Part shown: one piece after another, positions 1 to 64,000 of the stretch
Layout of the letters: the number at the start of each line of letters is the position of its first letter
How positions within the stretch are numbered: the stretch's first letter is position 1
Assembly (NCBI RefSeq): GCF_902150035.1
Contig: NZ_LR597501.1
Location: 248,001-312,000 of the forward strand
DNA: 64,000 bases
DNA from: Enorma burkinafasonensis
GTDB lineage: Bacteria > Actinomycetota > Coriobacteriia > Coriobacteriales > Coriobacteriaceae
Direction of reading: 5' to 3'
Translations under genes and position numbers: made by a program
The notes under the pieces: model-generated
Database searches by the model: none
What the model was told of the DNA's origin: nothing
Seen by the model: only the letters and a program-made list of their open reading frames with translations

Positions 1-541
1 CCTCGCCGCTCACGTCGTTCAAGATGGAGACGAGGTACTGCTCCCCGAGCTCGCCCCTCAGGCGCTGCTGCACCAGGCGCATGACGGCAGAGCCCTCACG
101 GGTCGCGAGCACGTTTTGCGCGCCGTCCGAGATGACCTCGATGCGCGCCTGCGCGGGGTCGTCGCCCTCGAGGCTCGCCACCTGCTCGGAGTACTCCTCG
201 GGAATCTGGACGATCAGGGTGTAGGCGCCCGACGCGAGGCCCTCGTCCGCCGTCGCGCGGTCCACCTCGTCCCAGGCGACGTCGCCCGCATCGATGAGCT
301 CGTGCACGAGGTCGTCGCCCGCGCGCACCTCCTTGCCGGAGGCATCCTTCGCCCCCCGGTCGAGGTTGACGAGCGCGACCGCCATCCGCCCGCTCGCATC
401 GAGCGACGGCGCCACCACCACGACGAGCATAAGCGCGAGCACCGCCGGGACCAGCAGCGCCGCGATGGCCGCGATGCCGTGGGAGCGCTCGCGCGCGAGG
501 CGCGAGGCTGCCTGACGCAGCGTATCCATGAAGCCGTTCAC
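1..541 (-). CDS. YhgE/Pip-type membrane protein, N-terminal part (runs off the window)
   Basis: Only the first 180 codons lie in the window. They encode a basic cytoplasmic start, one hydrophobic segment (about residues 22-42, AALLVPAVLALMLVVVV), and then the extracytoplasmic region typical of YhgE/Pip proteins (VALVNLDRGAKDASGKEV, followed by a stretch ending IPEEYSEQVASL). YhgE/Pip proteins are multi-pass membrane proteins with a large outer domain, and some resemble the membrane part of ABC-2 exporters. I place the start at GTG 541, four codons before an in-frame ATG at 529. A GGAGGTG ribosome site sits 8 nt upstream of the GTG, and the GTG overlaps the stop of the preceding gene as GTGA. 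Translational coupling to that ABC-like gene is therefore likely. The transported substrate is unknown. Confidence 0.8.
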   Translation of the reverse strand, partial: MNGFMDTLRQAASRLARERSHGIAAIAALLVPAVLALMLVVVVAPSLDASGRMAVALVNLDRGAKDASGKEVRAGDDLVHELIDAGDVAWDEVDRATADEGLASGAYTLIVQIPEEYSEQVASLEGDDPAQARIEVISDGAQNVLATREGSAVMRLVQQRLRGELGEQYLVSILNDVSGE

Positions 542-1302
542 GAAGCGGACACCTCCGTATCCTTAACGCCGCCGCAGGCACGGAGCGCCTCCGCGGCATC
601 GATATCGAGCGCGAACGCGGCATCGGCCGCCCGGGCAGCGGCGGGCTCGGCCGTCGCGAACACGAGCGCGCAACCGAACGCGCGCGCTGCCGCGCCCAGC
701 TCGCCCACGAGCGCCACCGCCTCGTCGCGCGGGAGCGCCCCGATGAGGGGATCGGCGAGGTCGACGACGGCGACCTGCGGTGTGCCCACACAGGCGAGGG
801 CGGCCGAGAGGCGCGCCCGGTTGAGCGCGGCGAGCTCATCCGCGCGCCGCGACGCCTCGGTCGCGATGCCGAACGCCGCGAGATAGTCCAAGACGTCGCC
901 GCCGGACCGCCGCGCACCCTCCCCGCGGGGGCCGCGCAGGTGCATCTCGCGCGCGACGGCCTCCTCGACCGTGGACGACCCAGGGATGTCGGCGATGCCT
1001 GAGAAGATGCCGATACCCACCGTCCCGCGCGGCAGCGGCGCGGCGAGGCCGCCCCGCAGGCCCCTCCCCGCCGCGGTGCGGGCGGCGGCGAGCTCCGTGC
1101 CCGCCACCTCAAGGGAGCCCGACACCGGGCGCACGAGGCCCGCGATGGCGAGCAGGAGGTCGCGCGCGGGAGCCGCCTCGGCGCTCAGCAGCGCGCAGGT
1201 GCGCGCACGGCGCGCCTCGAAGGAGACGTACTCGAACGAGCGGTAGCCGGATACGGCATATGAGGCGTCGCGCGCGGCGACGGCGATATCTTCAGAGGAC
1301 AC
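538..1302 (-). CDS. Degenerate ABC-transporter ATPase-like protein, partner of the YhgE/Pip protein
   Basis: This 254-residue protein has the outline of an ABC ATPase: the PVSGSLEVAGTEL segment that normally follows Walker A, a helical middle, and a hydrophobic beta strand where Walker B belongs. The catalytic motifs are gone. The P-loop position reads SAEAAPARDLLLAIAGL with no GK[ST]; the signature region reads ELAALNRARLSAALACV instead of LSGGQ; Walker B reads VAVVDLADP without the DE pair; and no switch histidine is visible (ALVFATAEP). It therefore probably does not hydrolyse ATP and may be a structural or regulatory partner. It overlaps the downstream YhgE/Pip start by 4 bp. The ABC assignment rests on overall pattern only. 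Confidence 0.7.
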   Translation of the reverse strand: MSSEDIAVAARDASYAVSGYRSFEYVSFEARRARTCALLSAEAAPARDLLLAIAGLVRPVSGSLEVAGTELAAARTAAGRGLRGGLAAPLPRGTVGIGIFSGIADIPGSSTVEEAVAREMHLRGPRGEGARRSGGDVLDYLAAFGIATEASRRADELAALNRARLSAALACVGTPQVAVVDLADPLIGALPRDEAVALVGELGAAARAFGCALVFATAEPAAARAADAAFALDIDAAEALRACGGVKDTEVSAS

Positions 1303-1504
1303 GAACCCTCCCGGGACGGTTTCGCTATATCTGCATAGTCATACCCCATTTCACCCCCACGAGACAATTCGCAAGCACGATATCGACGGACACGGGGTCC
1401 CGGCGCGGCCGCTCCGTCGATTGTCTGCTTGCGAATCCGTTCGGCGGGGCGCGCATCCATGAGGCGGTGCGCGCATCCGCGCGGCAAAGACCCGCGCATG
1501 TGCG

Positions 1505-1510
1505 TATAAT
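1505..1510 (+). promoter_or_regulatory. Probable -10 element for gltX
   Basis: An exact TATAAT lies 40 bp upstream of the gltX ATG in very GC-rich surroundings. No convincing -35 hexamer is seen at the normal distance. The rest of the 248 bp gap to the divergent ABC-like gene shows nothing else clear. Confidence 0.5.
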
Positions 1511-1550
1511 GGCTAGAGCATCTGCGAGACCTACAGCCAAGGAGCTCTAC

Positions 1551-3029
1551 ATGTCCGACGTCCGCGTCCGCTTCGCGCCCTCGCCGACGGGCAAGCTGCA
1601 CATCGGCGGCGCCCGCACGGCCATCTACAACTGGGCTTTCGCCCGCTCGACGGGCGGCACCTTCATCCTGCGCATCGACGATACCGACCCCACCCGCTCC
1701 ACCGACGAGAACACCCAGATCATCCTGCGCGCCATGCGCTGGCTGGGCCTCGATTGGGACGAGGGCCCCGAGGTCGGCGGCGACTTCGGCCCCTACGCGC
1801 AGACCGAGCGCCTCGATATCTACCGCGAGGCCGCCGAGCGCCTGCTCGCCGAGGGCCGCGCCTACCCGTGCTTCTGCACGCCCGAGGAGCTCGAGGCGGA
1901 CCGCGCCGCCGCCAAGGCGCGCAAGGACCCCTTCCAGGGCTACCAGCGCCGCTGCCGCTCCATCCCCGCCGACGAGGCGCGGGCGCGCATGGAGGCCGGC
2001 GAGCCCTATACGCTCCGCATCAAGGTGCCCGAGGACCGCGGCGACGTCATCGTCGAGGACGCCGTCCACGGGCGCGTGGTCTTCGACGCCAAGGAGCTCG
2101 ACGACTTCGTGATCTTCCGCTCCGACGGCACGCCCACCTACAACTTCACCACCGTGGTCGACGACGTCGCCATGGGCATCACGCACGTCATCCGCGGCGA
2201 CGACCACCTCTCCAACACCCCGCGCCAGGTCATGGTCTACGAGGCCCTCGGCGCGCCGGTGCCCGTCTTCGCGCACATCTCGATGATCCTCGGCGCGGAC
2301 GGCAAGAAGCTCTCCAAGCGCCACGGCGCCACCTCGGTCGAGGAGTACCGCGAGGCCGGCTACCTCCCCGACGCCTTCGTGAACTACCTGGCGCTCCTCG
2401 GCTGGTCGCTCGACGGCGAGACCACGGTCATCCCGCGCGACGTGCTCGCGAGCCGCTTCTCGCTCGACCGCATCTCCAAGAACCCGGCGACCTTCGACCC
2501 CAAGAAGCTCGACTGGATGAACGCCGAGTACATCAACGCGATGGACGATGCCGCGTTCACCGACGAGATCATGATCCCCGAGCTCAAGGCCGCGGGCACC
2601 GATATCGACCGCAGCGCGCGCAGCGACGCCTGGTGGAACCTGCTCGCCGAGATCGTGCGGCCGCGGACGAAGATGCCCGCCGACGCCGCGGCGGTCGCCG
2701 CGCCCATCTTCGCCACCGCGAAGACCCTCGCCTACGACGAGAAGTCCGTCGCCAAGGGCCTCGCCAAGGAGGGCATGGGCACGGTGCTCGACGCCGCGCG
2801 CGTGGCGCTCGGGACCCTTCCCGCCGACGAGTGGGAGGCGGCCAAGATCGACGCCGCGCTCGAGCCCCTGCCCGACACCCTCGACCTCAAGAAGCGCGTC
2901 GTCTTCCAGGCGGTCCGCGTCGCCGTGTGCGGCACCATGGTGAGCCCGCCGCTCGGCGAGACGATGGAGCTCATCGGCCGCGACGACTGCATGGCGCGCA
3001 TCGAGCGCGCGCAGGGGCTGGCGCTGTAG
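1551..3029 (+). CDS. gltX: Glutamyl-tRNA synthetase
   Basis: A class I aminoacyl-tRNA synthetase of 492 residues, the usual bacterial length. It charges tRNA-Glu with glutamate in the cytoplasm, and would also charge tRNA-Gln if this lineage uses the amidotransferase route. The Rossmann-fold HIGH-type motif is PSPTGKLHIGG near residues 9-19, and the KMSKS-type motif is KKLSKRHG near residue 250. The GluRS-specific regions IDDTDPTRS and RGDDHLSNTPRQ are present. The ATG at 1551 starts exactly at the conserved VRVRFAPSPTG beginning and has a GGAG ribosome site. A strong terminator follows. Two tRNA-Glu genes lie 13 kb downstream. Confidence 0.97.
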   Translation: MSDVRVRFAPSPTGKLHIGGARTAIYNWAFARSTGGTFILRIDDTDPTRSTDENTQIILRAMRWLGLDWDEGPEVGGDFGPYAQTERLDIYREAAERLLAEGRAYPCFCTPEELEADRAAAKARKDPFQGYQRRCRSIPADEARARMEAGEPYTLRIKVPEDRGDVIVEDAVHGRVVFDAKELDDFVIFRSDGTPTYNFTTVVDDVAMGITHVIRGDDHLSNTPRQVMVYEALGAPVPVFAHISMILGADGKKLSKRHGATSVEEYREAGYLPDAFVNYLALLGWSLDGETTVIPRDVLASRFSLDRISKNPATFDPKKLDWMNAEYINAMDDAAFTDEIMIPELKAAGTDIDRSARSDAWWNLLAEIVRPRTKMPADAAAVAAPIFATAKTLAYDEKSVAKGLAKEGMGTVLDAARVALGTLPADEWEAAKIDAALEPLPDTLDLKKRVVFQAVRVAVCGTMVSPPLGETMELIGRDDCMARIERAQGLAL

Positions 3030-3081
3030 CCCGGCGTCGATGAGGCGCCCTCCCCATACGGGAGGCAGCGCTTGCGCATGA

Positions 3082-3120
3082 AACCAGGAGCGTCCCGTGC
3101 GGGGCGCCCCTGGTTTTTTC
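3082..3120 (+). terminator. Intrinsic terminator after gltX
   Basis: A GC-rich hairpin with outer arms CCAGG and CCTGG and inner arms GCGTCCC and GGGGCGC is followed by TTTTTTC. The remaining roughly 250 bp before the serine dehydratase gene show no clear promoter. Confidence 0.85.
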
Positions 3121-3368
3121 GTTCGCTGGCTCGCCAGGGCCAAGGTCGCGCTGCAGGGCAGCTCGAAGCGGCCGCCGGGGACGAGCAGCACGCACCCTTC
3201 AGAGCACCCGGCGTATCGGACAAGCGTACCGCTCTGGAATCGCCGGGACGGCGCGGGTTGCGATGAACGGGGCGCCATTCTGTGGGACAATCGGGCGTAG
3301 CGGACGTGGCCCCTCATGCAAGGCGACCGGGCGCCCGCGACGCTATCGGCTCGACCGGGAAGGTGAAC

Positions 3369-4958
3369 ATGGCGAATATCTCCGCGTTCGAGATCCTGGG
3401 CCCCATCATGGTGGGCCCGTCCTCCTCCCATACGGCGGGCGCGCTCAGGTGCGCCCAGGTGGCCGCCTCGCTCATGGAGCGACCGGTGGTACAGGCGAGG
3501 TTCGTGCTGCACAACAGCTTCGCGCACACCTACCGCGGGCACGGCACCGACCGCGCGTTGGTCGCGGGCATCTTGGGCCTCGCCACCGACGACGAGCGCA
3601 TCCGCGACGCCTTCTCCCTCGCGCGCGAGCGCGGGCTCGCCTTCGAGTTCGTCCCCGGCGAGGACTCGGAGCGCCTGCACCCCAACACCGTCGACATCGA
3701 GATGCGCGACGACGCCGGCACCGTGTGCACCGTGCGCGGCGAGAGCCTGGGCGGCGGGCGCGTGCGCCTCTCGCGCATCAACGGCGTCGACGTGAAGATC
3801 ACCGGCGAGTACGACACCATCTTCGTGGCGCATCGCGACGCGCGCGGCGTGCTCGCCGCCCTCACGGTCATGCTCTCCGACCGCGGCGTGAACATCGCCT
3901 TCATGCGCACCTACCGGACCGAGCGCGGCGGCGCCGCCTACACGGTCTTCGAGCTGGACGAGCTTCCCGAGGGCGAGGACCTCGACGACCTGCTCGGCTC
4001 GCTGCGCGCGCACGCCGAGGTCCGGGTGGCGACGCTCATCCGCGTGCCCGGGGCCGCGCCGGCGTCGGGCGCCACGGGTGCGGAGCCCGCCTTCGGAACC
4101 GCGGACGAGCTCCTCTCCCGCAGTGCCGAGCTCGACTGCACGCTGGGCTGCGTCATGCGCCTGCGCGAGGAGTCGCTCCAGGGCGCCGCGGGCGCGCACG
4201 GCGCCATGGCACGCGTGATCGAGACCATGCGCACCGAGACGACCGCGCCGATAGAGCACCCCCAGCGCTCGCTCGGCGGGCTCATCGGCGGCGAGGCGGC
4301 GCGGGTGCACGCGGGCGCCGAGACGCTCGCGCCCCAGCTCATGGGCTCCGTCCAGAGCGATGCCGTCGCGCGCGCCATGGCGGTCCTCGAGCGGAGCGCC
4401 GCCATGGGCGTCATCGTCGCCGCGCCCACCGCGGGCTCGGCGGGCGTGGTGCCCGGCTGCGTGCTCGCCCAGGCGAGCGCCCTCGGCGTCGACGATGCCG
4501 CGGTCGAAGGCGCCCTCTACACCGCGGCGGCCGTGGGCCTGCTGCTCTCGCAGAACGCGAGCGTCGCGGGCGCCGAGGGCGGCTGCCAGGCGGAGGTCGG
4601 CAGCGCCGCGGCGATGGCAGCCGCGGCCCTCGTCGAGCTCAACGGGGGGACGCCCGCCCAGGCGCTCGATGCCGCCTCGATCGCGCTCGGCAACCTCCTC
4701 GGGCTCGTCTGCGACCCGGTGGGCGGGCTCGTGGAGGTCCCCTGCCAGAACCGCAACGCCATCGGCGTCGCCGCAGCGTTCTCGTCGGCGCAGCTCGCGC
4801 TCTCGGGCGTGGCGAGCCTCGTGCCGTTCGACGAGATGGCGACCGTGATGCGCGACGTGGGGCGGGCCCTGCCGGCGACCCTGCGAGAGACGGCGAAGGG
4901 CGGCATCGCGCAGGCACCGACCGCCTGCAGGGCGTGCGCGGCGTGCGCGAAGGCGTGA
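3369..4958 (+). CDS. sdaA: L-serine ammonia-lyase, iron-sulfur dependent, single chain
   Basis: A 529-residue single-chain [4Fe-4S] L-serine dehydratase, which deaminates L-serine to pyruvate and ammonia. The N-terminal beta domain begins with the family hallmark ILGPIMVGPSSSHTAGA, which carries the conserved SSSHT. An ACT domain follows at about residues 155-200. The alpha domain runs from about residue 247, with APTAGSAGVVPG and the cluster cysteines in GGCQAEVG (about 405), LVCDPVGG (about 447) and VPCQNRN (about 458). The C terminus ends in a cysteine-rich tail (CRACAACAKA). In related enzymes a C-terminal cysteine enters the active site as the fourth cluster ligand. The start ATG has a GGAAGG site. 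It probably feeds serine into pyruvate-based energy metabolism. Confidence 0.95.
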   Translation: MANISAFEILGPIMVGPSSSHTAGALRCAQVAASLMERPVVQARFVLHNSFAHTYRGHGTDRALVAGILGLATDDERIRDAFSLARERGLAFEFVPGEDSERLHPNTVDIEMRDDAGTVCTVRGESLGGGRVRLSRINGVDVKITGEYDTIFVAHRDARGVLAALTVMLSDRGVNIAFMRTYRTERGGAAYTVFELDELPEGEDLDDLLGSLRAHAEVRVATLIRVPGAAPASGATGAEPAFGTADELLSRSAELDCTLGCVMRLREESLQGAAGAHGAMARVIETMRTETTAPIEHPQRSLGGLIGGEAARVHAGAETLAPQLMGSVQSDAVARAMAVLERSAAMGVIVAAPTAGSAGVVPGCVLAQASALGVDDAAVEGALYTAAAVGLLLSQNASVAGAEGGCQAEVGSAAAMAAAALVELNGGTPAQALDAASIALGNLLGLVCDPVGGLVEVPCQNRNAIGVAAAFSSAQLALSGVASLVPFDEMATVMRDVGRALPATLRETAKGGIAQAPTACRACAACAKA

Positions 4959-5007
4959 TGCCACGCAGGCGAGCATGAGCCCCGGGACTGCGGTCCGCGC
5001 GGACAGG

Positions 5008-5013
5008 TATAAT
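5008..5013 (+). promoter_or_regulatory. Probable -10 element for the L,D-transpeptidase gene
   Basis: An exact TATAAT in the short gap after the serine dehydratase gene, 57 bp before the chosen start. The -35 region (GGACTG, 17 bp upstream) is a poor match. Confidence 0.45.
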
Positions 5014-5069
5014 CGCCTACGTGTACCCTACCGATGTGTACCCCACGATTCGCGGAAGACGGTGTCTCG

Positions 5070-6707
5070 ATGCCCCTCCCTGAAGATCAGGCGCGCTCCT
5101 CGGTGACCGCGCCTTTGCCCATCAAGCCCGCCGGCGGCCACTTCGCCGGCAGCGAGAAGAAGCCCGAGGACGACCGGCGAGGTGACGCCGGCAAGAAGCC
5201 CGACGGCGACCCGGAGCGCAAGCCCCGCCGGCGCGGGCGCCTCGTGCGGCGCCTGCTTCTGGGTATCGTCCTTCTGGTCGGCATCGCCTACGGCGCGGGC
5301 GTCGCCGTGTTCTCCAACATCTACTACCCCGGCACCACGATCGCAGGCGCGGACGTCTCGCTCGTGGACTCGGGCAGCGCCGCCGCGCGCATCCGCTCAT
5401 CGGTGAACCGCTATACCCTCACCGTCGAGGGCGCCGGCTTCAGCTGGCAGTACGCCCCCGAGGACCCCGACGAGCTCATATCGGCATCTGCGGCGGCCGA
5501 GGCGACGCTTGCCCAGAACGAGCCCTTCAAGTGGCCCGTCCGCCTCTACGAGGCCGTGACCGCCCCGCGCGAGCAGGCGACCTCAGCGCCCCTGGAGCTC
5601 GGGGCCGAGCCCGACTTCTCCCTCTTCGCGAGCGACTTCGACCGCGCCGGCTTCGAGGAATCGCTCGGCGCCGCCATCGACGCCTTCAACGAGGGCCGCT
5701 CGGGCACGTTCGATGCCGCGAGCGCCTACGACGCCGAGCAGGGCGCCTTCACCGTCGAGCGCGCCCGCTCGAACGAGAAGCTCAACCGCGACAACATCAT
5801 CGCCCTGGCCGAGCTCGCGCTCTCGCGGCTCGACGCCACGGTCTCGCTCGATGCGCTCGGCGCGGACGCCTTCGTGCCGCTCAACGGCAGCATCGACGAC
5901 GCGCACCTCGAGAGCGTCTGCGAGGGCGCCAACCAGCTTCTGGGCACCCAGGTCACCTTCCAGATGGGCGGGACCGAGGTCGCAAGCATCGACAACTCGA
6001 CCGTCGCCCAGTGGATCGTCTTCGACGAGGCGCTCAACGCCTCGATCGACCAGGAGGCTGCGGGCGCCTGGGCCCAGAACCTCGCGAAGTCGCTCACGAC
6101 GGTGGGCACCGAGCGCACCTACACGCGCGAGGACGGCAAGGAGGTCACCGTCTCGGGCGGTACCTTCGGCTGGAGCGTCGACGCGGACACGTTGACCCAG
6201 CTCGTGCTCGACGCCGTGACGCAGAAGCAGACCGGCTCCATCGACGTGCCCTGCGCCCGCGAGGGCGACCGCTACGGCGGCGCCGGCGCCCGCGACTGGG
6301 GTGCCTACATCGACATCGACATCTCCGAGCAGCACGCGCGCTACTACGACGCGAACGGCAACGTGCTCTGGGAGTCCAACGTCATCACCGGCAACCCCAA
6401 CCAGGGCAACAGCACCCCGACCGGCGCGTACCGCCTGCGGGCCCGCTCGCGCGACGTCACGCTCATCGGCAAGAAGGACCCCGAGACCGGCGAGCCCGAG
6501 TACGAGACGCCGGTATCCTACTGGATGCCCTTCATCGGGAGCGCCGTGGGCCTGCACGACGCCTCGTGGCAAAGCGACGCCTCCTTCAACGACCGCAACG
6601 CGTTCCGCAGCGTGGGCAGCCACGGCTGCGTGAACCTGCCGCCCGCCAAGGCCCAGGAACTCTTCGATATGGTCTCCGTGGGCGTGTGCGTCGTCGTCCA
6701 CTACTAG
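5070..6707 (+). CDS. Membrane-anchored L,D-transpeptidase (YkuD) with peptidoglycan-binding-type region
   Basis: A cell-wall enzyme that would form 3-3 cross-links or attach proteins to peptidoglycan. Layout of the 545 residues: a charged Lys/Arg/Glu-rich cytoplasmic tail; one transmembrane helix at about residues 61-84; a long extracytoplasmic region resembling PG_binding_4 domains (about 90-390); and a C-terminal YkuD domain. The catalytic motif is visible as GLHDASW followed by SVGSHGCVNLP at about residue 516, with the nucleophilic cysteine in SHGC. I chose ATG 5070 over ATG 5034 because the earlier one lies only 21 bp after a TATAAT and has no ribosome site. Neither start is strongly supported. 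The response regulator gene follows after 9 bp. Confidence 0.92.
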   Translation: MPLPEDQARSSVTAPLPIKPAGGHFAGSEKKPEDDRRGDAGKKPDGDPERKPRRRGRLVRRLLLGIVLLVGIAYGAGVAVFSNIYYPGTTIAGADVSLVDSGSAAARIRSSVNRYTLTVEGAGFSWQYAPEDPDELISASAAAEATLAQNEPFKWPVRLYEAVTAPREQATSAPLELGAEPDFSLFASDFDRAGFEESLGAAIDAFNEGRSGTFDAASAYDAEQGAFTVERARSNEKLNRDNIIALAELALSRLDATVSLDALGADAFVPLNGSIDDAHLESVCEGANQLLGTQVTFQMGGTEVASIDNSTVAQWIVFDEALNASIDQEAAGAWAQNLAKSLTTVGTERTYTREDGKEVTVSGGTFGWSVDADTLTQLVLDAVTQKQTGSIDVPCAREGDRYGGAGARDWGAYIDIDISEQHARYYDANGNVLWESNVITGNPNQGNSTPTGAYRLRARSRDVTLIGKKDPETGEPEYETPVSYWMPFIGSAVGLHDASWQSDASFNDRNAFRSVGSHGCVNLPPAKAQELFDMVSVGVCVVVHY

Positions 6708-6716
6708 GCGGCGCGC

Positions 6717-7424
6717 ATGGGTGCGAAGATCCTTCTGGTCGAGGACGATCCCACCATCGTCGAGTCCCTCTGCGAGCTGCTCGCCGGCGAGGGCTACGCT
6801 GTCGACTGCGCCTCCACGCAAGACGAAGCCATCGCGCTCGCCCTCGGCGGGGGCGGTAGTGCGGGCGCGCGGCCCGGCGCTCCCTACCGGCTCGTGCTCC
6901 TCGACGTGACGCTCGCCCAGGGCAACGGCTTCGCGGTGTGCGGCGCCATCAAGCGCGAGCGGCCGGAGCTGCCCGTGATCTTCCTCACCGCCTCCGACGA
7001 CGAGTTCAACACGGTGACCGGCATCCAGATGGGCGCGGACGACTACGTGGCCAAGCCCTTCCGCCCGCGCGAGCTCCTCGCGCGCATCGCCGCCGCCATC
7101 AGGCGCGCGGAGCCCCAAACGCGCCTCGTGCGGCTGGGCGACCTCGTCATCGACACCGACCGCGCCCATGTCGAGCGCCAGGGCCGCGAGGTCGTGCTCT
7201 CGGCGCTCGAGTACCGCCTGCTGCTCCTGTTCGCCACCAACCCGGGCAAGCTCGTCACGCGCGAGATGATCCGCGACGCCCTCTGGGACGACGCGGGCAC
7301 CTATATCGAGGAGAACACGCTGTCGGTCTACATCAAGCGCCTGCGCACCAAGGTCGAGGACGACCCCGCCCATCCGCGGCTCATCGTCACGGTCCGCGGC
7401 CTCGGCTACAAGGCTCAAGGCTAG
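6717..7424 (+). CDS. OmpR-family response regulator
   Basis: A 235-residue two-component response regulator. The receiver domain (about residues 4-125) has the acidic pair in LVEDDP, the phosphoacceptor aspartate at D63 in LVLLDVTLA, and the conserved lysine in DDYVAKPF (about 112). A winged-helix DNA-binding domain follows, ending VRGLGYKAQG. It is separated from the upstream transpeptidase gene by 9 bp and from the downstream histidine kinase by 7 bp, so the three are probably cotranscribed. Its likely target is the ABC transporter operon starting at 9012, which has a perfect dyad at 8920-8937, though that link is inferred from position. Confidence 0.93.
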   Translation: MGAKILLVEDDPTIVESLCELLAGEGYAVDCASTQDEAIALALGGGGSAGARPGAPYRLVLLDVTLAQGNGFAVCGAIKRERPELPVIFLTASDDEFNTVTGIQMGADDYVAKPFRPRELLARIAAAIRRAEPQTRLVRLGDLVIDTDRAHVERQGREVVLSALEYRLLLLFATNPGKLVTREMIRDALWDDAGTYIEENTLSVYIKRLRTKVEDDPAHPRLIVTVRGLGYKAQG

Positions 7425-7431
7425 GTGCGCC

Positions 7432-8481
7432 ATGCTGTCGCGCAACCGTGAGCTCGCCCGCGCCCTCGCCGTCTGGCTCGCGCTCGTCGCCGCCGCGGGC
7501 ATCCTCATAGGCCGCTCGGGCGGACCCGCCGCCGGTCTCGCTGCGGCCGCCGCCTGCGCCGTGACCGCGCTCCCCCTCCTCGCGCTCACCTGGATGCGCT
7601 ACCGCCGGCTCGCGCGCCTGAGCGAGCGCCTGGACGCCGTGCTCCACGGCGAGCGTGACGTGGACCTCTCGAGCATGGACGAGGGCGAGCTCGCCATCCT
7701 CGGCAGCGAGCTCGACAAGATGGTCGCGCGCCTCACGCTCACGGCCGACGAGCTCGCCCGCGAGAAGGAGGCGCTCGCCGACGCCCTCGCCGACATCTCG
7801 CACCAGATCAAGACGCCGCTCACCTCGATCTCGATCACCACCGAGGTCGTGCGCAAACACCTCGCCGAGGCAGGCGGCATGGAGGCCGAGGTCGAGCGGC
7901 TGCGGCGCATCGAGCAGCTCGAGCTGCGCGTCGAGCGGCTCGTCTCCGCCCTGCTCAAGCTCGCGCGCCTCGACGCGGGGACCATCGAGCTCAGCCGGGC
8001 GCCGGTCGATGTCGCCCGGCTGGTGGAGGATGCCGCCGCACCGCTCGCCGTCGCCTTCGACATCGCCGACGTGGCGCTCGAGCGCGAGATCGACCCCGCC
8101 TGCTCGTTCACCGGCGATGCCGCCTGGACGGCCGAGGCGCTCGGCAACATCCTCAAGAACTGCATGGAGCACACCCCGGCGGGCGGCACCGTGCGCGTCG
8201 AAGCATGGGAGGATGCCCTCGCCTGCCGCATCCGCGTGACCGACACCGGGCCGGGTATCGCCGAGGAGGACCTGCCGCATGTGTTCGAGCGCTTCTACCG
8301 GGGAGGCCGCGGGGCCGCGGGCGATGCGGTGAACCCCGCGGGGGTGGGCATCGGGCTCTCGCTCGCCCAGAGCCTCATCGCCGCCCAGGGCGGGACCCTC
8401 ACCTGCAGAAACGAGCGGGACCAGGCAGGCGCGGTCCGCGGCGCGCAGTTCGACATCGCATTCTTCAAGGCCATCGTCTGA
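7432..8481 (+). CDS. Sensor histidine kinase paired with the upstream response regulator
   Basis: A 349-residue membrane kinase. Two hydrophobic segments at about residues 9-28 and 30-53 leave almost no extracytoplasmic loop. This is the compact 'intramembrane-sensing' layout often found beside ABC transporters that handle antimicrobial peptides. A HAMP-like stretch follows. The H-box DISHQIKTPLTSI carries the phosphoaccepting His at about residue 124. The ATPase motifs are an N-box (LGNILKNCMEH), a G1 box (DTGPGIAEED) and GVGIGLSLAQSL. The context of RR, HK, ABC ATPase and FtsX-like permease supports sensing through or with the transporter. Confidence 0.93.
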   Translation: MLSRNRELARALAVWLALVAAAGILIGRSGGPAAGLAAAAACAVTALPLLALTWMRYRRLARLSERLDAVLHGERDVDLSSMDEGELAILGSELDKMVARLTLTADELAREKEALADALADISHQIKTPLTSISITTEVVRKHLAEAGGMEAEVERLRRIEQLELRVERLVSALLKLARLDAGTIELSRAPVDVARLVEDAAAPLAVAFDIADVALEREIDPACSFTGDAAWTAEALGNILKNCMEHTPAGGTVRVEAWEDALACRIRVTDTGPGIAEEDLPHVFERFYRGGRGAAGDAVNPAGVGIGLSLAQSLIAAQGGTLTCRNERDQAGAVRGAQFDIAFFKAIV

Positions 8482-8535
8482 CGGCGGGTGGCACCAGGGC
8501 CGGGGCGCCAGCGGGCACGCCCCTACCATTCACGG

Positions 8536-8592
8536 TTCAAATGAACAGCGAACGGCAACGATCGCGCCATCCGCTATTCAAATGAACGGCGA
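8536..8592 (+). repeat. Two direct repeats of TTCAAATGAACRGCGA
   Basis: Copies at 8536-8551 and 8577-8592 differ at a single base and start 41 bp apart, about four helical turns. Each core (TTCAAATGAA) is itself nearly palindromic. They lie just after the kinase stop codon and could be regulator binding sites. Confidence 0.6.
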
Positions 8593-8919
8593 GTGTCACA
8601 AAATGCCATCCGAATGGAAAATGAAGAAACAGAGGTTGCGCGGATCCATCCATGCAAGCGTTCTACCAGCGCGTTTATATGGTTGCGAAGCGGACGAGAC
8701 CATCCGATTGATTTCTGAACCTCAATTCTTATTCAATAATCAATCGAATTGCTTTTCAGCCGAAGAATGCGAGCCGGGACATAGGAGGCGGACCGGATAT
8801 CCCAAGCCGAGGAAGATTAGAATGCATATTCACATGCGCCTATTCCCGGGACAAGCGGCCTCGTGCGATCGCGGCGGGACAAACGGCCCCATCACCGATG
8901 TCACCCGCCCCGTATCCCA

Positions 8920-8937
8920 CGTGACGGAATCGTCACG
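8920..8937 (+). promoter_or_regulatory. Perfect dyad, candidate operator of the ABC transporter operon
   Basis: CGTGACG, GAAT, CGTCACG: a 7 bp perfect inverted repeat 75 bp before the ABC ATPase start. A possible -10 (TATGGT) is at 8972-8977. The position just upstream of the promoter suits an activator such as the adjacent OmpR-family regulator. Confidence 0.5.
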
Positions 8938-9011
8938 CGGCGGTCATCTGGGCGCAAGGGCGCATGCGCAGTATGGTTGGTGACGTATCCCCACGAACGC
9001 TAGGAGCACCC

Positions 9012-9770
9012 ATGAATATCCTTTCCGTGGAGCACCTCACCAAGGTCTACGGCAAAGGCGACACCGCCGTCACCGCCCTCGACGACGTCTCGTTCACCGT
9101 CGAGGCGGGAGAGTTCATCGCCATCATCGGCAGCTCGGGCTCGGGCAAGTCGACCCTGCTGCACCTCATGGGCGGGGTCGACCGCCCCACCTCGGGCACC
9201 GTCCGGCTGCAGGGCCAGGACATCTTCGCGCGCACGGACGAGCAGCTCGCCGTCTTCCGCCGCCGCGAGGTGGGCCTCGTCTACCAGTTCTACAACCTCA
9301 TCCCTGTGCTCGATGTGGTGGAGAACATGACGCTGCCGGTCCTCATGGACGGGCGTGCGGTGAACGCCAAGCGCCTCGACATGCTCATCGCCACCCTCGG
9401 CCTCAAGGGACGCGAGCACTACCTGCCCAACCAGCTCTCCGGCGGCCAGCAGCAGCGCGTCGCCATCGGCCGCGCCCTCATGAACGCACCGGCCGTGGTG
9501 CTCGCCGACGAGCCCACCGGCAACCTCGACTCCAAGAACTCGGCCGAGATCATGGCGCTTCTGCGCAGCTCCAACCGCCACCTCAAGCAGACCCTCATCG
9601 TGATCACGCACGACGAGGACATCGCCCTCATGGCGGACCGCGTGATCGCCATCGAGGACGGCCGGCTCGTGCGTGACGAGCGCCGCCGCCCCGTGACCCC
9701 CGCCATCATGGGCGGCGCCGCCCGCGGGACGGTCGGAGCCGTCCCCAGTGTCCCGGGGGAGGTGCGCTAG
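9012..9770 (+). CDS. ABC transporter ATP-binding protein (MacB/BceA type)
   Basis: A 252-residue ATPase of the LolD/MacB/BceA group. Walker A is GSSGSGKST (about residues 41-49), the Q-loop region is VGLVYQFYNLIPVLDVVEN, the signature LSGGQQQRVAIG is at about 143, Walker B is VVLADEPTGNLDS, and the switch histidine is in VITHDED. The YQFYNLIP sequence is typical of peptide-type exporters and of modules that detoxify antimicrobial peptides. ATG 9012 has a GGAG site. The permease begins two bases after this gene's stop, so the two are one unit. The most likely role is peptide or antibiotic resistance, inferred from family and context. Confidence 0.93.
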   Translation: MNILSVEHLTKVYGKGDTAVTALDDVSFTVEAGEFIAIIGSSGSGKSTLLHLMGGVDRPTSGTVRLQGQDIFARTDEQLAVFRRREVGLVYQFYNLIPVLDVVENMTLPVLMDGRAVNAKRLDMLIATLGLKGREHYLPNQLSGGQQQRVAIGRALMNAPAVVLADEPTGNLDSKNSAEIMALLRSSNRHLKQTLIVITHDEDIALMADRVIAIEDGRLVRDERRRPVTPAIMGGAARGTVGAVPSVPGEVR

Positions 9771-9771
9771 G

Positions 9772-12651
9772 ATGGGCATCTTCACGCGCTTCACCGTCAA
9801 GTCGCTCAAGCGTAACCGCACCCGCACCGTCGTATCGATCATCGGCGTCGCGCTCTCGTGCGCGCTGCTCACCGCCATGCTCACGAGCGTCGTCTCGCTC
9901 ACGAGCATGCTCATCGAGCGCACGGCGGCGGACGAGGGCTGGTGGTACGCTGAGGCTGCCGGCATCACGGCGGACGACCTCGAGCGCCTGCGCGAGGAGC
10001 CCGGCGTCGTCGATTGGACCGGCATCGCCGACCTCGGCACCGTCTCGCTCGGCGATGAGAACAGCAGCCTCTTCGGCAAGTACCTCTACGCCAAGACCTG
10101 GCCCGACGTGACGGGCGAGGATGAGCCCCTCGTCGCGACGCCCGAGATCGTCGCCGGCCGCGCACCCGAGGCTCCCGGTGAGATCCTCCTCCCCCACTAC
10201 CTGCAGAACGCTGAGCTCGCCCCCTGCGGCCTCTCCACCGCGGACGGCGGGGCGATCGAGCTGGGCGACGAGGTCACCTTGGACCTCGGCACGCGCACGG
10301 TCACGAGCATCACCGACGGCGTGAGCTTTACCGTGACGAGCCTGCGCGGCGACTATATCAACGAGGAGACGCAGACCGAGTCCTTCAGCGCCGACCTCGG
10401 GCAGATGAGCGGCACGGTCGTGGGCTTCTACCGCAGCTACGGCTACTCCGCCACGCTCGCCATGCAGGGCAACGCCGTCTACGTCTACGACGATGGGACG
10501 GCGCTCGAGCGGGTCATGACGGACGGCTCCGACGCCACCTGGGCATCGGTCCTCTTCCGCACCGAGAACCCCGCGGACGCCGAGCCGCTCGCTGACGAGA
10601 TCGTCAACGTCCACGAACGCACCGTCGACGGCGGATCCTCGGTCCACACGTCCCTCATCCGCTGGATGGGCGTCACGCCGGACACCGCCATCTGGAACAC
10701 GCTCTACCGGATCGCGGGCATCCTCGCCGCCATCGTGGTCGTCGCGGGCGTGTCGCTCGTCTACAACTCCTTCGCGATCTCCGTGGCCGAGCGCACGCGG
10801 CAGTTCGGCCTGCTCTCGAGCCTGGGCGCGAGCCGCCGGCAGCTCCGCCGCACGGTGCTCACCGAGGCGCTCGTCATCGGAGCGATCGGCATCCCCGCGG
10901 GCGTCATGCTCGGCCTCGCCGGCTGCTACGCTGTCTTCGGCATCCTGGGCGAGGGCATGTCCGCGATGGCCGGCGGTGCGACGGCCCGTGTCGTGTTGAG
11001 CCACGTCGCGATCGCCATCGCGGTGGCGCTCTCACTTGTGACGCTCGTCGTGAGCGCCTGGGTCCCCGCGATCCGCGCGAGCCGCGTCTCCGCCGTCGAC
11101 GCCATCCGCCAGACGCAGGACGTGCGCCTCTCCCGCCGCGCCCGCCGCGCCCAGCGCCGGGCCGAGCGCCGCGGGAAGCATGGCGACGCCCTTGCTCGGC
11201 CCCTCGGCCTCACGGGGCGCATCTTCGGCGTCCCCGGCCTCATCGCCCACAAGAACCTCACGCGCGCGAGCTCCAAGGGGCGGGTCACCGTGGCCGCGCT
11301 CGCCGTCTCGGTGGCGCTCCTCATCACCTCGGGCTCCATCGCCGACGTCATGGGCTACGCATCCGACACCGCCGTCGACACCATGGACGGCCAGGACCTC
11401 GTGCTCTACATCGACGCGACCGGCGCCGGAGCCGACCAGACGCTCGCGCTCGCCGACGGCAAGGTCGACGGGCCGGGCATGCAGGAGGCGCTCGAGCGCT
11501 TCTACGCCGACGTCCAGGATATCGAGGGGGCGGCGCCCAACGGCTACGCCACAAGCTACGTCTCCGACGCGCTCATGCCCGCCGGCATGCTCTCCAGCGA
11601 GGTCACGAACCTCGATACCGGCACGCCGCTTCTGGCCGACGGTTCCTGGTACGGCAGCGCCTACGTTGAGTTCGTCGACGAGGCCAGCTGGGAGGCCTAT
11701 GTGGACGGGCTCGGCCTCTCGCGCGATGGGTTCTGCGACCCGGACCGTCCCCGTGCCATCGCCGTGAACTCCTATGACATCCACGATGGCGAGACCTACG
11801 GCAACTACCGGCCGTTCGAGGGCACCGGCACCGTGCGGTCGCTCGAGTTCGCCGACCTCGACGGCCGCTTCATCGCTCGCATCGAGGACGACCCCGCAGG
11901 CAGCCTGCGCGCGGTGTACTTCAATGACGAGGGCACCGAGTGCTACCTCCCCTACGACGAGGCGGTCGCCGGCGAGCAGGATATCGAGGTCGGTGCGCTT
12001 GCGGACACGAAGCCCGCCTGCGTCGATGCCACCGGCACGCTCACGCTCGTCCTCCCGGCCTCGGCCATCGACGTGGCGGCGAACAGCGGCTATGTCCGCG
12101 CGAGCATGTCCTTCGACACGGGCGGCGACGCGGCGCGTGCCACGGATGCCCAGGAGGCGATCGAGGCTATCGCCGCGGACTATCCCGAGCTCGACGTCAC
12201 CTACACGAACGTCGCCCAGAGCAAGCTCCAGTCGCGCCTCATGGCGACCACGGTGAACACGTTCATCTTCCTGTTCGCCGTCATCACGGGCCTCATCGCC
12301 GTGGCGAACGTCTTCAACACGCTCGCGAACGCCCTCATCCTGCGCCGCCGCGAGTTCGCGGTCCTCAAGTCCATCGGCATGGGCAACCGCGCCTTCCGCC
12401 GCATGGTCGCCTACGAGTGCGCGAGCTACGCGCTGCGCGGCTTCGCGATCGGCTTCGCGCTGGCGCTGATCGCGACCTTCGGGCTCTACCAGTCCATGAT
12501 GCTCTCGTACAGCACCTACGAGTTCACCCTGCCCTGGCTGCAGGTCGCGGTGGCGGTCGCCGTCGTCCTCGCGGTGATCTTGGCGAGCGTGGCGTACGCC
12601 ATGGTGCGCACCCGCGCCGCGAGCATCGTCGACGCGCTGCGCACCGAATAG
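9772..12651 (+). CDS. FtsX/MacB-type ABC transporter permease
   Basis: A 959-residue permease with two FtsX-like halves. An N-terminal membrane helix (about residues 18-40) precedes a large outer domain. Three helices follow in the middle (roughly 320-440), then a basic cytoplasmic linker (RRARRAQRRAERRGK). A second helix and outer domain come next, and three more C-terminal helices end the protein near DALRTE. This arrangement of about eight helices matches long FtsX-domain permeases that work with the MacB/BceA ATPases. These permeases move lipids or peptides, or transmit force across the membrane, rather than importing solutes. I choose ATG 9772, which has GGAGG 9 nt upstream; an in-frame GTG 24 nt earlier lies inside the ATPase gene. 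Confidence 0.92.
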   Translation: MGIFTRFTVKSLKRNRTRTVVSIIGVALSCALLTAMLTSVVSLTSMLIERTAADEGWWYAEAAGITADDLERLREEPGVVDWTGIADLGTVSLGDENSSLFGKYLYAKTWPDVTGEDEPLVATPEIVAGRAPEAPGEILLPHYLQNAELAPCGLSTADGGAIELGDEVTLDLGTRTVTSITDGVSFTVTSLRGDYINEETQTESFSADLGQMSGTVVGFYRSYGYSATLAMQGNAVYVYDDGTALERVMTDGSDATWASVLFRTENPADAEPLADEIVNVHERTVDGGSSVHTSLIRWMGVTPDTAIWNTLYRIAGILAAIVVVAGVSLVYNSFAISVAERTRQFGLLSSLGASRRQLRRTVLTEALVIGAIGIPAGVMLGLAGCYAVFGILGEGMSAMAGGATARVVLSHVAIAIAVALSLVTLVVSAWVPAIRASRVSAVDAIRQTQDVRLSRRARRAQRRAERRGKHGDALARPLGLTGRIFGVPGLIAHKNLTRASSKGRVTVAALAVSVALLITSGSIADVMGYASDTAVDTMDGQDLVLYIDATGAGADQTLALADGKVDGPGMQEALERFYADVQDIEGAAPNGYATSYVSDALMPAGMLSSEVTNLDTGTPLLADGSWYGSAYVEFVDEASWEAYVDGLGLSRDGFCDPDRPRAIAVNSYDIHDGETYGNYRPFEGTGTVRSLEFADLDGRFIARIEDDPAGSLRAVYFNDEGTECYLPYDEAVAGEQDIEVGALADTKPACVDATGTLTLVLPASAIDVAANSGYVRASMSFDTGGDAARATDAQEAIEAIAADYPELDVTYTNVAQSKLQSRLMATTVNTFIFLFAVITGLIAVANVFNTLANALILRRREFAVLKSIGMGNRAFRRMVAYECASYALRGFAIGFALALIATFGLYQSMMLSYSTYEFTLPWLQVAVAVAVVLAVILASVAYAMVRTRAASIVDALRTE

Positions 12652-12685
12652 CGGGACAGCGGGGCAGGGCCGCATATCCCAAGAT

Positions 12686-12716
12686 GGCACCGGGACGCGC
12701 ATGCCGTCCCGGCGCC
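12686..12716. terminator. Strong hairpin between two convergent genes
   Basis: Arms GGCACCGGGACG and CGTCCCGGCGCC pair almost perfectly around a 7 nt loop. There is no T run on either side, so it may act as a weak or factor-assisted terminator for the permease gene, the convergent membrane protein gene, or both. Confidence 0.5.
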
Positions 12717-12803
12717 ATTCCCGGCACCTGATCTGTAACCATGAAGCTGAGCCAACCGGACATCCGGGCGCCCGGGGCGATCGGCCCCGTCCCGGCGCCA
12801 CGG

Positions 12804-14075
12804 CTACTTGCGGCGGCGGACCGCCTTCGGCGAGACGGTGATGCCACCCGAGGTCTGGCGCACCTGCTGGCGGCGCGGGCGCGTGGGAGCGGGCTGCGAC
12901 ACGGACGTCTTGGCCTCGGAGGTGGGGGCGCGATGGGCCTTAGCGGCGCGGGCGGGGCGCTCGCCGCCGTGCACGATGCGGTCCCAGCGAGCGTGGATGC
13001 TCGCGTTGCGGGCGGACTTGAGGCCGAGCAGCGGGGCCGTCAGGATCGTCGGCGCGAAGAACGTGATGAGGCGCCATACCAGGTAGCCCGCGGTCGCGGA
13101 CGCCCCGAAGAAGTGGCCCAGGAAGAGCGCGAAGCCGCCCTCGGCGCCGCCCGTGCCGCCCGGCAGCGGGACCGCGGAGGACAGGAGCTGGATGAAGGCG
13201 CCGGCGGCGAGGCACGACAGGAAGTCGACCTCGTGGTTGCCGAACGCGAGCAGCACGAAGTAGGGCACCATGTAGAAAAACGCGAGCTGCGCCATAGTGA
13301 CGATCATCGTGATGCCCATCGACGACAGGTGCGCCGCGGCATGCTTGAAGTGGTCGGAGAACGAGTAGATCTCGTTGTTCACGTAGTCGCGCCACCCGCG
13401 CGTGCGGTCGCTCTCGCCGCCGATGCGCTCGACGAAGCCGATGCACCACGTGGCGAGCTTGGTCACGAACCCCGGGCAGAGCGAGACGATGAAGAGGGCC
13501 GTGAGCAGCACGACGTGGCCGCCGAAGCTGAACAGGCACAGAAGCGTCATGTCGCCGTAGAGCTCGGTGAAAAAGGGCAGGCGCACCGCGAGCAGGATGG
13601 CGCCCCAGGCGACGAGGCCCACCTGGAAGACGATATAGCGCGTGAACTGCGTGGCACCCGCCTCGCCCACCGGCTGGCCCGCCTTGGTGAGGCGGTAGAT
13701 CTGGGCCGGGGTGCCGCCGACCATCATAGGCGTCAGGTTGCCGAAGAACACGCCCGACGCCTCGACCGAGATGAGGTCGCGGATGCCCACGGGCGAATCG
13801 GGGTCGAGCCACACGGCGATCGCGTAGGCCGCGACGCCGAAGATGAAGTAGAGCACCATGCACAGGCACGCCACGACGATCCAGGACATGTCGACCGTGG
13901 CCAGAGCCTCGACGAACTGGGCCATCTGCCCGGTGAACACAAGGTAGACGATATAGGCCACGAGCACGAGGCCGATGAAGATCGCACCGCGGCGGGCGCC
14001 CTTCTTATCGTCCCCGCCGGCAGCCGAGGCGTCGACGCGCGGCTTAGGGGAGGCGGTATGCTGGGATTCCGACAT
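12804..14075 (-). CDS. UPF0104 / lysylphosphatidylglycerol-synthase-like transmembrane protein
   Basis: A 423-residue polytopic protein with about eight hydrophobic segments, starting after a basic N terminus (AIFIGLVLVAYIVYLVF). It carries the features of the UPF0104/flippase-like family: the NLTPMMVGGTPAQIYRLTKAG loop and AVPLPGGTGGAEGGF near the C-terminal helices. These proteins correspond to the membrane half of MprF and are thought to move lipids across the membrane. No synthase domain is attached here. The C terminus is a long Lys/Arg/Ser/Thr-rich cytoplasmic tail. ATG 14075 has AAGGAG 5 nt upstream. It diverges from the glutamate-cysteine ligase gene. Confidence 0.88.
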   Translation of the reverse strand: MSESQHTASPKPRVDASAAGGDDKKGARRGAIFIGLVLVAYIVYLVFTGQMAQFVEALATVDMSWIVVACLCMVLYFIFGVAAYAIAVWLDPDSPVGIRDLISVEASGVFFGNLTPMMVGGTPAQIYRLTKAGQPVGEAGATQFTRYIVFQVGLVAWGAILLAVRLPFFTELYGDMTLLCLFSFGGHVVLLTALFIVSLCPGFVTKLATWCIGFVERIGGESDRTRGWRDYVNNEIYSFSDHFKHAAAHLSSMGITMIVTMAQLAFFYMVPYFVLLAFGNHEVDFLSCLAAGAFIQLLSSAVPLPGGTGGAEGGFALFLGHFFGASATAGYLVWRLITFFAPTILTAPLLGLKSARNASIHARWDRIVHGGERPARAAKAHRAPTSEAKTSVSQPAPTRPRRQQVRQTSGGITVSPKAVRRRK

Positions 14076-14220
14076 GGTTCTCCTTGGATGCGCTTGCGCG
14101 CGATCGCAGATCCTCACAACACTCCTATTGTAAAGCAACGCATAGCCCGCGAGCCGCCGGGAGCGCTCTGCGATGTAACTCCATGCGCGCCGTGTGCCGC
14201 CGGGGCACCGCCCCGCACGC

Positions 14221-14356
14221 TCGTTGCGGTATTCGGTGTGAGTTTTCCCGGGACCCGCGAAAGCAAGGCAAGCCCGAGATCGTGACCTGCGGTTTTCCTG
14301 GTGGGCACGGACCGTCGCGCTGACTTTGAAAAATCTCGCACCGAATACCGCAACGA
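14221..14356. repeat. 136 bp element with 26-27 bp terminal inverted repeats (MITE-like)
   Basis: The left arm (14221-14246, beginning TCGTTGCGGTATTCGG) and right arm (14330-14356, ending CCGAATACCGCAACGA) match over their whole length except for one substitution and one extra base. The 83 bp centre has no coding potential. No target duplication is clear. It lies in the 417 bp gap between two divergent genes. A second perfect inverted repeat, CGTTCCCG and CGGGAACG, follows at 14358-14398. The RNA would fold into one long hairpin. Confidence 0.75.
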
Positions 14357-14492
14357 ACGTTCCCGATGCACCGTCGAGCCGATCCCGCACCGGGAACGAT
14401 TCGCTGAAGTTAACCCGCATGCCGCGCCGAGCCGCACCGCGGTGCCCAAAGTGGGTAGGATGGAGAGGATGCAACCGTTTCAAGGAGCGACC

Positions 14493-15932
14493 ATGCCCAC
14501 GCAAGACCCCACGCGCATCCCCTCGTTCACCGGCTCCTTCCGCCGCAACCTCGACGCGCTCATCGACCTCTTCGAGCGCGGCGACAAGGATCCCGCGGGC
14601 AAGAAGATCGGCTTCGAGCTCGAGCGCATCTTCATCGGCGCCGACGGCGCGACCGTCCCCTTCTCGGGCGAGCGCGGCGTGGCGGCGCTCCTTGATGAGC
14701 TGGCACGGGGCCATGGCGAGGACGAGCGGGTCATGATCGACGGGCACCTGCTCGGCCTCTCCTATACGACCGCGACCGAGCTCGAGCCGGTCGAGGTCAA
14801 CGTGTCGCTCGAGCCGGCGGCCCAGCTCGAGATCTCGGCGGGGCCGGCCCACTCGGTCAAGGCGCTCTACGACGCCGTCTGCGCCTTCGATGCCGACGTC
14901 GAGGCGGCATGCCGCGCCATCGGCCTCGATGCGCACCTGGTGCCGGTGGGCTACAACCCCGTCGTCGCCGACCCGCGCGAGCTCGAGCTCATCCCCAAGG
15001 AGCGCTACCGCGACATGGACGCCTACCTCTCGCGGCGCGGGCGCTACGCGCGCGACATGATGCGCTGCACCGCCTCCACGCAGGTCTCGCTCGACTACGA
15101 GAACGAGCAGGACGCCGCGCGCATCTACCGCATGGCGACGCTTCTGGGGCCGCTGCTCGCCTTCCTCTTCGACAACGCCCCCGTCTTCCGCGCGAAGCCC
15201 TCCCCTGGCATGGCGCGCTCGCGCATCTGGCACCACGTGGACGTCGACCGCTGCGGCATCGTCCCCGGGGCGCTCGAGGGGCTCAGCTTCGAGGACTACA
15301 TCCTCTGGGTCTCCGGCGTTAAGCCCATCCTCTTCACCGATGCCGGGCACGTCACGACCCCGACCGGCGACCGCTACGCCCGCGACCTCATGTCCGAGCG
15401 GCCGCTCGAGCGCTCGGAGCTCATGCACCTGCTGTCGATGGTCTTCCCCAATGTCCGCCTCAAGGGCTTCGTCGAGCTGCGCGAGATGGACGCGCTGCCG
15501 CCGCGGCTCGCCGCCGCGTGCACGAGCTTCACCGGCGCGCTGTTCTACGACAAGTGCCTCGAGGCCAAGCTCGCCGAGCTCCTCGCCGAAGCGCTGCCCC
15601 ACGGCTTTGCGGGCATCGACGAGAACGACGCGGTCGTCGCGCGCATCCACCTCGAGGAGCAGGGCTGGGACGCCGAGGCCTACGGCGTGCCGGTCCCCGT
15701 CATGACCGAGGCGCTCGTCGCCATCGCGTGCGAGAACATCGCACTCGGCTGCGGCTGCACCGGCATCGGCGAGGACGCGCCCGCATCCGTCACGGTGCCC
15801 GTCGTGCGCGAGACCGGCGCGGCGAGCGACTTCGACCTCGAGGGCATCGAGCTGCTCGCCCGCATGTGGGCGGAGCGGCGCCTGCCGCGCGACGAGAGCA
15901 CCCGCGAGATCGCCGCGCTCGGCATCGCCTAG
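14493..15932 (+). CDS. gshA: Glutamate-cysteine ligase (GCS2, plant/actinobacterial type)
   Basis: A 479-residue enzyme of the family that joins L-glutamate and L-cysteine to give gamma-glutamylcysteine. Family features include GFELERIFIG near the start, the substrate-binding stretch PVEVNVSLEPAAQLEISAGP, DMMRCTASTQVSLDY, and PSPGMARSRIWHHVD. ATG 14493 has an AAGGAG site 5 nt upstream and is preferred over an upstream in-frame ATG at 14469. No glutathione synthetase or ergothioneine genes are nearby, so the end product (gamma-glutamylcysteine itself or a further thiol) cannot be told here. Homologues of the EgtA type share the fold. Confidence 0.85.
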   Translation: MPTQDPTRIPSFTGSFRRNLDALIDLFERGDKDPAGKKIGFELERIFIGADGATVPFSGERGVAALLDELARGHGEDERVMIDGHLLGLSYTTATELEPVEVNVSLEPAAQLEISAGPAHSVKALYDAVCAFDADVEAACRAIGLDAHLVPVGYNPVVADPRELELIPKERYRDMDAYLSRRGRYARDMMRCTASTQVSLDYENEQDAARIYRMATLLGPLLAFLFDNAPVFRAKPSPGMARSRIWHHVDVDRCGIVPGALEGLSFEDYILWVSGVKPILFTDAGHVTTPTGDRYARDLMSERPLERSELMHLLSMVFPNVRLKGFVELREMDALPPRLAAACTSFTGALFYDKCLEAKLAELLAEALPHGFAGIDENDAVVARIHLEEQGWDAEAYGVPVPVMTEALVAIACENIALGCGCTGIGEDAPASVTVPVVRETGAASDFDLEGIELLARMWAERRLPRDESTREIAALGIA

Positions 15933-15988
15933 CCGACGTCCGCCGCTCCACGAGTTGCCCACAACTTCAGGTTCTTGGAAAATGGGGC

Positions 15989-16017
15989 TTGCGCAGACGT
16001 GACGCTTCCCGTAATAT
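15989..16017 (+). promoter_or_regulatory. Promoter of the first tRNA-Glu gene
   Basis: TTGCGC (15989-15994), a 17 bp spacer and TAATAT (16012-16017), 33 bp before the tRNA. The sequence around the -35 (ATGGGGCTTGCGC) is repeated almost exactly in the promoter of the next tRNA gene. Confidence 0.75.
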
Positions 16018-16050
16018 TCTCTTCGCTGAGCACGCGAGTGCTTGCGACAT

Positions 16051-16127
16051 GGCCCGTTCGTCTAGCGGTTTAGGACGCCGCCCTCTCAAGGCGGAGATCA
16101 CCAGTTCGAATCTGGTACGGGCTACCA
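16051..16127 (+). tRNA. tRNA-Glu (CUC anticodon), first copy
   Basis: A full cloverleaf with acceptor GGCCCGT/ACGGGCT, D arm GTCT/AGGAC, anticodon stem CCGCC/GGCGG with loop CTCTCAA (anticodon CTC), T arm ACCAG/CTGGT with loop TTCGAAT, and an encoded CCA end. The first acceptor pair reads as G-U. The sequence is identical to the copy at 16354-16430. Confidence 0.95.
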
Positions 16128-16138
16128 AGACCTTCACG

Positions 16139-16164
16139 CAGGCCCCATCGGGGCCTGTTTTCGT
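16139..16164 (+). terminator. Terminator after the first tRNA-Glu
   Basis: CAGGCCCC, ATC, GGGGCCTG, then TTTTCG. It uses the same arms as the terminator after the second tRNA-Glu. Confidence 0.9.
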
Positions 16165-16212
16165 TTACGGGCCCCACAGTCCGCCCTTCTGAAATTGCCC
16201 ATAAATTGGGGC

Positions 16213-16241
16213 TTGCGCTCTCGCGGTACCTGCCGTATTAT
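16213..16241 (+). promoter_or_regulatory. Promoter of the tRNA-Gln / tRNA-Glu pair
   Basis: TTGCGC (16213-16218), a 17 bp spacer and TATTAT (16236-16241), 35 bp before tRNA-Gln. Only 3 bp separate the following two tRNAs, so this promoter should serve both. Confidence 0.78.
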
Positions 16242-16276
16242 CTTTATCTGCGCAGCCGCGAGGCTGTGTATGCCAC

Positions 16277-16350
16277 TGGGATGTCGTCTAATGGCAGGAC
16301 AGCGGATTCTGGTTCCGTCAATGGGGGTTCGACTCCCTCCATCCCAGCCA
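16277..16350 (+). tRNA. tRNA-Gln (CUG anticodon)
   Basis: A cloverleaf with acceptor TGGGATG/CATCCCA, anticodon stem GCGGA/TCCGT with loop TTCTGGT (anticodon CTG), T loop TTCGACT and an encoded CCA end. The U1-A72 pair is typical of tRNA-Gln. Confidence 0.95.
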
Positions 16351-16353
16351 TAT

Positions 16354-16430
16354 GGCCCGTTCGTCTAGCGGTTTAGGACGCCGCCCTCTCAAGGCGGAGA
16401 TCACCAGTTCGAATCTGGTACGGGCTACCA
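16354..16430 (+). tRNA. tRNA-Glu (CUC anticodon), second copy
   Basis: Identical over 77 bases to the gene at 16051-16127, including the G-U first pair and CCA end. It is probably a local duplication together with the terminator. Confidence 0.95.
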
Positions 16431-16440
16431 CGAATGCGAA

Positions 16441-16466
16441 CAGGCCCCGCAAGGGGCCTGTTTTCG
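16441..16466 (+). terminator. Terminator of the tRNA-Gln / tRNA-Glu unit
   Basis: CAGGCCCC, GCAA, GGGGCCTG, then TTTTCG. Beyond it, 16467-16587 shows nothing recognisable before the end of the convergent gene. Confidence 0.9.
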
Positions 16467-16587
16467 TATCGGTTCATGTTCGGGCGTACGGCGGGCCGGC
16501 CGCCAGCGGGCGCGATCGCCGCCCAGGGCCGTCCCAGATGGCATGGGCCACCGGCTGCCGAGGCGACCGATGGCCCGAGCGGCGATC

Positions 16588-18069
16588 CTACCGGTGGAAA
16601 TACGTGTGGCGCTCGTACTTGGGCTCGCAGCACACGTTGATGCCGAGCTTCTTGAGCAGCGCCTCATCGGTCGCCGAGATGATGACCGAGAAGAACGCGT
16701 CGCAGCCGCGCAGGAGCGGAAGGCCCGCGAGCACCTGGGCCGCCACCTCGCTCGTCGCCGAGGTGATGGAGAGCGCGATGAGGGTCTCGTCTGGATGGAG
16801 GCGCGGGTTGTGGCTTCCCAGCTGCGTCGTCTTGAGACGGGATATGGGCTCGATCGCCTCGTTGCTGATGACCTCGAGCTCCATGTCGACGCCGGTGACG
16901 CTCTTGAGCGCGTTCATGAGCAGCGAGCTCGCCGCACCCAGGCGCTCCGAGGTCTTGCCGGTCACCACCGAGCCGTCGGGCAGCACCATGGCACCCACCG
17001 GGGCGCCCGTGGTCTCCTCCTTGAGGAGCGCCGCGGAGCGCGCGGGCGAGAGGTCCTTCCCCACCCCGGCCTTCTTCATGATGACCTTGAGCTTGTCCAC
17101 GAGCCCCTGGCCGGTGCCCGTGCGCTTGACGTTCACGGCGGCGGTGAAGTAGCGGCGCACGATCTCCATGCAGGCCGCGTCGCGGCAGGCCTCGTCGTCG
17201 GTGATGGCGAAGCCGACCATGTTGACGCCCATGTCAGTCGGGCTCTGGTAGGGGCTCTCGCCCATGATCTTCTCCATGAGCGCCTTGACCACCGGGAAGG
17301 CCTCGACGTCGCGGTTGTAGTTGACCGCGGTCTTGCCGTAGGCCTCCAGATGGAACGAGTCGATGATGTTCGAGTCGTCGAGGTCGACGGTGGCCGCCTC
17401 GTAGGCGATGTTCACGGGGTGCTTGAGCGGCAGGTTCCACACGGGGAAGGTCTCGAACTTGGCGTAGCCGGCCGAGACGCCGCGGCTGTGCTCGTGGTAC
17501 ACCTGCGAGAGGCAGGTCGCGAGCTTGCCCGAGCCGGGGCCGGGCGCCGTCACGACGACGAGCGGGCGCGTGGTCTCCACGAACTCGTTTCTGCCGTAGC
17601 CCTCCTCGGAGACGATGAGGTCGATGTCGTGCGGGTAGCCCTCGATCGGGTAATGGAGCTTGCAGGGGATGCCGAGCATGGCGAGGCGGCGGCGGAACAC
17701 GTCGGCAGCGGGCTGGCCGGCGTACTGCGTGAGCACCACGGCGGCGACGGCGAGGCCGTTGCTGCGGAAGATATCGGCAAGGCGCAGCACGTCCTCGTCG
17801 TAGGTGATGCCCAAATCGCCGCGGGCCTTGTTCTTCTCGATGTGGTTCGCGTTGATGGCGATGATGATCTCGACGTCGTCCGAGAGGCTCTTGAGCATGC
17901 GGAACTTGCTGTCGGGCTCGAAGCCGGGAAGCACGCGCGACGCATGGTAGTCGTCGAAGAGCTTGCCGCCGAACTCGAGGTAGAGCTTGCCGCCGAACTG
18001 GTCGATGCGCTTGCGGATCTGCTGTGCCTGAAGCTCGATGTACGTGTCGTTACTGAATCCCTGGCGCAT
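16588..18069 (-). CDS. UPF0371 / DUF1846 family protein
   Basis: A 493-residue cytoplasmic protein that matches the length and sequence style of the DUF1846 (UPF0371) family of anaerobes and low-GC Gram-positives. It starts MRQGFSNDTYIELQ and ends with a cysteine-bearing tail (GINVCCEPKYERHTYFHR). A glycine-rich P-loop-like stretch, VTAPGPGSGKLATC, near residues 175-187 suggests nucleotide binding. It departs from a standard Walker A because leucine follows GK. The biochemical role of the family is not established to my knowledge. ATG 18069 has an AGAGGGG site. The gene stands alone, convergent with the tRNA genes and separated from the arginine cluster by a strong hairpin. Confidence 0.85.
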   Translation of the reverse strand: MRQGFSNDTYIELQAQQIRKRIDQFGGKLYLEFGGKLFDDYHASRVLPGFEPDSKFRMLKSLSDDVEIIIAINANHIEKNKARGDLGITYDEDVLRLADIFRSNGLAVAAVVLTQYAGQPAADVFRRRLAMLGIPCKLHYPIEGYPHDIDLIVSEEGYGRNEFVETTRPLVVVTAPGPGSGKLATCLSQVYHEHSRGVSAGYAKFETFPVWNLPLKHPVNIAYEAATVDLDDSNIIDSFHLEAYGKTAVNYNRDVEAFPVVKALMEKIMGESPYQSPTDMGVNMVGFAITDDEACRDAACMEIVRRYFTAAVNVKRTGTGQGLVDKLKVIMKKAGVGKDLSPARSAALLKEETTGAPVGAMVLPDGSVVTGKTSERLGAASSLLMNALKSVTGVDMELEVISNEAIEPISRLKTTQLGSHNPRLHPDETLIALSITSATSEVAAQVLAGLPLLRGCDAFFSVIISATDEALLKKLGINVCCEPKYERHTYFHR

Positions 18070-18190
18070 GGGACCGGTCCCCTCTCGTCCGCTCACAACA
18101 ACCCAACCAGTATAGCCGAGGGCGCCGCGATTCCATGGAGAAGCGCCCCGCGGGGCAGCCGGGACCACGCGAAGCGCATCAAACGGATTC

Positions 18191-18221
18191 GCCCCCTCCC
18201 GTGCACGGTTCGGGAGGGGGC
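18191..18221 (-). terminator. Hairpin terminator downstream of the YfcC-type carrier gene
   Basis: A perfect 11 bp stem (GCCCCCTCCCG and CGGGAGGGGGC) with a 9 nt loop. There is only a weak T run (TTTGATG) on the minus strand. It separates the arginine cluster from the UPF0371 gene. Confidence 0.65.
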
Positions 18222-18316
18222 AAGGTAGGGTCACACCGGGCGCCAGGCGCTCCGGTTGACGACTCATGACCCCGGGGCCGCAGGAGACGGGCGGCCGGGG
18301 GCGATCCGGCTCGCGA

Positions 18317-19894
18317 CTAGAGGATCACGAGAGCGGCCGTCACGACGATGATGCAGACGATGGACAGGACCACGATGAGCTTCATCGCGAACTTGAGCCA
18401 GGTCGTCCACTCGATGCGGGCGAGCGCGAGGCCGCCCATGATGGCGCCGGAGGTCGGGGTGAACAGGTTCACGACACCGCTGGCGCTCGCGAAGATCATG
18501 ACCATGACCTCAGGCGAGAAGCCGAGGGCGCTGGCGAGGGGCCCCATGATGGGCATGGAGACCGTGGCCATACCGGAGGTCGACGGGATGAGGAACGACA
18601 GGACGAAGTAGATGAGCCAGGCGATGGGTGCGAACAGGATGCCGGACACGCCCTCGAGGGCGGTGGCGGCGGCGTTCAGCACATAGAGGTCGAGGCCCGT
18701 GGCGGCCATGAGGACGGAGATGCCGCGGGCGAGCGCGATGACGAGCACGACGCTCATCATGTCGGCGGCGCCGGCGATGAAGGTGTTCACGATCTCCTTC
18801 TCGGAGAGGCCGCCCACGATGCCGATGACGATGGCCATGATGAAGAACCAGGTCGATGCCTCATCGAAGTACCACTGGCCGATCGGCAGGCCGGTGATGA
18901 TGGCGGACCAGCCCTGGGCGGTCTGCACGTCGGTGGTCGAGATGCCCTCGACGGTGCCGTCCATGGTGGTCACGGAGCCGTTGGCGTCGTCGTAGGCGGC
19001 GACGAGGTCGTCGCTCGTGACCTCGGTCTCGACGGTCTCCCACTGGGAGCCGGCGTCGAAGAAGTTCGCCACGCCCTCGTTGAGGTCGGCGATGGGGATG
19101 AAGCCCAGGATCATGACGACGAACGTGAAGGCGAAGATCACGAGGACGCCCTTCTGGCGACCGGTGAGCTTGATGTCCTTGTTGACCTCGGACGCGGCGG
19201 CGCCATGGGCCTCCTCGGCGTTCTGCATCTCCTGCAGCGACAGGATGGTCGAGCCCTTGTCGGCCTTGACCTTCTTGGCGTAGCTCATCACGAAGACAAT
19301 CGAGATCGCCGTGGTGATGACGCAGAGCACGAGGCCGAGACCGATGATGATGGTCTGGTCGGCCTCGATGCCGACACCGCGCAGGGAGTCGACGGCCGCG
19401 CCGACGGCGAACGGGTTGACCGTGGAGCCCAGGCAGCCGCAGCCGGCGCCGAGCAGGACGGTGGCGGCGCCGACCATCGGGTCGAAGCCGGCGGCCATCA
19501 TGGTGGCGGCGAGCAGCGCGTAGAACGGCACCGTCTCCTCGCACATGCCGTAGGTGGTGCCACCCAGGGCGAAGATGATCATGAGGACCGGGATGATGGC
19601 GATCTCGTTGCCCTTGAGCTTCTTGACGAGCACGGCGATGCCGTTGTCAAGCGCGCCGGTCTTGGTCATCATGCCCAGGAAGCCGCCCAGGATGAAGACG
19701 AAGAGGCAGACGGGAAGCGCGTCAGCGAAGCCCTTGACCGGAGCGGTGAAGAAGTCGCTCAGGTTGGCCGCGGTGACCTGGTCGGGAGCGACGCCGGACA
19801 CGATGACCGTGACGATCGCTACAATTGCAAGCAACAGAAGAAGAATGGTGAACGACGATAGCATGCCGCGCTTTTTCTTGGTGGCTTCAGCCAT
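18317..19894 (-). CDS. YfcC-family carrier, probable arginine/ornithine antiporter
   Basis: A 525-residue polytopic membrane protein with about twelve hydrophobic segments. Its sequence (FVFILGGFLGMMTKTGALDNGI, GTTYGMCEETVPFY, LGAGCGCLGSTVNPFAVG) is typical of YfcC/DcuC-like carriers. This family includes proteins annotated as basic amino acid or C4-dicarboxylate transporters. Its position 146 bp after the ornithine carbamoyltransferase gene, in the same direction as arcA and arcB, makes arginine/ornithine exchange the best guess. ATG 19894 has a very strong AAGGGAGGAAG site. A hydrophilic insertion near the middle (about residues 285-345) is probably extracellular. Confidence 0.87.
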   Translation of the reverse strand: MAEATKKKRGMLSSFTILLLLLAIVAIVTVIVSGVAPDQVTAANLSDFFTAPVKGFADALPVCLFVFILGGFLGMMTKTGALDNGIAVLVKKLKGNEIAIIPVLMIIFALGGTTYGMCEETVPFYALLAATMMAAGFDPMVGAATVLLGAGCGCLGSTVNPFAVGAAVDSLRGVGIEADQTIIIGLGLVLCVITTAISIVFVMSYAKKVKADKGSTILSLQEMQNAEEAHGAAASEVNKDIKLTGRQKGVLVIFAFTFVVMILGFIPIADLNEGVANFFDAGSQWETVETEVTSDDLVAAYDDANGSVTTMDGTVEGISTTDVQTAQGWSAIITGLPIGQWYFDEASTWFFIMAIVIGIVGGLSEKEIVNTFIAGAADMMSVVLVIALARGISVLMAATGLDLYVLNAAATALEGVSGILFAPIAWLIYFVLSFLIPSTSGMATVSMPIMGPLASALGFSPEVMVMIFASASGVVNLFTPTSGAIMGGLALARIEWTTWLKFAMKLIVVLSIVCIIVVTAALVIL

Positions 19895-20004
19895 TTCTTC
19901 TTCCTCCCTTCTAATCGATCGGCTGCAGGTAAACTGCCCTTCCGTGCATAAGGGATTCCAGCTGATTGGTTGAAATGGAATCTAATCGGTTCCCTGATAT
20001 GGAT

Positions 20005-20030
20005 CGGGCGGGCGCCCCCACGCCCGCCCG
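20005..20030 (-). terminator. Hairpin between arcB and the YfcC carrier gene
   Basis: A perfect 10 bp stem, CGGGCGGGCG and CGCCCGCCCG, with a 6 nt loop, 10 bp after the arcB stop. It has no T run, so it may be a partial terminator or an RNA-stabilising structure that sets the carrier's level relative to the enzymes. Confidence 0.5.
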
Positions 20031-20040
20031 AACACGAAAC

Positions 20041-21036
20041 CTACTTCAGGGTCGCGTACATCACGGCCTTGATGGTGTGCATGCGGTTCTCAGCCTCATC
20101 GAAGACCTTGGACTGCGGGCCCTCGAAGACCTCGTCCGTGACCTCCATCTCGGTGACGCCGAACTTCTTGGCGATGTCGGCGCCGATGGTGGTGTTGGTG
20201 TCATGGAACGAGGGCAGGCAGTGCAGGAAGATGGCCGACGGGTCGGCGAGGTTCATGAGGTCCTGCGTGACGCGGTAGGCCTCGAGCTGCTTGATGCGCT
20301 CGGTCCAGACCTCGTCGGGCTCGCCCATCGAGACCCACACGTCGGTGTAGATGACGTGGGCGCCGCGGCAGGCCTCCTCGGGATCCTCGGTGAGGGTGAT
20401 GGTGCAGTTGTTGGCGGCGGCGATGGGCTTGCAGGCCTCGATCACGTCGTCGGCGGGCATGCACTCCTTGGGGCCGCAGGCGACGAAGTTCATGCCGAGC
20501 TTGGCGCACACGACCATGAGGGAGCGGGCGACGTTGTTCTTGGCGTCACCCATGAACACCAGGGTCTTGCCCTTGATGTCGTAGTTGAAGTTCTCCTGGA
20601 CGGTCAGGATGTCGGCGAGCATCTGGGTGGGATGCCACAGGTCGGTGAGGCCGTTCCACACGGGCACGCCGGACTTGGCGGCGAGCTCCTCGACGTCCTC
20701 CTGGGCGAAGCCGCGGAACTCGATGCCGTCGTACATGCGGCCGAGCACGCGCGCGGTGTCCTCGATGGACTCCTTCTTGCCCATCTGCGACGAGCCGGGA
20801 TCGAGGTAGGTGACGCCCATGCCGAGGTCCATGGCGCCGACCTCGAAGGCGCAGCGGGTGCGCGTGGAGGTCTTCTGGAACAGCAGGACGATGTTCTTGC
20901 CCTCGAGGTAGCGATGCGGGGTGCCGGTGCGCTTCAGGTCCTTGAAGTTCTTGGAGAGCTTCAGCATGTACTCGATCTCCTCCGTGGAGAAGTCGAGCAG
21001 GCGCAGGAAGCTGCGGCCGGAGAGGTTAACACCCAT
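20041..21036 (-). CDS. arcB: Ornithine carbamoyltransferase
   Basis: A 331-residue enzyme. In the arginine deiminase pathway it splits citrulline with phosphate to ornithine and carbamoyl phosphate; the same enzyme type can run in the biosynthetic direction. The carbamoyl-phosphate motif STRTR is at residues 57-61. The ornithine-site motif [11 protein letters not shown] near residue 270 has the catalytic cysteine, and DVWVSMGE is also conserved. ATG 21036 has an AAAGGA site. The catabolic role is inferred from arcA 284 bp upstream and the carrier downstream. No carbamate kinase gene (arcC) is in the window, so the ATP-yielding step must be encoded elsewhere. Confidence 0.95.
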
Positions 21037-21211
21037 GGTTCGTTCCTTTCGTTCGAATCCGTGCACGGGGCGGCGTGCGCCCCATCCGTCGTTCAGGCAA
21101 GAGCACGTCTGTGATCCTGCCGAGGCATCTCGAGTGCGCCGGCGCCCGTGGTGAGAGGAGAGACACGCCGTTTCGCCGAACGCGCAGAAGCGCCGGGAAC
21201 TCGAAACACCT

Positions 21212-21250
21212 AGCGGGTGCGGCGCGGCGCCTCGCGCTTGTCGCCGCACC
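21212..21250 (-). terminator. Hairpin terminator after arcA
   Basis: A perfect 11 bp stem, CGGGTGCGGCG and CGCCGCACCCG, with a 17 nt loop, followed on the minus strand by a weak T-containing run (GGTGTTTCG). arcB may therefore have its own promoter in the 284 bp gap as well. Confidence 0.65.
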
Positions 21251-21320
21251 CGATACTACAAATCATCGATCGCGGGCCCCCGCCGCATGGCGCGGGAACC
21301 GGATCGCACCGACAGACGGA

Positions 21321-22562
21321 CTAGAGGTCCTCGCGCCAGAACGGCATGCTCATGCAGCGCGGGCCGCCACGGCCGCGGGAGAGCTCGGCCGAGGGCACGA
21401 CCAGAAGCTCCATGCCCTCCTTGTAGAGGACGTCGTTGGTGACGTTGTTGCGCTGGTAGACGCAGATCTTGCCCGGGGCGACGGCGAGCGTGTTGGAACC
21501 GTCGTTCCACTGCTCGCGCGCGGCCGCGATCGGGTCGCCGCCACCGCAGGGGATGAGCTTAACGGCGTCGAGGCCCATCGCCTTGGCGAGGATGTTCTCG
21601 AGCTTGTCGTTGATCTCGACGATCTCGACCTCGCCGGGGTTCTTGCCCGGGGTGAGCTTGAACACCTGGAGCGTGCCCATGATGGCGGGATGGATGGTGA
21701 ACTTGTCGACGTCGATCTGCGTGAACACGGTGTCGAGGTGCATGAAGGCACGGGACACGGGGATGTTGAACGCGAGGATCGTGTCGATCTTGGAGTCGGA
21801 GTTCCAGAACATGTTCTGGGCCATCACGTCGATGGCGGCAGCCTGGGTGCGCTGCGAGATGCCCACGGCCACGGTGTGCTCGTTGATGTTGAGCACGTCG
21901 CCGCCCTCGGTGTGGAAGGAGGCATCGCGACGGAAGTACAGCGAGACATCCTTGTAATCGGGATGGTACTTAAAGATGTACTTGCCGTACAGGGTCTCGC
22001 GGTTACGGGTGACCGAGTACATGCGGTTGAGGTTGACGCCGGTGCCCACGACGGCGAACGGGTCGCGCGTGAAGTAGAGGTTCGGCATCGGGTCGACGAT
22101 CAGGTCGGACTCGCCCTCGTTGTTCACGAGCGCGTCGAGCGTCACCGAGCTGGTGTGGGGCATATGGACCTCGGCCTTGGTGATGCCGGCCATGGTCTTC
22201 TTGACGTACTCCAGGTTGTCGGTGATGGAGTCGAGGAGCTCGCTGACGGCAGCGGGCGCCATCTTGCCCTTGATGCCGGCCTCGGCCAGCCACTGCTGCT
22301 GGAACTCGGCTCGGGCCTCGGGGACCGCGTCGAACGCCTCGGCCACCAGCTTCTCGAGGTACAGAACCTCGACACCCTGCTCGCGCAGGATCTCAGCGAA
22401 GCGGTCGTGCTCCTGCTGGGCGACCTCCAGGAACGGAACGTCGTCGAAGAGCAGGCGCTCGAGCTCGTCGGGCGGCAGGTTGAGCAGCTCATCGCCGGGG
22501 CGATGCAGGCAAACCTTCTTTAGCTGCCCGATCTCGCTCGTTACGTGCAAGCCTTTCGTCAT
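21321..22562 (-). CDS. arcA: Arginine deiminase
   Basis: A 413-residue enzyme that hydrolyses L-arginine to citrulline and ammonia, the first step of the arginine deiminase pathway. Family motifs are clear: PNLYFTRDPFAVVG, FHTEGGDVLN, SRAFMHLDTVFTQ (catalytic His) and the C-terminal SRGRGGPRCMSMPFWRED, with the nucleophilic cysteine at about residue 403. ATG 22562 has a GGAGGA site. Together with arcB and the YfcC carrier on the same strand it would yield carbamoyl phosphate for ATP and release ammonia against acid stress. It has an unusually long AT-rich upstream region. Confidence 0.97.
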   Translation of the reverse strand: MTKGLHVTSEIGQLKKVCLHRPGDELLNLPPDELERLLFDDVPFLEVAQQEHDRFAEILREQGVEVLYLEKLVAEAFDAVPEARAEFQQQWLAEAGIKGKMAPAAVSELLDSITDNLEYVKKTMAGITKAEVHMPHTSSVTLDALVNNEGESDLIVDPMPNLYFTRDPFAVVGTGVNLNRMYSVTRNRETLYGKYIFKYHPDYKDVSLYFRRDASFHTEGGDVLNINEHTVAVGISQRTQAAAIDVMAQNMFWNSDSKIDTILAFNIPVSRAFMHLDTVFTQIDVDKFTIHPAIMGTLQVFKLTPGKNPGEVEIVEINDKLENILAKAMGLDAVKLIPCGGGDPIAAAREQWNDGSNTLAVAPGKICVYQRNNVTNDVLYKEGMELLVVPSAELSRGRGGPRCMSMPFWREDL

Positions 22563-23119
22563 GTCCTCCTACCTTTCTGCCTTGGCCGCGAAGCGGCCGC
22601 CTACGCACCGTGCACAACGCACGATGCGTGTTGCACACACCATTGATATATCCATTTTTCCAAAATCTGAACCCTAGTTCCGCCAACGGTACTAAAGAGC
22701 GGGGGAACGGTATATTGCGAAACAATGACCGGTTTTGCACTTTATCTAGTTAAAGCGTTTACGTGCGCAAATAATATCGCTTCTATTAATAGATGGCACA
22801 GAAGTTGGATATTTTAGCTATCTTTCTGCATATTATTACCTCAACTATGTACCAGCCGCGGTTGTTCTATGACATCCTAGATACCAGTTTCCTATTCATT
22901 TGATAACCGAGTTTATTCAATTCAACATCGATTCGGACCGCTCGCCACCTGCGGGGCACCGTTCACGGCGAGGTGGCCGCCCCTCCATGCGTAAGCAGTT
23001 GATAAAGGTTTGCCCGCGAGACCGCTCGCCGACGCGCGTTGGCTTATAACCATAAGAACCTATACTTGGGGAAAACGTGCGCCCCGATACCTGAGGGCGC
23101 CCACGAATGGAGCAAGATC
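22563..23119. promoter_or_regulatory. AT-rich divergent control region of arcA and ppk
   Basis: A 557 bp gene-free stretch, the most AT-rich in the window (22640-22930). On the arcA side it holds a small perfect hairpin (GGCCGC, GAA, GCGGCC at 22584-22598) and an imperfect dyad at 22611-22635 around TGCACAACGCA. Two TATTCA sequences at 22893 and 22914 lie 21 bp apart in the same orientation; on the minus strand they read TGAATA, like half of an ArgR box. I cannot place the arcA promoter with confidence. No coding frame is convincing. Confidence 0.5.
23039..23066 (+). promoter_or_regulatory. Promoter of ppk
   Basis: TTGGCT (23039-23044), a 16 bp spacer and TATACT (23061-23066). The transcript would start near 23073, leaving about a 47 nt leader before the chosen ATG. 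The TTG inside the -35 should not be read as a start codon. Confidence 0.65.
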
Positions 23120-25675
23120 ATGGCATCGAAGGAAGACAAGAAGGGCAAGAGCTCCCGGAAGCGCCGCAAGGACGAGGGCGTCGAGCGCGCCGAGCGGCAC
23201 GACTTCTCCTACACCCAGAACCGCGAGCTCAGCTGGCTCCGCTTCGACGAGCGCGTCCTCGACGAGGCCTTTGACGAGAGCGTGCCCCTCTTCGAGCGCT
23301 TGAACTTCGCGGCCATCTTCCAGTCGAACCTCGACGAGTTCTTCATGATCCGCGTGGGCGGCCTCTCGGACCTCGCCACGCTGAAGCGCCAGCCCGTCGA
23401 CAACAAGAGCAACCTCACGCCCGCAGAGCAGATCGACCTCGTCTTCAAGACGCTGCCGCCGCTCATCAGAAAGCAAAACGACATCGTCGCCGCCATCGAG
23501 GGCGAGCTCGAGCGCCGTCACGTGACCCGCCTCACCCCCGACGGGCTCGCCGGCGAGGACCGCACCTTCGTCGAGCGCTACTTCCAGACCTACGTCTCCC
23601 CCGTCATCTCCCCGCTCGTGATCGACCCGCGCCACCCGTTCCCCAACCTCAGGAACGGCGCGCTCTACCTCATCTGCTCCCTCGACAGCGACGAGGAGGA
23701 GAACCTGCTCGGCCTCATCGAGGTCCCCGTCTCGATGAGCCGCGTGGTCACGATGCCCTCCGACGAGGGGAGCCTGCGCTACATCCTCCTCGAAGACGTC
23801 ATCCTCACCTGCCTCTCGAGCTGCTTCGGGTCGTACCGGCCGGGGAGCTCGGCGGTGGTGCGCGTGACGCGCAACGCCGACATCGACCCGGACGGCGAGG
23901 GCGTCGAGGAGGACGAGGACTACCGCCAGCACATGAAGCGCATCCTGAAGAAGCGCCTCAGGCTCCAGCCCGTCGCCCTCCAGGTCCAGGGCGAGCTCGA
24001 GCCCGCCACCTTGAAGTCGATCCGCAAGGCGCTCGGCCTCCCCGCCCGCTCGGTCCTGAGCTACACCACCCCGCTCGACCTGAGCTACATCTACAGCGTG
24101 GAGGGCCACCTGCCCGAGCCCTACCGCGCGGAGCTCCTGTTCACCCCGTTCAAACCGCAGCCGAGCCCCATGTTCGAGGCGGGCAGGTCCATCCGCGAGC
24201 AGGTCGTCGAGGGCGACAAGCTGCTCTTCTACCCCTATGAGTCGATGGGGCCGCTGCTCGACCTCATGCACGAGGCGGCGTTCGACGAGTCCTGCATCTC
24301 GATGAAGATCACCCTCTACCGCGTCGCCAAGCAGTCGAGGCTCTGCGAGTCGCTCATCGACGCCGCCGAGAACGGCAAGGAGGTCACGGTGCTCATGGAG
24401 CTCCGTGCCCGCTTCGACGAGCAGAACAACATCGAGTGGGCGGAGCGCCTCGAGGAGGCGGGCTGCACCGTCATCTACGGCTCGGAGGGCTTCAAGTGCC
24501 ACTCCAAGATCTGCCAGCTCACCTATCGCGACGGCATGGCGCTCACGCGCCTCACGCTGCTCGGCACCGGCAACTTCAACGAGAAGACCGCGAAGCTCTA
24601 CTCCGACTTCATGCTCATGACCGCGCACCCGGGCATCGGCGAGGACGCGAACGCGTTCTTCCGCAACCTCGCGCTCGGCAACCTCTCCGGCGACTACCGC
24701 TACCTGGGCGTGGCCCCCGCGGGCCTCAAGCCCCTCATCATGAACGGGCTCAACCGCGAGATCGACCGCGCGCGGGCCGGCGAGCGGGCGCGCGTCTTCT
24801 TCAAGATGAACTCACTCACCGACCGCGAGGTCATCGACAAGATCGCCGAGGCCTCGCAGGCGGGCGTCGAGGTGCAGATGATCATCCGCGGCATCTCGTG
24901 TCTTCTGCCCGACATCCCCGGCAAGACCGAGAACGTGCACATCCGCTCCATCGTGGGGCGCTTCCTGGAGCACGCCCGCGTGTACTCCTTCGGCGTCGAC
25001 GCCGATATCGTCTACCTCTCTTCCGCGGACATGATGACGCGCAACACCGAGCACCGCGTCGAGATCGCCTACCCCGTGCTCGACCCGGTGTGCCGGGCGC
25101 TGGTCCAGGACTACATGCACGCCCAGCTGAGCGACAACGTAAAAGCCCGCGCCCTCTCGGACGAGGGGACCTGGGAGCGCATCGCGCGCGCCGAGGGCGA
25201 GCTCGACTTCAACTCGCAGGACTACCTGCTGAAGCGCGCCTACGCGCGCGCGGCCGAGGCCGGCGAGGCGGAGCATGCCGCAGGCGGGCGCACCCAGGCG
25301 CCCACGGGGAGCGCAGCGGACTATGACGCCGCCCGGTCCGTGCTCGAGGCGGCGGCCGCGGGCGCGGAAAGCGGGGGCGCCGAGCCGGCCGCCAGCCCGC
25401 AGGGGCAAACGGAAGCGCCCCGGGAGCAGGAGGTCCCCGCGGCAGCAGCGGCAGGCGCCGCGGCGGCGGAGACGGCCGTCCACGCGACCCTGATCGAGCC
25501 CGCGGACGATGCGCCCTCGCCTGAGCCCGCCGCATCGAGCGCGAAGCGCGCCGAGCTCGCCAAGCGCGCGCCGGGCCGCCTGCGCACGGGGCTCTCGCTC
25601 ATCGGCATGGGGCTCAAGACGCTTCTCGTCGGCACGCCCGAGGAGCGGAAGCGCTCGGGCCGCCGCGCACGCTAA
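23120..25675 (+). CDS. ppk: Polyphosphate kinase 1
   Basis: An 851-residue enzyme that makes polyphosphate from ATP reversibly. The N-terminal signature is NRELSWLRFDERVLDEA. The head and catalytic domains include LLFYPYESMGP and LYRVAKQSRLCESLIDAAENG. The autophosphorylated histidine lies in GFKCHSKICQL (about residue 461), and a second conserved histidine is in FLEHARVYSFG (about 617). The last 140 or so residues are an extra Ala/Glu/Pro-rich, probably disordered tail ending in a short amphipathic basic segment (LSLIGMGLKTLLVGTPEERK); usual PPK1 proteins stop near residue 700. I chose ATG 23120 with GGAG 8 nt upstream, because the longer frame runs through the promoter. Confidence 0.95.
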   Translation: MASKEDKKGKSSRKRRKDEGVERAERHDFSYTQNRELSWLRFDERVLDEAFDESVPLFERLNFAAIFQSNLDEFFMIRVGGLSDLATLKRQPVDNKSNLTPAEQIDLVFKTLPPLIRKQNDIVAAIEGELERRHVTRLTPDGLAGEDRTFVERYFQTYVSPVISPLVIDPRHPFPNLRNGALYLICSLDSDEEENLLGLIEVPVSMSRVVTMPSDEGSLRYILLEDVILTCLSSCFGSYRPGSSAVVRVTRNADIDPDGEGVEEDEDYRQHMKRILKKRLRLQPVALQVQGELEPATLKSIRKALGLPARSVLSYTTPLDLSYIYSVEGHLPEPYRAELLFTPFKPQPSPMFEAGRSIREQVVEGDKLLFYPYESMGPLLDLMHEAAFDESCISMKITLYRVAKQSRLCESLIDAAENGKEVTVLMELRARFDEQNNIEWAERLEEAGCTVIYGSEGFKCHSKICQLTYRDGMALTRLTLLGTGNFNEKTAKLYSDFMLMTAHPGIGEDANAFFRNLALGNLSGDYRYLGVAPAGLKPLIMNGLNREIDRARAGERARVFFKMNSLTDREVIDKIAEASQAGVEVQMIIRGISCLLPDIPGKTENVHIRSIVGRFLEHARVYSFGVDADIVYLSSADMMTRNTEHRVEIAYPVLDPVCRALVQDYMHAQLSDNVKARALSDEGTWERIARAEGELDFNSQDYLLKRAYARAAEAGEAEHAAGGRTQAPTGSAADYDAARSVLEAAAAGAESGGAEPAASPQGQTEAPREQEVPAAAAAGAAAAETAVHATLIEPADDAPSPEPAASSAKRAELAKRAPGRLRTGLSLIGMGLKTLLVGTPEERKRSGRRAR

Positions 25676-25779
25676 CGGCCACGGCGGCGGGCACTCCCCA
25701 TCGCCGCGCCACCGGGGCCCACCCCATCGACATGCGCTACACTGGACGGCGTGAAATCCAGCGCGTCGAAAGGCCGCCC

Positions 25780-27099
25780 ATGAAGCTCACCGTCGAACGC
25801 ATGGCCTACGGGCCCGATGCCGTCGCCCGCACCGACGAGGGGAAGACCGTCTTCGTCTCGGGCGCGGTCGCAGGCGACGTCGTCGAGGCCGCTGTCGACA
25901 GCGAGACCCCCTCATACCTGCGCGCCCATGTCGAGCGGCTGCTCGAGCCCTCCCCCGACCGCGTCGAGGCCCCCTGCCCCTTCGTGGGCATCTGCGGCGG
26001 CTGCCCCTGGGGCGCGCTCGCCCGCCCGGCGCAGCTCGCCGCCAAGGAGGAGAACCTGCGCTCCGCGCTCGCGCGCATCGGCCATCTCGCGCCCGATGAG
26101 ATCGGGCGCCTCGTGCGCCCCATCCGCTCCGCGAAGGATGCCTGGGGCTACCGCAACAAGATCGAGCTCGCGGTGAGCGCGCGCGGCGGGCGCATCGCGC
26201 TCGGCATGCACGGCGCCGATCCCGCGCAGCTCATCAAGGTCGACCGCTGCCCGCTCTTCGAGAAGGCCTTCCCCAAGGCGCTGAAGAGCGTCGCCGGTGC
26301 CCTCTCCTATCTCGGCAACTCACGCGACCTCGCCCTCGAGCGCGTCGGGATCCGCGCGAGCCGGCGCACGCGGGCCCTCGAGGTCGCGCTCTGGACGCCC
26401 ACGGGCGGCTTCCCCCGCGCCCACGTAGCACGCGTCCTCGAGGACGCCGTGGCCCCTACGAGCATCGTCCGCATCATGACGAAGGGCGAGCGCAAGGCGC
26501 GCCGCGTCGAGCGCAACGAGCTCCTCGCGGGGCAGGGGTCGTGGACCGAGCGCATCGGCGACGAGGAGATGCGCGTCTCGGCGCCCTCGTTCTTCCAGGT
26601 GAACACCGCCGCCGCCGAGATCTTGATCGAGCTCGTCCTGGACGCGCTCCGCCCGACCGAGGACGACGTCGCCTGCGACCTCTACTGCGGCGCGGGCACC
26701 TTCACGCTGCCGCTCGCGCGCCGCGCCGCCTGGGTGAGCGCGGTCGAGTCCTACGGCCCCGCCGTGCGCGACCTGCGCCGCAACATCGAGCGAGCCGGGC
26801 TCGACAACGTCGACGCGATCGGCGGCGACGCCGTGCGCGAGTTCCCCGCAGACGTCATCGACGTGCTCGTGGTCGACCCGCCGCGCGCCGGCCTGGACCC
26901 TCAGGCGGTCGGGCTCATCGCGGCGACCGCCGCGCGCGACGTCGCCTACGTCTCCTGCGACCCGGCGACCCTCGCCCGCGACTTCGCGCGCTTCCGCGAT
27001 GCAGGCGCCTTCGAGCCGGTCGCCATCACGCCGGTCGACCTCTTCCCCGAGACCTTCCACTGCGAGACCGTGGTGCACCTCACGCGGAAGAGCCGGTGA
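25780..27099 (+). CDS. 23S rRNA (uracil-5)-methyltransferase, RlmD/RumA/TrmA family
   Basis: A 439-residue SAM-dependent RNA m5U methyltransferase. An N-terminal TRAM-like RNA-binding domain (about 1-55) is followed by a probable [4Fe-4S] site, CPFVGICGGC at residues 66-75 plus a cysteine in DRCPLF (about 156). The SAM-binding motif DLYCGAGTFTL is at about 301, VVDPPRAGLD follows, and the catalytic cysteine is in YVSCDPATLARD (about 393). The Fe-S cysteines favour the RlmD/RlmC type over TrmA. The exact target base cannot be read from sequence. ATG 25780 has an AAAGG site, and a TACACT at 25738-25743 may be its -10. Confidence 0.9.
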   Translation: MKLTVERMAYGPDAVARTDEGKTVFVSGAVAGDVVEAAVDSETPSYLRAHVERLLEPSPDRVEAPCPFVGICGGCPWGALARPAQLAAKEENLRSALARIGHLAPDEIGRLVRPIRSAKDAWGYRNKIELAVSARGGRIALGMHGADPAQLIKVDRCPLFEKAFPKALKSVAGALSYLGNSRDLALERVGIRASRRTRALEVALWTPTGGFPRAHVARVLEDAVAPTSIVRIMTKGERKARRVERNELLAGQGSWTERIGDEEMRVSAPSFFQVNTAAAEILIELVLDALRPTEDDVACDLYCGAGTFTLPLARRAAWVSAVESYGPAVRDLRRNIERAGLDNVDAIGGDAVREFPADVIDVLVVDPPRAGLDPQAVGLIAATAARDVAYVSCDPATLARDFARFRDAGAFEPVAITPVDLFPETFHCETVVHLTRKSR

Positions 27100-27156
27100 T
27101 CGGACGCCTCGCATGGGTATAAGGGCAAAGATGTGCCGCCGAGGGAAGGATTCGCC

Positions 27157-27702
27157 ATGAGTGCCGTTGCCGTATTGGTCGCCGATGGGTTCGAGACCAT
27201 CGAGTGCCTCACGATCGTGGACGTCCTGCGCCGTGGGGGCGTGCGCGTCGCGCTCGTCTCCATCCAGCCCACGCGCGACGCCGTGAGCTCGCAGCAGATC
27301 GACATCGTGTGCGACTACACCTTCGACGAGGTCGACTTCGACGAATTCGACTACGTCGTGCTGCCGGGCGGCATGCCGGGCACGATGCACCTGAGGCGCG
27401 ACGAGCGCGTCTGCGACGTCGTGCGCCGCTTCGCCGCGTCAAAGCACGTCGCCGCCATCTGCGCCGCGCCCTCGATCCTAGGCGAGCTGGGGCTTCTGGT
27501 GGGCAGGCGCGCGACCTGCTTCCCCGGGTTCGACCGCGCCTTCCCCGCGGGCACCTTCGCCGGCGAGAAGACCGTCGTCGTGGACGGCAACATCATCACC
27601 GCCTCCGCCATGGGCCAGGCGCTCCCCTTCGCCCTGGCGGTGCTCGGGGACATCGCGGGCGAGAAGGCGGTCCAGAAGGTCCGCGAGGGCATCCAGCTAT
27701 GA
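27157..27702 (+). CDS. DJ-1/PfpI family protein
   Basis: A 181-residue DJ-1/ThiJ-type protein. The start (VAVLVADGFETIECLTIVDVL) carries the conserved glutamate, VLPGGMPGT is typical, and the nucleophile elbow VAAICAAPSIL holds the reactive cysteine at about residue 103. Members act as protein or small-molecule deglycases, chaperones or stress-linked amidotransferases; the specific role here is not known. ATG 27157 has GGAAGGA 6 nt upstream and is preferred over GTG 27133. Its stop overlaps the next gene's start (ATGA), so it is coupled to maf. A TATAAG at 27118-27123 may be its -10. Confidence 0.9.
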   Translation: MSAVAVLVADGFETIECLTIVDVLRRGGVRVALVSIQPTRDAVSSQQIDIVCDYTFDEVDFDEFDYVVLPGGMPGTMHLRRDERVCDVVRRFAASKHVAAICAAPSILGELGLLVGRRATCFPGFDRAFPAGTFAGEKTVVVDGNIITASAMGQALPFALAVLGDIAGEKAVQKVREGIQL

Positions 27703-28277
27703 TCTTGGCCTCGCAGTCACCGCGCCGCATCGCCCTCATGCGCGGAGCCGGCTTCGACGTGCGCGTGATCCCCGCGGACATCGATGAGCGCAGCGAACCC
27801 GGCGAGACCCCCGTCGAGCTCGTCGAGCGGCTCGCGCGCCTCAAGGCTGCCGCCGTCGCCGCGCGCGACGCCGCGCCCGGCGAGACCGTCCTCGCCGCCG
27901 ACACGGTCGTCGCCCTCGACGGCTCCATCCTGGGCAAGCCCGCCGACGGGCAGGACGCCGCCCGCATGCTCTCGCGCCTCTCGGGCAGGACGCACGAGGT
28001 CGCAACCGGGGTCGCGATCGCCCGCGGCGGCGACGATGGCGCCGAGTCGTTCGTCTCCGTCACGCGCGTCACCTTCTACCCGCTCGGGGAGGACGAGATC
28101 CACGCCTACGTCGAGAGCGGCGAGCCGCTGGACAAGGCGGGCGCCTACGGTATCCAGGGCGCGGGCGGACGCCTGCTCGTGCGTAGCATCGAGGGGGATT
28201 TCTACACGGTGGTGGGCCTGCCCATCGCCGAGGTCGTGCGCCGCTTGCGCGCCCGGGGAGAGGCGCCCTCGCGCTAG
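27699..28277 (+). CDS. maf: Maf-type nucleoside triphosphate pyrophosphatase
   Basis: A 192-residue Maf protein, which hydrolyses non-canonical or modified nucleoside triphosphates to monophosphates and has been linked to septum control. Characteristic motifs are the start ILASQSPRRIALM, the metal/base pocket DERSEPGETP, the catalytic LAADTVVALDG, GKPADGQDAARMLSRLSGRTHEV, and AYGIQGAGGRLL. ATG 27699 overlaps the stop of the DJ-1 gene by 4 bp. The P1-family peptidase follows after 34 bp. Confidence 0.93.
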   Translation: MILASQSPRRIALMRGAGFDVRVIPADIDERSEPGETPVELVERLARLKAAAVAARDAAPGETVLAADTVVALDGSILGKPADGQDAARMLSRLSGRTHEVATGVAIARGGDDGAESFVSVTRVTFYPLGEDEIHAYVESGEPLDKAGAYGIQGAGGRLLVRSIEGDFYTVVGLPIAEVVRRLRARGEAPSR

Positions 28278-28311
28278 CGCCGCCGCCGGAACCAGAGAAC
28301 GAGGAGCATCC

Positions 28312-29307
28312 ATGGCAAGCACCTACACGAGCGTCCCCATCGACGACATCCGGGGATTTCGCATCGGCAACTACACCGACCGCGCGGCGGGGACGGGCTG
28401 CACGGTCGTCGTCGCGCCCGAGGGGGCCACGGGCGGCGTCGACGTGCGCGGCGGCGCCCCCGCCTCGCGCGAGACCGACCTCCTGCGGCCCGAGAACACG
28501 GTCGAGGAGGTCCATGCTGTCTGCCTCTCGGGCGGCTCGGCATACGGGCTCGAGGCGGCCTCGGGCGTCATGCGCGAGCTCGAGCGGCGCGGCATCGGCC
28601 TCGCCGTGGGGCCGACGTGCGTGCCCATCGTCTGCTCGAGCTGCCTGTTCGACCTCGCCTTCGGCGACGGTACCGTGCGGCCCGGCATCGACGCGGGCGT
28701 CGAGGCGACCGTGGACGCGCTCGACGGCACGGCCCCCTGCCCCGAGGGCACGGTCGGCGCGGGCACCGGGGCGACCGTCGGCAAGCTCCACGGCCCCGCG
28801 TGCGCGATGAAGGGCGGCCTGGGCGCCCGGGCGCTCGAGGTCGCCGGCATCCGCGTGGGCGCGCTCGCGGCGGTGAACGCCTGCGGCAATGTGCACGACC
28901 CCGTGACCGGCGAGGCAATCGCGGGCATGCGCGACACCGCGGACGGCCGCGAAATCGTGGATATGGAGGACGCCATGTTCGCCGAGGCGGGCGGGCTCGC
29001 CATGCCGCTCGACCGCACCAACACCACCATCTCCTGCATCATCACCGATGCGCGCCTCACCAAGGCACAGGCCACCAAGGTGGCCCAGATGGCCGCCGAC
29101 GCCTACGCGCACGCCATCCGGCCCACCCATACCACCAACGATGGCGACACGGTCTACGTCCTCGCCTCCGGTGCCGCTGAGCTTGATGTTCCCATCGACC
29201 TTATCGGGCTCGCCGCCGTTCGCGCCCTCGAGGAGGCCATTGGCGCGGGATGCCGGGCCGCTGACGGAATATGCGGCATCCCCGCGCATAGGGACCTCGC
29301 CGAGTAG
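28312..29307 (+). CDS. P1 family (DmpA/NylC-like) aminopeptidase or amidohydrolase
   Basis: A 331-residue member of peptidase family S58 (DmpA, BapA, NylC). These proteins cleave themselves into two chains, freeing an N-terminal Ser or Thr nucleophile. The probable cleavage site is in DRTNTTISCIITDAR (about residue 237), giving an N-terminal threonine as in NylC. Conserved glycine-rich features are CLSGGSAYGLEAASGVM and GTVGAGTGATVGKL. Substrates in the family include D-amino-acid or beta-amino-acid peptides and cyclic amides; the substrate here is unknown. ATG 28312 has GAGGAG 5 nt upstream. It lies 91 bp before an amino acid exchanger, which may import its substrate or export its product. 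Confidence 0.85.
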   Translation: MASTYTSVPIDDIRGFRIGNYTDRAAGTGCTVVVAPEGATGGVDVRGGAPASRETDLLRPENTVEEVHAVCLSGGSAYGLEAASGVMRELERRGIGLAVGPTCVPIVCSSCLFDLAFGDGTVRPGIDAGVEATVDALDGTAPCPEGTVGAGTGATVGKLHGPACAMKGGLGARALEVAGIRVGALAAVNACGNVHDPVTGEAIAGMRDTADGREIVDMEDAMFAEAGGLAMPLDRTNTTISCIITDARLTKAQATKVAQMAADAYAHAIRPTHTTNDGDTVYVLASGAAELDVPIDLIGLAAVRALEEAIGAGCRAADGICGIPAHRDLAE

Positions 29308-29398
29308 GTACCATTCTGCATAGTTTGGACGGGCCGCTGCATCCCGGCGGATGCGGGGGCATCGTTTTCGCGTCTCTGGAACAAGCTAGGAGCACAAC

Positions 29399-30856
29399 AT
29401 GGAAGAGCATACCGAAGGCGCCCCCGCACAGGAGGCGCCCCGGAAGGGCATCGGCCTCATGGGCCTCATCGCCCTCGTGATCTCGTCCTCCATCGGCTCG
29501 GGCGTCTTCGCCCTCTCGACGGACATCTCGGCCGCCGCCGCGCCGGGAGCCGCCATCGTCGCATGGATCCTCACGGGCATCGGCTTCATCGCGCTCGGCA
29601 CCACGTTCGGCCGCCTGTCGCTCGCCCGGCCCGACCTGTGGGGCATCGTCGCGTACGCCGAGGAGGGCTTCGGGCGCTTCGTCGGCTTCGTCTCGGGCTG
29701 GGGCTACTGGCTCGCCACCTGGATCGGCAACGTCGCGTTCGCCGTCATGCTCTGCACCGCGATCGGCTACTTCTATCCCCCGTTCGCGGGCGACCTCACC
29801 ATCCCCGCCGTCATCTTCATGTCGATCGTGAACTGGTTCATCATCCTGCTCGTGAACCACGGCGTCGAGGAGGCGTCGGTGGTGAACGCCATCGTGATGG
29901 TGTGCAAGCTCGTGCCCATCTTCACGTTCATCGTCTGCATGGTCCTCGTCTTCAGCTTCGACGTGTTCACGGCCGACTTCTGGGGCACGCTCGCCAACAA
30001 CATGGGCGGCGAGACGGCTCCCGGCAGCCTGGGGACGCAGATCGTGAACTGCCTCATGGTCATGATGTGGGTCTTCGCCGGCATGGAGGGCGCCACGGTG
30101 CTGGGGCACCGCGCCAACAAGAAGAGCGACGTCTCGCGCGCCACGGTGCTCGGTTGCATCTCGCTCGTGGTCATCTACGTCGCCGCATCCGTCCTGCCCT
30201 ACGGCTTCCTCTCGCGCGATGAGCTCATGGCGCTCGGCTCGCCGTCGATGGCCTACATCTTCCAGGAGGCCGTGGGCCCTTGGGGCGGCGCGTTCATCTC
30301 GGGAGGGCTCGCCGTGTCCATCATGGGCGCCTGGCTCTCCTACACCATGCTCGCCGCCGAGGCCATGAGCAGCCTCGGCAAGATGGAGCTCGTGCCGAGC
30401 GTCTTCGCCAAGTTCAACAAGAACGGCGCCCCGACCGCCTGCCTCATGGCGACGGGCATCATGATCCAGGTCCTGTGCATCGTGGTCCTCTTCTCGGACG
30501 CCGCCTACCAGTTCGCCTACTCGCTCACCACCGCGGCGATCGTCATCTCGTGGGCGCTCGCCTCGGCCTACATGGTCAAGTGGGCGTGGCCGCGGAGGCA
30601 TGAGGGGCAGCTGGGCTCGCTCGCGCTCGGCCTCGTGGCGACGGTCTACCTCGTGGTCGCCATCCTGCTCGCCGGCGTGAACCTGCTCATGATGTGCTGC
30701 ATCCTCTACATCCCCGGCATGGTCGCCTACCTCATGGCCTGCCGCGAGTACGGGCGCAAGCCCTTCGAGCGCTGGGAGCTCGCGCTCGCCGTCGTCCTCA
30801 TGGCCATCGCCGCCGTGACCATCTACCTGCTGGCCACGGGCGTGTTCACCATCTAG
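29399..30856 (+). CDS. APC-family amino acid antiporter (basic amino acid / polyamine type)
   Basis: A 485-residue membrane protein with about twelve helices. The first helix has the family signature ALVISSSIGSGVFALS with the unwound GSGVF segment that binds the substrate backbone. The PGAAIVAWILTG, GYWLATWIGNVAF and VFAGMEGATVLGHRA regions match ArcD/AdiC/LysP-type exchangers, often arginine:ornithine antiporters. It could be a second arginine carrier supporting the deiminase pathway, or could serve the preceding peptidase. ATG 29399 has a GGAG site. A strong bidirectional terminator follows. Confidence 0.88.
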   Translation: MEEHTEGAPAQEAPRKGIGLMGLIALVISSSIGSGVFALSTDISAAAAPGAAIVAWILTGIGFIALGTTFGRLSLARPDLWGIVAYAEEGFGRFVGFVSGWGYWLATWIGNVAFAVMLCTAIGYFYPPFAGDLTIPAVIFMSIVNWFIILLVNHGVEEASVVNAIVMVCKLVPIFTFIVCMVLVFSFDVFTADFWGTLANNMGGETAPGSLGTQIVNCLMVMMWVFAGMEGATVLGHRANKKSDVSRATVLGCISLVVIYVAASVLPYGFLSRDELMALGSPSMAYIFQEAVGPWGGAFISGGLAVSIMGAWLSYTMLAAEAMSSLGKMELVPSVFAKFNKNGAPTACLMATGIMIQVLCIVVLFSDAAYQFAYSLTTAAIVISWALASAYMVKWAWPRRHEGQLGSLALGLVATVYLVVAILLAGVNLLMMCCILYIPGMVAYLMACREYGRKPFERWELALAVVLMAIAAVTIYLLATGVFTI

Positions 30857-30911
30857 CACGCATAGCGGCGAGCGCCGCGCCAGCTCGCGCGCCACCCACC
30901 GCATCCACGAA

Positions 30912-30937
30912 AAAGGGGCCGCTCGGGCGGCCCCTTT
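30912..30937. terminator. Bidirectional terminator
   Basis: A perfect 11 bp stem AAAGGGGCCGC and GCGGCCCCTTT with a TCGG loop. It has A and T tracts on both sides and sits between the converging antiporter and glycosyltransferase genes. Confidence 0.92.
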
Positions 30938-30971
30938 CCTGTGCGTGTCGCCTGTCGTGCGGGCGCATGCC

Positions 30972-32003
30972 CTAGTTGAACTTGAAGATCTTGTTCGCCA
31001 CGCGGTAGAGCGCGATCGAGGTCTTCTCGCCCGCCTTGGTGGGCAGGTTGGTGCCGATGCCCAGAAGGCCGCAGCGGGCATGGCGGTACATGCGCTCGTC
31101 ATACTCCTTGAGCTCCGCCCAGATGCGCTTGTTCTCGGCCTTCATCTCGGGGTCCTCGGAGAGCTTGGAGAAGATGGAGCAGACCGACATCATCATCGTG
31201 AAGTAGCCCATCATGTACGAGCTCAGGCGCGGCTCCTTGATGTCGGTGTAGAGATGGTACGCGTGCATCATGATGCGCGTGATGCGGAACTGCTGGTCGA
31301 GACGGCGGATCATCGTCGCCTCGTTCACGCTCTGCCCCTCGCGGCCGATGAAGTAGCGGTAGAGGTCGATGTCGGCGTAGTACATGCTCTTGCACAGCGG
31401 CAGCGGCACGTACGCGTAGATGTTGTCGACGTAGAACGTATGCGGCGGCATCGGCAGGTTGGCCGCGCGCACCACCTCGGTACGGTAGGTGAGGCTGTGC
31501 ATGAGCAGGTTCTGGTCGGGGCGGAAGTAGCCCACCTTGTCCCAGCCGAAGATCTTCTTGCGGGGCAGCGCGCCATGGTAGCTGATGGTCATGTGCTTGC
31601 CCTCGTGCACCTTCTCGTACACGTAGTTCGAGATGAAGAGGTCGACGAGCGTGCCGCGCTCCTCGAAGCCGCGCAGGATGGTGAGCATCGTGGAGAGCGC
31701 CGCGCCGTCGAGCCAGTCGTCGGAGTCGACGACCTTGTAGTACACGCCGCGCGCCTCGCGCAGGCCCGAGAGCACGGCGATGCCGTGCCCGCCGTTCTCC
31801 TGGTGGACGGCGCGGATGATGCCCGGGTAGCGCTCCTCCCACTCGTCGGCCTTGGCGGGCGTCTCGTCGTGGCTGCCGTCGTCGACGATGATGATCTCGA
31901 CATCCGGCGCGAAGTTGCTCCCCTCGAGCAGCGAGGTGATGCAATGGTCCATATCCGCGGCGGAGTTGTAGCACGGAATGGCGAACGTGATGATCTTATG
32001 CAT
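30972..32003 (-). CDS. Family 2 glycosyltransferase
   Basis: A 343-residue GT-A fold enzyme starting ITFAIPCYNSAADMDHCI. The nucleotide-sugar motif is EIIIVDDGSHDE (about 37-48), the metal-binding DxD-type motif is VVDSDDWLDG (about 92-101), and an acidic base candidate is in YVDNIYAY. The C-terminal third is helical without clear membrane segments. I choose ATG 32003; it overlaps the end of glf by 8 bp, so the two are translated together. A galactofuranosyl or other surface-polymer transferase is a reasonable guess from this coupling, but the acceptor is unknown. Confidence 0.88.
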   Translation of the reverse strand: MHKIITFAIPCYNSAADMDHCITSLLEGSNFAPDVEIIIVDDGSHDETPAKADEWEERYPGIIRAVHQENGGHGIAVLSGLREARGVYYKVVDSDDWLDGAALSTMLTILRGFEERGTLVDLFISNYVYEKVHEGKHMTISYHGALPRKKIFGWDKVGYFRPDQNLLMHSLTYRTEVVRAANLPMPPHTFYVDNIYAYVPLPLCKSMYYADIDLYRYFIGREGQSVNEATMIRRLDQQFRITRIMMHAYHLYTDIKEPRLSSYMMGYFTMMMSVCSIFSKLSEDPEMKAENKRIWAELKEYDERMYRHARCGLLGIGTNLPTKAGEKTSIALYRVANKIFKFN

Positions 32004-33198
32004 GGCAGGCAATGATTTCGTCCGATAGGTCGAGGGCGGATTCGGTCACGGCATCCATGTCGTAGTAGCGGTACTCGGCAAGGCGACCGACCGGGTGGAA
32101 GTTGGTGAGGTTCTGCACCCGCTCGAGGTAGCGCTCGTAGAGCTCGCGGTTGGCCGGGTCGATGATCGCGTAGTACGGGGTCTGGCCGCTACCCGGCTCG
32201 TAGGCGTGGCTGTACTCCTTCATGATGGTGGTCTTGCCGGGCACCACCTGGCCGGTCATGTTCTTGAACTCGGTGATGCGCGTGAAGTCCTCGCTCGTGG
32301 TGTAGTTCACGGTGCCCACGGGCTGGAACTGGTCCTGGTCGAGGGTCTCGAAGACCATGTCGAGCGTGCGGTACGGCAGCGCGCCCAGATCGAGGTCGAA
32401 GAGCTCGTCGAGCGGACCGGTGTAGACGATCTCGCCGCCGTAGACCTTGCCGCAGATCTTGACGTTGGTCTCGCCGATCTCGAAGATGTCGCGGGCGTCG
32501 ACGCCGACGAAGACGTCGATGAGGTCATGGTCGAGCATGTGCTCGAAGAGCGCGGTGTAGCCCTCCTCCGGCATGCCCTGGTAGGGGGCCTGCGGGAAGT
32601 AACGGTCGTCGTCGCCGATGAAGACCGGCACGCGCCCGGTGACCGAGGGGTCGATCTCGTCGGGCGTCTGGCCCCACTGCTTCATGGTGTAGTAGAGGAA
32701 GACGTTCTCGTAGACGTAGTCCGCGACCTCCTGCAGGTCGGGGTCGTTCTTCTGGCGGAGCTCCATGATGGGGACCTTCTTGTCCTCACCGAAGGCGTCG
32801 ACGAGCTTCTGGTAGAGCTGCTCGCCGCGCTCCTCGCCGAACGCGAGCTTGAGGCTCGTGTGGTTGAAGGGCACCGGCATGAGCGTGCCGTGGATATTCG
32901 CGAGGACCTTGTGCTGGTAGTCGGTCCACTTGGTGAAGCGCGAGAGGAACTCGTGCACGCGCTCGCTGTAGGTATGGTAGATGTGCGGGCCGTACTCGTG
33001 GATGAGGATGCCGCTCTCGTCCTTGCGGTCGTAGGCGTTACCCGCGATGTGGTCGCGGCGCTCGAGGACCGCGACGCGGAATCCGGCGCTCTCCGCCACG
33101 CGGCGCGCGCACACGGCTCCGGCGTACCCGGCCCCGACGACGATCATGTCGTAGGACTCGGGGTTGAACGTCTCGGGAAGGCCGCTCGTGATATCCAT
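31996..33198 (-). CDS. glf: UDP-galactopyranose mutase
   Basis: A 400-residue flavoenzyme that converts UDP-galactopyranose to UDP-galactofuranose for cell-surface glycans. The FAD-binding Rossmann motif is MIVVGAGYAGAVCARRVAE (about 18-36), and RDHIAGNAYDRKD and IHEYGPHIYHT are the family's isoalloxazine-side motifs. Conserved active-site arginines and tyrosines are seen in EYSHAYEPGSGQTPYY and RLAEYRYYDMD. ATG 33198 has an AAGGAG site. The overlap with the glycosyltransferase points to a galactofuranose-containing polymer. Confidence 0.95.
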   Translation of the reverse strand: MDITSGLPETFNPESYDMIVVGAGYAGAVCARRVAESAGFRVAVLERRDHIAGNAYDRKDESGILIHEYGPHIYHTYSERVHEFLSRFTKWTDYQHKVLANIHGTLMPVPFNHTSLKLAFGEERGEQLYQKLVDAFGEDKKVPIMELRQKNDPDLQEVADYVYENVFLYYTMKQWGQTPDEIDPSVTGRVPVFIGDDDRYFPQAPYQGMPEEGYTALFEHMLDHDLIDVFVGVDARDIFEIGETNVKICGKVYGGEIVYTGPLDELFDLDLGALPYRTLDMVFETLDQDQFQPVGTVNYTTSEDFTRITEFKNMTGQVVPGKTTIMKEYSHAYEPGSGQTPYYAIIDPANRELYERYLERVQNLTNFHPVGRLAEYRYYDMDAVTESALDLSDEIIACHA

Positions 33199-33278
33199 AC
33201 ATGCTCCTTGCAGGCTATTCTCGGATGTCCTCTAAGACATACGGGCATTTATCAGAGCGATTATAGCGCTCAGGGTCC

Positions 33279-33284
33279 TATAAT
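33279..33284 (+). promoter_or_regulatory. Probable -10 element for pta
   Basis: TATAAT 128 bp upstream of pta, within the divergent glf/pta gap. No good -35 is seen, and the long leader shows no clear structure. Confidence 0.5.
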
Positions 33285-33411
33285 AGGTCATGTCACACAA
33301 GGAAAGCTCAACATGCCGCGCCGTGTGTCGATTATCTGGACGCACGGATGCGCTTCGTGCGGACGCGATACCCTGCGGCGGCGTGGATGGGCCCTGATTC
33401 TAGGAGCAGTG

Positions 33412-34398
33412 ATGAGTGACTTCCTGAACCGCATGAAGGCCGCCGCCAAGACCGACGTCAAGACGATCGTCCTCCCCGAGGGCGAGGACCCGCGCACCAT
33501 CGAGGCAGCGAAGAAGATCATCGACGAGGGCCTGGCGAACATCGTCATCCTCGGCGACCCCGCCCAGATCGACGTCCCCGGCGCCCAGGTCATCGACCCG
33601 ACGAGCCCCACCGCACCCAGGCACGAGGCCTACGCCCAGAAGTTCGCCGAGCTCCGCGCCAAGAAGGGCGTGACCATCGAGCAGGCGCGCGCCCAGATGA
33701 TGGACGCCACCTACTACGGCACCATGATGGTCAAGATGGGCGACGCCGACGGCCTGGTCTCCGGCGCCTGCCACTCCACCGCCAACACCCTGCGCCCGGC
33801 GCTCCAGATCCTTAAGACCGCCCCGGGCACCAAGCTCGTCTCGGCCTTCATGGTCATGTGCACCCAGACCCCCGAGTTCGGCGCCGACGGCACGCTCGTC
33901 TTCGCCGATTGCGGCCTGAACATCGCCCCGACCTCCGACGAGCTCTCCGAGATCGCCATCGCCTCGGCGAACTCCTTCAAGACCTTCATGGGCGACATCG
34001 AGCCCAAGGTCGCCATGCTCTCCTACTCCACGATGGGCTCGGCCGGCGGCGACACCGCCAAGAAGGTCCAGGAGGCCACGGCCTTCGCCAAGGAGAAGGC
34101 GCCCGAGCTCGCCATCGACGGCGACCTGCAGCTCGACGCCGCCATCGTGCCAGAGGTCGCCGCGCTCAAGGCGCCCGAGAGCAAGGTCGCGGGCCATGCC
34201 AACGTGCTCGTGTTCCCCAACCTCGAGTGCGGCAACATCGGCTACAAGCTCGTGCAGCGCTTCGGCCGGGCCGAGGCCTACGGCCCGATCCTGCAGGGCA
34301 TCGCCAAGCCGGTGAACGACCTGTCGCGCGGCTGCTCCGCCGACGACATCGTGGGCGTCGTGGCCATCACCTGCGTGCAGGCGCAGCTCTCCGCATAG
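33412..34398 (+). CDS. pta: Phosphate acetyltransferase
   Basis: A 328-residue single-domain phosphotransacetylase that interconverts acetyl-CoA and acetyl phosphate. Typical segments are TIVLPEGEDPRTIEAA at the start, MVKMGDADGLVSGACHSTANTLRPALQ, FADCGLNIAPT, MLSYSTMGSAGG and VFPNLECGNIGYKLVQR. ATG 33412 has GGAG 5 nt upstream. Acetate kinase is not in the window. In a fermenter it would serve acetate formation and ATP gain together with acetate kinase. Confidence 0.96.
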   Translation: MSDFLNRMKAAAKTDVKTIVLPEGEDPRTIEAAKKIIDEGLANIVILGDPAQIDVPGAQVIDPTSPTAPRHEAYAQKFAELRAKKGVTIEQARAQMMDATYYGTMMVKMGDADGLVSGACHSTANTLRPALQILKTAPGTKLVSAFMVMCTQTPEFGADGTLVFADCGLNIAPTSDELSEIAIASANSFKTFMGDIEPKVAMLSYSTMGSAGGDTAKKVQEATAFAKEKAPELAIDGDLQLDAAIVPEVAALKAPESKVAGHANVLVFPNLECGNIGYKLVQRFGRAEAYGPILQGIAKPVNDLSRGCSADDIVGVVAITCVQAQLSA

Positions 34399-34621
34399 CA
34401 GCCCGCGCCGCGCGGAGTGCTGGCACCGAGGGCCCGAAATCCGCATGACATCCATATCCCGCACCGCTGGGGCGCCTGTAGCCGACCGCTCACAGGCGCC
34501 CCGCGCCTTCTTCACAGGGACTCGACATCCGCTCGGCATAATGGGCGACGTTGCGCGAGCCCCCGCGAACGGGTGCGCGCGGCGAGCACCGGACCGGAGC
34601 CACCCCGGCAAGGAGACCAGC

Positions 34622-36526
34622 ATGTACACGCAAGATGCCCCCGAGCAGACCATCAAGTACCTCTCGCTTCTGGGGCACCAGTTCCCCAACCAGCAGGCGG
34701 TCTTCACCGAGATCATCAACCTGCAGGCGATTCTCAACCTCCCCAAGGGGACCGAGCACTTCATGAGCGACGTGCACGGCGAGTACGAGGCCTTCCTGCA
34801 CATCCTCAACAACTGCTCCGGCGTGGTGCGCGAGCACGTCGACGAGGACTTCGGCGACACGCTCACCGAGGAGGAGAAGGACAACCTCTGCACGCTCATC
34901 TACTACCCGCGCGAGAAGATCGCGCTCGTGCACGCGGCGCACCAGGACTCGCCCACCTGGTACAAGCGCATGCTGAACCAGCTCATCACCGTGGCGCGGC
35001 GCCTCTCGAGCCGCTACACCCGCTCCAAGGTGCGCAAGGCCATCCCGCACGACTTCGCCTACATCATCGACGAGCTGCTGCACACGCACCCCGACGAGAA
35101 CAACTACCGCGTCCGCTACCACGAGCGCATCATCGACTCCATCCTGGAGACCGACTCGACCGAGGAGTTCATCTACTCGCTCGCTGAGCTCATCAAGGTG
35201 CTCGCGGTCGACCACATCCACCTGGTGGGCGACATCTTCGACCGCGGCGGCGGGGCCGCCAAGATCATGGACCGGCTGCTCGACTGCGTGCACCAGCGCA
35301 CCGACATCCAATGGGGCAACCACGACATCCTCTGGATGGGGGCGGCCGCGGGGGACGCCGCGTGCATCGTGACGGTCCTGCGCAACAACCTGCGCTACGG
35401 CAACTACGAGATCCTGGAAAACGACTACGGTATCTCGCTGCGCGCCCTCATGTCGTTCGCCGACCGCACCTACCGCGCCGGCGAGCGAATCACGCCGCTC
35501 ATGAAGGCCGTCGACGTGCTGCTGTTCAAGCTCGAGGGGCAGATCATCGCCCGGCACCCCGAGTTCGACATGGAGGACCGGCTCCTGCTCGGCAAGATCG
35601 ACCTCGAGGCCGGCACGGTCGAGATCGACGGGCGGACCCACCCGCTCGTCACGAGCGACTTCCCCACCCTCGACCCGGAGCGCCCCTACGAGCTCACGGC
35701 CGAGGAGGAGCGCATCGTGCGCAAGCTCGTCGACGAGTTCACGGGCACCGACCACCTCAAGCGCCATATCGACTACCTGTACCGGCGCGGCTCGGTATAC
35801 CTCGTGAGCAACAACAACCTGCTCTTCCACGGCTGCGTGCCGCTCAACGAGGACGGGACCTTCGCGAGCATCAACTGCGAGGGCACCTGGCGCTCGGGCC
35901 GCGACTACCTCGATTTCTGCGACCGCATCGCCCGGCGCGCCTGGCGCACGCGCGACCGCGCCGCCCTCGACTGGATGTGGTACCTCTGGATCGGCTTTCG
36001 CTCGCCGCTCTCGGGGCGCCACGTGAAGACGTTCGAGCGCTCGTTCATCGAGGACCAAGCGACCTGGCGCGAGCCCATGGACCCGTACTTCACCCTCACG
36101 AACGACCCCGCCTGCTGCGACGCGATCATGCGCGAGTTCGGCGTGCAGCCCGAGCGCGGGCACATCGTGAACGGCCACACGCCCGTCAAGACCACGAGCG
36201 GCGAGAAGCCCATCCGCGCCGACGGCAAGCTGCTCGTCATCGACGGCGGCTTCTGCACGGCATACCACCCCAAGACCGGCATCGCGGGCTACACCCTGAT
36301 CTCGAGCTCGCGCGGCATGCGCCTGAAGGCGCACGAGGCGTTCAAGAACGTCACCGAGGCCATCACGCACAACGCCGACATCCACAGCGAGACCAACCGC
36401 TTCGCCTCCGCCGAACGCCGCATCATGGTCGCCGACACCGACACCGGCGCCGAGATCCGCAACCAGATCCAGGACCTCAGGATGCTGCTCGACGCGTACC
36501 GCACGGGTCTCATCAAGGAGCGCTGA
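34622..36526 (+). CDS. fbp: Fructose-1,6-bisphosphatase, class III
   Basis: A 634-residue metallophosphatase of the class III type known from Firmicutes and some anaerobic actinobacteria; it is the gluconeogenic step to fructose 6-phosphate. The calcineurin-like metal motifs are visible in order: FMSDVHGEYEAFLHI, HLVGDIFDRGGG, IQWGNHDILWMG, LLFHGCVPLNEDG, and VNGHTPVKTTSGEKP with LLVIDGGFC. The length agrees with the family. ATG 34622 has AAGGAG 6 nt upstream. It follows pta after 223 bp, which show no clear structure. Confidence 0.95.
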   Translation: MYTQDAPEQTIKYLSLLGHQFPNQQAVFTEIINLQAILNLPKGTEHFMSDVHGEYEAFLHILNNCSGVVREHVDEDFGDTLTEEEKDNLCTLIYYPREKIALVHAAHQDSPTWYKRMLNQLITVARRLSSRYTRSKVRKAIPHDFAYIIDELLHTHPDENNYRVRYHERIIDSILETDSTEEFIYSLAELIKVLAVDHIHLVGDIFDRGGGAAKIMDRLLDCVHQRTDIQWGNHDILWMGAAAGDAACIVTVLRNNLRYGNYEILENDYGISLRALMSFADRTYRAGERITPLMKAVDVLLFKLEGQIIARHPEFDMEDRLLLGKIDLEAGTVEIDGRTHPLVTSDFPTLDPERPYELTAEEERIVRKLVDEFTGTDHLKRHIDYLYRRGSVYLVSNNNLLFHGCVPLNEDGTFASINCEGTWRSGRDYLDFCDRIARRAWRTRDRAALDWMWYLWIGFRSPLSGRHVKTFERSFIEDQATWREPMDPYFTLTNDPACCDAIMREFGVQPERGHIVNGHTPVKTTSGEKPIRADGKLLVIDGGFCTAYHPKTGIAGYTLISSSRGMRLKAHEAFKNVTEAITHNADIHSETNRFASAERRIMVADTDTGAEIRNQIQDLRMLLDAYRTGLIKER

Positions 36527-36593
36527 CGGGGCGCGGGCGGGCGCGCCGATACCGGCGTCTGCCGCGTCACGGTATCCGCGGCAGGCGGTCGGC

Positions 36594-36599
36594 TATAAT
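36594..36599 (+). promoter_or_regulatory. Probable -10 element for the first gtrA-like gene
   Basis: TATAAT 41 bp before the ATG, with no good -35 in the GC-rich sequence upstream. Confidence 0.45.
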
Positions 36600-36640
36600 A
36601 CGTCGGTCGGAGACACGGTTGGAGACGGAAGAGACACACC

Positions 36641-37033
36641 ATGGGCAAGCTCGTCGCGCAGATCATGAAGTTCGGCGTCGTTGGCGTCATCGCGTTTTTC
36701 ATCGATTTCGGCGTGATGGTGTTCCTCACCGAGGTCTTCGGCATGAACCCGGTCGCGTCGGCGACGATCTCGTTCACCGTCTCGGTGGTGTTCAACTACC
36801 TCGCCAGCATGCGCTACGTCTTCCAGCATCGCGAGGGCATGAGCCGCACGCGCGAGTTCGTCATCTTCGTCGTGCTCTCCATCATTGGCCTCATCATCAA
36901 CGATGTGCTCATGTGGGCGGGGACGGAATGGGCCTCGCTCGACTACCGGCTCGTGAAGATCTTCGCCACCGCGGTCGTGATGGTCTGGAACTTCGTGACG
37001 CGCAAGGTCTTCCTCGAGGAGCATGGCGCGTAG
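36641..37033 (+). CDS. GtrA-family membrane protein, first copy
   Basis: A 130-residue protein with four membrane helices and the GtrA pattern: FGVVGVIAFFIDFGVMVFL, TISFTVSVVFNYLASMRYVF and VVMVWNFVTRKVFL. GtrA proteins are thought to carry lipid-linked sugars across the membrane for decoration of surface polymers. It is similar along its whole length to the next gene, so the pair are tandem paralogues. Start ATG 36641. Glf and a family 2 glycosyltransferase, possible sources of such a sugar, are encoded 3.5 kb upstream. Confidence 0.9.
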   Translation: MGKLVAQIMKFGVVGVIAFFIDFGVMVFLTEVFGMNPVASATISFTVSVVFNYLASMRYVFQHREGMSRTREFVIFVVLSIIGLIINDVLMWAGTEWASLDYRLVKIFATAVVMVWNFVTRKVFLEEHGA

Positions 37034-37128
37034 GGGCCGCCGCCCGCGCGGATCCCCGGGAATCCCGTGCGAAATGCGCAGATTTCGTCGTGCTTTTCTG
37101 CGTTATCGGTATAAACCCTTACCTGGAC

Positions 37129-37157
37129 TTACAAAACCTTTACTGATGGACTATAGT
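37129..37157 (+). promoter_or_regulatory. Promoter of the second gtrA-like gene
   Basis: TTACAA (37129-37134), a 17 bp spacer and TATAGT (37152-37157). This shows that the second paralogue has its own promoter. Confidence 0.65.
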
Positions 37158-37220
37158 CACTACCTGCGACGCGACCGATGCGCATAGGGCGCATGGCATG
37201 CCACGATACGGAGTGATCGC

Positions 37221-37625
37221 GTGCTCGATACGCTTAAATACCCCGGGACCCAGCAGTTCCTCAAGTTCGCCGTGGTGGGCATCATCTCCTTCGCGGTCGA
37301 CTGGCTGCTCCTCGTGTTCCTGACCGACGTCTGCCGCGTCGACTACCTCGTGAGCACGAGCATCTCGTTTCTGATCTCCGTCGCCCTGAACTACGCGCTC
37401 AGCGTCCGCTACGTGTTCCCGCATCGCGATGACATGAGCCGCAAGCGCGAGTTCACCATCTTCGCCATCCTCTCCGCCATCGGTCTGGGCCTCACCGACG
37501 TCTTCATGTTCGTGGGCGTCACCATGCTGAACGTGGCCTATCAGGCCATGAAGGTCATCGCCACCTTCTGCGTGACCTGGTACAACTACTTCAGCCGCAG
37601 GAAGTTCCTCACCGCGGTGAAATAG
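37221..37625 (+). CDS. GtrA-family membrane protein, second copy
   Basis: A 134-residue four-helix GtrA protein (FLKFAVVGIISFAVDWLLL, SISFLISVALNYALSVRYVF, FCVTWYNYFSRRKFL). It starts with GTG 37221, which has a GGAG site and is the only sensible start. Relative to the first copy it keeps the charged loops (HRDDMSRKREF versus HREGMSRTREF), pointing to a common function with perhaps different partners. A good terminator follows. Confidence 0.9.
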   Translation: MLDTLKYPGTQQFLKFAVVGIISFAVDWLLLVFLTDVCRVDYLVSTSISFLISVALNYALSVRYVFPHRDDMSRKREFTIFAILSAIGLGLTDVFMFVGVTMLNVAYQAMKVIATFCVTWYNYFSRRKFLTAVK

Positions 37626-37656
37626 CGCGACGCACCCGACCGGCAACGAACCTTGA

Positions 37657-37684
37657 AACGCCAGCCTCGCGGCTGGCGTTTTCG
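37657..37684 (+). terminator. Terminator after the GtrA pair
   Basis: AACGCCAGCC, TCGC, GGCTGGCGTT, then TTCG: a perfect 10 bp stem. Confidence 0.92.
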
Positions 37685-37801
37685 TCATCGGGGCGCTTTC
37701 GCGCTACGGACCCGACCCTCCATGGGATGCCGCTCGGAAACCCGCGGGATCGGTACGCTATCTCCCGACCGGAGCCTGCGATTTCGGCCATCCCATCGGC
37801 G

Positions 37802-37958
37802 ACCCAGACACATTTTTCGATTTTGTACGATTGGCCTATGTTCGCCCCAAAATCGAGAAGCCCTCAACTGGGCTTTTCCCATGCGGCGGCGCCCCTTGAG
37901 GCAAAGATGCCAGAAAAGGCCGCAAACAGTCGTACAAAATCGAAAGAAGTGTCTAGGT
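37802..37958. repeat. 157 bp element with 29 bp terminal inverted repeats (MITE-like)
   Basis: The left arm 37802-37830 and right arm 37930-37958 agree at 26 of 29 positions, with a perfect 16 bp core around TCGATTTTGTACGA. The centre carries no gene. It includes AAGCCC, TCAACT, GGGCTT with T's (37858-37877), which resembles a small terminator. No target duplication is evident. The 75 bp between this element and the IS256-type insertion show nothing else clear. Confidence 0.8.
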
Positions 37959-38033
37959 AAACCACATAGAGCATGCCCATCCCGATGGAGGAGGAGGCGC
38001 GAAAACGCGTGGCGCCGCGGCAGAACCGATCAC

Positions 38034-39495
38034 GTCGGAAATGTTGGTGTAAGAGGACGCTGCCTGTAAGCGAAACGGCCATTGCCTAGAATCTGAAATC
38101 GCGACATTACAGGTTCTAGAGAAAGGCAACGACCGCGATGAACAGCATACCAGAGTCGGCGATTCTCCCGCCCGCGCTTCCCCGCTTCGAGGACGGCTTC
38201 ATCAACATGCAGGAGCTCCTGAGATCGCTGGCCGAGTCCGTGGTCAACGAGATCATGCCCGCCGAGGCGGACCAGCTCTGCGACGCCACCGGCAACAGCG
38301 GGAACGGGTACAGGGAGCGGCCCCTCGTCACGTGCGTCGGCACGCTCACGCTGCGCATCCCCAAGCTGCGCGTCGGCAGCTTCTTCCCCGGCGACGCGAT
38401 CGAGCGCTACCAGAGGGTCGACAGGGCGATCGTGGCGGCGGTCAGCGAGATGCACGCGACCGGCACGAGCACGAGGAAGGTGCAGAAGGCCGCCGCGGCG
38501 ATGGGCGTCGAGCGCCTCTCCAAGGACCAGGTCAGCGCGATCTGCGAGCACCTGGACGCCGAGGTGGAGGAGCTCGTCTCGCGGCCGCTGGGCGCGCTCG
38601 GGATGCCGTGCCTGTGGGTGGACGCCACCTACGTCAAGTGCCGCAGGGACCGCCGCGTCGCCTCGACGGCCGTGGTCACGGCCATCGGCTGCGACGAGGG
38701 CGGCTGGCGGCGCGTGCTGGGCGTCTCCGTCGTGGACACCGAGGGCTACGACTCCTGGGTCGGCTTCCTGAGGAGGATCAGGGCGCGCGGCGTGACGGGG
38801 GTCCAGCTCGTCACATCCGACGCGCACGAGGGCCTGAGGAGGGCCATCGAGGAGGTCTTTCAGGGCTCGGCGTGGCAGCGCTGCGTCGTGCACCTCATGC
38901 GCGACTGCGCCCGCGCCGCGCCCGTGTCGAGGGGCCGCGTCAGGCGTGTGTGCAAGATGGTGGCGCCGGTCTTCCGCCTCAAGGAGGCCGGGGCGGTGAG
39001 GGCCGCCTACCACCTGGCGGTCGACATGCTCGAGGGGTGCTGCCCGGAGGCGGCGAGAATCCTGGGGGGCGCCGAGCCAGACGCCCTCGCTCACCTCGAC
39101 TTCCCTCCGGGCCACTGGAAGCGCCTGCGCACCAACAACGTGCAGGAGAGGGCCAACAGGGAGATAAAGCGCAGGGCGCGCGTGGTGCAGGCGTTCCCGA
39201 GCACGGCGTCGCTGGAGCGGCTGGCGGGAGCGGTCATGTGCGACCAGGACGAGGCGCGGTCGGACGCGCGCTACTTCCCCGCGGGGGCGATGTCCGAGCT
39301 CTACGAGGAGCAGGGGGCGGCGGAGGCGGCCTCGCCGGAGAGGCGGGATGAGTGGCTTTCGGTGGCGAAGAAGGCGATCGAGGCCAGCCTCGAGCTTGCC
39401 GACGAGCTGGAGGCGGCATAGGATGGGGTTGGTTAAGGATTTAGGGTGATGGCCAGCCTGCTTGCAGAATCGACCCATACACCAACTTTCTCGAC
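38034..39495 (+). mobile_element. IS256-family insertion sequence
   Basis: An element of about 1.46 kb with one transposase gene. The outer 18 bp at each end (38034-38051 and 39478-39495) are inverted repeats agreeing at 15 positions, with a shared core GTTGGTGTA. Weaker similarity (GGCCAT) continues about 50 bp inward. I see no 8-9 bp target duplication, so the exact ends are uncertain by a few bases or the copy is old. Confidence 0.82.
38138..39421 (+). CDS. IS256-family (Mutator-type) transposase
   Basis: A 427-residue DDE transposase that appears intact. The acidic triad is plausibly in CLWVDATYVK, QLVTSDAHEGL and NNVQERANREIKRRAR, with the family's C/H region WQRCVVHLMRD between. The N-terminal half has the helix-turn-helix-like stretch TGTSTRKVQKAAAAMGVERLS. 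ATG 38138 has an AAAGG site 11 nt upstream. Nothing suggests inactivation, so the element may still be mobile. Confidence 0.93.
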   Translation: MNSIPESAILPPALPRFEDGFINMQELLRSLAESVVNEIMPAEADQLCDATGNSGNGYRERPLVTCVGTLTLRIPKLRVGSFFPGDAIERYQRVDRAIVAAVSEMHATGTSTRKVQKAAAAMGVERLSKDQVSAICEHLDAEVEELVSRPLGALGMPCLWVDATYVKCRRDRRVASTAVVTAIGCDEGGWRRVLGVSVVDTEGYDSWVGFLRRIRARGVTGVQLVTSDAHEGLRRAIEEVFQGSAWQRCVVHLMRDCARAAPVSRGRVRRVCKMVAPVFRLKEAGAVRAAYHLAVDMLEGCCPEAARILGGAEPDALAHLDFPPGHWKRLRTNNVQERANREIKRRARVVQAFPSTASLERLAGAVMCDQDEARSDARYFPAGAMSELYEEQGAAEAASPERRDEWLSVAKKAIEASLELADELEAA

Positions 39496-39512
39496 ACTAC
39501 CATGCGTATGCA

Positions 39513-39538
39513 AAAGGCCAGCCTTTCGACTGGCCTTT
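39513..39538 (-). terminator. Terminator of the DUF4430 surface-protein operon
   Basis: AAAGGCCAG, an 8 nt loop, CTGGCCTTT, with T's on both sides. It lies 60 bp past the stop of the small DUF4430 gene and just outside the IS right end. Confidence 0.85.
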
Positions 39539-39597
39539 CTGTTACCGATGCGCTATCTCTCGAGTTTGCCGCTGCAGAATTCGCCGAGCAAACCGCA

Positions 39598-40644
39598 CTA
39601 AGACGTCACGTAGAACCAACGGACCTGATCGCCATCGGACAGCACGTAGTTGCTCGCACTGGTGTTGATGCTATTGCCGTTCACGGTATACACCCATCCG
39701 CTCATATCGCCGTGCTCTTTCTCGGCGAGGCCCGCGATGGCGGAGACGTATATGCCGTACGCCGTCGATTGGGCGTTCACGCTGATGCCCGTCGCTAGCA
39801 GGGCGTCGTAGACCGTGGAGCCGGCGACGAGCGAAAGGTTGGCAGAAGAGCTCCCTGCACCCACCGATGAACCATCGACCGTAATGGCGACCGAGATGCT
39901 GGCGTCCGACGACCCCCCGCTGGTGGAAGCCGTGTCACTCCCCTGCTCTTGCGAGGCGCCGGAAGCAGAGGACCCGTTCGACCCGGACGCCTCCCTAAAT
40001 GGAATCTCCGAGCCGTCGGGTAACACCGGAGCCTCGCCGGAAGCCTGCGCTATGCCGGATGCGGCAAGGGCATCGAAGCATGCGTCCGAGAACCGATAGG
40101 CGCTGCACGCAGCGACGAGCTCCGCCAAGCCACCGCTAGCAGGGGCCTGCGAAGCGTCCATGCAATAGGCGGCAATCACGGAGCCGGATGCGTCCTCGGC
40201 AATCCACGTGACACGATACCCATCCGCGCCCTGCTCACCCAGCCAAGATGCCAAGGCGGCCGTGCGGCGTGCGGAGAGCTCAGCAGCATCTGCGAGGTCG
40301 CCGGCAACCTTGGACTCCACCCACACGCCTCCGGAAGAGACGACGACCGAAAGCTCCTCTTCGGCGTCCAGCGAAACATCGTCACCATCGAATGCGAGGC
40401 CGCGCAGGGCGGCATCGATGTCCTCGACCGCGGGGGACCAGGCAGTCGAAGCGGAGTCTGCCTGGTCGGCATCGGACGCCTGGTCGTCCGCCACGGTGTT
40501 GAACAGCTCCGACGAGAGGAACGCCAAGGGGTCCCCGCCGGCGGCATAGATCCCCGCGCACCATGCGCACACCGCGATCAACACGGCAGCAACAAGTGCC
40601 ACGGCAAGGCGCGCAGGCGACACCCGAAAGAGGCTGCTACGCAT
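39598..40644 (-). CDS. Secreted DUF4430-domain protein
   Basis: A 348-residue exported protein. The N-terminal hydrophobic stretch (LAVALVAAVLIAVCAWCAGIYAAGG) is a signal peptide or anchor. A middle domain with a cysteine pair (about residues 110-210) and a Ser/Gly-rich linker follow. The C-terminal 90 residues are a DUF4430 domain (LVAGSTVYDALLATGI, SGWVYTVNGNSIN, LSDGDQVRWFYVTS). DUF4430 is related to the C-terminal domain of transcobalamin and intrinsic factor. The start codon overlaps the stop of the giant surface-protein gene by 8 bp (ATGCGTAG), so the two are translationally coupled and presumably share the cobalamin riboswitch. Confidence 0.87.
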   Translation of the reverse strand: MRSSLFRVSPARLAVALVAAVLIAVCAWCAGIYAAGGDPLAFLSSELFNTVADDQASDADQADSASTAWSPAVEDIDAALRGLAFDGDDVSLDAEEELSVVVSSGGVWVESKVAGDLADAAELSARRTAALASWLGEQGADGYRVTWIAEDASGSVIAAYCMDASQAPASGGLAELVAACSAYRFSDACFDALAASGIAQASGEAPVLPDGSEIPFREASGSNGSSASGASQEQGSDTASTSGGSSDASISVAITVDGSSVGAGSSSANLSLVAGSTVYDALLATGISVNAQSTAYGIYVSAIAGLAEKEHGDMSGWVYTVNGNSINTSASNYVLSDGDQVRWFYVTS

Positions 40645-43600
40645 GGCCTTCTCCCTTCTCGCGCCGGCGTCCCGTCATCCACGCTGCAGCGAGGACCAAG
40701 GCGCCAAGTCCCATACCCACAAACGGCCAGAGCGGCACCCCGTCGCGCGTGGCCGACGTAGCAGCCACGGCCTCCTCGCCATCGAGCAACGTCGCGACCG
40801 GGGCGTCCGATGCGAATCTGCCAAGCAGCGACCCTTCGGCAGAGCCCGCCGCGCCGCCGATCATGCCGTTGAGCGAGGTGCGCAGCGACGGAATCTGCGT
40901 GGACGAGCCAGCCGTGTTCCCCGCGCCATCCTCGCCCGGCGCATCCCCGGAGCCCGACTCATCGGGCTCGACGATGGCAGACCCCGGCAGGAGCTTGAAC
41001 AGGTAGCCAGAGTCATTCAGGTAGTAGACCGCGCCATCTGCACCCACGACCACGTTAGCGGTGCACCATTCCGCCGCGCTACCAGACGGAAGGTAGAGCA
41101 GCTTGGCGACGCTATCGCCAACACGGTAGAGATAGGCGGCGCCGGACGGCGCGTTGCAGGTGAAGTAGACGTACACAGCGCCATCGCGCACCGAGACGGT
41201 CGGCGTGGACATGACCGCGCCAGGCAGCGACGTGCCCTCGCCATAGGTCGTCACGCTATAGGCGACCTGCATGCTCGCCAGATCGATCACCGCGAGCACG
41301 CCGCCGTTATCCGCCGAAGTGCCGCCCACGTACGCCCGTCCACCGGTGATAGTAGGGGTCGATGTCGAGTACGCGGCAAAGGAGACGCCGCCCGTCTTGG
41401 AAAGCGACCCGTCCTCCCCAAGGGCAATCCTGTGGAGCACACCATCGCGCGAGGTCACATAGAGCACGGACGGGTCATCGGGGTCCGCAACGGGCTTGGA
41501 GCGGACCGTAGAGCCCAGGGGAAGCTCGGCCAAAACGTCGCCGGTCGCCGGGTCGATCGAACGCACCGTGCCGCTGCCGTCCACCGTGACCAGGACATCC
41601 CCGGTGAGCTCCGCGCCCGTCCAGTAGTACCCGGCATCCCCGGAGCCCGTGCTCGACCACCGCACGGCCCCGGTGCGCAGGTTCACGCAGAAGAAGGCGC
41701 CCGCATCACCCGCGGCGTTCGTCGTGCCAAAATACGCGTACCCGCCCACGACCGTGATCGAGGAGAGACTCTGCTGCCCTTCGGCAAGAACATCGGTGAG
41801 GGTGACCGTCACGAGCGTATCGGCCCTCAGCACCTGGAGGCGTCCGCCGTGAAGCGGCACGACAATGAGGCCGTCGCTATACACCACACGCGCCGCCGAG
41901 TCGATCGAGGTCGCAAGCACGGCGGACCCCAGCGACGCCCCGGTCGCAGCGTTGTAGACCTTGAGTTTGTCGCCCACGGCTACATACAAGCGCCCCTCCA
42001 CGATAACGGGGTCGCTCGCGTAGACGGACGACGAGATGTCGCTGCCCACGTCGACGCTCCAGGCGAGCTCGCCGCCCTCGGTGGGCGTGCCGTCGTTCTC
42101 GACAGCACCCGGGGCGAACCCCTCCCACTCAGCTTCCCAATCGCTCGGGCGGCCGTCCCAGGCATCCTGATCCACCTGGACGTCGTTCTGGGGCAGGTCG
42201 GTGCCCCGCGCCGAGTAATACCAGACGATCTGGCTACCTGGCTCGAGCACAATCTGCCCGGCGCCCACCGGTGCGGGCTCGCCGTCGACGAACAGCTGCC
42301 AGTACTTGCCCGTCGCCTCATCCCAGCCAAGCGCGGCACCGGTATAGGGCGACGTGATGGACGAGAGGAGGTACGCCCCGGTCCCCTCGCCGTCTGCCAC
42401 GTGCTCAAGGCTGCTCGCATCGAGCACGCGCTCCGTGAGGTCCGCTGCCGTGGAACCTTCGGGCAGGGAGACCTCGGTAAGCCCCACCCACGAGGTGTCT
42501 GCGCCCTCAGCATCCGGGCCTATAACCTGCACGATCGAAGTGACCTTGGCCGTACCGATATCGTCGAGCGACGCACCGTAGGCCGAGTAGTACCACACGA
42601 TCTCGTCGCCAGCTTGCAAGGTGACGTCGCCTGCGCCCACAGCAGACGCGGTGCCGTTCACAAACAGCTGCCAGTATTTGCCCGTGGCGTCATCGTAGGC
42701 GAGCACGCGGCCGTCCGGCGAGGTGATGCTGTTCAGATACCAACCGTACGCGCTTGTCTGCGCATCCGCCTCGAGGCCCGCCTCGGCCAAAAGAGTCTCC
42801 GTGAGCTCCGCAGCCGTGGTGCCCTGGGCAACCTCGATGCTAGCGGGCGCGGCCCACACCTCATCGTCCCCAAAGGCATCGACGCCCACCACCTGGGCGG
42901 TCACCGAGATGCCCTGCTCCGTGGAGCCCGAGGTCCCCCGGACGGTCACCGTCGCCGTCACGGTCTGGCCCGTGAGCTCCGCAAACACCGGGCCCCAGGT
43001 GGGGTCGTCCGCATAGCGCTCGGCATAGCGGGCATAGCGCTCGCTGGAAAGCTGACTCGTGATGGTCACCTGGGTGTCGCGCGCGGGCCTCGTGACGGCA
43101 AGCGTGTCGTGCGCGATGACGGTCGCGTTGCTCGACTTGTACCAGTGGCCGGCAACGACGCCCATGTCGTCGTCCGGCTCGAGGTCGTCCGTAACGATGC
43201 CGTCGCCGGCGGCGTTGGCCGTCGAGTAATCCCGCGCCCAAGCAAGCTCACCGTTCTCGTCGAGATAGGCCTTCTGGAACGTGGCGAGGTCGCCCGTGAC
43301 GGCGTTTACGTTCTGGCCGTTCAAGATGGCGGCGGCATAGCCTGCCTTGGCCGCATCCATGAGGTCGCGCTCGGCCTCGAGGTCAGAAGCATCGAGCGGA
43401 GCAACGACGAGTTCGATGGTCTTGCTAGCGGTAACCTCAGGGTTGTCTTTGCTGGTCACCGTGAGCGTGAGCTCGACCGGCTCGCCCTGCTCGCCCGGCA
43501 GCGGTTGGTACACGTTGCCGCGGTATCCGTTGATCTGAACGGCATCATTGGAGGCAGTGTATGTTACCGAGTAGTACTTTCCGTCGACCGCTATGGTGCC

Positions 43601-46543
43601 GGGCCGCGGCAGCTGAAGGTCGCCTGACACCGCGGACGCATCGATCGCGGAACCATCCTCACTGTAGGTGAGCGCTTCGGCGGAGAAGGCCTTGTCCACC
43701 TTAGCCTGCAGCTCCGCACGTGCCTGCTCGACCGCCGCAGGGTCAGCTTTCACCGTCACCGTGAACGGCACGTCCACCGTGACCTCAGGGGCGCCATACC
43801 CCGAGATGCCCACCGTCGCTGTGAGCGTGACCTCGGCATCGACGGAGCTTCGCGTAACGTCGCCGGTGTACGCGTCGTCCCAGCTGTAACCAGTAACCCT
43901 GACGGCGTCCGTGTTGGAAGAGGACCAGGAAACCTCGGACCAGCTCTTGCCGGAAAGCTCGGCCGGCAACATCATGTCCTGCGTGACGGCATCGGCTGCA
44001 TCACCCTCAGCAAACCCGATGGCAAGGGCCTCCGCGGCGTCCTGCACAAGCATCGCACGCACGCGCGCCTCATCCCACGGCATGGTGGTGGCACGGCCGG
44101 GTGTGAACGTTACGCTCTCGCCCCCGCGGGATAGCGTGAAGGTAGGCGTGATTGCTTGGTACGAGGTGAAACCAGCCCATCCCGTGAGATCGTCGGGATC
44201 CATGAAGAAGTAGGTGATGTCGCCGTTGGTAGCATCAGCCGCGGTCGAGATACCGAGCTCGGCGGCATCGTTAGGCGTTCTGACCTCAACCGATGCAACG
44301 CTCACTTCGACATCGGTGATGCCCATCTCCGCAAGCTGGGCTTCGAGCACCTCGTTGGCGTTCGTGTCCACGCCGTAGGTGAGCTCCAGACGCCAGTTCT
44401 CGTCCTGTAGCTTGGCCGTGATACCCGCAAGGGAGTCTGCATCGACAACAGGATTGGCCGAGACGATCTCGACCACAGAATCTCCGCTCGTCGCTACGAC
44501 CTTGAGGTACTTGCCGGCAAGGTCCGACGTCAAGGTAAGCTGTGCCGTATCCGCGCCGTCGATGGGCGCGAACTCACCGTCGGCAGCATCCGCCGCGTAC
44601 CACTGAATGGAAACATCGCTGGTAATCACGTCGCCCGTGGTCGTTGATCCGTCAAGCCGCTTGGCCTGCACCGTTGCGCTAACGGTGTCGCCCGTGAAGA
44701 GCTGCGTGGTGGAGCTGTTGATAAGGGGCGACGTGGTTACGCGCAGCAAGTCGTAGGTGTCCGCTGCAAGCACCGTGAAGCTTGCCGAGGTAACGGTGTT
44801 GTCGAGCGCGGACGCGCTTACGCGCAAAACCTTGCCCACCAGCGCATCGCTTAGCTCGAGCTCACCGGTCGACGCGTCGTAGATAACGCCCTCCAGGCGG
44901 GACCAGCTACCGTCCTCGTCCTGAACCTCCCATACAAACGTAAGCGCGGCGTCTTCGGGCGCCGGGTCGTCGCCGTAATACGCGCCCTCAACCATGGCCG
45001 TGGGCGTAATGGTGTTGCCCACCTGGCCCGCCTGGCCTGAGGACTCAAGCTCGACAGCCGTGAGCGTATACTGCCCGGCGATGGTCACCGGACCCAGCGG
45101 ATCAACCCGCTTCGTGCTGCCGTAATAGGGCTTCTCGGTGCTTACCACCGAGCCATCGCTCGTGGCGCGTACACGCAGGTACTTGCCTTGCATGTCCGCG
45201 GTAATGACATACGTCGAGTCGGTCGCGCCCGGAATGTCCGTGAACGCGGAGTCGGACGCGGTCTTGCTATCGGCGTACTGCCACTGATAACGGACCACAT
45301 CGCCCGGAGAGACCTCGGTGTACGAGTTGCCCTTGTAGGCCGTCGCCGTGAGCGTGGACCCAATGCGCGCATCGCCCGCCACCGTGACCTGGTAGAGTTC
45401 GACCGCTCCCGGTTCCACCACCGGGCCGACAACCGAGGAATCCTCCTCACCAAAGCCACCATCCGCACGCGCCTCGATATACTTGCCCAGAAGGTCCTCG
45501 GTCACCACGAGCGTGTTGCCCGAGGCCCCCTCGATCCTGGTATTTGTCGCATACGAGCTATCGCCGTAGTACCACGACCAGGTCACATGGCTGTCGTTGG
45601 TAACATCGTCCGTCGAGGCCGTGGCGGTTGCCGTAAGCGTGTCGCCCACGTTGACCTTGCCGGACGCATCGAGCGCAACGGACGTGACGTTCACCGCATC
45701 GCGAGCGGCAATGGGCAGGTTTACCGTACGCGCATACGTGCTCGTCCCAACCTTCGCCGAGACGACGCATTTGATGAACTTCCCCTCAAGGGACTCATCG
45801 ATCTCCAGCGTATCCGAAGTTGCCTCATCGAGATCCTGGTAGGTCCCGTTCTTCGTATCGGACACCTGCCACTGGAACGTCAGTAGCTCCGGGTCGATGT
45901 AGATGCCAGAAGGAGTACCCTTCTCGCGCGCCTTGGCAACTGCCTGATCGCCCACACGGAAGACCGAGCTCTCGTCTGCCGGATTCTGGATGACAACCGA
46001 GTAAATCTCGACCTGGCCCTCGAGCGGTTCGGTGTTTTCGAGTTCGACGCCTGAAAGTTGTACGCCTTCAGTGCTCAAAGCCGAAGAGCGCTCGTTGGAA
46101 GCGCCTTGGGCAGCGTCGCCATTGCCGCCGGATGTCTCCGAATTCGAAGTGCTAGATTCGTCCGTCCGCACAGCATCAGTCGACGTGGTCGGGCTCGATC
46201 CCTCGGAGCTAGGCCCATCACCCAAACCGCTCGAATTCGAATTAGCGCCTTCCGCGGAATCGCCGCCTTGGGGCTCAGAGCCCTGGCCGTTGGCACCAGA
46301 CCCCGGATTAGAGCCCTCGCCCAGGCTCTCTCCCGATGTCGCAACAGCATCCGCGATGCCCTCGACGCCGGTAGCCCAGAGCTCGGAAGGAGCCTGGCCC
46401 CAAAGCATGAGGCCAACCAGTCCGAAGCATAGCACCCGCCGCGCACTGCGCACGAACATATTAGTAGTACTACCGAGCGGACCATGCCGATGCGACGTCG
46501 TTGCAGCCGAGCTTGCGGTGCGTCCGCGATTGCGTCCGAACAT
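40637..46543 (-). CDS. Giant surface protein: Ig-like repeats, two DUF4430 domains, PQQ-like beta-propeller, C-terminal anchor
   Basis: A 1968-residue exported protein. A basic start and hydrophobic segment (about 29-57) act as an extended signal peptide. A Ser/Gly/Glu-rich linker (60-150) follows. Next come five or so Ig-like repeats with FQWQVSDTKNG or YQWQYADSK and GKYLRVRA signatures (about 160-690), and atrophied Ig-like segments with SWSSSNTDAVRVTGY and YTASNDAVQINGY (up to about 1230). Two DUF4430 domains lie near 1231-1325 and 1350-1452, both with GKYWQLFV and IVWYYSA. A PQQ-type beta-propeller (about 1480-1890) precedes a membrane helix (PFVGMGLGALVLAAAWM) and a charged tail. There is no LPXTG motif. 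The riboswitch and DUF4430 domains point to corrinoid binding. Confidence 0.9.
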   Translation of the reverse strand: MFGRNRGRTASSAATTSHRHGPLGSTTNMFVRSARRVLCFGLVGLMLWGQAPSELWATGVEGIADAVATSGESLGEGSNPGSGANGQGSEPQGGDSAEGANSNSSGLGDGPSSEGSSPTTSTDAVRTDESSTSNSETSGGNGDAAQGASNERSSALSTEGVQLSGVELENTEPLEGQVEIYSVVIQNPADESSVFRVGDQAVAKAREKGTPSGIYIDPELLTFQWQVSDTKNGTYQDLDEATSDTLEIDESLEGKFIKCVVSAKVGTSTYARTVNLPIAARDAVNVTSVALDASGKVNVGDTLTATATASTDDVTNDSHVTWSWYYGDSSYATNTRIEGASGNTLVVTEDLLGKYIEARADGGFGEEDSSVVGPVVEPGAVELYQVTVAGDARIGSTLTATAYKGNSYTEVSPGDVVRYQWQYADSKTASDSAFTDIPGATDSTYVITADMQGKYLRVRATSDGSVVSTEKPYYGSTKRVDPLGPVTIAGQYTLTAVELESSGQAGQVGNTITPTAMVEGAYYGDDPAPEDAALTFVWEVQDEDGSWSRLEGVIYDASTGELELSDALVGKVLRVSASALDNTVTSASFTVLAADTYDLLRVTTSPLINSSTTQLFTGDTVSATVQAKRLDGSTTTGDVITSDVSIQWYAADAADGEFAPIDGADTAQLTLTSDLAGKYLKVVATSGDSVVEIVSANPVVDADSLAGITAKLQDENWRLELTYGVDTNANEVLEAQLAEMGITDVEVSVASVEVRTPNDAAELGISTAADATNGDITYFFMDPDDLTGWAGFTSYQAITPTFTLSRGGESVTFTPGRATTMPWDEARVRAMLVQDAAEALAIGFAEGDAADAVTQDMMLPAELSGKSWSEVSWSSSNTDAVRVTGYSWDDAYTGDVTRSSVDAEVTLTATVGISGYGAPEVTVDVPFTVTVKADPAAVEQARAELQAKVDKAFSAEALTYSEDGSAIDASAVSGDLQLPRPGTIAVDGKYYSVTYTASNDAVQINGYRGNVYQPLPGEQGEPVELTLTVTSKDNPEVTASKTIELVVAPLDASDLEAERDLMDAAKAGYAAAILNGQNVNAVTGDLATFQKAYLDENGELAWARDYSTANAAGDGIVTDDLEPDDDMGVVAGHWYKSSNATVIAHDTLAVTRPARDTQVTITSQLSSERYARYAERYADDPTWGPVFAELTGQTVTATVTVRGTSGSTEQGISVTAQVVGVDAFGDDEVWAAPASIEVAQGTTAAELTETLLAEAGLEADAQTSAYGWYLNSITSPDGRVLAYDDATGKYWQLFVNGTASAVGAGDVTLQAGDEIVWYYSAYGASLDDIGTAKVTSIVQVIGPDAEGADTSWVGLTEVSLPEGSTAADLTERVLDASSLEHVADGEGTGAYLLSSITSPYTGAALGWDEATGKYWQLFVDGEPAPVGAGQIVLEPGSQIVWYYSARGTDLPQNDVQVDQDAWDGRPSDWEAEWEGFAPGAVENDGTPTEGGELAWSVDVGSDISSSVYASDPVIVEGRLYVAVGDKLKVYNAATGASLGSAVLATSIDSAARVVYSDGLIVVPLHGGRLQVLRADTLVTVTLTDVLAEGQQSLSSITVVGGYAYFGTTNAAGDAGAFFCVNLRTGAVRWSSTGSGDAGYYWTGAELTGDVLVTVDGSGTVRSIDPATGDVLAELPLGSTVRSKPVADPDDPSVLYVTSRDGVLHRIALGEDGSLSKTGGVSFAAYSTSTPTITGGRAYVGGTSADNGGVLAVIDLASMQVAYSVTTYGEGTSLPGAVMSTPTVSVRDGAVYVYFTCNAPSGAAYLYRVGDSVAKLLYLPSGSAAEWCTANVVVGADGAVYYLNDSGYLFKLLPGSAIVEPDESGSGDAPGEDGAGNTAGSSTQIPSLRTSLNGMIGGAAGSAEGSLLGRFASDAPVATLLDGEEAVAATSATRDGVPLWPFVGMGLGALVLAAAWMTGRRREKGEGHA

Positions 46544-46587
46544 GCCGGACCCCTTTCCCCCAGGGCCATGACGCGCACGTGCACGAC

Positions 46588-46747
46588 CGATGCGAGGCGA
46601 TCCGGCTTATCGCAACCGTACCGTGCGCATCGTCCGATCTGCGACGCGACCCCACGGCACCGCGAATTACGGTTACTGGTATAGCTGGGGACTCTCACCC
46701 CATTCCCCTGGGCGCATAGGCACCCGTGCGTCTCCGCACCTGCATCG
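46588..46747 (-). promoter_or_regulatory. Cobalamin riboswitch upstream of the DUF4430 surface operon
   Basis: The minus-strand leader has the cobalamin aptamer landmarks in order. A P1 stem pairs CGATGC (46742-46747) with GCATCG (46588-46593). The core is GGGAA followed by GGGGTGAGAGTCCCCAGC (46684-46708). Next come CTATACCAGTAACCGTAAT, matching the consensus CUGUCCCGCAACUGUAAU region, and a B12-box-like AAGCCGGATCGCCTCGC just before the closing P1 strand. The 40 nt after it hold GGCCC and GGGTCC arms around the ribosome site, which would suit translational control. The match is by eye; a covariance model search would settle it. Confidence 0.8.
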
Positions 46748-46771
46748 AGGCCAGTTGATTAATCGGAATCC

Positions 46772-46801
46772 ATGCTAGCACAGGGACCAGCGTACTGTCC
46801 G
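46772..46801 (-). promoter_or_regulatory. Promoter of the riboswitch-controlled surface operon
   Basis: On the minus strand CGGACA (46796-46801), an 18 bp spacer and TAGCAT (46772-46777) with an extended TGC. Transcription would begin about 20 nt before the P1 stem of the riboswitch, which fits well. Confidence 0.5.
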
Positions 46802-46970
46802 TACCGGGAAGTATTTGGCAGCGTAAGCCACCAAAAGTTAGTGAATCCGTCAGCCATCCTTAACCTTAAAGGTGAACTTGAAACTCCATCGTTTCTCAAC
46901 GACTCGCCAAACCCGCAGGTTGCGTCCCATCCTAAACCTTCAACTTGAGCCTTAAACTTTGCCTGGGGTG

Positions 46971-46998
46971 TTATTGATCTCGAAACGCATACTATAAT
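46971..46998 (+). promoter_or_regulatory. Promoter of the peptidoglycan hydrolase gene
   Basis: TTATTG (46971-46976), a 16 bp spacer and TATAAT (46993-46998), 40 bp before the ATG. Upstream lie AACCTT and TTCAACTTGAG sequences that also occur in front of the muramidase-like gene at 57722. Confidence 0.6.
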
Positions 46999-47038
46999 CG
47001 TTGCTGCGTTTAAGGCAAGCAGATTGTCGAGGACCTCT

Positions 47039-48172
47039 ATGCGTGATACCAAGCGTTCCATCATCAAGGTGATCGCCGGCAAGCCGGCCCGCGCCCTCAC
47101 GTGCGCGGCGCTCGCCGTCGCGTTCACCGCCACGCCGATGATCGCTCCCCTCTCCGCGTATGCCATCTCCGCCGAGACCCAGGCGCAGCTCGAGTCCGCC
47201 GCCCAGGCGGTCGAGGACTCCGCTGCGGCGTACGACGAGGCCGTCGCCAACCTGGAGGAGCTCCAGGCCCAGATCGACGAGAACACCGCCGCCATCGCCG
47301 AGCTCCAGGAGCAGCTTCCCGTCCAGCAGGAGGCCGCCAGCGAGGCCATGCGCGAGATGTACAAGTACCAGACGGGCTCCAACCAGCTCGTGACCATGGT
47401 CCTCAACTCCGAGAGCATGAGTGACTTCATCACGACCTGCGTGTACATGGATGAGATCCAGGCCTCCAACGTCGAGGCCATCGAGGAGCTCAACGCAACC
47501 CAGTCCGAGCTCGAGCAGACCCAGGCCGAGCTCGATGAGCAGAAGCGCCAGCTCGAGGAGCAGCAGCAGGCCGCTGCCGACGCCCTCGCCGAGGCGCAGC
47601 AGCTCCGTGCCGACGCCCAGGCCCAGGCCGAGGCCGAGGCCGCGCTCGAGCTCGCCGCCGCCCTCGCCGCGCAGGACACCTCCCCGGCCGAGAGCACGGA
47701 GGACTCGAACGGCGACAACCCCTACAACACCGCCAACCAGTCCGGCCAGACCGCGAACACCGTCGTCACCGGCGGCGCCGTCAACTGGAACATGAGCCGC
47801 GAGGAGTTCATCGCCGAGTGGACCGGGCGCATCGACGCCTATCTCGCGGGCTCCCCGCTCGCCGGCCATGGCGCCACGTTCGCCACCGCCGCCTGGGATT
47901 ACGGCGTGGACCCGCGCTGGTCTCCCGCGATCTCGTGCATCGAGAGCACCAAGGGCCGCTACTGCGCCAACACCTGCAACGCCTGGGGCTGGACGGCCGC
48001 CGGCGGCGGCTTCCGCGCCTTCGGCAGCTGGGACGAGGGCATCACCGCCCACGTTCGCTACCTGCGCAACATGTACGGCCCGACGCTCACCGTGGCCGCC
48101 GCCCAGCGCTACTGCCCGCCCACCTGGCAGGACTGGTACAACAAGGTCGGCTCGCAAATGAACTGCATCTAG
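47039..48172 (+). CDS. Secreted coiled-coil peptidoglycan hydrolase (lysozyme-like)
   Basis: A 377-residue exported protein. A signal peptide (ALTCAALAVAFTATPMIAPLSAYA) is followed by a long coiled coil (about 50-215; AVANLEELQAQIDENTAAIA, then Gln/Glu/Ala heptads) like the N-terminal part of PcsB/CwlO-type hydrolases. A Ser/Asn-rich linker leads to a C-terminal lysozyme-like domain of about 120 residues (WSPAISCIESTKGRYC, NAWGWTAAGGGFRAFGSW, HVRYLRNMYGP). The glutamate in CIESTKG is the likely catalytic acid. Four cysteines may form disulfides. ATG 47039 has a GAGGA site. It probably acts in cell separation, controlled through the coiled coil; this is inferred from the PcsB/CwlO analogy. Confidence 0.87.
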   Translation: MRDTKRSIIKVIAGKPARALTCAALAVAFTATPMIAPLSAYAISAETQAQLESAAQAVEDSAAAYDEAVANLEELQAQIDENTAAIAELQEQLPVQQEAASEAMREMYKYQTGSNQLVTMVLNSESMSDFITTCVYMDEIQASNVEAIEELNATQSELEQTQAELDEQKRQLEEQQQAAADALAEAQQLRADAQAQAEAEAALELAAALAAQDTSPAESTEDSNGDNPYNTANQSGQTANTVVTGGAVNWNMSREEFIAEWTGRIDAYLAGSPLAGHGATFATAAWDYGVDPRWSPAISCIESTKGRYCANTCNAWGWTAAGGGFRAFGSWDEGITAHVRYLRNMYGPTLTVAAAQRYCPPTWQDWYNKVGSQMNCI

Positions 48173-48195
48173 GGCCGCTCGAACGTACGCGACTC

Positions 48196-48226
48196 GCCCC
48201 CGCCGCTCACGCGACGGGGGCTTTTT
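48196..48226 (+). terminator. Terminator after the peptidoglycan hydrolase gene
   Basis: GCCCCCGCCGC, TCAC, GCGACGGGGGC, then TTTTTCG: an 11 bp stem with one mismatch. Confidence 0.92.
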
Positions 48227-48286
48227 CGTGAAGCTGTTCGCGGACGGCTCACTCTGCCGGAGCCCGGCTCAAACCGCGGCGGTCGC

Positions 48287-49564
48287 CTACACGTAGCTCT
48301 CGATGACGGTGCCGTCCTTGAGGTCGATCGCATCGACGACCATGCCCGTGCTATCGACGTCCTGGCCGTTCTCGATCAGCAGCAGATGCCCGTTCATGAC
48401 CGCTGCCGTCGGGTTGTAGTAGGTGAGCCCCTCGGCGATGGTGCGCTTCTCGCCGCCGGCGATCGGCACCGCGACGAGATCCCACTCGGTAATGTCGTAC
48501 ATGTTCTCGTCGAGCTCGTAGGTCATGAGGTAGACGGTGTCGTCCGAGCACGTGAGCAGGTTCGCCCCCTCGTTGCGCGATGCCCGGTAGACGACCTCGG
48601 GCTCCTCGCCGTCGCCGATGCGCAGGATGCGGAACGCCTGGCGCGTCGAGTCGTATTCGTAGCAGACTACGTCGTCGCCCACGAGCGCCAGGCGGCTGAT
48701 CGTGGCGTTGTCGCGCTGGTACAGGCACTCGGAGCCGCTCCCATCGATGTTGCGCGCGTAGAGCGCGGCGTGGGAATCGCCCTGGGAGACGTAGGTGCTC
48801 TCGGTGTAGTAGATCTTTTCCGGCGTGATGAGCACCGCGCCGTTGTCCGCCCCCTCGAGCGCGCACTCGGTGCGCACGTCCTCGCCGGCGGCATCGGCGC
48901 TCACGATCTCGATCTCCGTGGTCTCGTACTCGCCGAAACGGTACACCGCCATGTAGGCGCGGCCGTCGTAGGCGAACAGCCCGTTCACGGTCGAGAAACC
49001 GCCCTCAGGGGTCTCGACCTCCATCACCGAGCGGTCCTCGCTGCCGTCGGCGCGCATACAGCGCAGCTCGTAGCGCGAGGAGCCGCTGTAGGTGTCGTAG
49101 GCGAGCGTCACATAGAAGACGTTCCCCTCGGAGACGGCGATGTTCATCACGTAGAACTCAGGCGCCTCGTAGCCGTGGTCGCGGTTCATCGGTATCTCGA
49201 GGATGCGCTCGACGTCCGCCCCGGGCTTGGCACGGCAGATCGCATGGATCTCGGAGGAGTAGAAGTAGTCGTAGCCGTCGTCCGCCGCCGCCCTTCCGTA
49301 GGTCAGCGAGGCGATGTTGGCGAGCTCCTCAACGGATGCGCCGCCTGAGAGGAAGCGGACGGCGAAGAAGACCGCGCCCGCGATGAGGGCGATCGCGAGC
49401 AGGCCCACGGCGATGAGCGCGAAGGGCACCTTGCGCCGCGGCGGCACCGGCACAGGCGCGGGCATAGCGCCACCCGATGCCGCGCGCTCCGCGAACGACG
49501 CTCCGCAGGCGCCGCAGAACCGCGCGTCATCATCGTTGCGCGCGCCGCACTTGGGACAGAACAT
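48287..49564 (-). CDS. Zinc-ribbon membrane protein with propeller-like extracytoplasmic domain
   Basis: A 425-residue protein. The N terminus is a double zinc ribbon (FCPKCGARNDDDARFCGACG), followed by a Pro-rich stretch and one membrane helix (about 44-69, FALIAVGLLAIALIAGAVFFAV). The outer part is about 340 residues of repeated beta-strand units (FYYTES-like, VVCYEYDS, TVYLMTYELDE) resembling DUF5050 or propeller domains. I take ATG 49564, directly before the first zinc ribbon, rather than the longer frame. Proteins of this build are common in Coriobacteria beside kinases and may sense wall or envelope state. The function is not known. Confidence 0.78.
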   Translation of the reverse strand: MFCPKCGARNDDDARFCGACGASFAERAASGGAMPAPVPVPPRRKVPFALIAVGLLAIALIAGAVFFAVRFLSGGASVEELANIASLTYGRAAADDGYDYFYSSEIHAICRAKPGADVERILEIPMNRDHGYEAPEFYVMNIAVSEGNVFYVTLAYDTYSGSSRYELRCMRADGSEDRSVMEVETPEGGFSTVNGLFAYDGRAYMAVYRFGEYETTEIEIVSADAAGEDVRTECALEGADNGAVLITPEKIYYTESTYVSQGDSHAALYARNIDGSGSECLYQRDNATISRLALVGDDVVCYEYDSTRQAFRILRIGDGEEPEVVYRASRNEGANLLTCSDDTVYLMTYELDENMYDITEWDLVAVPIAGGEKRTIAEGLTYYNPTAAVMNGHLLLIENGQDVDSTGMVVDAIDLKDGTVIESYV

Positions 49565-49726
49565 GGACCCCACCCCCTTGGCGGCATGCGCCGCCCGCGA
49601 GCCATCGATACCAGCAGCTTCCCCCATTGTAGCCGGTAAGGGTATACGGAGGCCCCGCGGCCGCTCAGGCGGTGAGACGGACCGCTTGCCCTCGCCCAGC
49701 GGGGCGTGACGCGCAAGGCAGGGTGC

Positions 49727-51070
49727 CTACATCCCGGTGGCGAGCGAGACCGCCAGCACGAGGACGAACATCGCGGCGACGAAAAGGCAGATCGCCTTGG
49801 CATCGGCGGCGCGCGTGCGATGCGCGTAGCGCGGGAAGATGCGCGCAAGCGGGCGCCGATCGAGCGCCAGGTAGATGCCGCCGAGTACGATCGGCGCGGT
49901 GAGGAGCCAGTTCACGGCGAAGACGTACCAGGAGGGCTTGCCCGCGAGCGAGCCGATCTCGGGGCTCAACGTGGACTCGATGCCGTACTGCACCGCCATG
50001 CCGGCGCACAGCGCGAGGAAAACGTCCCAGATGATCCCGACCACGCGCGGCATGCGCTCGATGGGACCGGGTGAGCGCATAGGCTCGCCCCCGCCCTGGG
50101 GAGCGGGCAGGCCGCTGGCTGGAGTCTCGGAAAACGGCGCCTTGGGCGCGCCGGGCACCGCGGGAACGGGGGCTGCCGTCAAGGGGCCGGGACGCGTGCC
50201 CGCGGCGCCCCGCAGCGGCGTCACGCGGCGAAGCGCCTCCCCCATCTCGCGCGCCGAGGCGAAGCGCCCCGCGGGATCGAACGAGCAGGCGCGTGCGACG
50301 ACCGCCGCCGCCTCACGGCTCAGCCCCCGGGCGATGAGCGCGTCCACGTCGAAGGGACCCTGTCCCGTCTCGCCCGTGCAACAGAAGAGCATCACCATGC
50401 CGAGCGCGTAGACGTCGCTGCGCTCGCTCGTCTGGCCGAACCCGTACTGCTCGGGCGGTGCATAGGCGCGCGTGCCGAACCGCACGGTATCGGTCGAGGC
50501 GTCCGCCCGGAAGCGCCGCGCGATGCCGAAATCGATGAGGGTCACGGCATCTTCCGACACGATGACGTTCGCGGGCTTGAGGTCGCGGTGGATGATGGGC
50601 GGGTCGAACGACTCGTGCAGCTCGCCCACCGCATCGCACAGCCCCGGCATGATGCGCCACGCCAGCCGCTCGCCCGCCCCCGTGCGCCCGACGAGCTCGG
50701 CAAGGCTCTCGCCGGGCACGTACTCGCTGATCACGACCAGCTCGAACGAGGTCTTGTAGCACTCGACGATACGCGGGATGTGCAGAAAGCGCCTTCCGGT
50801 GCGCTGCGCTGCATAGATGTCCTCGTAAGCCGTGCCCACGCCCGTCTCGAGCGGGATGCGCTTGCGAACGAACGGGCCGAACGCCGACCCGTTCGCGCCC
50901 ACGAAGCGCACGAGCTCGGTCGCCGTGCCGTCCTCGCCTGAGCCGAGCCGCCGCTCGAAGCGGTAGTTTGCGTCGCGGTCGAGCGCGCCCAGGTAGGCCT
51001 CGAGGTCCTCGTGGGCCGCATCGGCAGGGGCGGCGGGAGCGGTCGGGGGTATGTCGTCAAGCGTCTTCAT
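49727..51070 (-). CDS. Eukaryotic-type Ser/Thr protein kinase with C-terminal membrane segments
   Basis: A 447-residue protein. The kinase domain spans about 35-290. The glycine loop is degenerate (RRLGSGEDGTATELVRF), and the ATP-anchoring lysine is probably in FVRKRIPLE. The catalytic loop HRDLKPANVIVS, DFG motif IDFGIARRF and APPEQYG segment are intact, so it should be active. A Pro/Ala-rich linker precedes three hydrophobic segments (about 350-445) and no PASTA repeats, unlike PknB. ATG 51070 has no ribosome site, but TACGAT lies 7 nt upstream; a leaderless transcript is possible. It follows the XRE regulator by 76 bp on the same strand. Confidence 0.9.
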   Translation of the reverse strand: MKTLDDIPPTAPAAPADAAHEDLEAYLGALDRDANYRFERRLGSGEDGTATELVRFVGANGSAFGPFVRKRIPLETGVGTAYEDIYAAQRTGRRFLHIPRIVECYKTSFELVVISEYVPGESLAELVGRTGAGERLAWRIMPGLCDAVGELHESFDPPIIHRDLKPANVIVSEDAVTLIDFGIARRFRADASTDTVRFGTRAYAPPEQYGFGQTSERSDVYALGMVMLFCCTGETGQGPFDVDALIARGLSREAAAVVARACSFDPAGRFASAREMGEALRRVTPLRGAAGTRPGPLTAAPVPAVPGAPKAPFSETPASGLPAPQGGGEPMRSPGPIERMPRVVGIIWDVFLALCAGMAVQYGIESTLSPEIGSLAGKPSWYVFAVNWLLTAPIVLGGIYLALDRRPLARIFPRYAHRTRAADAKAICLFVAAMFVLVLAVSLATGM

Positions 51071-51146
51071 ACCGGTTATCGTAGCAAAGCGCGCGGACCG
51101 AAAGCCGGACGGTGCGGACCCAAACGGCGGGGCTGCCGCCAGGTCA

Positions 51147-51608
51147 TCAGGCCCCGAGCGTCTCCTCGCCGAAACGGTAGAGCTCCTCGTCGGTGCGCTG
51201 CAGGCCCAATCCCCGGTCGATGCAGAAGAGCACGATCGCATCGCGCCGGTCCTTGCAGTAGAGCTCGTTCACGCCGGCGGCCTTGAGCAGGCGGTTCGTC
51301 TCCACGACATCGCAACCGAGTGCGAAGGCGAGCTGGAGCACCTTGTCGCGCGACGCCTTGCGCTGTCCCTTGAAGATCTGGTAGCCGAACGTCTCGTTGA
51401 TGCCGGCCGCGCGCACCACGTCGGCGCGCTTCAAGCCCTTCTCCTCGAGCAGCTGGTTGAGGTACCCGGAAAGGTCGCGATGGGTGATGCCGTGCGCCTC
51501 GGTGAACGCCACCGGGCTCGGCGCGGCCAGAAGCTCGTGCAGGAGCTCCTCGGTGAGCGGCTCCTCAGCGGAGGCGCCGGCGCCATCTTCCATCTGCCAC
51601 GTCGGCAT
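51147..51608 (-). CDS. XRE-type helix-turn-helix regulator paired with the kinase
   Basis: A 153-residue protein with one XRE-type DNA-binding domain (about residues 45-105). HRDLSGYLNQLLEEKGLKRA is followed by VVRAAGINETFGYQIFKGQRKASRDKVLQLA. The N terminus is acidic and the C-terminal part (ELYCKDRRDAIVLFCIDRG) is helical. I take ATG 51608 because the upstream frame is Arg-rich and non-protein-like. Its place directly upstream of a Ser/Thr kinase suggests it may be a phosphorylation target, though nothing in the sequence proves this. Confidence 0.82.
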   Translation of the reverse strand: MPTWQMEDGAGASAEEPLTEELLHELLAAPSPVAFTEAHGITHRDLSGYLNQLLEEKGLKRADVVRAAGINETFGYQIFKGQRKASRDKVLQLAFALGCDVVETNRLLKAAGVNELYCKDRRDAIVLFCIDRGLGLQRTDEELYRFGEETLGA

Positions 51609-51773
51609 CTTCTGCCCCCGATCCGTCCTGTCGTCGCGCTTCGCGTCCACTGTACCCCAATACCTGCGCCGGCGCACACGCGACCGGGAACGCGCCTCGC
51701 GCACCCGGTCGCGCTGCCGGTCCTCGCATCGAGGATGGCCGGTGGTATCACGCCGGTTGGGCACGATATGCCC

Positions 51774-52508
51774 CTACGCGAGCGTCCAGCTCGCCGTGGG
51801 CTCGTCGGAAACCACCGTGCCGAAGTAGAGCGCCTTTACCGTATCGCCCTCGAAGTAAATGGTCCCGGAGACGGTGCCGCCCGCGGCGAGCGTGCCCGAG
51901 TTGAAGTTCTCCTCCGCCTCGGAATAGTAGGTCGAGTACTCCTGGGCGCCCTCGGCGTTCTCGCCCTTCCAGTCGTAAGGGTTGTAGCTCGCCGTGTCGT
52001 CGCCGTTGTTCACGTAGGTCACGTGCACGCCCACGACGGTGGAGCCATCGTAGTTGGTGAGGCCCGGCTCGACCGAGTCGACCGTCACGGTAAGACCGTT
52101 CTCGAGCTCGACGGTGGTGCCCACGGCGAGGTCGGTGTAACCCGCCTCGCCATCCGCGGGCTCGGCATCGCCCTCGTCACCGGCGCCCTCCGCCTGCGAC
52201 GTACCCGTGGCCGCGGGACCGTTCACCGCGTCATCGAGTGCGGCGCTGTACATGCTCTGCGTGCCCAGCACGATCGCGATCGAGAGCACGTTCACGATGA
52301 GGGCGGCGATGGCAATGCCGCGGCCGAGCTTCTTGCCGCGCAGGACCCCCACCAACCCGACGATGCCGAAGATGAGCCCGAGCGCGCCGAACACGAACGC
52401 GAAGTTGTTGATGATGGGCATCCACGACATCAGGATCGCGATGATGCCGAGCACCAACGCGACGATCGATGCAGCGGAGCGCGGGGCGCCCTGTTCCGTA
52501 CCAGCCAT
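51774..52508 (-). CDS. DUF4190/DUF4352-type membrane-anchored protein
   Basis: A 244-residue protein. Two or three hydrophobic segments at about 12-100 (SIVALVLGIIAILMSWM, FGALGLIFGIVGLVGVL, IAIAALIVNVLSIAIVLG) form a DUF4190-like membrane part. An acidic Gly/Ala linker leads to an Ig-like DUF4352 domain at about 125-244 (LENGLTVTVDSVEPGL, VVGVHVTYVNNGDD, GTVSGTIYFEGD). DUF4352 domains occur in surface lipoproteins and telokin-like extracellular modules. ATG 52508 has a very strong AAAGGGAGGAAG site. It is codirectional with the XRE regulator and kinase, and may be a reporter or effector of that system. Function unknown. Confidence 0.82.
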   Translation of the reverse strand: MAGTEQGAPRSAASIVALVLGIIAILMSWMPIINNFAFVFGALGLIFGIVGLVGVLRGKKLGRGIAIAALIVNVLSIAIVLGTQSMYSAALDDAVNGPAATGTSQAEGAGDEGDAEPADGEAGYTDLAVGTTVELENGLTVTVDSVEPGLTNYDGSTVVGVHVTYVNNGDDTASYNPYDWKGENAEGAQEYSTYYSEAEENFNSGTLAAGGTVSGTIYFEGDTVKALYFGTVVSDEPTASWTLA

Positions 52509-52636
52509 TGCTTCCTCCCTTTCATTGGAAACCGTCCCTATCTCGGACGGTCTCCATTGTCGATAAACGAAAGGGTCATTTCATTAGCTCGCAGCTAAGG
52601 CTGCGGGCAGCGTCGGCACGGAAGACGGCTCGGCGG

Positions 52637-52922
52637 CTACTCGACCGAGTAGCTCACCTGGCCGTCGTCGTCGATGACGATGACCTCGTGGACGCCGTCG
52701 ACGAGCTCCTCGATGCGCACGGCCTTCTCCACGAGGAAGCGCTTGTGGTAGAAGAGGTCGGCGAATTCCAGGATCTTCTGCATCTGGCCGGTGTCGAACA
52801 GCGCCCCGATCACGCCTCCCACGACGGGGACGGCGCGGTCGATGGACTTCTGGGTGAGCCGCTTGCCGACATGCTCGAACAGGCCGCGGAACACGCTGTT
52901 CCCGGACGCTTGAACACTTTTT
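52637..52922 (-). pseudogene. EcsC-family protein remnant, N-terminal part missing
   Basis: About 90 residues matching the C-terminal end of EcsC-family proteins remain (LTQKSIDRAVPVVGGVIGAL, FDTGQMQKILEFADLFYHKRF). The frame stays open back to the edge of the 137 bp inverted-repeat element, where a stop appears inside the repeat. Full EcsC proteins have roughly 250 residues, and the missing part is not found beyond the element. A GTG at 52894 could start an 85-residue product, but no ribosome site supports it. Insertion of the element with loss of the 5' half explains the structure. Confidence 0.7.
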
Positions 52923-53055
52923 CAAGTAGTTGGTACCTTTGAGCGACGCTGAGCGAATACGGCCCCGGCAAACTCAGCAAAAGCGCAGGTGCAACGATTG
53001 GGCCTCTCAGGGCTTACCAACCTATCGGCTATAAGGCACCAACTACTTGAAAAAT
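52919..53055. repeat. 137 bp element with terminal inverted repeats (MITE-like)
   Basis: The left end TTTTTCAAGTAGTTGGT (52919-52935) and right end ACCAACTACTTGAAAAA (53039-53055) are perfect 17 bp inverted repeats. The similarity goes on inward with CCTT and AGC. The middle contains CGCTGAG and CTCAGC arms, so the whole could fold. It bounds the EcsC remnant and ends 63 bp before the SRAP gene. No target duplication is seen. Confidence 0.8.
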
Positions 53056-53118
53056 CTTTTGCGAATATTGGATACACTGGTTAACGCGCACGGAGAAGTC
53101 GATCGTAGGGAGCTCGAA

Positions 53119-53733
53119 ATGTGCGTCAGGATGTGCCCGCTCACCGCCGACGAGGCCCAGGCCGCACTCGATGCGCGCGGGCGGCGGGGTGTGCACGCGA
53201 TCGAGCCCATCGAGCGCCCCGACCCCGCGCACGACGCGCATCCCGGCTCCAGCGTCCCGGTGTACCTTCCCAGCGAGAACGGGCTCGTCGTAGCCGAGCT
53301 CGCCTGGGGTTTCCCGCTCAAGGGCAAGGCGGGCGCCGTCTTCAACACGAGGCTCGAGTCGGCGCTGGAGCAGCTCGAGCGCGGGCACGGCATGTGGTCG
53401 GGCGCCATCGCGACGGGACGCTGCGTCGTCCCGGTCCGCGCCTTCTACGAGAGCCATGGCACCGAGCGCGTGGCGAGCGAGCGCACCGGGAAGCCCGTAC
53501 GCCGGCAGTACCGCTTCCGCGTTCCCGGCGCCCGCGCCTTCCTCCTCGCCGCCGTGCAGGAGGACGGCCGCTTCTCCATCGTCACCACCGCACCGAACGC
53601 CAGCGTGGCGCCCGTGCACGACCGCATGCCGCTCGTGCTGGGCCCGGGCGAGACGGGCGTCTGGCTCGGCCCGGACTTCGCACGGCTCGCCGACCGGAGC
53701 GGCATCGAGCTCGTATCCGAGCCGGAGCGGTAG
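53119..53733 (+). CDS. SOS response-associated peptidase (SRAP, YedK/HMCES family)
   Basis: A 204-residue protein of the family that covalently caps abasic sites in single-stranded DNA through its N-terminal cysteine. I choose ATG 53119 because it gives MCVRMCPL, placing the obligatory cysteine second, and has GGGAG 6 nt upstream. The longer frame from 53047 begins inside the inverted-repeat element and would bury this cysteine. The other family residues are present: WGFPLKGKAG, FNTRLES, GRCVVPVRAFYESHG (catalytic Glu) and VHDRMPLVLGP (catalytic His). The second motif residue is V instead of the usual G of MCGR. It heads a damage-tolerance group with dinB. Confidence 0.88.
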   Translation: MCVRMCPLTADEAQAALDARGRRGVHAIEPIERPDPAHDAHPGSSVPVYLPSENGLVVAELAWGFPLKGKAGAVFNTRLESALEQLERGHGMWSGAIATGRCVVPVRAFYESHGTERVASERTGKPVRRQYRFRVPGARAFLLAAVQEDGRFSIVTTAPNASVAPVHDRMPLVLGPGETGVWLGPDFARLADRSGIELVSEPER

Positions 53734-53770
53734 CTTGATCGAGGCGGCGCGCACGCCCCCATAGGCAGCC

Positions 53771-54148
53771 CTACCCCTTACCCACCTCGTCCTCGATGTC
53801 GGCGATCATGCCCTCGTAGCCGGTGAGCGCGGCGAACGGCATGAAGAGGCGGCCGCGGTCGGCATCGGGCACGGCGCGGCGCGGGCCGTCCTCGACGATG
53901 CGGCGGCGGATGTCGGCGAGGATGCGCTCCCGCCGCGCGCGCTCCGCGGGACGGAGCCCGTCCCAAACCTCGATGCCGGGAACGGCATCGAGCGCGGCGC
54001 GGGTGGCGGGGTCGAACGGCGCGGGCGCGCCAGCGGGCGCCTCGGGGGCAGTAGCCGCGCAGGGCCCCGCATCCCCCGCGCGGGCGCCCCGCAGCGCCGC
54101 GCCCGGAAACGCCGCCTCGAGCGCGGCCAGGATCTCGTCCTCACGCAC
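53771..54148 (-). CDS. YolD-like protein coupled to dinB
   Basis: A 125-residue small protein. The C-terminal half matches the YolD-like pattern (RGRLFMPFAALTGYEGMIADIE), a family usually found beside UvrX/DinB polymerases in Gram-positives. The N-terminal part is Ala-rich, with a predicted helix and Arg-rich segment (ERARRERILADIRRRI). The GTG 54148 start overlaps the end of dinB by 8 bp, so it is translated with dinB and under the same SOS box. The YolD role is not established; a polymerase accessory function is inferred from context. Confidence 0.78.
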   Translation of the reverse strand: MREDEILAALEAAFPGAALRGARAGDAGPCAATAPEAPAGAPAPFDPATRAALDAVPGIEVWDGLRPAERARRERILADIRRRIVEDGPRRAVPDADRGRLFMPFAALTGYEGMIADIEDEVGKG

Positions 54149-55436
54149 GGTGGCCCCCGATCTGCCGGTTGCGCTCGCGTGCGTTCGCCTCGGGCTTGAG
54201 GCTCGTCCCGCGCAGGAGCGCGTTCGCGCCGAAGCGCTTGCGCACCGCGACGGAGGCGCGCGCCAGGCGCTCCTCGCGCTCGAGCGCCGCGAGGTCGTCG
54301 AAGAGCGTCGGCGCGGCAAGGCGCGCTGGCACCACGCCCGCAAGCGAGATGTTCACGCGGCGGATGGGCGCGCGGCGCGACACGGTCTCGTCGAAGAGCG
54401 CCATGAGCGCGGCGGCGATCTTGGTCTCCGACGCCGTCACGCAGCCCAGGTGCCGCTGGCCGCCGCCGTGCAGGGAGGGCGGCTCGCCCGCGCCGTCCCA
54501 CGTGCGCAGGATCGCGCCCGAGTAGCCCACCCACAGCCCCACCGTGTCGCAGGCGAGGTACTTCTCGGCGAGGTCCATGCAGCTCCCGAACACCATCTCG
54601 CGCGCGACGGTGCGCGCCTCGCCGAAGGTGTAGTCGCGCATGAGCACCTGGCCGTTGGTGAGGGAGTGCGCCCGCGGCACATAGGCGCGGCAGTCGGCGA
54701 CGGTCGCGGGCTCTATGCCCCATGCGTGGTCGATGAGCACCTCGGCGTTCTTGCCGAACTCGCCGCGCAGGATCTCCGGCCGCTCGGCGCAGACGCCCGC
54801 GAGGTCGTAGATGCCCCGCTTGGCGAGGCGCCCCGCGATGCCGTGCCCGATGCCCCAAATGTCCGTGAGTGGGCGGTGGAACCAGATCTCGCGCCTGAAC
54901 GACTCGTCGTCGAGACGGCCGATGCCGTCGTCCGCGTGCTTGGCCATCACGTCGAGCGCCACCTTGCACAGGAACATGTTGGGGCCGATCCCCGCCGTCG
55001 CGGCGATGCCCGTCCGCTCGCGCACGCGGGCGATGAGCCGGCGGACGAGGGCGCGGGCGTCGAGCCCGTAATGGACGAGGTAGGGCGTCGCATCGATGAA
55101 GCATTCGTCGATCGAGTAGGGCCAGGTTTCCTCCGCCGAGACGAACTCGAGGTACGTGCGGTAGATCTCCGCCGAGACCTCCATGTAGCGGCGCATGCGC
55201 GGCACCGCCGTGATGTAGTCCATGCCCTCCGGGATGTCGCGCACGCGGCAGCGGTTGCGCACGCCCTTGGCCTTGAGCGAGGGGGTGACGGCCAGGCAGA
55301 TGGTGTTGGCACTGCGCTCGGGGTCGGCCACCACGAGGTCGGTCGTAAACGGATCGAGCCCGCGGTCGGTGCACTCGACGCTCGCGTAGAAGCTCTTGAG
55401 GTCGATGCAGATGTAGGTGCGCGCGGCGGCCGCCAT
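54141..55436 (-). CDS. dinB: Y-family DNA polymerase (DinB/UmuC type)
   Basis: A 431-residue translesion polymerase. The palm motif is TYICIDLKSFYASVEC, with the first metal-binding Asp. The second catalytic site is PYSIDECFIDATPY, with the DE pair. The fingers and thumb regions (TAGIGPNMFLCKVALDVMAK, IWGIGHGIAGRLAKRGIYDL) and a little-finger domain with the family's IRRVNISLAGVV stretch follow. It is nearer the UvrX/ImuB-like Gram-positive group than E. coli DinB. I choose ATG 55436 with GGAGG 9 nt upstream over ATG 55442. A LexA-type box lies 20 bp upstream. Confidence 0.94.
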   Translation of the reverse strand: MAAAARTYICIDLKSFYASVECTDRGLDPFTTDLVVADPERSANTICLAVTPSLKAKGVRNRCRVRDIPEGMDYITAVPRMRRYMEVSAEIYRTYLEFVSAEETWPYSIDECFIDATPYLVHYGLDARALVRRLIARVRERTGIAATAGIGPNMFLCKVALDVMAKHADDGIGRLDDESFRREIWFHRPLTDIWGIGHGIAGRLAKRGIYDLAGVCAERPEILRGEFGKNAEVLIDHAWGIEPATVADCRAYVPRAHSLTNGQVLMRDYTFGEARTVAREMVFGSCMDLAEKYLACDTVGLWVGYSGAILRTWDGAGEPPSLHGGGQRHLGCVTASETKIAAALMALFDETVSRRAPIRRVNISLAGVVPARLAAPTLFDDLAALEREERLARASVAVRKRFGANALLRGTSLKPEANARERNRQIGGHRA

Positions 55437-55455
55437 GTGCATCCCCCTCCCATAT

Positions 55456-55469
55456 CGAACAGATGTTCC
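55456..55469 (-). promoter_or_regulatory. LexA (SOS) box of dinB
   Basis: CGAACAGATGTTCC matches the Gram-positive/actinobacterial consensus CGAACN4GTTCG at all but the last base, 20 bp before the dinB start. ACTATACTAC beside it contains a possible -10. Confidence 0.85.
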
Positions 55470-55544
55470 TACTATACTACCGCACCGCGGGGACACCGCC
55501 CGCTCCGCGCACGTCGATTCCATCTCGTGTTCGGTAGGCAAACG

Positions 55545-55558
55545 CGAACTTCTGTTCG
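55545..55558 (+). promoter_or_regulatory. LexA (SOS) box of the divergent small gene
   Basis: CGAACTTCTGTTCG is a perfect match to the CGAACN4GTTCG consensus. It overlaps a GATAAT -10 at 55558-55563 only 7 bp before the ATG, so LexA would block RNA polymerase directly. Confidence 0.9.
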
Positions 55559-55569
55559 ATAATGGGGTC

Positions 55570-55905
55570 ATGGAGTACCGGTCCTCGACATACGGCACCA
55601 AGCGGCGGGTCCACCGCGAGTACGTCGACGTCTACGCCCGCTTCGGGCGAGACGGCGCGATCGAGCCCGTCTGCATTATGTGGAAGGACGGGCGCAGCTT
55701 CCGCGTGGACGAGGTCATCGATGCGGGCGGCTTCGGCACGATGAGCCGCGGGCGGCAGACCGCGCGCTACCGCGTGCGCTTCGGCAGGCACGAAACCGAC
55801 CTCTACCTCGAGCGCCGCGAGGCCAACCCCGCCCTGGGCGCGGACGAGCAGCTCCTGTGGTGGGTGTACGCCCACGACGTCACCAAGCAGCACGAGACGT
55901 GCTGA
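55570..55905 (+). CDS. Small SOS-regulated protein, DUF6504-like
   Basis: A 111-residue basic cytoplasmic protein without signal or membrane segment. Its layout (EPVCIMWKDGRSFRVDEVID, then TARYRVRF, then DLYLERREA and WWVYAHDV) resembles DUF6504-type proteins that accompany ImuB/DinB polymerases in actinobacteria. This is a resemblance by eye, not a search result. ATG 55570 lies about 7 bp after the -10, with only GGGG as a possible ribosome site, so the transcript may be leaderless. The perfect LexA box in its promoter and divergence from dinB make a role in damage tolerance likely. Confidence 0.75.
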   Translation: MEYRSSTYGTKRRVHREYVDVYARFGRDGAIEPVCIMWKDGRSFRVDEVIDAGGFGTMSRGRQTARYRVRFGRHETDLYLERREANPALGADEQLLWWVYAHDVTKQHETC

Positions 55906-55991
55906 GCGGGACCCGCCCGGCGGATCCCGCTCCGTGTGCGCAAAAATCTGTCGCCCACCCCGCAGGCACGGGGCCGGCAGGGATACCCGAC

Positions 55992-57722
55992 CTACTCGCC
56001 GTCGCGGTCCCGGCGCGAGAGGCCGTGCCCGCCCGCCATGACGGCGGTGGCGCCGAGCGTGGCCAAACTCGCGCTCGCCAGGCCCATGACGACGACGAGG
56101 TCCGAGGTCTGCGGCATGCGCTCGGCCCCCTGCTCCCCGCCGTCGGCGGCAGCGGTGGCATCGGCGGAACCAGCGCCCTTGCCCCCATCGGCGCCGTCCT
56201 CATCCGGTGCGTCGGCCGACTCCCGGGCCTCAGGCGCGACGTCGTCTGTGTCCCCGGTCGCGGGGTCCTGCCCGGCAGGCGCCTCGGAGTCCGTGCCGTC
56301 CGAGGTGCCGCGCTCGGCGCCATCGGCCTCGGCGGCCTCCGCGGGCGGCTCCTCCCCGTCGTCGCTCTCCACCGCCGGGCGCTGGGGCGCCATGGCCGGG
56401 GGACGCACGCTCGCGGAGCCGTTCACGACGCCACCCGAGGTCACGCCCGTGCCGTCGGGAGTCGACGAGGAGCCGCCGGGCTCGGCGCCCGTGCCCGTCG
56501 CGTCACCGGACTCGGCCCCGCCGGCCGCGGCGTCGCCACCGGAGCTGCCGGCGCTATCGTCAAGGGAGCCCTCGGCCCCGTCCTGGACGCCGTCCGTCGA
56601 GCCGCCCTGCGTGCCGCTCGCGGCCCCGCCGGACGTGGAGCCGGAGCCCCCACCGTCCGCGCCGCCCGCGGTCGATCCCGTGGTGCCATCGGCGGCCCCG
56701 CCCGGGGTGGAGGCGGAGCCCCCGTCAGCCGACCCGCCCGGGGCCGGGGACGACCCGCTGCCGTCGGCCTCGGAGCCGGCGGTGGTGCCGCCCGCGGCCG
56801 CCTCATGGGCCGCGATGAAGGCCAAACAGTCGTCGAGCTCGTTGCGGTAGCGGTTGGTCCAGCCCTTGTAGTACTGCGTCTGCGCGCTGTACTTGGCGAT
56901 ATGGTCGGTCATCTGCGTCGCGAGCGCGGTCACGAACTCGCGGTCGGTCATGTCGTCGCTCAGGTTCGCGCCGGCGAGCACGGGGCGCACGCCGCCGGTG
57001 CCCCACATGTTGGTGAGGCCCCAGACCATGCCCTTCACGCAGTCGGCCCGTCCGGAGAGGTCGATGCCCTGGCTCGCGAGCCAGCGCTCGGTCACCACGT
57101 AGTAGTTGTTGTAGGCGTACGAGTCCTGCAGGGCGCTGAACTCCGAGGGGTTCGCGTCGTAGGCGGCGTACCACGCGTCCTGGACGAGCCTTCCCAGCTC
57201 GGAGAGGGTCTTCGTGCCCGCGTCGTACATCGAGGCGTCCTTGCTCGAGACCTCGTCCGCGCGGTCGAGCACGGGCCCGAGCATCGCGTAGGTCACGGGG
57301 TCGTAGCTGTAGACCGCGCGCAAAAACGGGATGAGCGAGTAGCGGCGGTCGAACTGGTAATAGCCGAGTGCGTTGTAGCCGTCGCCGTACGAGAAGCCCT
57401 GCCGGTAGTTGCCGTGGCTCTCGTACTGGGTGAAGTACTTCATCTCGCTCGAGAGCGAGACCGGGGAGAGCGATGAGGTGGCGGCGCGGGCGGAGCGCGC
57501 CATGGGGACGGCGGCGGGCGCCTCCTCGTAGAAGTCGGCGCGGTCGTAGTCGGCGGGAGCGGGCAGCTCCCCTTCCGCCGTGCCGGCGGCCGAGGCGGCG
57601 TCGGCGCCCTGCACGAGCGCGGCGCCCTCCTGCTCGGCGAAGGCGATGGACGATATCTGGGCGCCTCCGAACACGATCGAGATGGCGAGCCCGGCGGCCA
57701 CGGCAACATGGCGCGTCTTCAT
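55992..57722 (-). CDS. Cell-wall-anchored muramidase-like protein (VgrG3-C-like lysozyme domain)
   Basis: A 576-residue surface protein. A signal peptide (VAVAAGLAISIVFGGAQISSIAFA) leads to a lysozyme-like domain at about 90-320. YFTQYESHGNYRQGFSYGD followed by GYYQFDRRYSLIPFL resembles the muramidase domain seen in VgrG-related and phage-tail lysozymes, with the glutamate in QYESHG as the likely catalytic acid. A Gly/Ser/Ala/Thr-rich linker of about 200 residues spans the wall. The C terminus is a sorting-type signal: MPQTSD, a hydrophobic segment (LVVVMGLASASLATLGATAVMA) and a charged RRDRD tail. MPQTS departs from LPXTG at two positions. ATG 57722 has an AAGGAGGA site. Confidence 0.83.
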   Translation of the reverse strand: MKTRHVAVAAGLAISIVFGGAQISSIAFAEQEGAALVQGADAASAAGTAEGELPAPADYDRADFYEEAPAAVPMARSARAATSSLSPVSLSSEMKYFTQYESHGNYRQGFSYGDGYNALGYYQFDRRYSLIPFLRAVYSYDPVTYAMLGPVLDRADEVSSKDASMYDAGTKTLSELGRLVQDAWYAAYDANPSEFSALQDSYAYNNYYVVTERWLASQGIDLSGRADCVKGMVWGLTNMWGTGGVRPVLAGANLSDDMTDREFVTALATQMTDHIAKYSAQTQYYKGWTNRYRNELDDCLAFIAAHEAAAGGTTAGSEADGSGSSPAPGGSADGGSASTPGGAADGTTGSTAGGADGGGSGSTSGGAASGTQGGSTDGVQDGAEGSLDDSAGSSGGDAAAGGAESGDATGTGAEPGGSSSTPDGTGVTSGGVVNGSASVRPPAMAPQRPAVESDDGEEPPAEAAEADGAERGTSDGTDSEAPAGQDPATGDTDDVAPEARESADAPDEDGADGGKGAGSADATAAADGGEQGAERMPQTSDLVVVMGLASASLATLGATAVMAGGHGLSRRDRDGE

Positions 57723-57911
57723 GCGGTCCTCCTTGGGATGGCTCTTGCGAGCTGGTGCGGATACGGTACGGTTGCAGCAAGCGCCCGAAGGCTCCCCCAG
57801 TATGTCAAGGGCGCGCATGGGGGGTCAATACGAACCGGCAAGGTTCGCGCAATTCAATTAAGGTTCGAGTTCAACTTGAGGGGTACGGGCGGCAGGCCGG
57901 GCGCGTGAACG

Positions 57912-58337
57912 CTAGATGCCCAGGTCGATCTCGGGCACGCGGGCGAGGTCGGCGAGCGTCACGCCGTCGACGTACTCCTCGATCACGGCATCGAGCCCGG
58001 TCCAGAACCTCACCGTCGAGCACAGGCCGGCGCGCGCGCAGGCGCCCTCAAGCCCCTCGCAGGCGACCGGCGCCGTGGTCCCCTCGGCCACGCGCAGGAT
58101 GTCGCCGGCGCGGATCTCGGCGGCCGGCTTGGCGAGCGCGTAGCCGCCCCCCTTGCCGCGCACGCTGCGCAGGTAGCCCGCCTGCATGAGCGGGCGCACG
58201 AGCTGCTCGAGGTACTTGAGCGAGATGTCCTCGCCGTCGGCGATCTCGCGCAGGGCGACCTTTCCCTCGGACCCGCCGAAGGCGGCGATGTAGACCATGA
58301 GGCGCAGGGCATAGCGTCCCTTGGAAGAAATGAGCAT
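57912..58337 (-). CDS. Rrf2-family Fe-S regulator of the suf operon
   Basis: A 141-residue winged-helix regulator starting MLISSKGRYALRLMVYIA. The wing KGGGYALAKP and recognition helix region ISLKYLEQLVRPLMQAGYL match IscR/RsrR/SufR-type Rrf2 proteins. Three cysteines in ACEGLEGACARAGLCSTV (spacing 7 and 5) are in the Fe-S position of the family. It is divergent from sufC, and the gap contains two matching dyads, so it most likely represses suf when its cluster is present and lifts repression when Fe-S demand is high. ATG 58337 has a GAGGGGG site. Confidence 0.92.
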   Translation of the reverse strand: MLISSKGRYALRLMVYIAAFGGSEGKVALREIADGEDISLKYLEQLVRPLMQAGYLRSVRGKGGGYALAKPAAEIRAGDILRVAEGTTAPVACEGLEGACARAGLCSTVRFWTGLDAVIEEYVDGVTLADLARVPEIDLGI

Positions 58338-58484
58338 CTGCTACCCCCTCACGTTGTGCGCACCTTGTGGCGATGCGCTCCGCATGCGCGCCCTCTCCGG
58401 CCACCGCGGTGCGCAGCTGCGCCCGGATGGCCCGAACAGCCTAGATCTTCGCAGGTAGACACTACCGTTTGGAGGTCCGGGCTG

Positions 58485-58509
58485 AATTCCTAGTGAAATA
58501 GTCGGAATT
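58485..58509 (+). promoter_or_regulatory. Upstream operator of the suf promoter
   Basis: AATTCC, 13 bp spacer, GGAATT: a perfect 25 bp dyad directly upstream of the -35. The length matches IscR-type sites and the spacer equals that of the second dyad. Confidence 0.75.
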
Positions 58510-58513
58510 AACC

Positions 58514-58541
58514 TTGACTTCACGGGTTTTCATCTTATCTT
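58514..58541 (+). promoter_or_regulatory. suf operon promoter
   Basis: TTGACT (58514-58519), 16 bp spacer, TATCTT (58536-58541). It lies between the two 13-bp-spaced dyads, 55 bp before the sufC ATG. Confidence 0.7.
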
Positions 58542-58567
58542 TAATCCGAGATAATTCCTAGGATTAA
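58541..58567 (+). promoter_or_regulatory. Downstream operator of the suf promoter
   Basis: TTAATCC, 13 bp spacer, GGATTAA: a perfect 7 bp dyad covering the expected transcription start. A third, related sequence TCCTAGGA lies across its right arm. Confidence 0.75.
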
Positions 58568-58595
58568 CGTCCGAGCGTACCGCAAGGAGCACATC

Positions 58596-59372
<777 letters not shown>

Positions 59373-59381
59373 GAGGCTGCC

Positions 59382-60794
59382 GTGGCCAAGCAACGCACCG
59401 AGGTCGCGGACATCGACCGCACCCTCTACGACATAACCGACAGCGAGGAGGGCTTCGACCGCCTCGACGCCGGCCTCACGCCCGATATCGTGCGTGAGAT
59501 CTCCGAGCGCAAGGACGAGCCGGAGTGGATGCTCGACTTCCGCCTGAAGTCGCTCGAGACCTACCTCCGCATGCCGAACCCCACCTGGGGCCCCTCCATC
59601 GCGGGCCTCGATATGGACCACATCGTCACCTACGTGCGGCCCAACACCGACCAGAGCGCCACGTGGGACGAGGTGCCCGAGGACATCAAGAACACCTTCG
59701 AGCGCTTAGGCATCCCCGAGGCCGAGCGCAGCTACCTCGCCGGCGTGGGCGCCCAGTACGACTCCGAGCTCGTGTACCACAACATGCAGGATACGGCCTC
59801 GAAGATGGGCATCGTCTACTCAGGCATCGAGGAGGCGCTGCACGTCCCCGAGTGGGAGGCGCTCATCCGGGAGAAGTTCATGACGCTCATCCCGCCCACG
59901 GACCACAAGTTCTCCGCGCTCCACGGCGCAGTGTGGTCGGGCGGCTCGTTCGTCTACGTGCCCGCCGGCGTGAAGCTCGACTTCCCGCTCCAGAGCTACT
60001 TCCGCCTGAACGCCAAGGGCGCCGGCCAGTTCGAGCACACGCTCATCATCGTGGAGGACGACGCGGACCTCCACTTCATCGAGGGCTGCTCGGCACCCAA
60101 GTACAACGTGGCGAACTTGCACGCCGGCGCCGTCGAGCTCTTCGTGGGCAAGCGGGCGCACCTGCGCTACTCGACCATCGAGAACTGGTCGAAGAACATG
60201 TACAACCTGAACACCAAGCGCGCCCGCGTGGACGACGAGGGCGAGATCGAGTGGATTTCCGGCTCGTTCGGCAGCCACGTGGGCTACCTCTACCCCATGA
60301 GCGTGCTCAACGGCCGCAAGAGCCGCTCGAGCTTCACGGGCATCACGTTCGCCGGCGCGGGGCAGAACCTCGATACCGGCTGCAAGGTGGTGCTCAACGC
60401 CCCCGACACGAGCGCGACCGTCGAGACGAAGGGCATCTCCAAGGGCGGCGGCATCCAGACCTTCCGCAGCTCCGTGGTAGTGACGCCCAAGGCCGAGGGC
60501 GCGCGCGTGAGCGTGAGCTGCGCCTCGCTCATGCTCGACGACGAGTCCCGCTCCGACACCATCCCCGCGATGGACGTGCGCGCGAAGAACGTCGACATCG
60601 GGCACGAGGCCACCATCGGCCGCATCGGCGACGACAAGGTGTTCTACCTCATGAGCCGCGGCATCCCCGAGGAGGAGGCGCGCGCGATGATCGTGAACGG
60701 CTTCGCGAACCCGGTGGCCAAGGAGCTGCCGCTCGAGTACGCCGTCGAGATGAACAACCTCATCAAGCTCGAGATGGAAGGGGCGATCGGCTGA
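59382..60794 (+). CDS. sufB: SUF Fe-S scaffold protein SufB
   Basis: A 470-residue scaffold on which clusters are built with SufC and SufD. The conserved C-terminal core is clear: HTLIIVEDDADLHFIEGCSAP, FVGKRAHLRYSTIENWS, GSFGSHVGYLYPMS and DKVFYLMSRGIPEEEARAMI. The start is GTG with AGGAGG 6 nt upstream. Its TGA overlaps the ATG of sufD by one base. Confidence 0.97.
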   Translation: MAKQRTEVADIDRTLYDITDSEEGFDRLDAGLTPDIVREISERKDEPEWMLDFRLKSLETYLRMPNPTWGPSIAGLDMDHIVTYVRPNTDQSATWDEVPEDIKNTFERLGIPEAERSYLAGVGAQYDSELVYHNMQDTASKMGIVYSGIEEALHVPEWEALIREKFMTLIPPTDHKFSALHGAVWSGGSFVYVPAGVKLDFPLQSYFRLNAKGAGQFEHTLIIVEDDADLHFIEGCSAPKYNVANLHAGAVELFVGKRAHLRYSTIENWSKNMYNLNTKRARVDDEGEIEWISGSFGSHVGYLYPMSVLNGRKSRSSFTGITFAGAGQNLDTGCKVVLNAPDTSATVETKGISKGGGIQTFRSSVVVTPKAEGARVSVSCASLMLDDESRSDTIPAMDVRAKNVDIGHEATIGRIGDDKVFYLMSRGIPEEEARAMIVNGFANPVAKELPLEYAVEMNNLIKLEMEGAIG

Positions 60795-62104
60795 TGGAGC
60801 AGCTGAAGATCAGGCACGCGAGCGCCATGCCCGCCCCCACGTGGCGCTGGCTGCACATGAACGATACCGAGATCCGCCTGCCCGCGGAGCTCGTGCGCAC
60901 GGGGGACGTCGAAATCGAGGCGGCCGACGAGCTGCTGAACACCGCGGTGACGTTCGAGGGCGCCGTGGCGGGGCTGCAGGAGCGCGTGGACGCCGCGCGC
61001 GCAGGCGCCCCCGACACCCGTGCATGCCTGCGTGCCGCGCTGGGAGCGGACCGCGCGAAGGCCGATTGCGGCGCGCTCGGCGACCTCGACGTGCCCGCCC
61101 TCTCCACCTATCAGGAGCGCACCGCGCGCGAGGAGGTGGCAGGCGACGTCGCCCGCGCCTTCGAGACGGGCATCGGCACGGACGCCCGCTCGTACCTCAA
61201 CTTCGCCGCCGGCGAGACCGTGACCATCGCGACCGGGACGGGGGCCGAGGGACGCGCCTGCGTGCGCGTGAACGGCGAGGCGGGGGCGACGGTCGCCTCG
61301 AGCATCGACGCCGTCGCGGCGCCCGACTCGACCCTCTCGCTCACGATCGCGCTCGACGCGGCAGGCGACGGCGGGAGCGGCGAGCCGCAGGGCGCATCCG
61401 GCGTCGTGGGCTCCGAGCTCCGCGTGTTCGCCGGCGCCCGCTCGCGCGTGGACGTCACCGTCTTCGTCACGGCCGATTCCGGCTTCACCGCGCTCGACGA
61501 CTCGGGCTACGTGCTCGACGAGGGCGCCCGCGTAACCGTGCGCCACATCGTGCTCGGCGGCGGCACCACCGCCACCGGCATGGCCGCCGACCTGCGCTCG
61601 GATACCGCGCGCCTCGACATCGACACCCGCTACCTCGCCGCCGGATCGGAGGTGCGCGACTTCAACTACGTCGTGCGCCACCGCGGCAGAAGGACCGTTT
61701 CGAACATCATCGCCAACGGCGTGCTCGCCGGCACGAGCAAGAAGTGCCTCCGCGGCACGATCGACCTCGTCCACGGCTGCAAGGGCAGCGAGGGCACCGA
61801 GCGCGAGACCGTGCTGATCGCCGACGAGGGCGTCGAGAACAAGACCGTCCCCACCATCCTCTGCGACGAGGACGACGTCGCGGGCAACCACGGCGCCACC
61901 ATCGGGCACGTGCGCCCCGAGCAGCTGTTCTACCTCGAGAGCCGCGGCGTCTCCCCCGAGGCCGCCGAGGCCCTCTTCATCCGCGCGAAGCTCGAGGACG
62001 CCGCGCTCTGTGCACCCGACGGGCGCATCCGCGCGGCCGTCGTGCGCCTGGGCGACCGGCTCATCGACGGCTTCGCCGAGGAACTCGAAGGAGATGCCGC
62101 ATGA
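60794..62104 (+). CDS. sufD: SUF Fe-S assembly protein SufD
   Basis: A 436-residue SufB-like partner. The N-terminal half is Ala-rich and divergent (MPAPTWRWLHMNDTEIRLPA). The C-terminal half has the family pattern: DFNYVVRHRGRRTVSNI, RGTIDLVHGCKGSEGTERE, CDEDDVAGNHGATIGHV and LFYLESRGVSPEAAEALFI. It is coupled to sufB at its start and to sufS by an ATGA overlap at its end. Confidence 0.95.
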   Translation: MEQLKIRHASAMPAPTWRWLHMNDTEIRLPAELVRTGDVEIEAADELLNTAVTFEGAVAGLQERVDAARAGAPDTRACLRAALGADRAKADCGALGDLDVPALSTYQERTAREEVAGDVARAFETGIGTDARSYLNFAAGETVTIATGTGAEGRACVRVNGEAGATVASSIDAVAAPDSTLSLTIALDAAGDGGSGEPQGASGVVGSELRVFAGARSRVDVTVFVTADSGFTALDDSGYVLDEGARVTVRHIVLGGGTTATGMAADLRSDTARLDIDTRYLAAGSEVRDFNYVVRHRGRRTVSNIIANGVLAGTSKKCLRGTIDLVHGCKGSEGTERETVLIADEGVENKTVPTILCDEDDVAGNHGATIGHVRPEQLFYLESRGVSPEAAEALFIRAKLEDAALCAPDGRIRAAVVRLGDRLIDGFAEELEGDAA

Positions 62105-63444
62105 TCGATACCGATTCCGTAGCCTGCGAGAGCTGCACCGCGCCCGCACCGGGCATGGTCGACGCGAGCGACGCGGCGTCCCGCGCCTGGCCGCGCGTGG
62201 ACATCGAGACCAACCCGTTCAAGTCGGCGTTCCCGCTGTTCACCGAGCATCCCGACATCGCCTTTTTGGACAGCGCCGCCACCGCGCAGCGCCCCGCGTG
62301 TGTGCTCGAGGCCCAGCGGCGCTTCTACGAGACCATGAACGCCAACCCGCTCCGCGGCCTGTACAGCCTCTCGGTCGAGGCGACCGAGGCCATCGCGGGC
62401 GTCCGCGCCCAGATCGCCGGCCTCATCGGCGCCATCGACGACGCCGGGACCCCGCGGGCGCGCGAGGTGGTCTTCACGCGCAACACGAGCGAGTCGCTGA
62501 ACATCGTGGCCCGCTCCTTCGCGCCCAGCGTGCTCGGGCCCGGCGACGAGGTGGCCATCACCATCATGGAGCACCACTCCAACCTCATCCCCTGGCAGCA
62601 GGTCTGCGCCGCCGCGGGCGCGAGGCTCGTCTACCTCTACCCCACCAAGACCGGCGAGCTCACCGACGCCGAGATCGCCGCTAAGGTGGGCCCCCGCACC
62701 AAGATCGTCGCCGCCGCGCACGTCTCGAACGTGCTCGGCGTCGAGAACCCCATCGAGAAGCTCGGCCGCGCGGTACACGCGCAGGGCGGCTACCTCGTGG
62801 TCGACGCCGCGCAGTCCGTGCCGCACCTGCCGGTCGACGTCCGCGCGCTTGGCGCCGACTTCCTCGCCTTCTCGGTGCACAAGGCGCTCGGCCCCATGGG
62901 CGTGGGCGTGCTCTGGGGGCGCTATGAGCTGCTCGACGCGATGGAGCCCTTCCTCACCGGCGGCGAGATGATCGACTCCGTGACCGAGCAGGGCGCCGTC
63001 TGGGCGCCGGTGCCCGAGAAGTTCGAGGCCGGAACGCAGGACGCCGCCGGCATCTACGCTACGGGCGCGGCCCTCGACTACCTGGTGAACCAGGTGGGCT
63101 ACGAGACGGTACAGGCGCGCGAGGCGGCGCTCGTCCACTACACGATGGGCCGGCTCGTCGAGCTCCCCTACGTGAAGGTCATCGGCTCCATCTACTGGGA
63201 CCGCCATCACGGCGTCATCAGCTTCAACGTCGACGGCATCCACCCGCACGACGTCGCGAGCATCCTCGACATGCAGGGCGTCTGCATCCGCGCCGGCCAC
63301 CACTGCGCGCAGCCGCTGCTCACCTGGCTCGGCGTCGAGAACCTCGCCTGCTGCCGCGCGAGCGTGGCGTTCTACAACGACAAGCACGACATCGACGCCT
63401 TCGTCGACGGCCTCGAGACGGTCTGGAGGACGTTCAATGGGTAA
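62101..63444 (+). CDS. sufS: Cysteine desulfurase SufS
   Basis: A 447-residue PLP enzyme taking sulfur from cysteine for cluster assembly. TRNTSESLNIVARS, MEHHSNLIPWQQ, VDAAQSVPHLPVD and the PLP lysine in AFSVHKALGPMGVG are typical. The persulfide cysteine is in CIRAGHHCAQPLL. The first 30 or so residues, with CESC, are an extra leader before the usual start of the family. ATG 62101 overlaps sufD; the stop overlaps sufU by 8 bp. Confidence 0.96.
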   Translation: MIDTDSVACESCTAPAPGMVDASDAASRAWPRVDIETNPFKSAFPLFTEHPDIAFLDSAATAQRPACVLEAQRRFYETMNANPLRGLYSLSVEATEAIAGVRAQIAGLIGAIDDAGTPRAREVVFTRNTSESLNIVARSFAPSVLGPGDEVAITIMEHHSNLIPWQQVCAAAGARLVYLYPTKTGELTDAEIAAKVGPRTKIVAAAHVSNVLGVENPIEKLGRAVHAQGGYLVVDAAQSVPHLPVDVRALGADFLAFSVHKALGPMGVGVLWGRYELLDAMEPFLTGGEMIDSVTEQGAVWAPVPEKFEAGTQDAAGIYATGAALDYLVNQVGYETVQAREAALVHYTMGRLVELPYVKVIGSIYWDRHHGVISFNVDGIHPHDVASILDMQGVCIRAGHHCAQPLLTWLGVENLACCRASVAFYNDKHDIDAFVDGLETVWRTFNG

Positions 63445-63856
63445 CCTCTACACCTCGACCACCTTCATGGAGCACAACTCGCACCCCGACTACAAGTACG
63501 AGATGGACTCCCCCACCCATAGCCACGAGGGCATCAACCCCAGCTGCGGCGACGAGCTCACGCTGCAGCTCCGCGTCGAGGACGGCGTGATCGAGGAGGC
63601 GAGCTTCACCGGGCACGGCTGCGCGATCAGCCAGGCATCGGCCGACATCATGGCCGACCTCATCACCGGCGAGACGGTCGACGAGGCGCGCCGGCTCGCC
63701 GGGCTCTTCCTCGCGATGGTCCGCGGCGAGGAGCTCTCCGAGGACGATATGGAGGACCTCGACGAGGCAGCCCAGCTCAAGGACATCTCGCACATGCCCG
63801 CCCGCGTGAAGTGCGCCGAGCTCGCCTGGCGCACCCTCGACGGCATGCTCGCCTAG
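63437..63856 (+). CDS. sufU: Zinc-dependent sulfurtransferase SufU
   Basis: A 139-residue SufU that accepts the persulfide sulfur from SufS. The three cysteines and the aspartate typical of the Zn site are visible: NPSCGDELTL, GHGCAISQAS and RVKCAELAW. The family insertion between the second and third cysteine is present, separating it from IscU. ATG 63437 overlaps the sufS stop. It is the last visible gene of the operon. Confidence 0.96.
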   Translation: MGNLYTSTTFMEHNSHPDYKYEMDSPTHSHEGINPSCGDELTLQLRVEDGVIEEASFTGHGCAISQASADIMADLITGETVDEARRLAGLFLAMVRGEELSEDDMEDLDEAAQLKDISHMPARVKCAELAWRTLDGMLA

Positions 63857-63974
63857 GCACGCACCCGCCTTGGCCGGCCGCTCGCGTCCGGTGTGCCCGC
63901 CTTCTCGGCGGCTAGCGGCTCGCGCCGCCTCCCCACTCCAATCCGTCCATATCCCACCCGCATCCGCAAATAGC

Positions 63975-64000
63975 AAAAAACCGCCGCCCGGCCCGAGGGT
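63975..64000 (-). terminator. Possible terminator edge, cut by the window end
   Basis: On the minus strand a GC-rich GGGCGGCGG run is followed by TTTTTTGC, as at the 3' end of a terminator for a gene beyond the window. The hairpin's other arm is outside. The stretch 63857-63974 shows nothing clear. Confidence 0.35.

Follow-up and report, generated by a model that had tools for sequence, protein, structure and literature searches.

Vitamin B12 is contested in the gut. A 2019 survey described the B12 transport systems of many gut genomes as an open identification problem (PMC6593275). The closest described design is that of Burroughs et al. 2007, who defined a transcobalamin-like clade of SLBB domains, listed a beta-propeller fusion from Clostridium, noticed operons that hold another, paralogous SLBB gene as well as CbiO/CbiQ, and suggested a role in B12 scavenging (PMC1796856). 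On the side of import, ECF-CbrT has been shown to transport both cobalamin and cobinamide, and ECF systems are normally described with the S-component itself as the binding protein (PMC5997447). Here we analyse a pair of genes within a 64,000-nucleotide stretch of the Enorma burkinafasonensis genome (the window), whose products very probably form a capture relay for vitamin B12 (cobamides) that feeds an importer of the ECF-CbrT type. A prediction of the general design dates from 2007, and the present case is a well-supported new instance of it; to that prediction it adds a cobalamin riboswitch and a CbrT-like S-component, together with the metabolic need, the fold evidence and the breadth within the Coriobacteriia. 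A literature search, with most subscription journals outside its scope, turned up no experimental study of these proteins.

Results

The larger ORF is intact and encodes a protein of 1968 aa. Behind a signal region and an acidic linker come Ig-like repeats and two aBig_2 domains; a pair of DUF4430 domains and a propeller follow, with a membrane helix near the C-terminus (Table 1). A direct sequence search of the PDB with the whole protein gave no matches. Pfam recognises DUF4430 (PF14478) in two stretches, at 85.6 bits against a curated cut-off of 23.8. An earlier note on this DNA had claimed two DUF4430 domains that share GKYWQLFV and IVWYYSA motifs, and this holds, with GKYWQLFV at residues 1288 and 1412 and the IVWYYSA motif after each. 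It had also claimed that the small downstream protein repeats the DUF4430 motif without a propeller. The protein does carry one DUF4430 domain and, by Pfam, no propeller, but its copy of the motif has diverged (SGWVYTVNG, 28% identity). Together, these three domains are all the DUF4430s that Pfam finds in the whole genome.

Table 1. Features of the gene pair and its leader, in window positions.
Feature	Position	Strand	Basis
AdoCbl-II (RF01689) cobalamin riboswitch aptamer, big-gene leader	46646..46723	-	30.8 bits (below the gathering score), E 3.8e-5 in a 751-base search
Riboswitch loop CCAGTAACCGT	46669..46679	-	Identical in 33/33 aligned leaders; these were chosen by this motif, so part of the invariance is selection
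CCCTGG, ribosome-binding site and ATG	46541..46565	-	Sequence; proposed kissing partner of the CCAG loop
Big gene, surface protein (Ig-like repeats, two DUF4430, propeller, C-terminal TM)	40637..46543	-	ORF, Pfam, model, sequence
Predicted signal-peptide region, residues 1-60	46364..46543	-	Basic N-terminus, then hydrophobic stretch, by eye from sequence
Ig-like repeats, residues about 170-810	44114..46036	-	GK(Y/F)(I/L) motifs recurring at 254, 353, 453 and 677; ZirU_fam match sub-threshold
aBig_2 (atrophied bacterial Ig domains, PF20578), residues about 833-1205	42929..44047	-	56.9 bits vs cut-off 27, two stretches
DUF4430 (transcobalamin beta-domain-like) copy 1, residues 1206-1331	42551..42928	-	Pfam; profile matches transcobalamin-2 and -1 in the PDB
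DUF4430 copy 2, residues 1332-1458	42170..42550	-	Pfam and alignment
Eight-bladed BamB/PQQ-type beta-propeller, residues 1459-1866	40946..42169	-	AlphaFold2 model, Foldseek, conservation in 80 homologues
C-terminal TM anchor, residues about 1936-1958, then GRRREK	40670..40738	-	Sole hydrophobic 19-mer >1.5 in the big protein
Small gene, 348-aa DUF4430 protein	39598..40644	-	ORF and Pfam; 8-base overlap with big-gene end
N-terminal TM helix of small protein, residues 10-34	40543..40617	-	Model and sequence
Alpha/beta middle domain of small protein, residues 70-196	40057..40437	-	Model pLDDT 84-96
DUF4430 of small protein, residues 249-346	39607..39900	-	Pfam, 58.5 bits vs 23.8

The model of the small protein has an overall pLDDT of 82, and its middle domain has no Pfam match despite the high-confidence predicted fold. 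As modelled, its DUF4430 domain adopts the beta-grasp fold known from the beta domain of transcobalamin. Foldseek aligns the small protein with the human transcobalamin beta domain at target-normalised TM scores of 0.81 (5no0) and 0.83 (5np4), the latter being, by its PDB title, the isolated human beta domain deposited with cyanocobalamin. All 19 of the 19 matches at E ≤ 1e-3 are transcobalamin, haptocorrin, intrinsic factor or the Ruminococcus gnavus protein 3u7z, and the top five matches of a PDB search with the DUF4430 domain profile are all transcobalamins.

For the region of the DUF4430 pair and propeller (residues 1206-1885), an AlphaFold2 model based on an alignment of 20 homologues reached a pLDDT of 87 and a pTM of 0.85. 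The earlier note had seen seven or more propeller-type strands directly after the pair; the propeller is indeed there, and manual assignment from the DSSP string of the model gives eight four-stranded blades, with N-terminal strands closing the ring. A pTM of 0.85 for a stretch of 680 residues suggests a defined predicted packing of the DUF4430 pair against the propeller. Foldseek places BamB and designed eight-bladed propellers as the best matches of this model, in agreement with the sequence profile, while Pfam yields a single weak match on the propeller, to Beta-prop_ACSF4 (40 bits, under the cut-off of 133). A conserved surface, the lack of which the note had named as counter-evidence, is present: across 80 homologues, conservation is higher in the loop residues that immediately precede the inner strands than elsewhere in the loops (p = 1.5e-4, glycine and proline excluded), and the conserved face includes D1511, R1552, Q1591, Y1639, Y1640, W1641, R1681 and N1797. 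By propeller geometry the most conserved loop residues, W1641, R1552, Q1591, Y1640 and R1681, ring one mouth of the channel. Such residues fit a site for a ligand or partner, but could also be structural.

A whole-genome AdoCbl-II search gave one match (E 2.7e-5), which is the leader of the big gene at 46646-46723. Its score lies below the Rfam gathering score of 36.5, and the leaders of homologous big genes score above this threshold. Outside the CCAGTAACCGT motif, the aligned leaders contain a covarying stem. The core motif of the riboswitch occurs upstream of the big gene in 17 of 20 homologues, the window counted. A contig scan of genomes yielded 145 relatives, the best 80 of which form a set of 81 loci with the window, and in 45 of these 81 the strict motif lies near the big-gene start. 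Five loci of other lineages (L133, L151, L157, L159 and L162), found without motif selection, have the canonical Cobalamin riboswitch (RF00174, 74-88 bits) before the fusion gene; among them is Cuneatibacter caecimuris, a member of the Lachnospiraceae. No cobalamin riboswitch reaches threshold at three Olsenella-group loci (L089, L096 and L103). As for the mode of control, the CCCTGG beside the ribosome-binding site could, judging by its letters, form a kissing interaction with the CCAG loop. CCYTGGR follows 32 of 47 such riboswitches, where mononucleotide shuffles lead one to expect 1.7, and this enrichment, together with the place of CCCTGG by the ribosome-binding site, points to control of translation. 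Predicted terminators and promoters were no better than in shuffles. Two further arrangements were seen in relatives: a Gordonibacter locus (L114, 2810-3282) has two tandem cobalamin-riboswitch cores upstream of the fusion gene, and another locus (L066, contig C5 of G045) has the same riboswitch type ahead of genes that, as read from the encoded proteins, serve cobalamin biosynthesis.

The fusion is present in 30 of 60 relatives and in 13 of 25 genera. The best 80 of the 145 relatives are Coriobacteriia almost throughout, with two Clostridia, and include a contig of a same-genus genome (L084, from G004). Accordingly, the domain pair that the earlier note had described recurs in related genomes, across the Coriobacteriia and in Clostridia, and because the fusion architecture is conserved in relatives, it is not due to chance. 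Many fusions hold two to five DUF4430 copies, and some relatives have just one, diverged DUF4430 beside the propeller. The small DUF4430 gene comes next after the fusion at 75 of the 81 loci (window and best 80 of 145), and EcfT follows directly after the small gene at 40 of them, the usual order being riboswitch, big gene, small gene, EcfT, dual ATPase and S-component. In fusion-free relatives, the riboswitch is followed by the small DUF4430 gene, EcfT, ATPases and S. Since riboswitch, small gene and ECF genes thus stand together even there, it looks like the small protein and the ECF transporter are the core, to which the big protein was added as a capture device.

The conserved S-component family has ECF-CbrT (6fnp, E 1.8e-11) as its best PDB match, and the identity of EcfT was confirmed. 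DUF4430 and the CbrT-like S-component co-occur among 60 genomes (counts 42/5/4/9; Fisher p 6.6e-5, phylogeny ignored). Two suppositions of the earlier note gain from these results: its link to transcobalamin, through the upstream cobalamin riboswitch and the transcobalamin-like fold, and its relay to a membrane importer, through the CbrT-like ECF transporter that lies in the same operon in many relatives. Its suggestion of BtuFCD as partner finds no support, as this genome has no BtuF-type binding protein (PF01497), which 13 of 14 control genomes do have. The CbrT-like S-component, EcfT and the ATPases are all present in this genome (G000); the T-ATPase-S set lies on contig C4, not linked to the DUF4430 pair, and no cobalamin riboswitch was found at these genes. 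CbiC is absent and the one protein with a B12-binding domain is MetH-like, so that, going by gene content, the organism should require external cobamide for MetH. The DUF4430 pair with the ECF set is the sole uptake candidate found in this genome.

The flanks of the pair hold features of their own. Downstream of the small gene, at a distance of about 100 bases, lies a single-copy IS256-family element with terminal inverted repeats (38034-39495), and between it and a GtrA-like gene a large imperfect inverted repeat (37802-37958) with 32-base arms, 88% complementary and 93 bases apart. The place of the IS256 element is taken in L034 and L038 by a riboflavin-type ECF cassette and an FMN riboswitch. 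The product of a divergent gene at 47024-48172 is a PcsB-like coiled-coil protein, secreted and with an end that weakly resembles a glucosaminidase, and the same neighbour is found in L044, L048 and L049.

Discussion

The computation shows the domains and folds, the riboswitch and the conservation of the operon; for this genome it also shows a CbrT-like ECF set and MetH, and the lack of CbiC and BtuF. On this basis we propose that, when adenosylcobalamin is scarce, the riboswitch would permit translation of the operon. The big protein would be held in the membrane by its C-terminal helix, with the DUF4430 pair and propeller near the membrane and the Ig-like array pointing outward. It would catch B12, its DUF4430 domains acting like the transcobalamin beta domain, and the mouth of the propeller channel would provide either the other half of the B12 site or a dock for a partner. 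B12 would then be handed to the small anchored DUF4430 protein and on to the CbrT-like S-component of the ECF transporter, for import and use by MetH. We infer the binding of B12 by DUF4430, the hand-over of the ligand and, above all, the role of the propeller. Points against such a relay are that the riboswitch of the window falls under the gathering threshold, that the ECF genes are unlinked here, with no cobalamin riboswitch found at them, and that the propeller is of BamB/PQQ type and not recognisably related to the B12-binding propeller BtuG.

So what could the propeller contribute to the relay? Docking and direct contact with B12 are both candidate readings of what it may do. It could make no contact with B12 and instead dock the small protein, the S-component or cell-wall material, leaving DUF4430 alone to bind the vitamin, a reading to which we give nearly an even chance. 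Its nearest folds are those of BamB, itself a protein-docking propeller, and genomes with the small DUF4430 gene and ECF alone do without a propeller. Fused domains of this kind were also proposed in 2007 to be surface tethers (PMC1796856). However, the five most conserved loop residues ring the channel mouth and not the outer edge, and the pTM of the model suggests a defined packing of DUF4430 against the propeller. The aromatic and charged character of that ring and the tight packing in the predicted model would rather fit a B12 site composed of the propeller and the DUF4430 pair, with DUF4430 as a lid and the whole a convergent analogue of BtuG. The domains are acidic, as the binding face of BtuG2 is negatively charged (PMC10404256), and in transcobalamin B12 is sandwiched by two domains (PMC1796856). 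Conversely, the propeller has no BtuG sequence match at E ≤ 0.01, BtuG is absent from the best 50 Foldseek folds of its model, and the DUF4430 beside it is single and diverged in some relatives; we regard the composite site as possible, while leaning somewhat against it. The likeness to BtuG would be functional at most. It is a tentative and rather doubtful proposal that the propeller mouth and flanking DUF4430 domains jointly make up a cobamide site of high affinity, which feeds an ECF transporter through a tethered shuttle; B12-binding propellers would then have arisen a second time, independently of BtuG. If the composite-site reading is true, this ECF importer would be served by its own chain of extracellular receptors.

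Readings that depart from B12 capture find less room. EcfT proteins are members of the CbiQ family, whose name refers to cobalt transport, and the FMN-riboswitch ECF cassette of L034 and L038 lies just downstream of the small gene, so a ligand such as riboflavin or a cobalt complex has to be considered. We find this improbable, however, for cobalamin riboswitches lead the pair across lineages and the conserved partner S-component is CbrT-like; the cassette has its own FMN riboswitch, which marks it as a separate neighbour and rules it out as a partner. The label 'PQQ-type' in the earlier note stands as a description of the fold, but nothing here points to PQQ. With that fold and a weak sequence similarity to quinoprotein dehydrogenases, the propeller might bind PQQ, or be an extracellular quinoprotein enzyme using DUF4430-bound cobamide. 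Yet these dehydrogenases align in part and weakly (best E 5e-10, compared to 7e-28 for designed propellers), BamB-type folds score higher and the operon context is one of transport, and we hold this last reading to be highly improbable.

The B12 relay would give a widespread family of Coriobacteriia, comprising Collinsella, Enorma, Olsenella, Slackia, Gordonibacter and Eggerthella, a candidate B12 capture system, whose proteins may be bacterial kin of the human B12 carriers, active in the same gut. It also suggests extracellular receptors for some ECF importers.

With the transcobalamin-like SLBB clade (PMC1796856), the present locus shares secreted DUF4430-type domains, a propeller fusion, a second paralogous DUF4430 gene in the operon, nearby ECF genes of CbiO/CbiQ type and a predicted role in scavenging B12. 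Compared to the Clostridium fusion, known by description (PMC1796856), it differs in its occurrence in Coriobacteriia, the two to five DUF4430 domains in many members, the Ig-like array, the cobalamin riboswitch, the CbrT-like S-component and, in this genome, the unlinked ECF genes. The BtuG surface lipoprotein of Bacteroides (PMC10404256) is likewise a surface beta-propeller in a B12 uptake locus; it is seven-bladed, however, and works with the outer-membrane BtuB and without DUF4430, whereas the propeller described here has eight blades and no recognisable sequence relation to it. Transcobalamin, haptocorrin and intrinsic factor, the animal B12 carriers, have the fold and sequence profile of their beta domain in common with DUF4430, while in the proteins described here a propeller takes the place of the alpha/alpha toroid, of which Pfam finds none, and the proteins are membrane-anchored. 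Lastly, the partner S-component and EcfT are homologous to those of the ECF-CbrT transporter of Lactobacillus delbrueckii (6FNP, PMC5997447), from which the present system differs by its dedicated T-ATPase fusion-S set and by the addition of two extracellular DUF4430 proteins.

Follow-up and report, generated by a model that had tools for sequence, protein, structure and literature searches.

The suf promoter of Enorma burkinafasonensis is flanked by two dyads whose presence there is confirmed to be more than chance, and which we read, with a probability of about 0.7, as putative operators of the neighboring IscR-like Rrf2 protein, a repressor through which Fe-S status would feed back on suf. 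The analysis started from a 64,000-nucleotide stretch of contig NZ_LR597501.1 (hereafter the window, to which all coordinates refer) and extended to relatives in the Coriobacteriaceae, the family of E. burkinafasonensis (f1), the Eggerthellaceae (f2), and a further family (f7). What was observed directly is the two sites, with their geometry and conservation, and the fact that they go together with this Rrf2 protein.

The interval 58338-58595 is exactly the entire intergenic region between rrf2, which reads leftward, and the suf operon, which reads rightward (Table 1). Both dyads have a YY-N13-RR frame, they bracket a TTGACT-N16-TATCTT promoter, and their centers are 57 bp apart. The preliminary description had placed AATTCC-N13-GGAATT before the -35 element and TTAATCC-N13-GGATTAA over the start of transcription, and both were found in these positions, the latter as an extension of site 2 by one base per side (58541-58567). 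Judging from the -10 element, suf transcription is expected to start near 58548, within site 2. An RNA stem-loop in the suf leader was rejected by reasoning, as this predicted start comes after the left arm of site 2. Simple scans of the intergenic region for an rrf2 promoter gave no convincing candidate; by our reading, a weak -10-like stretch is present on the opposite strand of site 1.

Table 1. Features of the rrf2-suf region, in window coordinates
Feature	Position	Strand	Basis or remark
rrf2, 141-aa IscR-like regulator	57912-58337	-	PF02082; divergent from sufC
Site 1, 25-bp dyad AATTCC-N13-GGAATT	58485-58509		ends 4 bp 5' of the -35 element
-35 element TTGACT, suf promoter	58514-58519	+	conserved in 11-sequence alignment
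-10 element TATCTT	58536-58541	+	16-bp spacer to -35; promoter scan and 11-sequence alignment
Site 2, 25-bp dyad TAATCC-N13-GGATTA	58542-58566		abuts the -10 element, over the inferred start
AAGGAG, likely sufC ribosome binding site	58584-58589	+	sequence
sufC	58596-59372	+	TIGR01978, above cutoff
sufB	59382-60794	+	TIGR01980, above cutoff
sufD-like	60815-62104	+	best model sufD, 148.8 bits, below cutoff of 222
sufS	62104-63444	+	TIGR01979, above cutoff
sufU	63437-63856	+	TIGR01994, above cutoff

The rightward genes form a SUF system, with sufC, sufB, sufS, and sufU in a row and four models above cutoff. The divergent protein belongs to the Rrf2 superfamily (PF02082, 117.7 bits against a cutoff of 30, E 5e-34; TIGR00738, 114.2 bits against 73.3) and has, as previously described, three Fe-S-type cysteines, arranged as Cys93-x6-Cys100-x5-Cys106, a triad kept in all 72 distinct suf-linked Rrf2 proteins that were collected. 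Its best match in the PDB is the Rrf2-family regulator 4cic (E 2e-22), which we take to be the IscR of Thermincola potens, and its recognition helix reads ISLKYLEQL, compared with ISLSYLEQL in Escherichia coli IscR. It scored far below the cutoff of the IscR equivalog model TIGR02010 (99.4 bits against 207.55) and below those of the CymR model NF047409 (97.9 against 195) and the NsrR model NF008240 (49.2 against 182). The cluster ligands of E. coli IscR are described as three cysteines and His107 (PMC8593673), and at the place of the histidine the protein has Val109, invariant in 11 aligned proteins. The protein looks as if it is IscR-like in its action at type 1 sites, yet given the IscR model score and this valine it cannot be assigned as IscR proper. 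The one other Rrf2 protein found in the E. burkinafasonensis genome has an unrelated recognition helix.

In the protein tree, the suf-linked Rrf2 proteins of the Coriobacteriaceae form one supported group (100/94, 35 rows), which is nested with most Eggerthellaceae suf proteins in a larger supported group (100/91, 58 rows) that includes no cysK-linked row; the suf proteins of a Slackia group, like L094, fall outside the 58-row group, and the program cautioned that the tree is based on few columns. In one Collinsella subgroup (C. intestinalis, C. stercoris, and relatives; L065-L068, L177), Rrf2 carries an insertion within its N-terminal half, and site 1 was not seen in four of the five genomes. 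On the other side of rrf2, a minus-strand frame at 55992-57818 encodes a large protein that has a VgrG3-like C-terminal domain match (PF21277, 33.3 bits), ends in a long low-complexity tail, and may be a secreted cell-wall enzyme, and a second minus-strand frame at 54141-55601 reads, in our interpretation of the sequence, like a Y-family DNA polymerase.

The independent test of the dyads came from matrices applied across families. A matrix built from 27 distinct Eggerthellaceae sites, none of them from the family of the window, ranked the two dyads first and second over the 64-kb window (25.1 and 19.4, with 1.2 in third place), and the best control score in the reversed window was 14.0. Conversely, a Coriobacteriaceae matrix scored at least 12.4 in 19 of 22 sufC upstream regions of families f2 and f7, where reversed sequences reached 8.3 at best; the exceptions were L081, at only 7.9, and L092 and L103, in which nothing was found. 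Pattern searches agree with the matrices. TAATCC-N13-GGATTA has a single exact occurrence in the E. burkinafasonensis genome, namely site 2, and with up to two mismatches 12 places were found, compared with five for the reversed pattern; the other 11 all have two mismatches. In a separate pattern search, two other places with one mismatch, one inside the rnpA frame and one over the likely ribosome binding site of an aldolase-like gene, were rejected as further targets in this genome, and two-mismatch places gave nothing at the three loci scored by matrix (L128, L130, L131) (the gene names rnpA, aldolase, serC, and cysK are our reading of the open reading frames). Across 21 genomes, the pattern with at most one mismatch occurred at 14 distinct places in nine genomes, nine at suf and five at serC, and the reversed pattern at none.

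Conservation was counted in the sufC upstream regions of 66 genomes, one region each (44 f1, 20 f2, and two f7), with a site accepted at 15 or more of 18 positions and a pair defined as two accepted sites with a spacing of 55-57 or 66-67 bp. This comparison of relatives, of the kind that the preliminary description had proposed as a check, found the dyads conserved: site 2 was present in 63/66 regions and both sites in 50/66 (38/44 in f1, 12/20 in f2, and 0/2 in f7), leaving 16/66 without a full pair. One of the three regions counted as lacking site 2, L066, has a single dyad that was scored as the first of a pair. These pair counts used a consensus that drew on some of the counted sequences, and many Collinsella sequences are near-identical, so that the sample holds 36 distinct versions of site 1 and 38 of site 2, a few of them weak by matrix. 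With 30 shuffles per region, the best shuffled pair scored 29/36, a value exceeded in 53 regions and not in 13; the pair in the window scores 36. Of the two sites, site 1 is the more frequently lost. The spacing of the 50 pairs was 55-57 bp in 46 and 66-67 bp in four (G232; G336, G253, and G193), the latter falling in two separate parts of the tree and being longer by about one helical turn, which hints, from few cases, that two bound dimers would keep a fixed angular relation on the DNA. A spacing of 73, outside both classes, was seen in G056. Beyond these families, the single upstream region of family f3 scored 18.6, and among 33 from family f5, presumably Atopobiaceae, there was one close match (L231, 30.3), followed by L248 at 13.4. 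The suf promoters of f5 (L120-L124, L227-L241, L243-L255) have a related but different element, for example AAATGCC-N12-GGAATT.

The half-site had been held to differ from the E. coli IscR motif, and this is true of its inner bases, which read YYTAG or YYGAG instead of YYGAC; the idea of a wholly new half-site was rejected, as the 25-bp frame and the core are type 1-like. Compared with the E. coli IscR type 1 consensus, ATASYYGACTRWWWYAGTCRRSTAT, which has a 25-bp frame (PMC6599224), site 1 matches 15 of the 17 core positions, the best place in the window (the next has 13), and site 2 matches 11/17; when all 25 positions are counted, site 1 has 17 matches and shares second place, an unrelated place having 18. 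Sites A and B of E. coli iscR likewise have the 25-bp YY-N13-RR frame and a GA(C/G)T-type core, are read by a protein with a YLEQL recognition helix, and form two sites at an Fe-S assembly promoter. In 25 kb around E. coli iscR, the Coriobacteriaceae matrix placed the two iscR promoter sites at the top (10.0 and 6.5, the next being 3.4), while another 25-kb stretch of E. coli holds a place scoring 6.7. The Eggerthellaceae matrix did not find the iscR sites, and no matrix match was obtained at the promoters of E. coli erpA and nfuA, for which type 1 sites have been described (PMC8593673). Of the residues through which E. coli IscR contacts DNA (PMC9973013, PMC11475020), Glu43 and Gln44 are kept within YLEQL and Ser40 is replaced by lysine. 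The differences are that the E. coli iscR sites lie side by side, whereas those in the window bracket the promoter; that the target is suf, which in E. coli is controlled through a type 2 site (PMC12594620); and that the protein has Val at the His107 place and C-x6-C in place of C-x5-C, with different outer operator bases.

The binding, cluster, repression, and signal that we infer from these observations would operate as follows. When Fe-S clusters are plentiful, Rrf2 would carry a cluster on its three cysteines and bind both sites as dimers; on site 2 it would block RNA polymerase, because this site lies on the predicted start and abuts the -10 element, and from this position Rrf2 is likely to act as a repressor. 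Site 1, just 5' of the -35 element, would strengthen the repression and might extend over the divergent rrf2 promoter as well. With clusters short or damaged, Rrf2 would release the DNA and sufCBDSU would be expressed. The weak -10-like stretch opposite site 1, and a genome (G007) in which rrf2 starts 24 bp from that site, suggest that site 1 may also control rrf2. An unlikely, though still sizeable, alternative to this division of labor is that Rrf2 at site 1 serves mainly as an activator or to control the divergent promoter of rrf2 itself, so that repression of suf would fall to site 2 alone: relative to the inferred starts, site 1 is centered near -51 and the dyads at serC at -59 to -70, the G007 arrangement fits self-control, and several genomes have site 2 without site 1, but site 1 persists in five of the six genomes in which rrf2 is no longer divergent, and the -35 and -10 elements look good enough without an activator.

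The main rival to Fe-S feedback, in light of the dyads at serC and cysK and of the tree pattern, is that the same Rrf2 protein binds the dyads in response to cysteine or sulfur supply, as CymR does with CysK, and we regard this as improbable without being negligible. In 7 of 24 loci (scores of at least 17.4; the others at most 1.6), all of them Coriobacteriaceae (L273, L276, L277, L271, L269, L270, and L272), serC is preceded by a single dyad centered 59-70 bp before its inferred start; the serC product is on the route to serine and from there to cysteine. Several Coriobacteriaceae and Eggerthellaceae genomes have paralogous Rrf2 genes oriented divergently to cysK, some with closely similar dyads; 32 cysK matches were found, 30 had loci and were scored, and 13 of these had a dyad at 13.0 or above (for example L194, L195, L206, L213, and L214). 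Within the Coriobacteriaceae, the six loci with Rrf2 beside cysK had a dyad in G005, G007, and G105 and none in G006, G011, and G056. An Rrf2-iscSU cluster of Clostridium perfringens responds to cysteine (PMC2940859), and in Clostridium the motifs of CymR and IscR are said to resemble each other (PMC3828012). The cysteine triad does not separate the two signals, since the cysK-linked proteins also keep cysteines in that region. Against a cysteine signal, the cysK of E. burkinafasonensis has no dyad and its serC (G000:C9 near 10219) has, by eye, a seemingly decayed one at the same distance from the -10 element, leaving suf as the one clear dyad target in this genome; in addition, most suf-linked Rrf2 proteins are separate from the cysK-linked proteins in the tree. 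A broader proposal, to which we give little credence, is that the Coriobacteriia have one operator language with paralogous Rrf2 readers joining suf, serC (serine supply), and cysK (cysteine synthesis). If this were true, the suf and cysK regulators would be sister proteins still sharing a site, which would show a split of Fe-S from cysteine sensing, and the choice of protein would be tuned by the inner bases, CCGA or CCTA, and by the spacing of the promoter-bracketing pair, 55-57 or 66-67 bp.

The pairing of the dyads with this Rrf2 protein was followed through genomes in which the gene order has changed. Six Collinsella-group genomes lack the rrf2-sufC adjacency: five carry rrf2 immediately after sufU, on the same strand, and G090 has it a few kb downstream on the same contig. 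The dyads stay at sufC in all six, both in five and site 2 only in one, so that physical linkage is not required. SufB (at E 1e-60) was absent from all 15 genomes picked for having no close Rrf2, out of 85 without a match, one of the 15 (G001) being 76% complete. Rrf2/SUF co-occurrence is imperfect: one Eggerthellaceae genome (G113) has a suf-type Rrf2 and no SufB, with a dyad 95 bp 5' of rrf2 (L084, 1406-1430), and the more distant Rrf2 genes of four genomes (G158, G305, G376, and G021) likewise occur without SufB. That the dyads bind another, unlinked regulator, for example of the Fur or DtxR type, with Rrf2 an incidental neighbor, is very improbable, for although the sites outlast the departure of rrf2 from sufC and a few genomes have Rrf2 without SufB, the moved gene sits directly after sufU in five of six cases, close Rrf2 and SufB are jointly absent in 15/15 picked genomes, a similar dyad accompanies some of the cysK-linked paralogues, and the dyads share the geometry of IscR type 1 sites. 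The suggestion that the dyads might define the recognition sequence of a Coriobacterial suf regulator thus holds in that they are conserved, accompany this Rrf2 and suf, and come from a coriobacterial organism, and does not hold in that the half-site is not of a new kind.

Other characterized systems combine some of these properties. In the Pseudomonas aeruginosa isc promoter, IscR has paired type 1 sites, of which site A begins AATCCTGAG, close to the dyads described here, whereas the sites there are adjacent, from -67 to -18, and the target is isc (PMC6599224). CymR of Bacillus subtilis and Staphylococcus aureus is close in sequence to our protein (E 3e-21) and recalls its cysK-linked paralogues, but the protein falls below the CymR model and its target is suf. 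RisR of Myxococcus xanthus is likewise an IscR-like but distinct Rrf2 protein that represses suf, and in its dyad, GAC-N7-GTC, the inner spacing equals that of the suf dyads; it differs in being described with a [4Fe-4S] cluster, and the IscR specificity residues, two of three of which are kept here, are not kept in it (PMC9973013).

Within the parts of the literature that our search covered, subscription papers and RegPrecise being outside it, we found no earlier report of Rrf2 or IscR control of suf in Coriobacteriia, Collinsella, or Eggerthella. The dyads and the Rrf2 protein provide a concrete predicted regulator-operator pair for gut Actinomycetota (Enorma, Collinsella, and Eggerthellaceae), with a predicted regulon that is small, consisting of suf and, in some species, serC, and for which natural variants of spacing and gene order exist.
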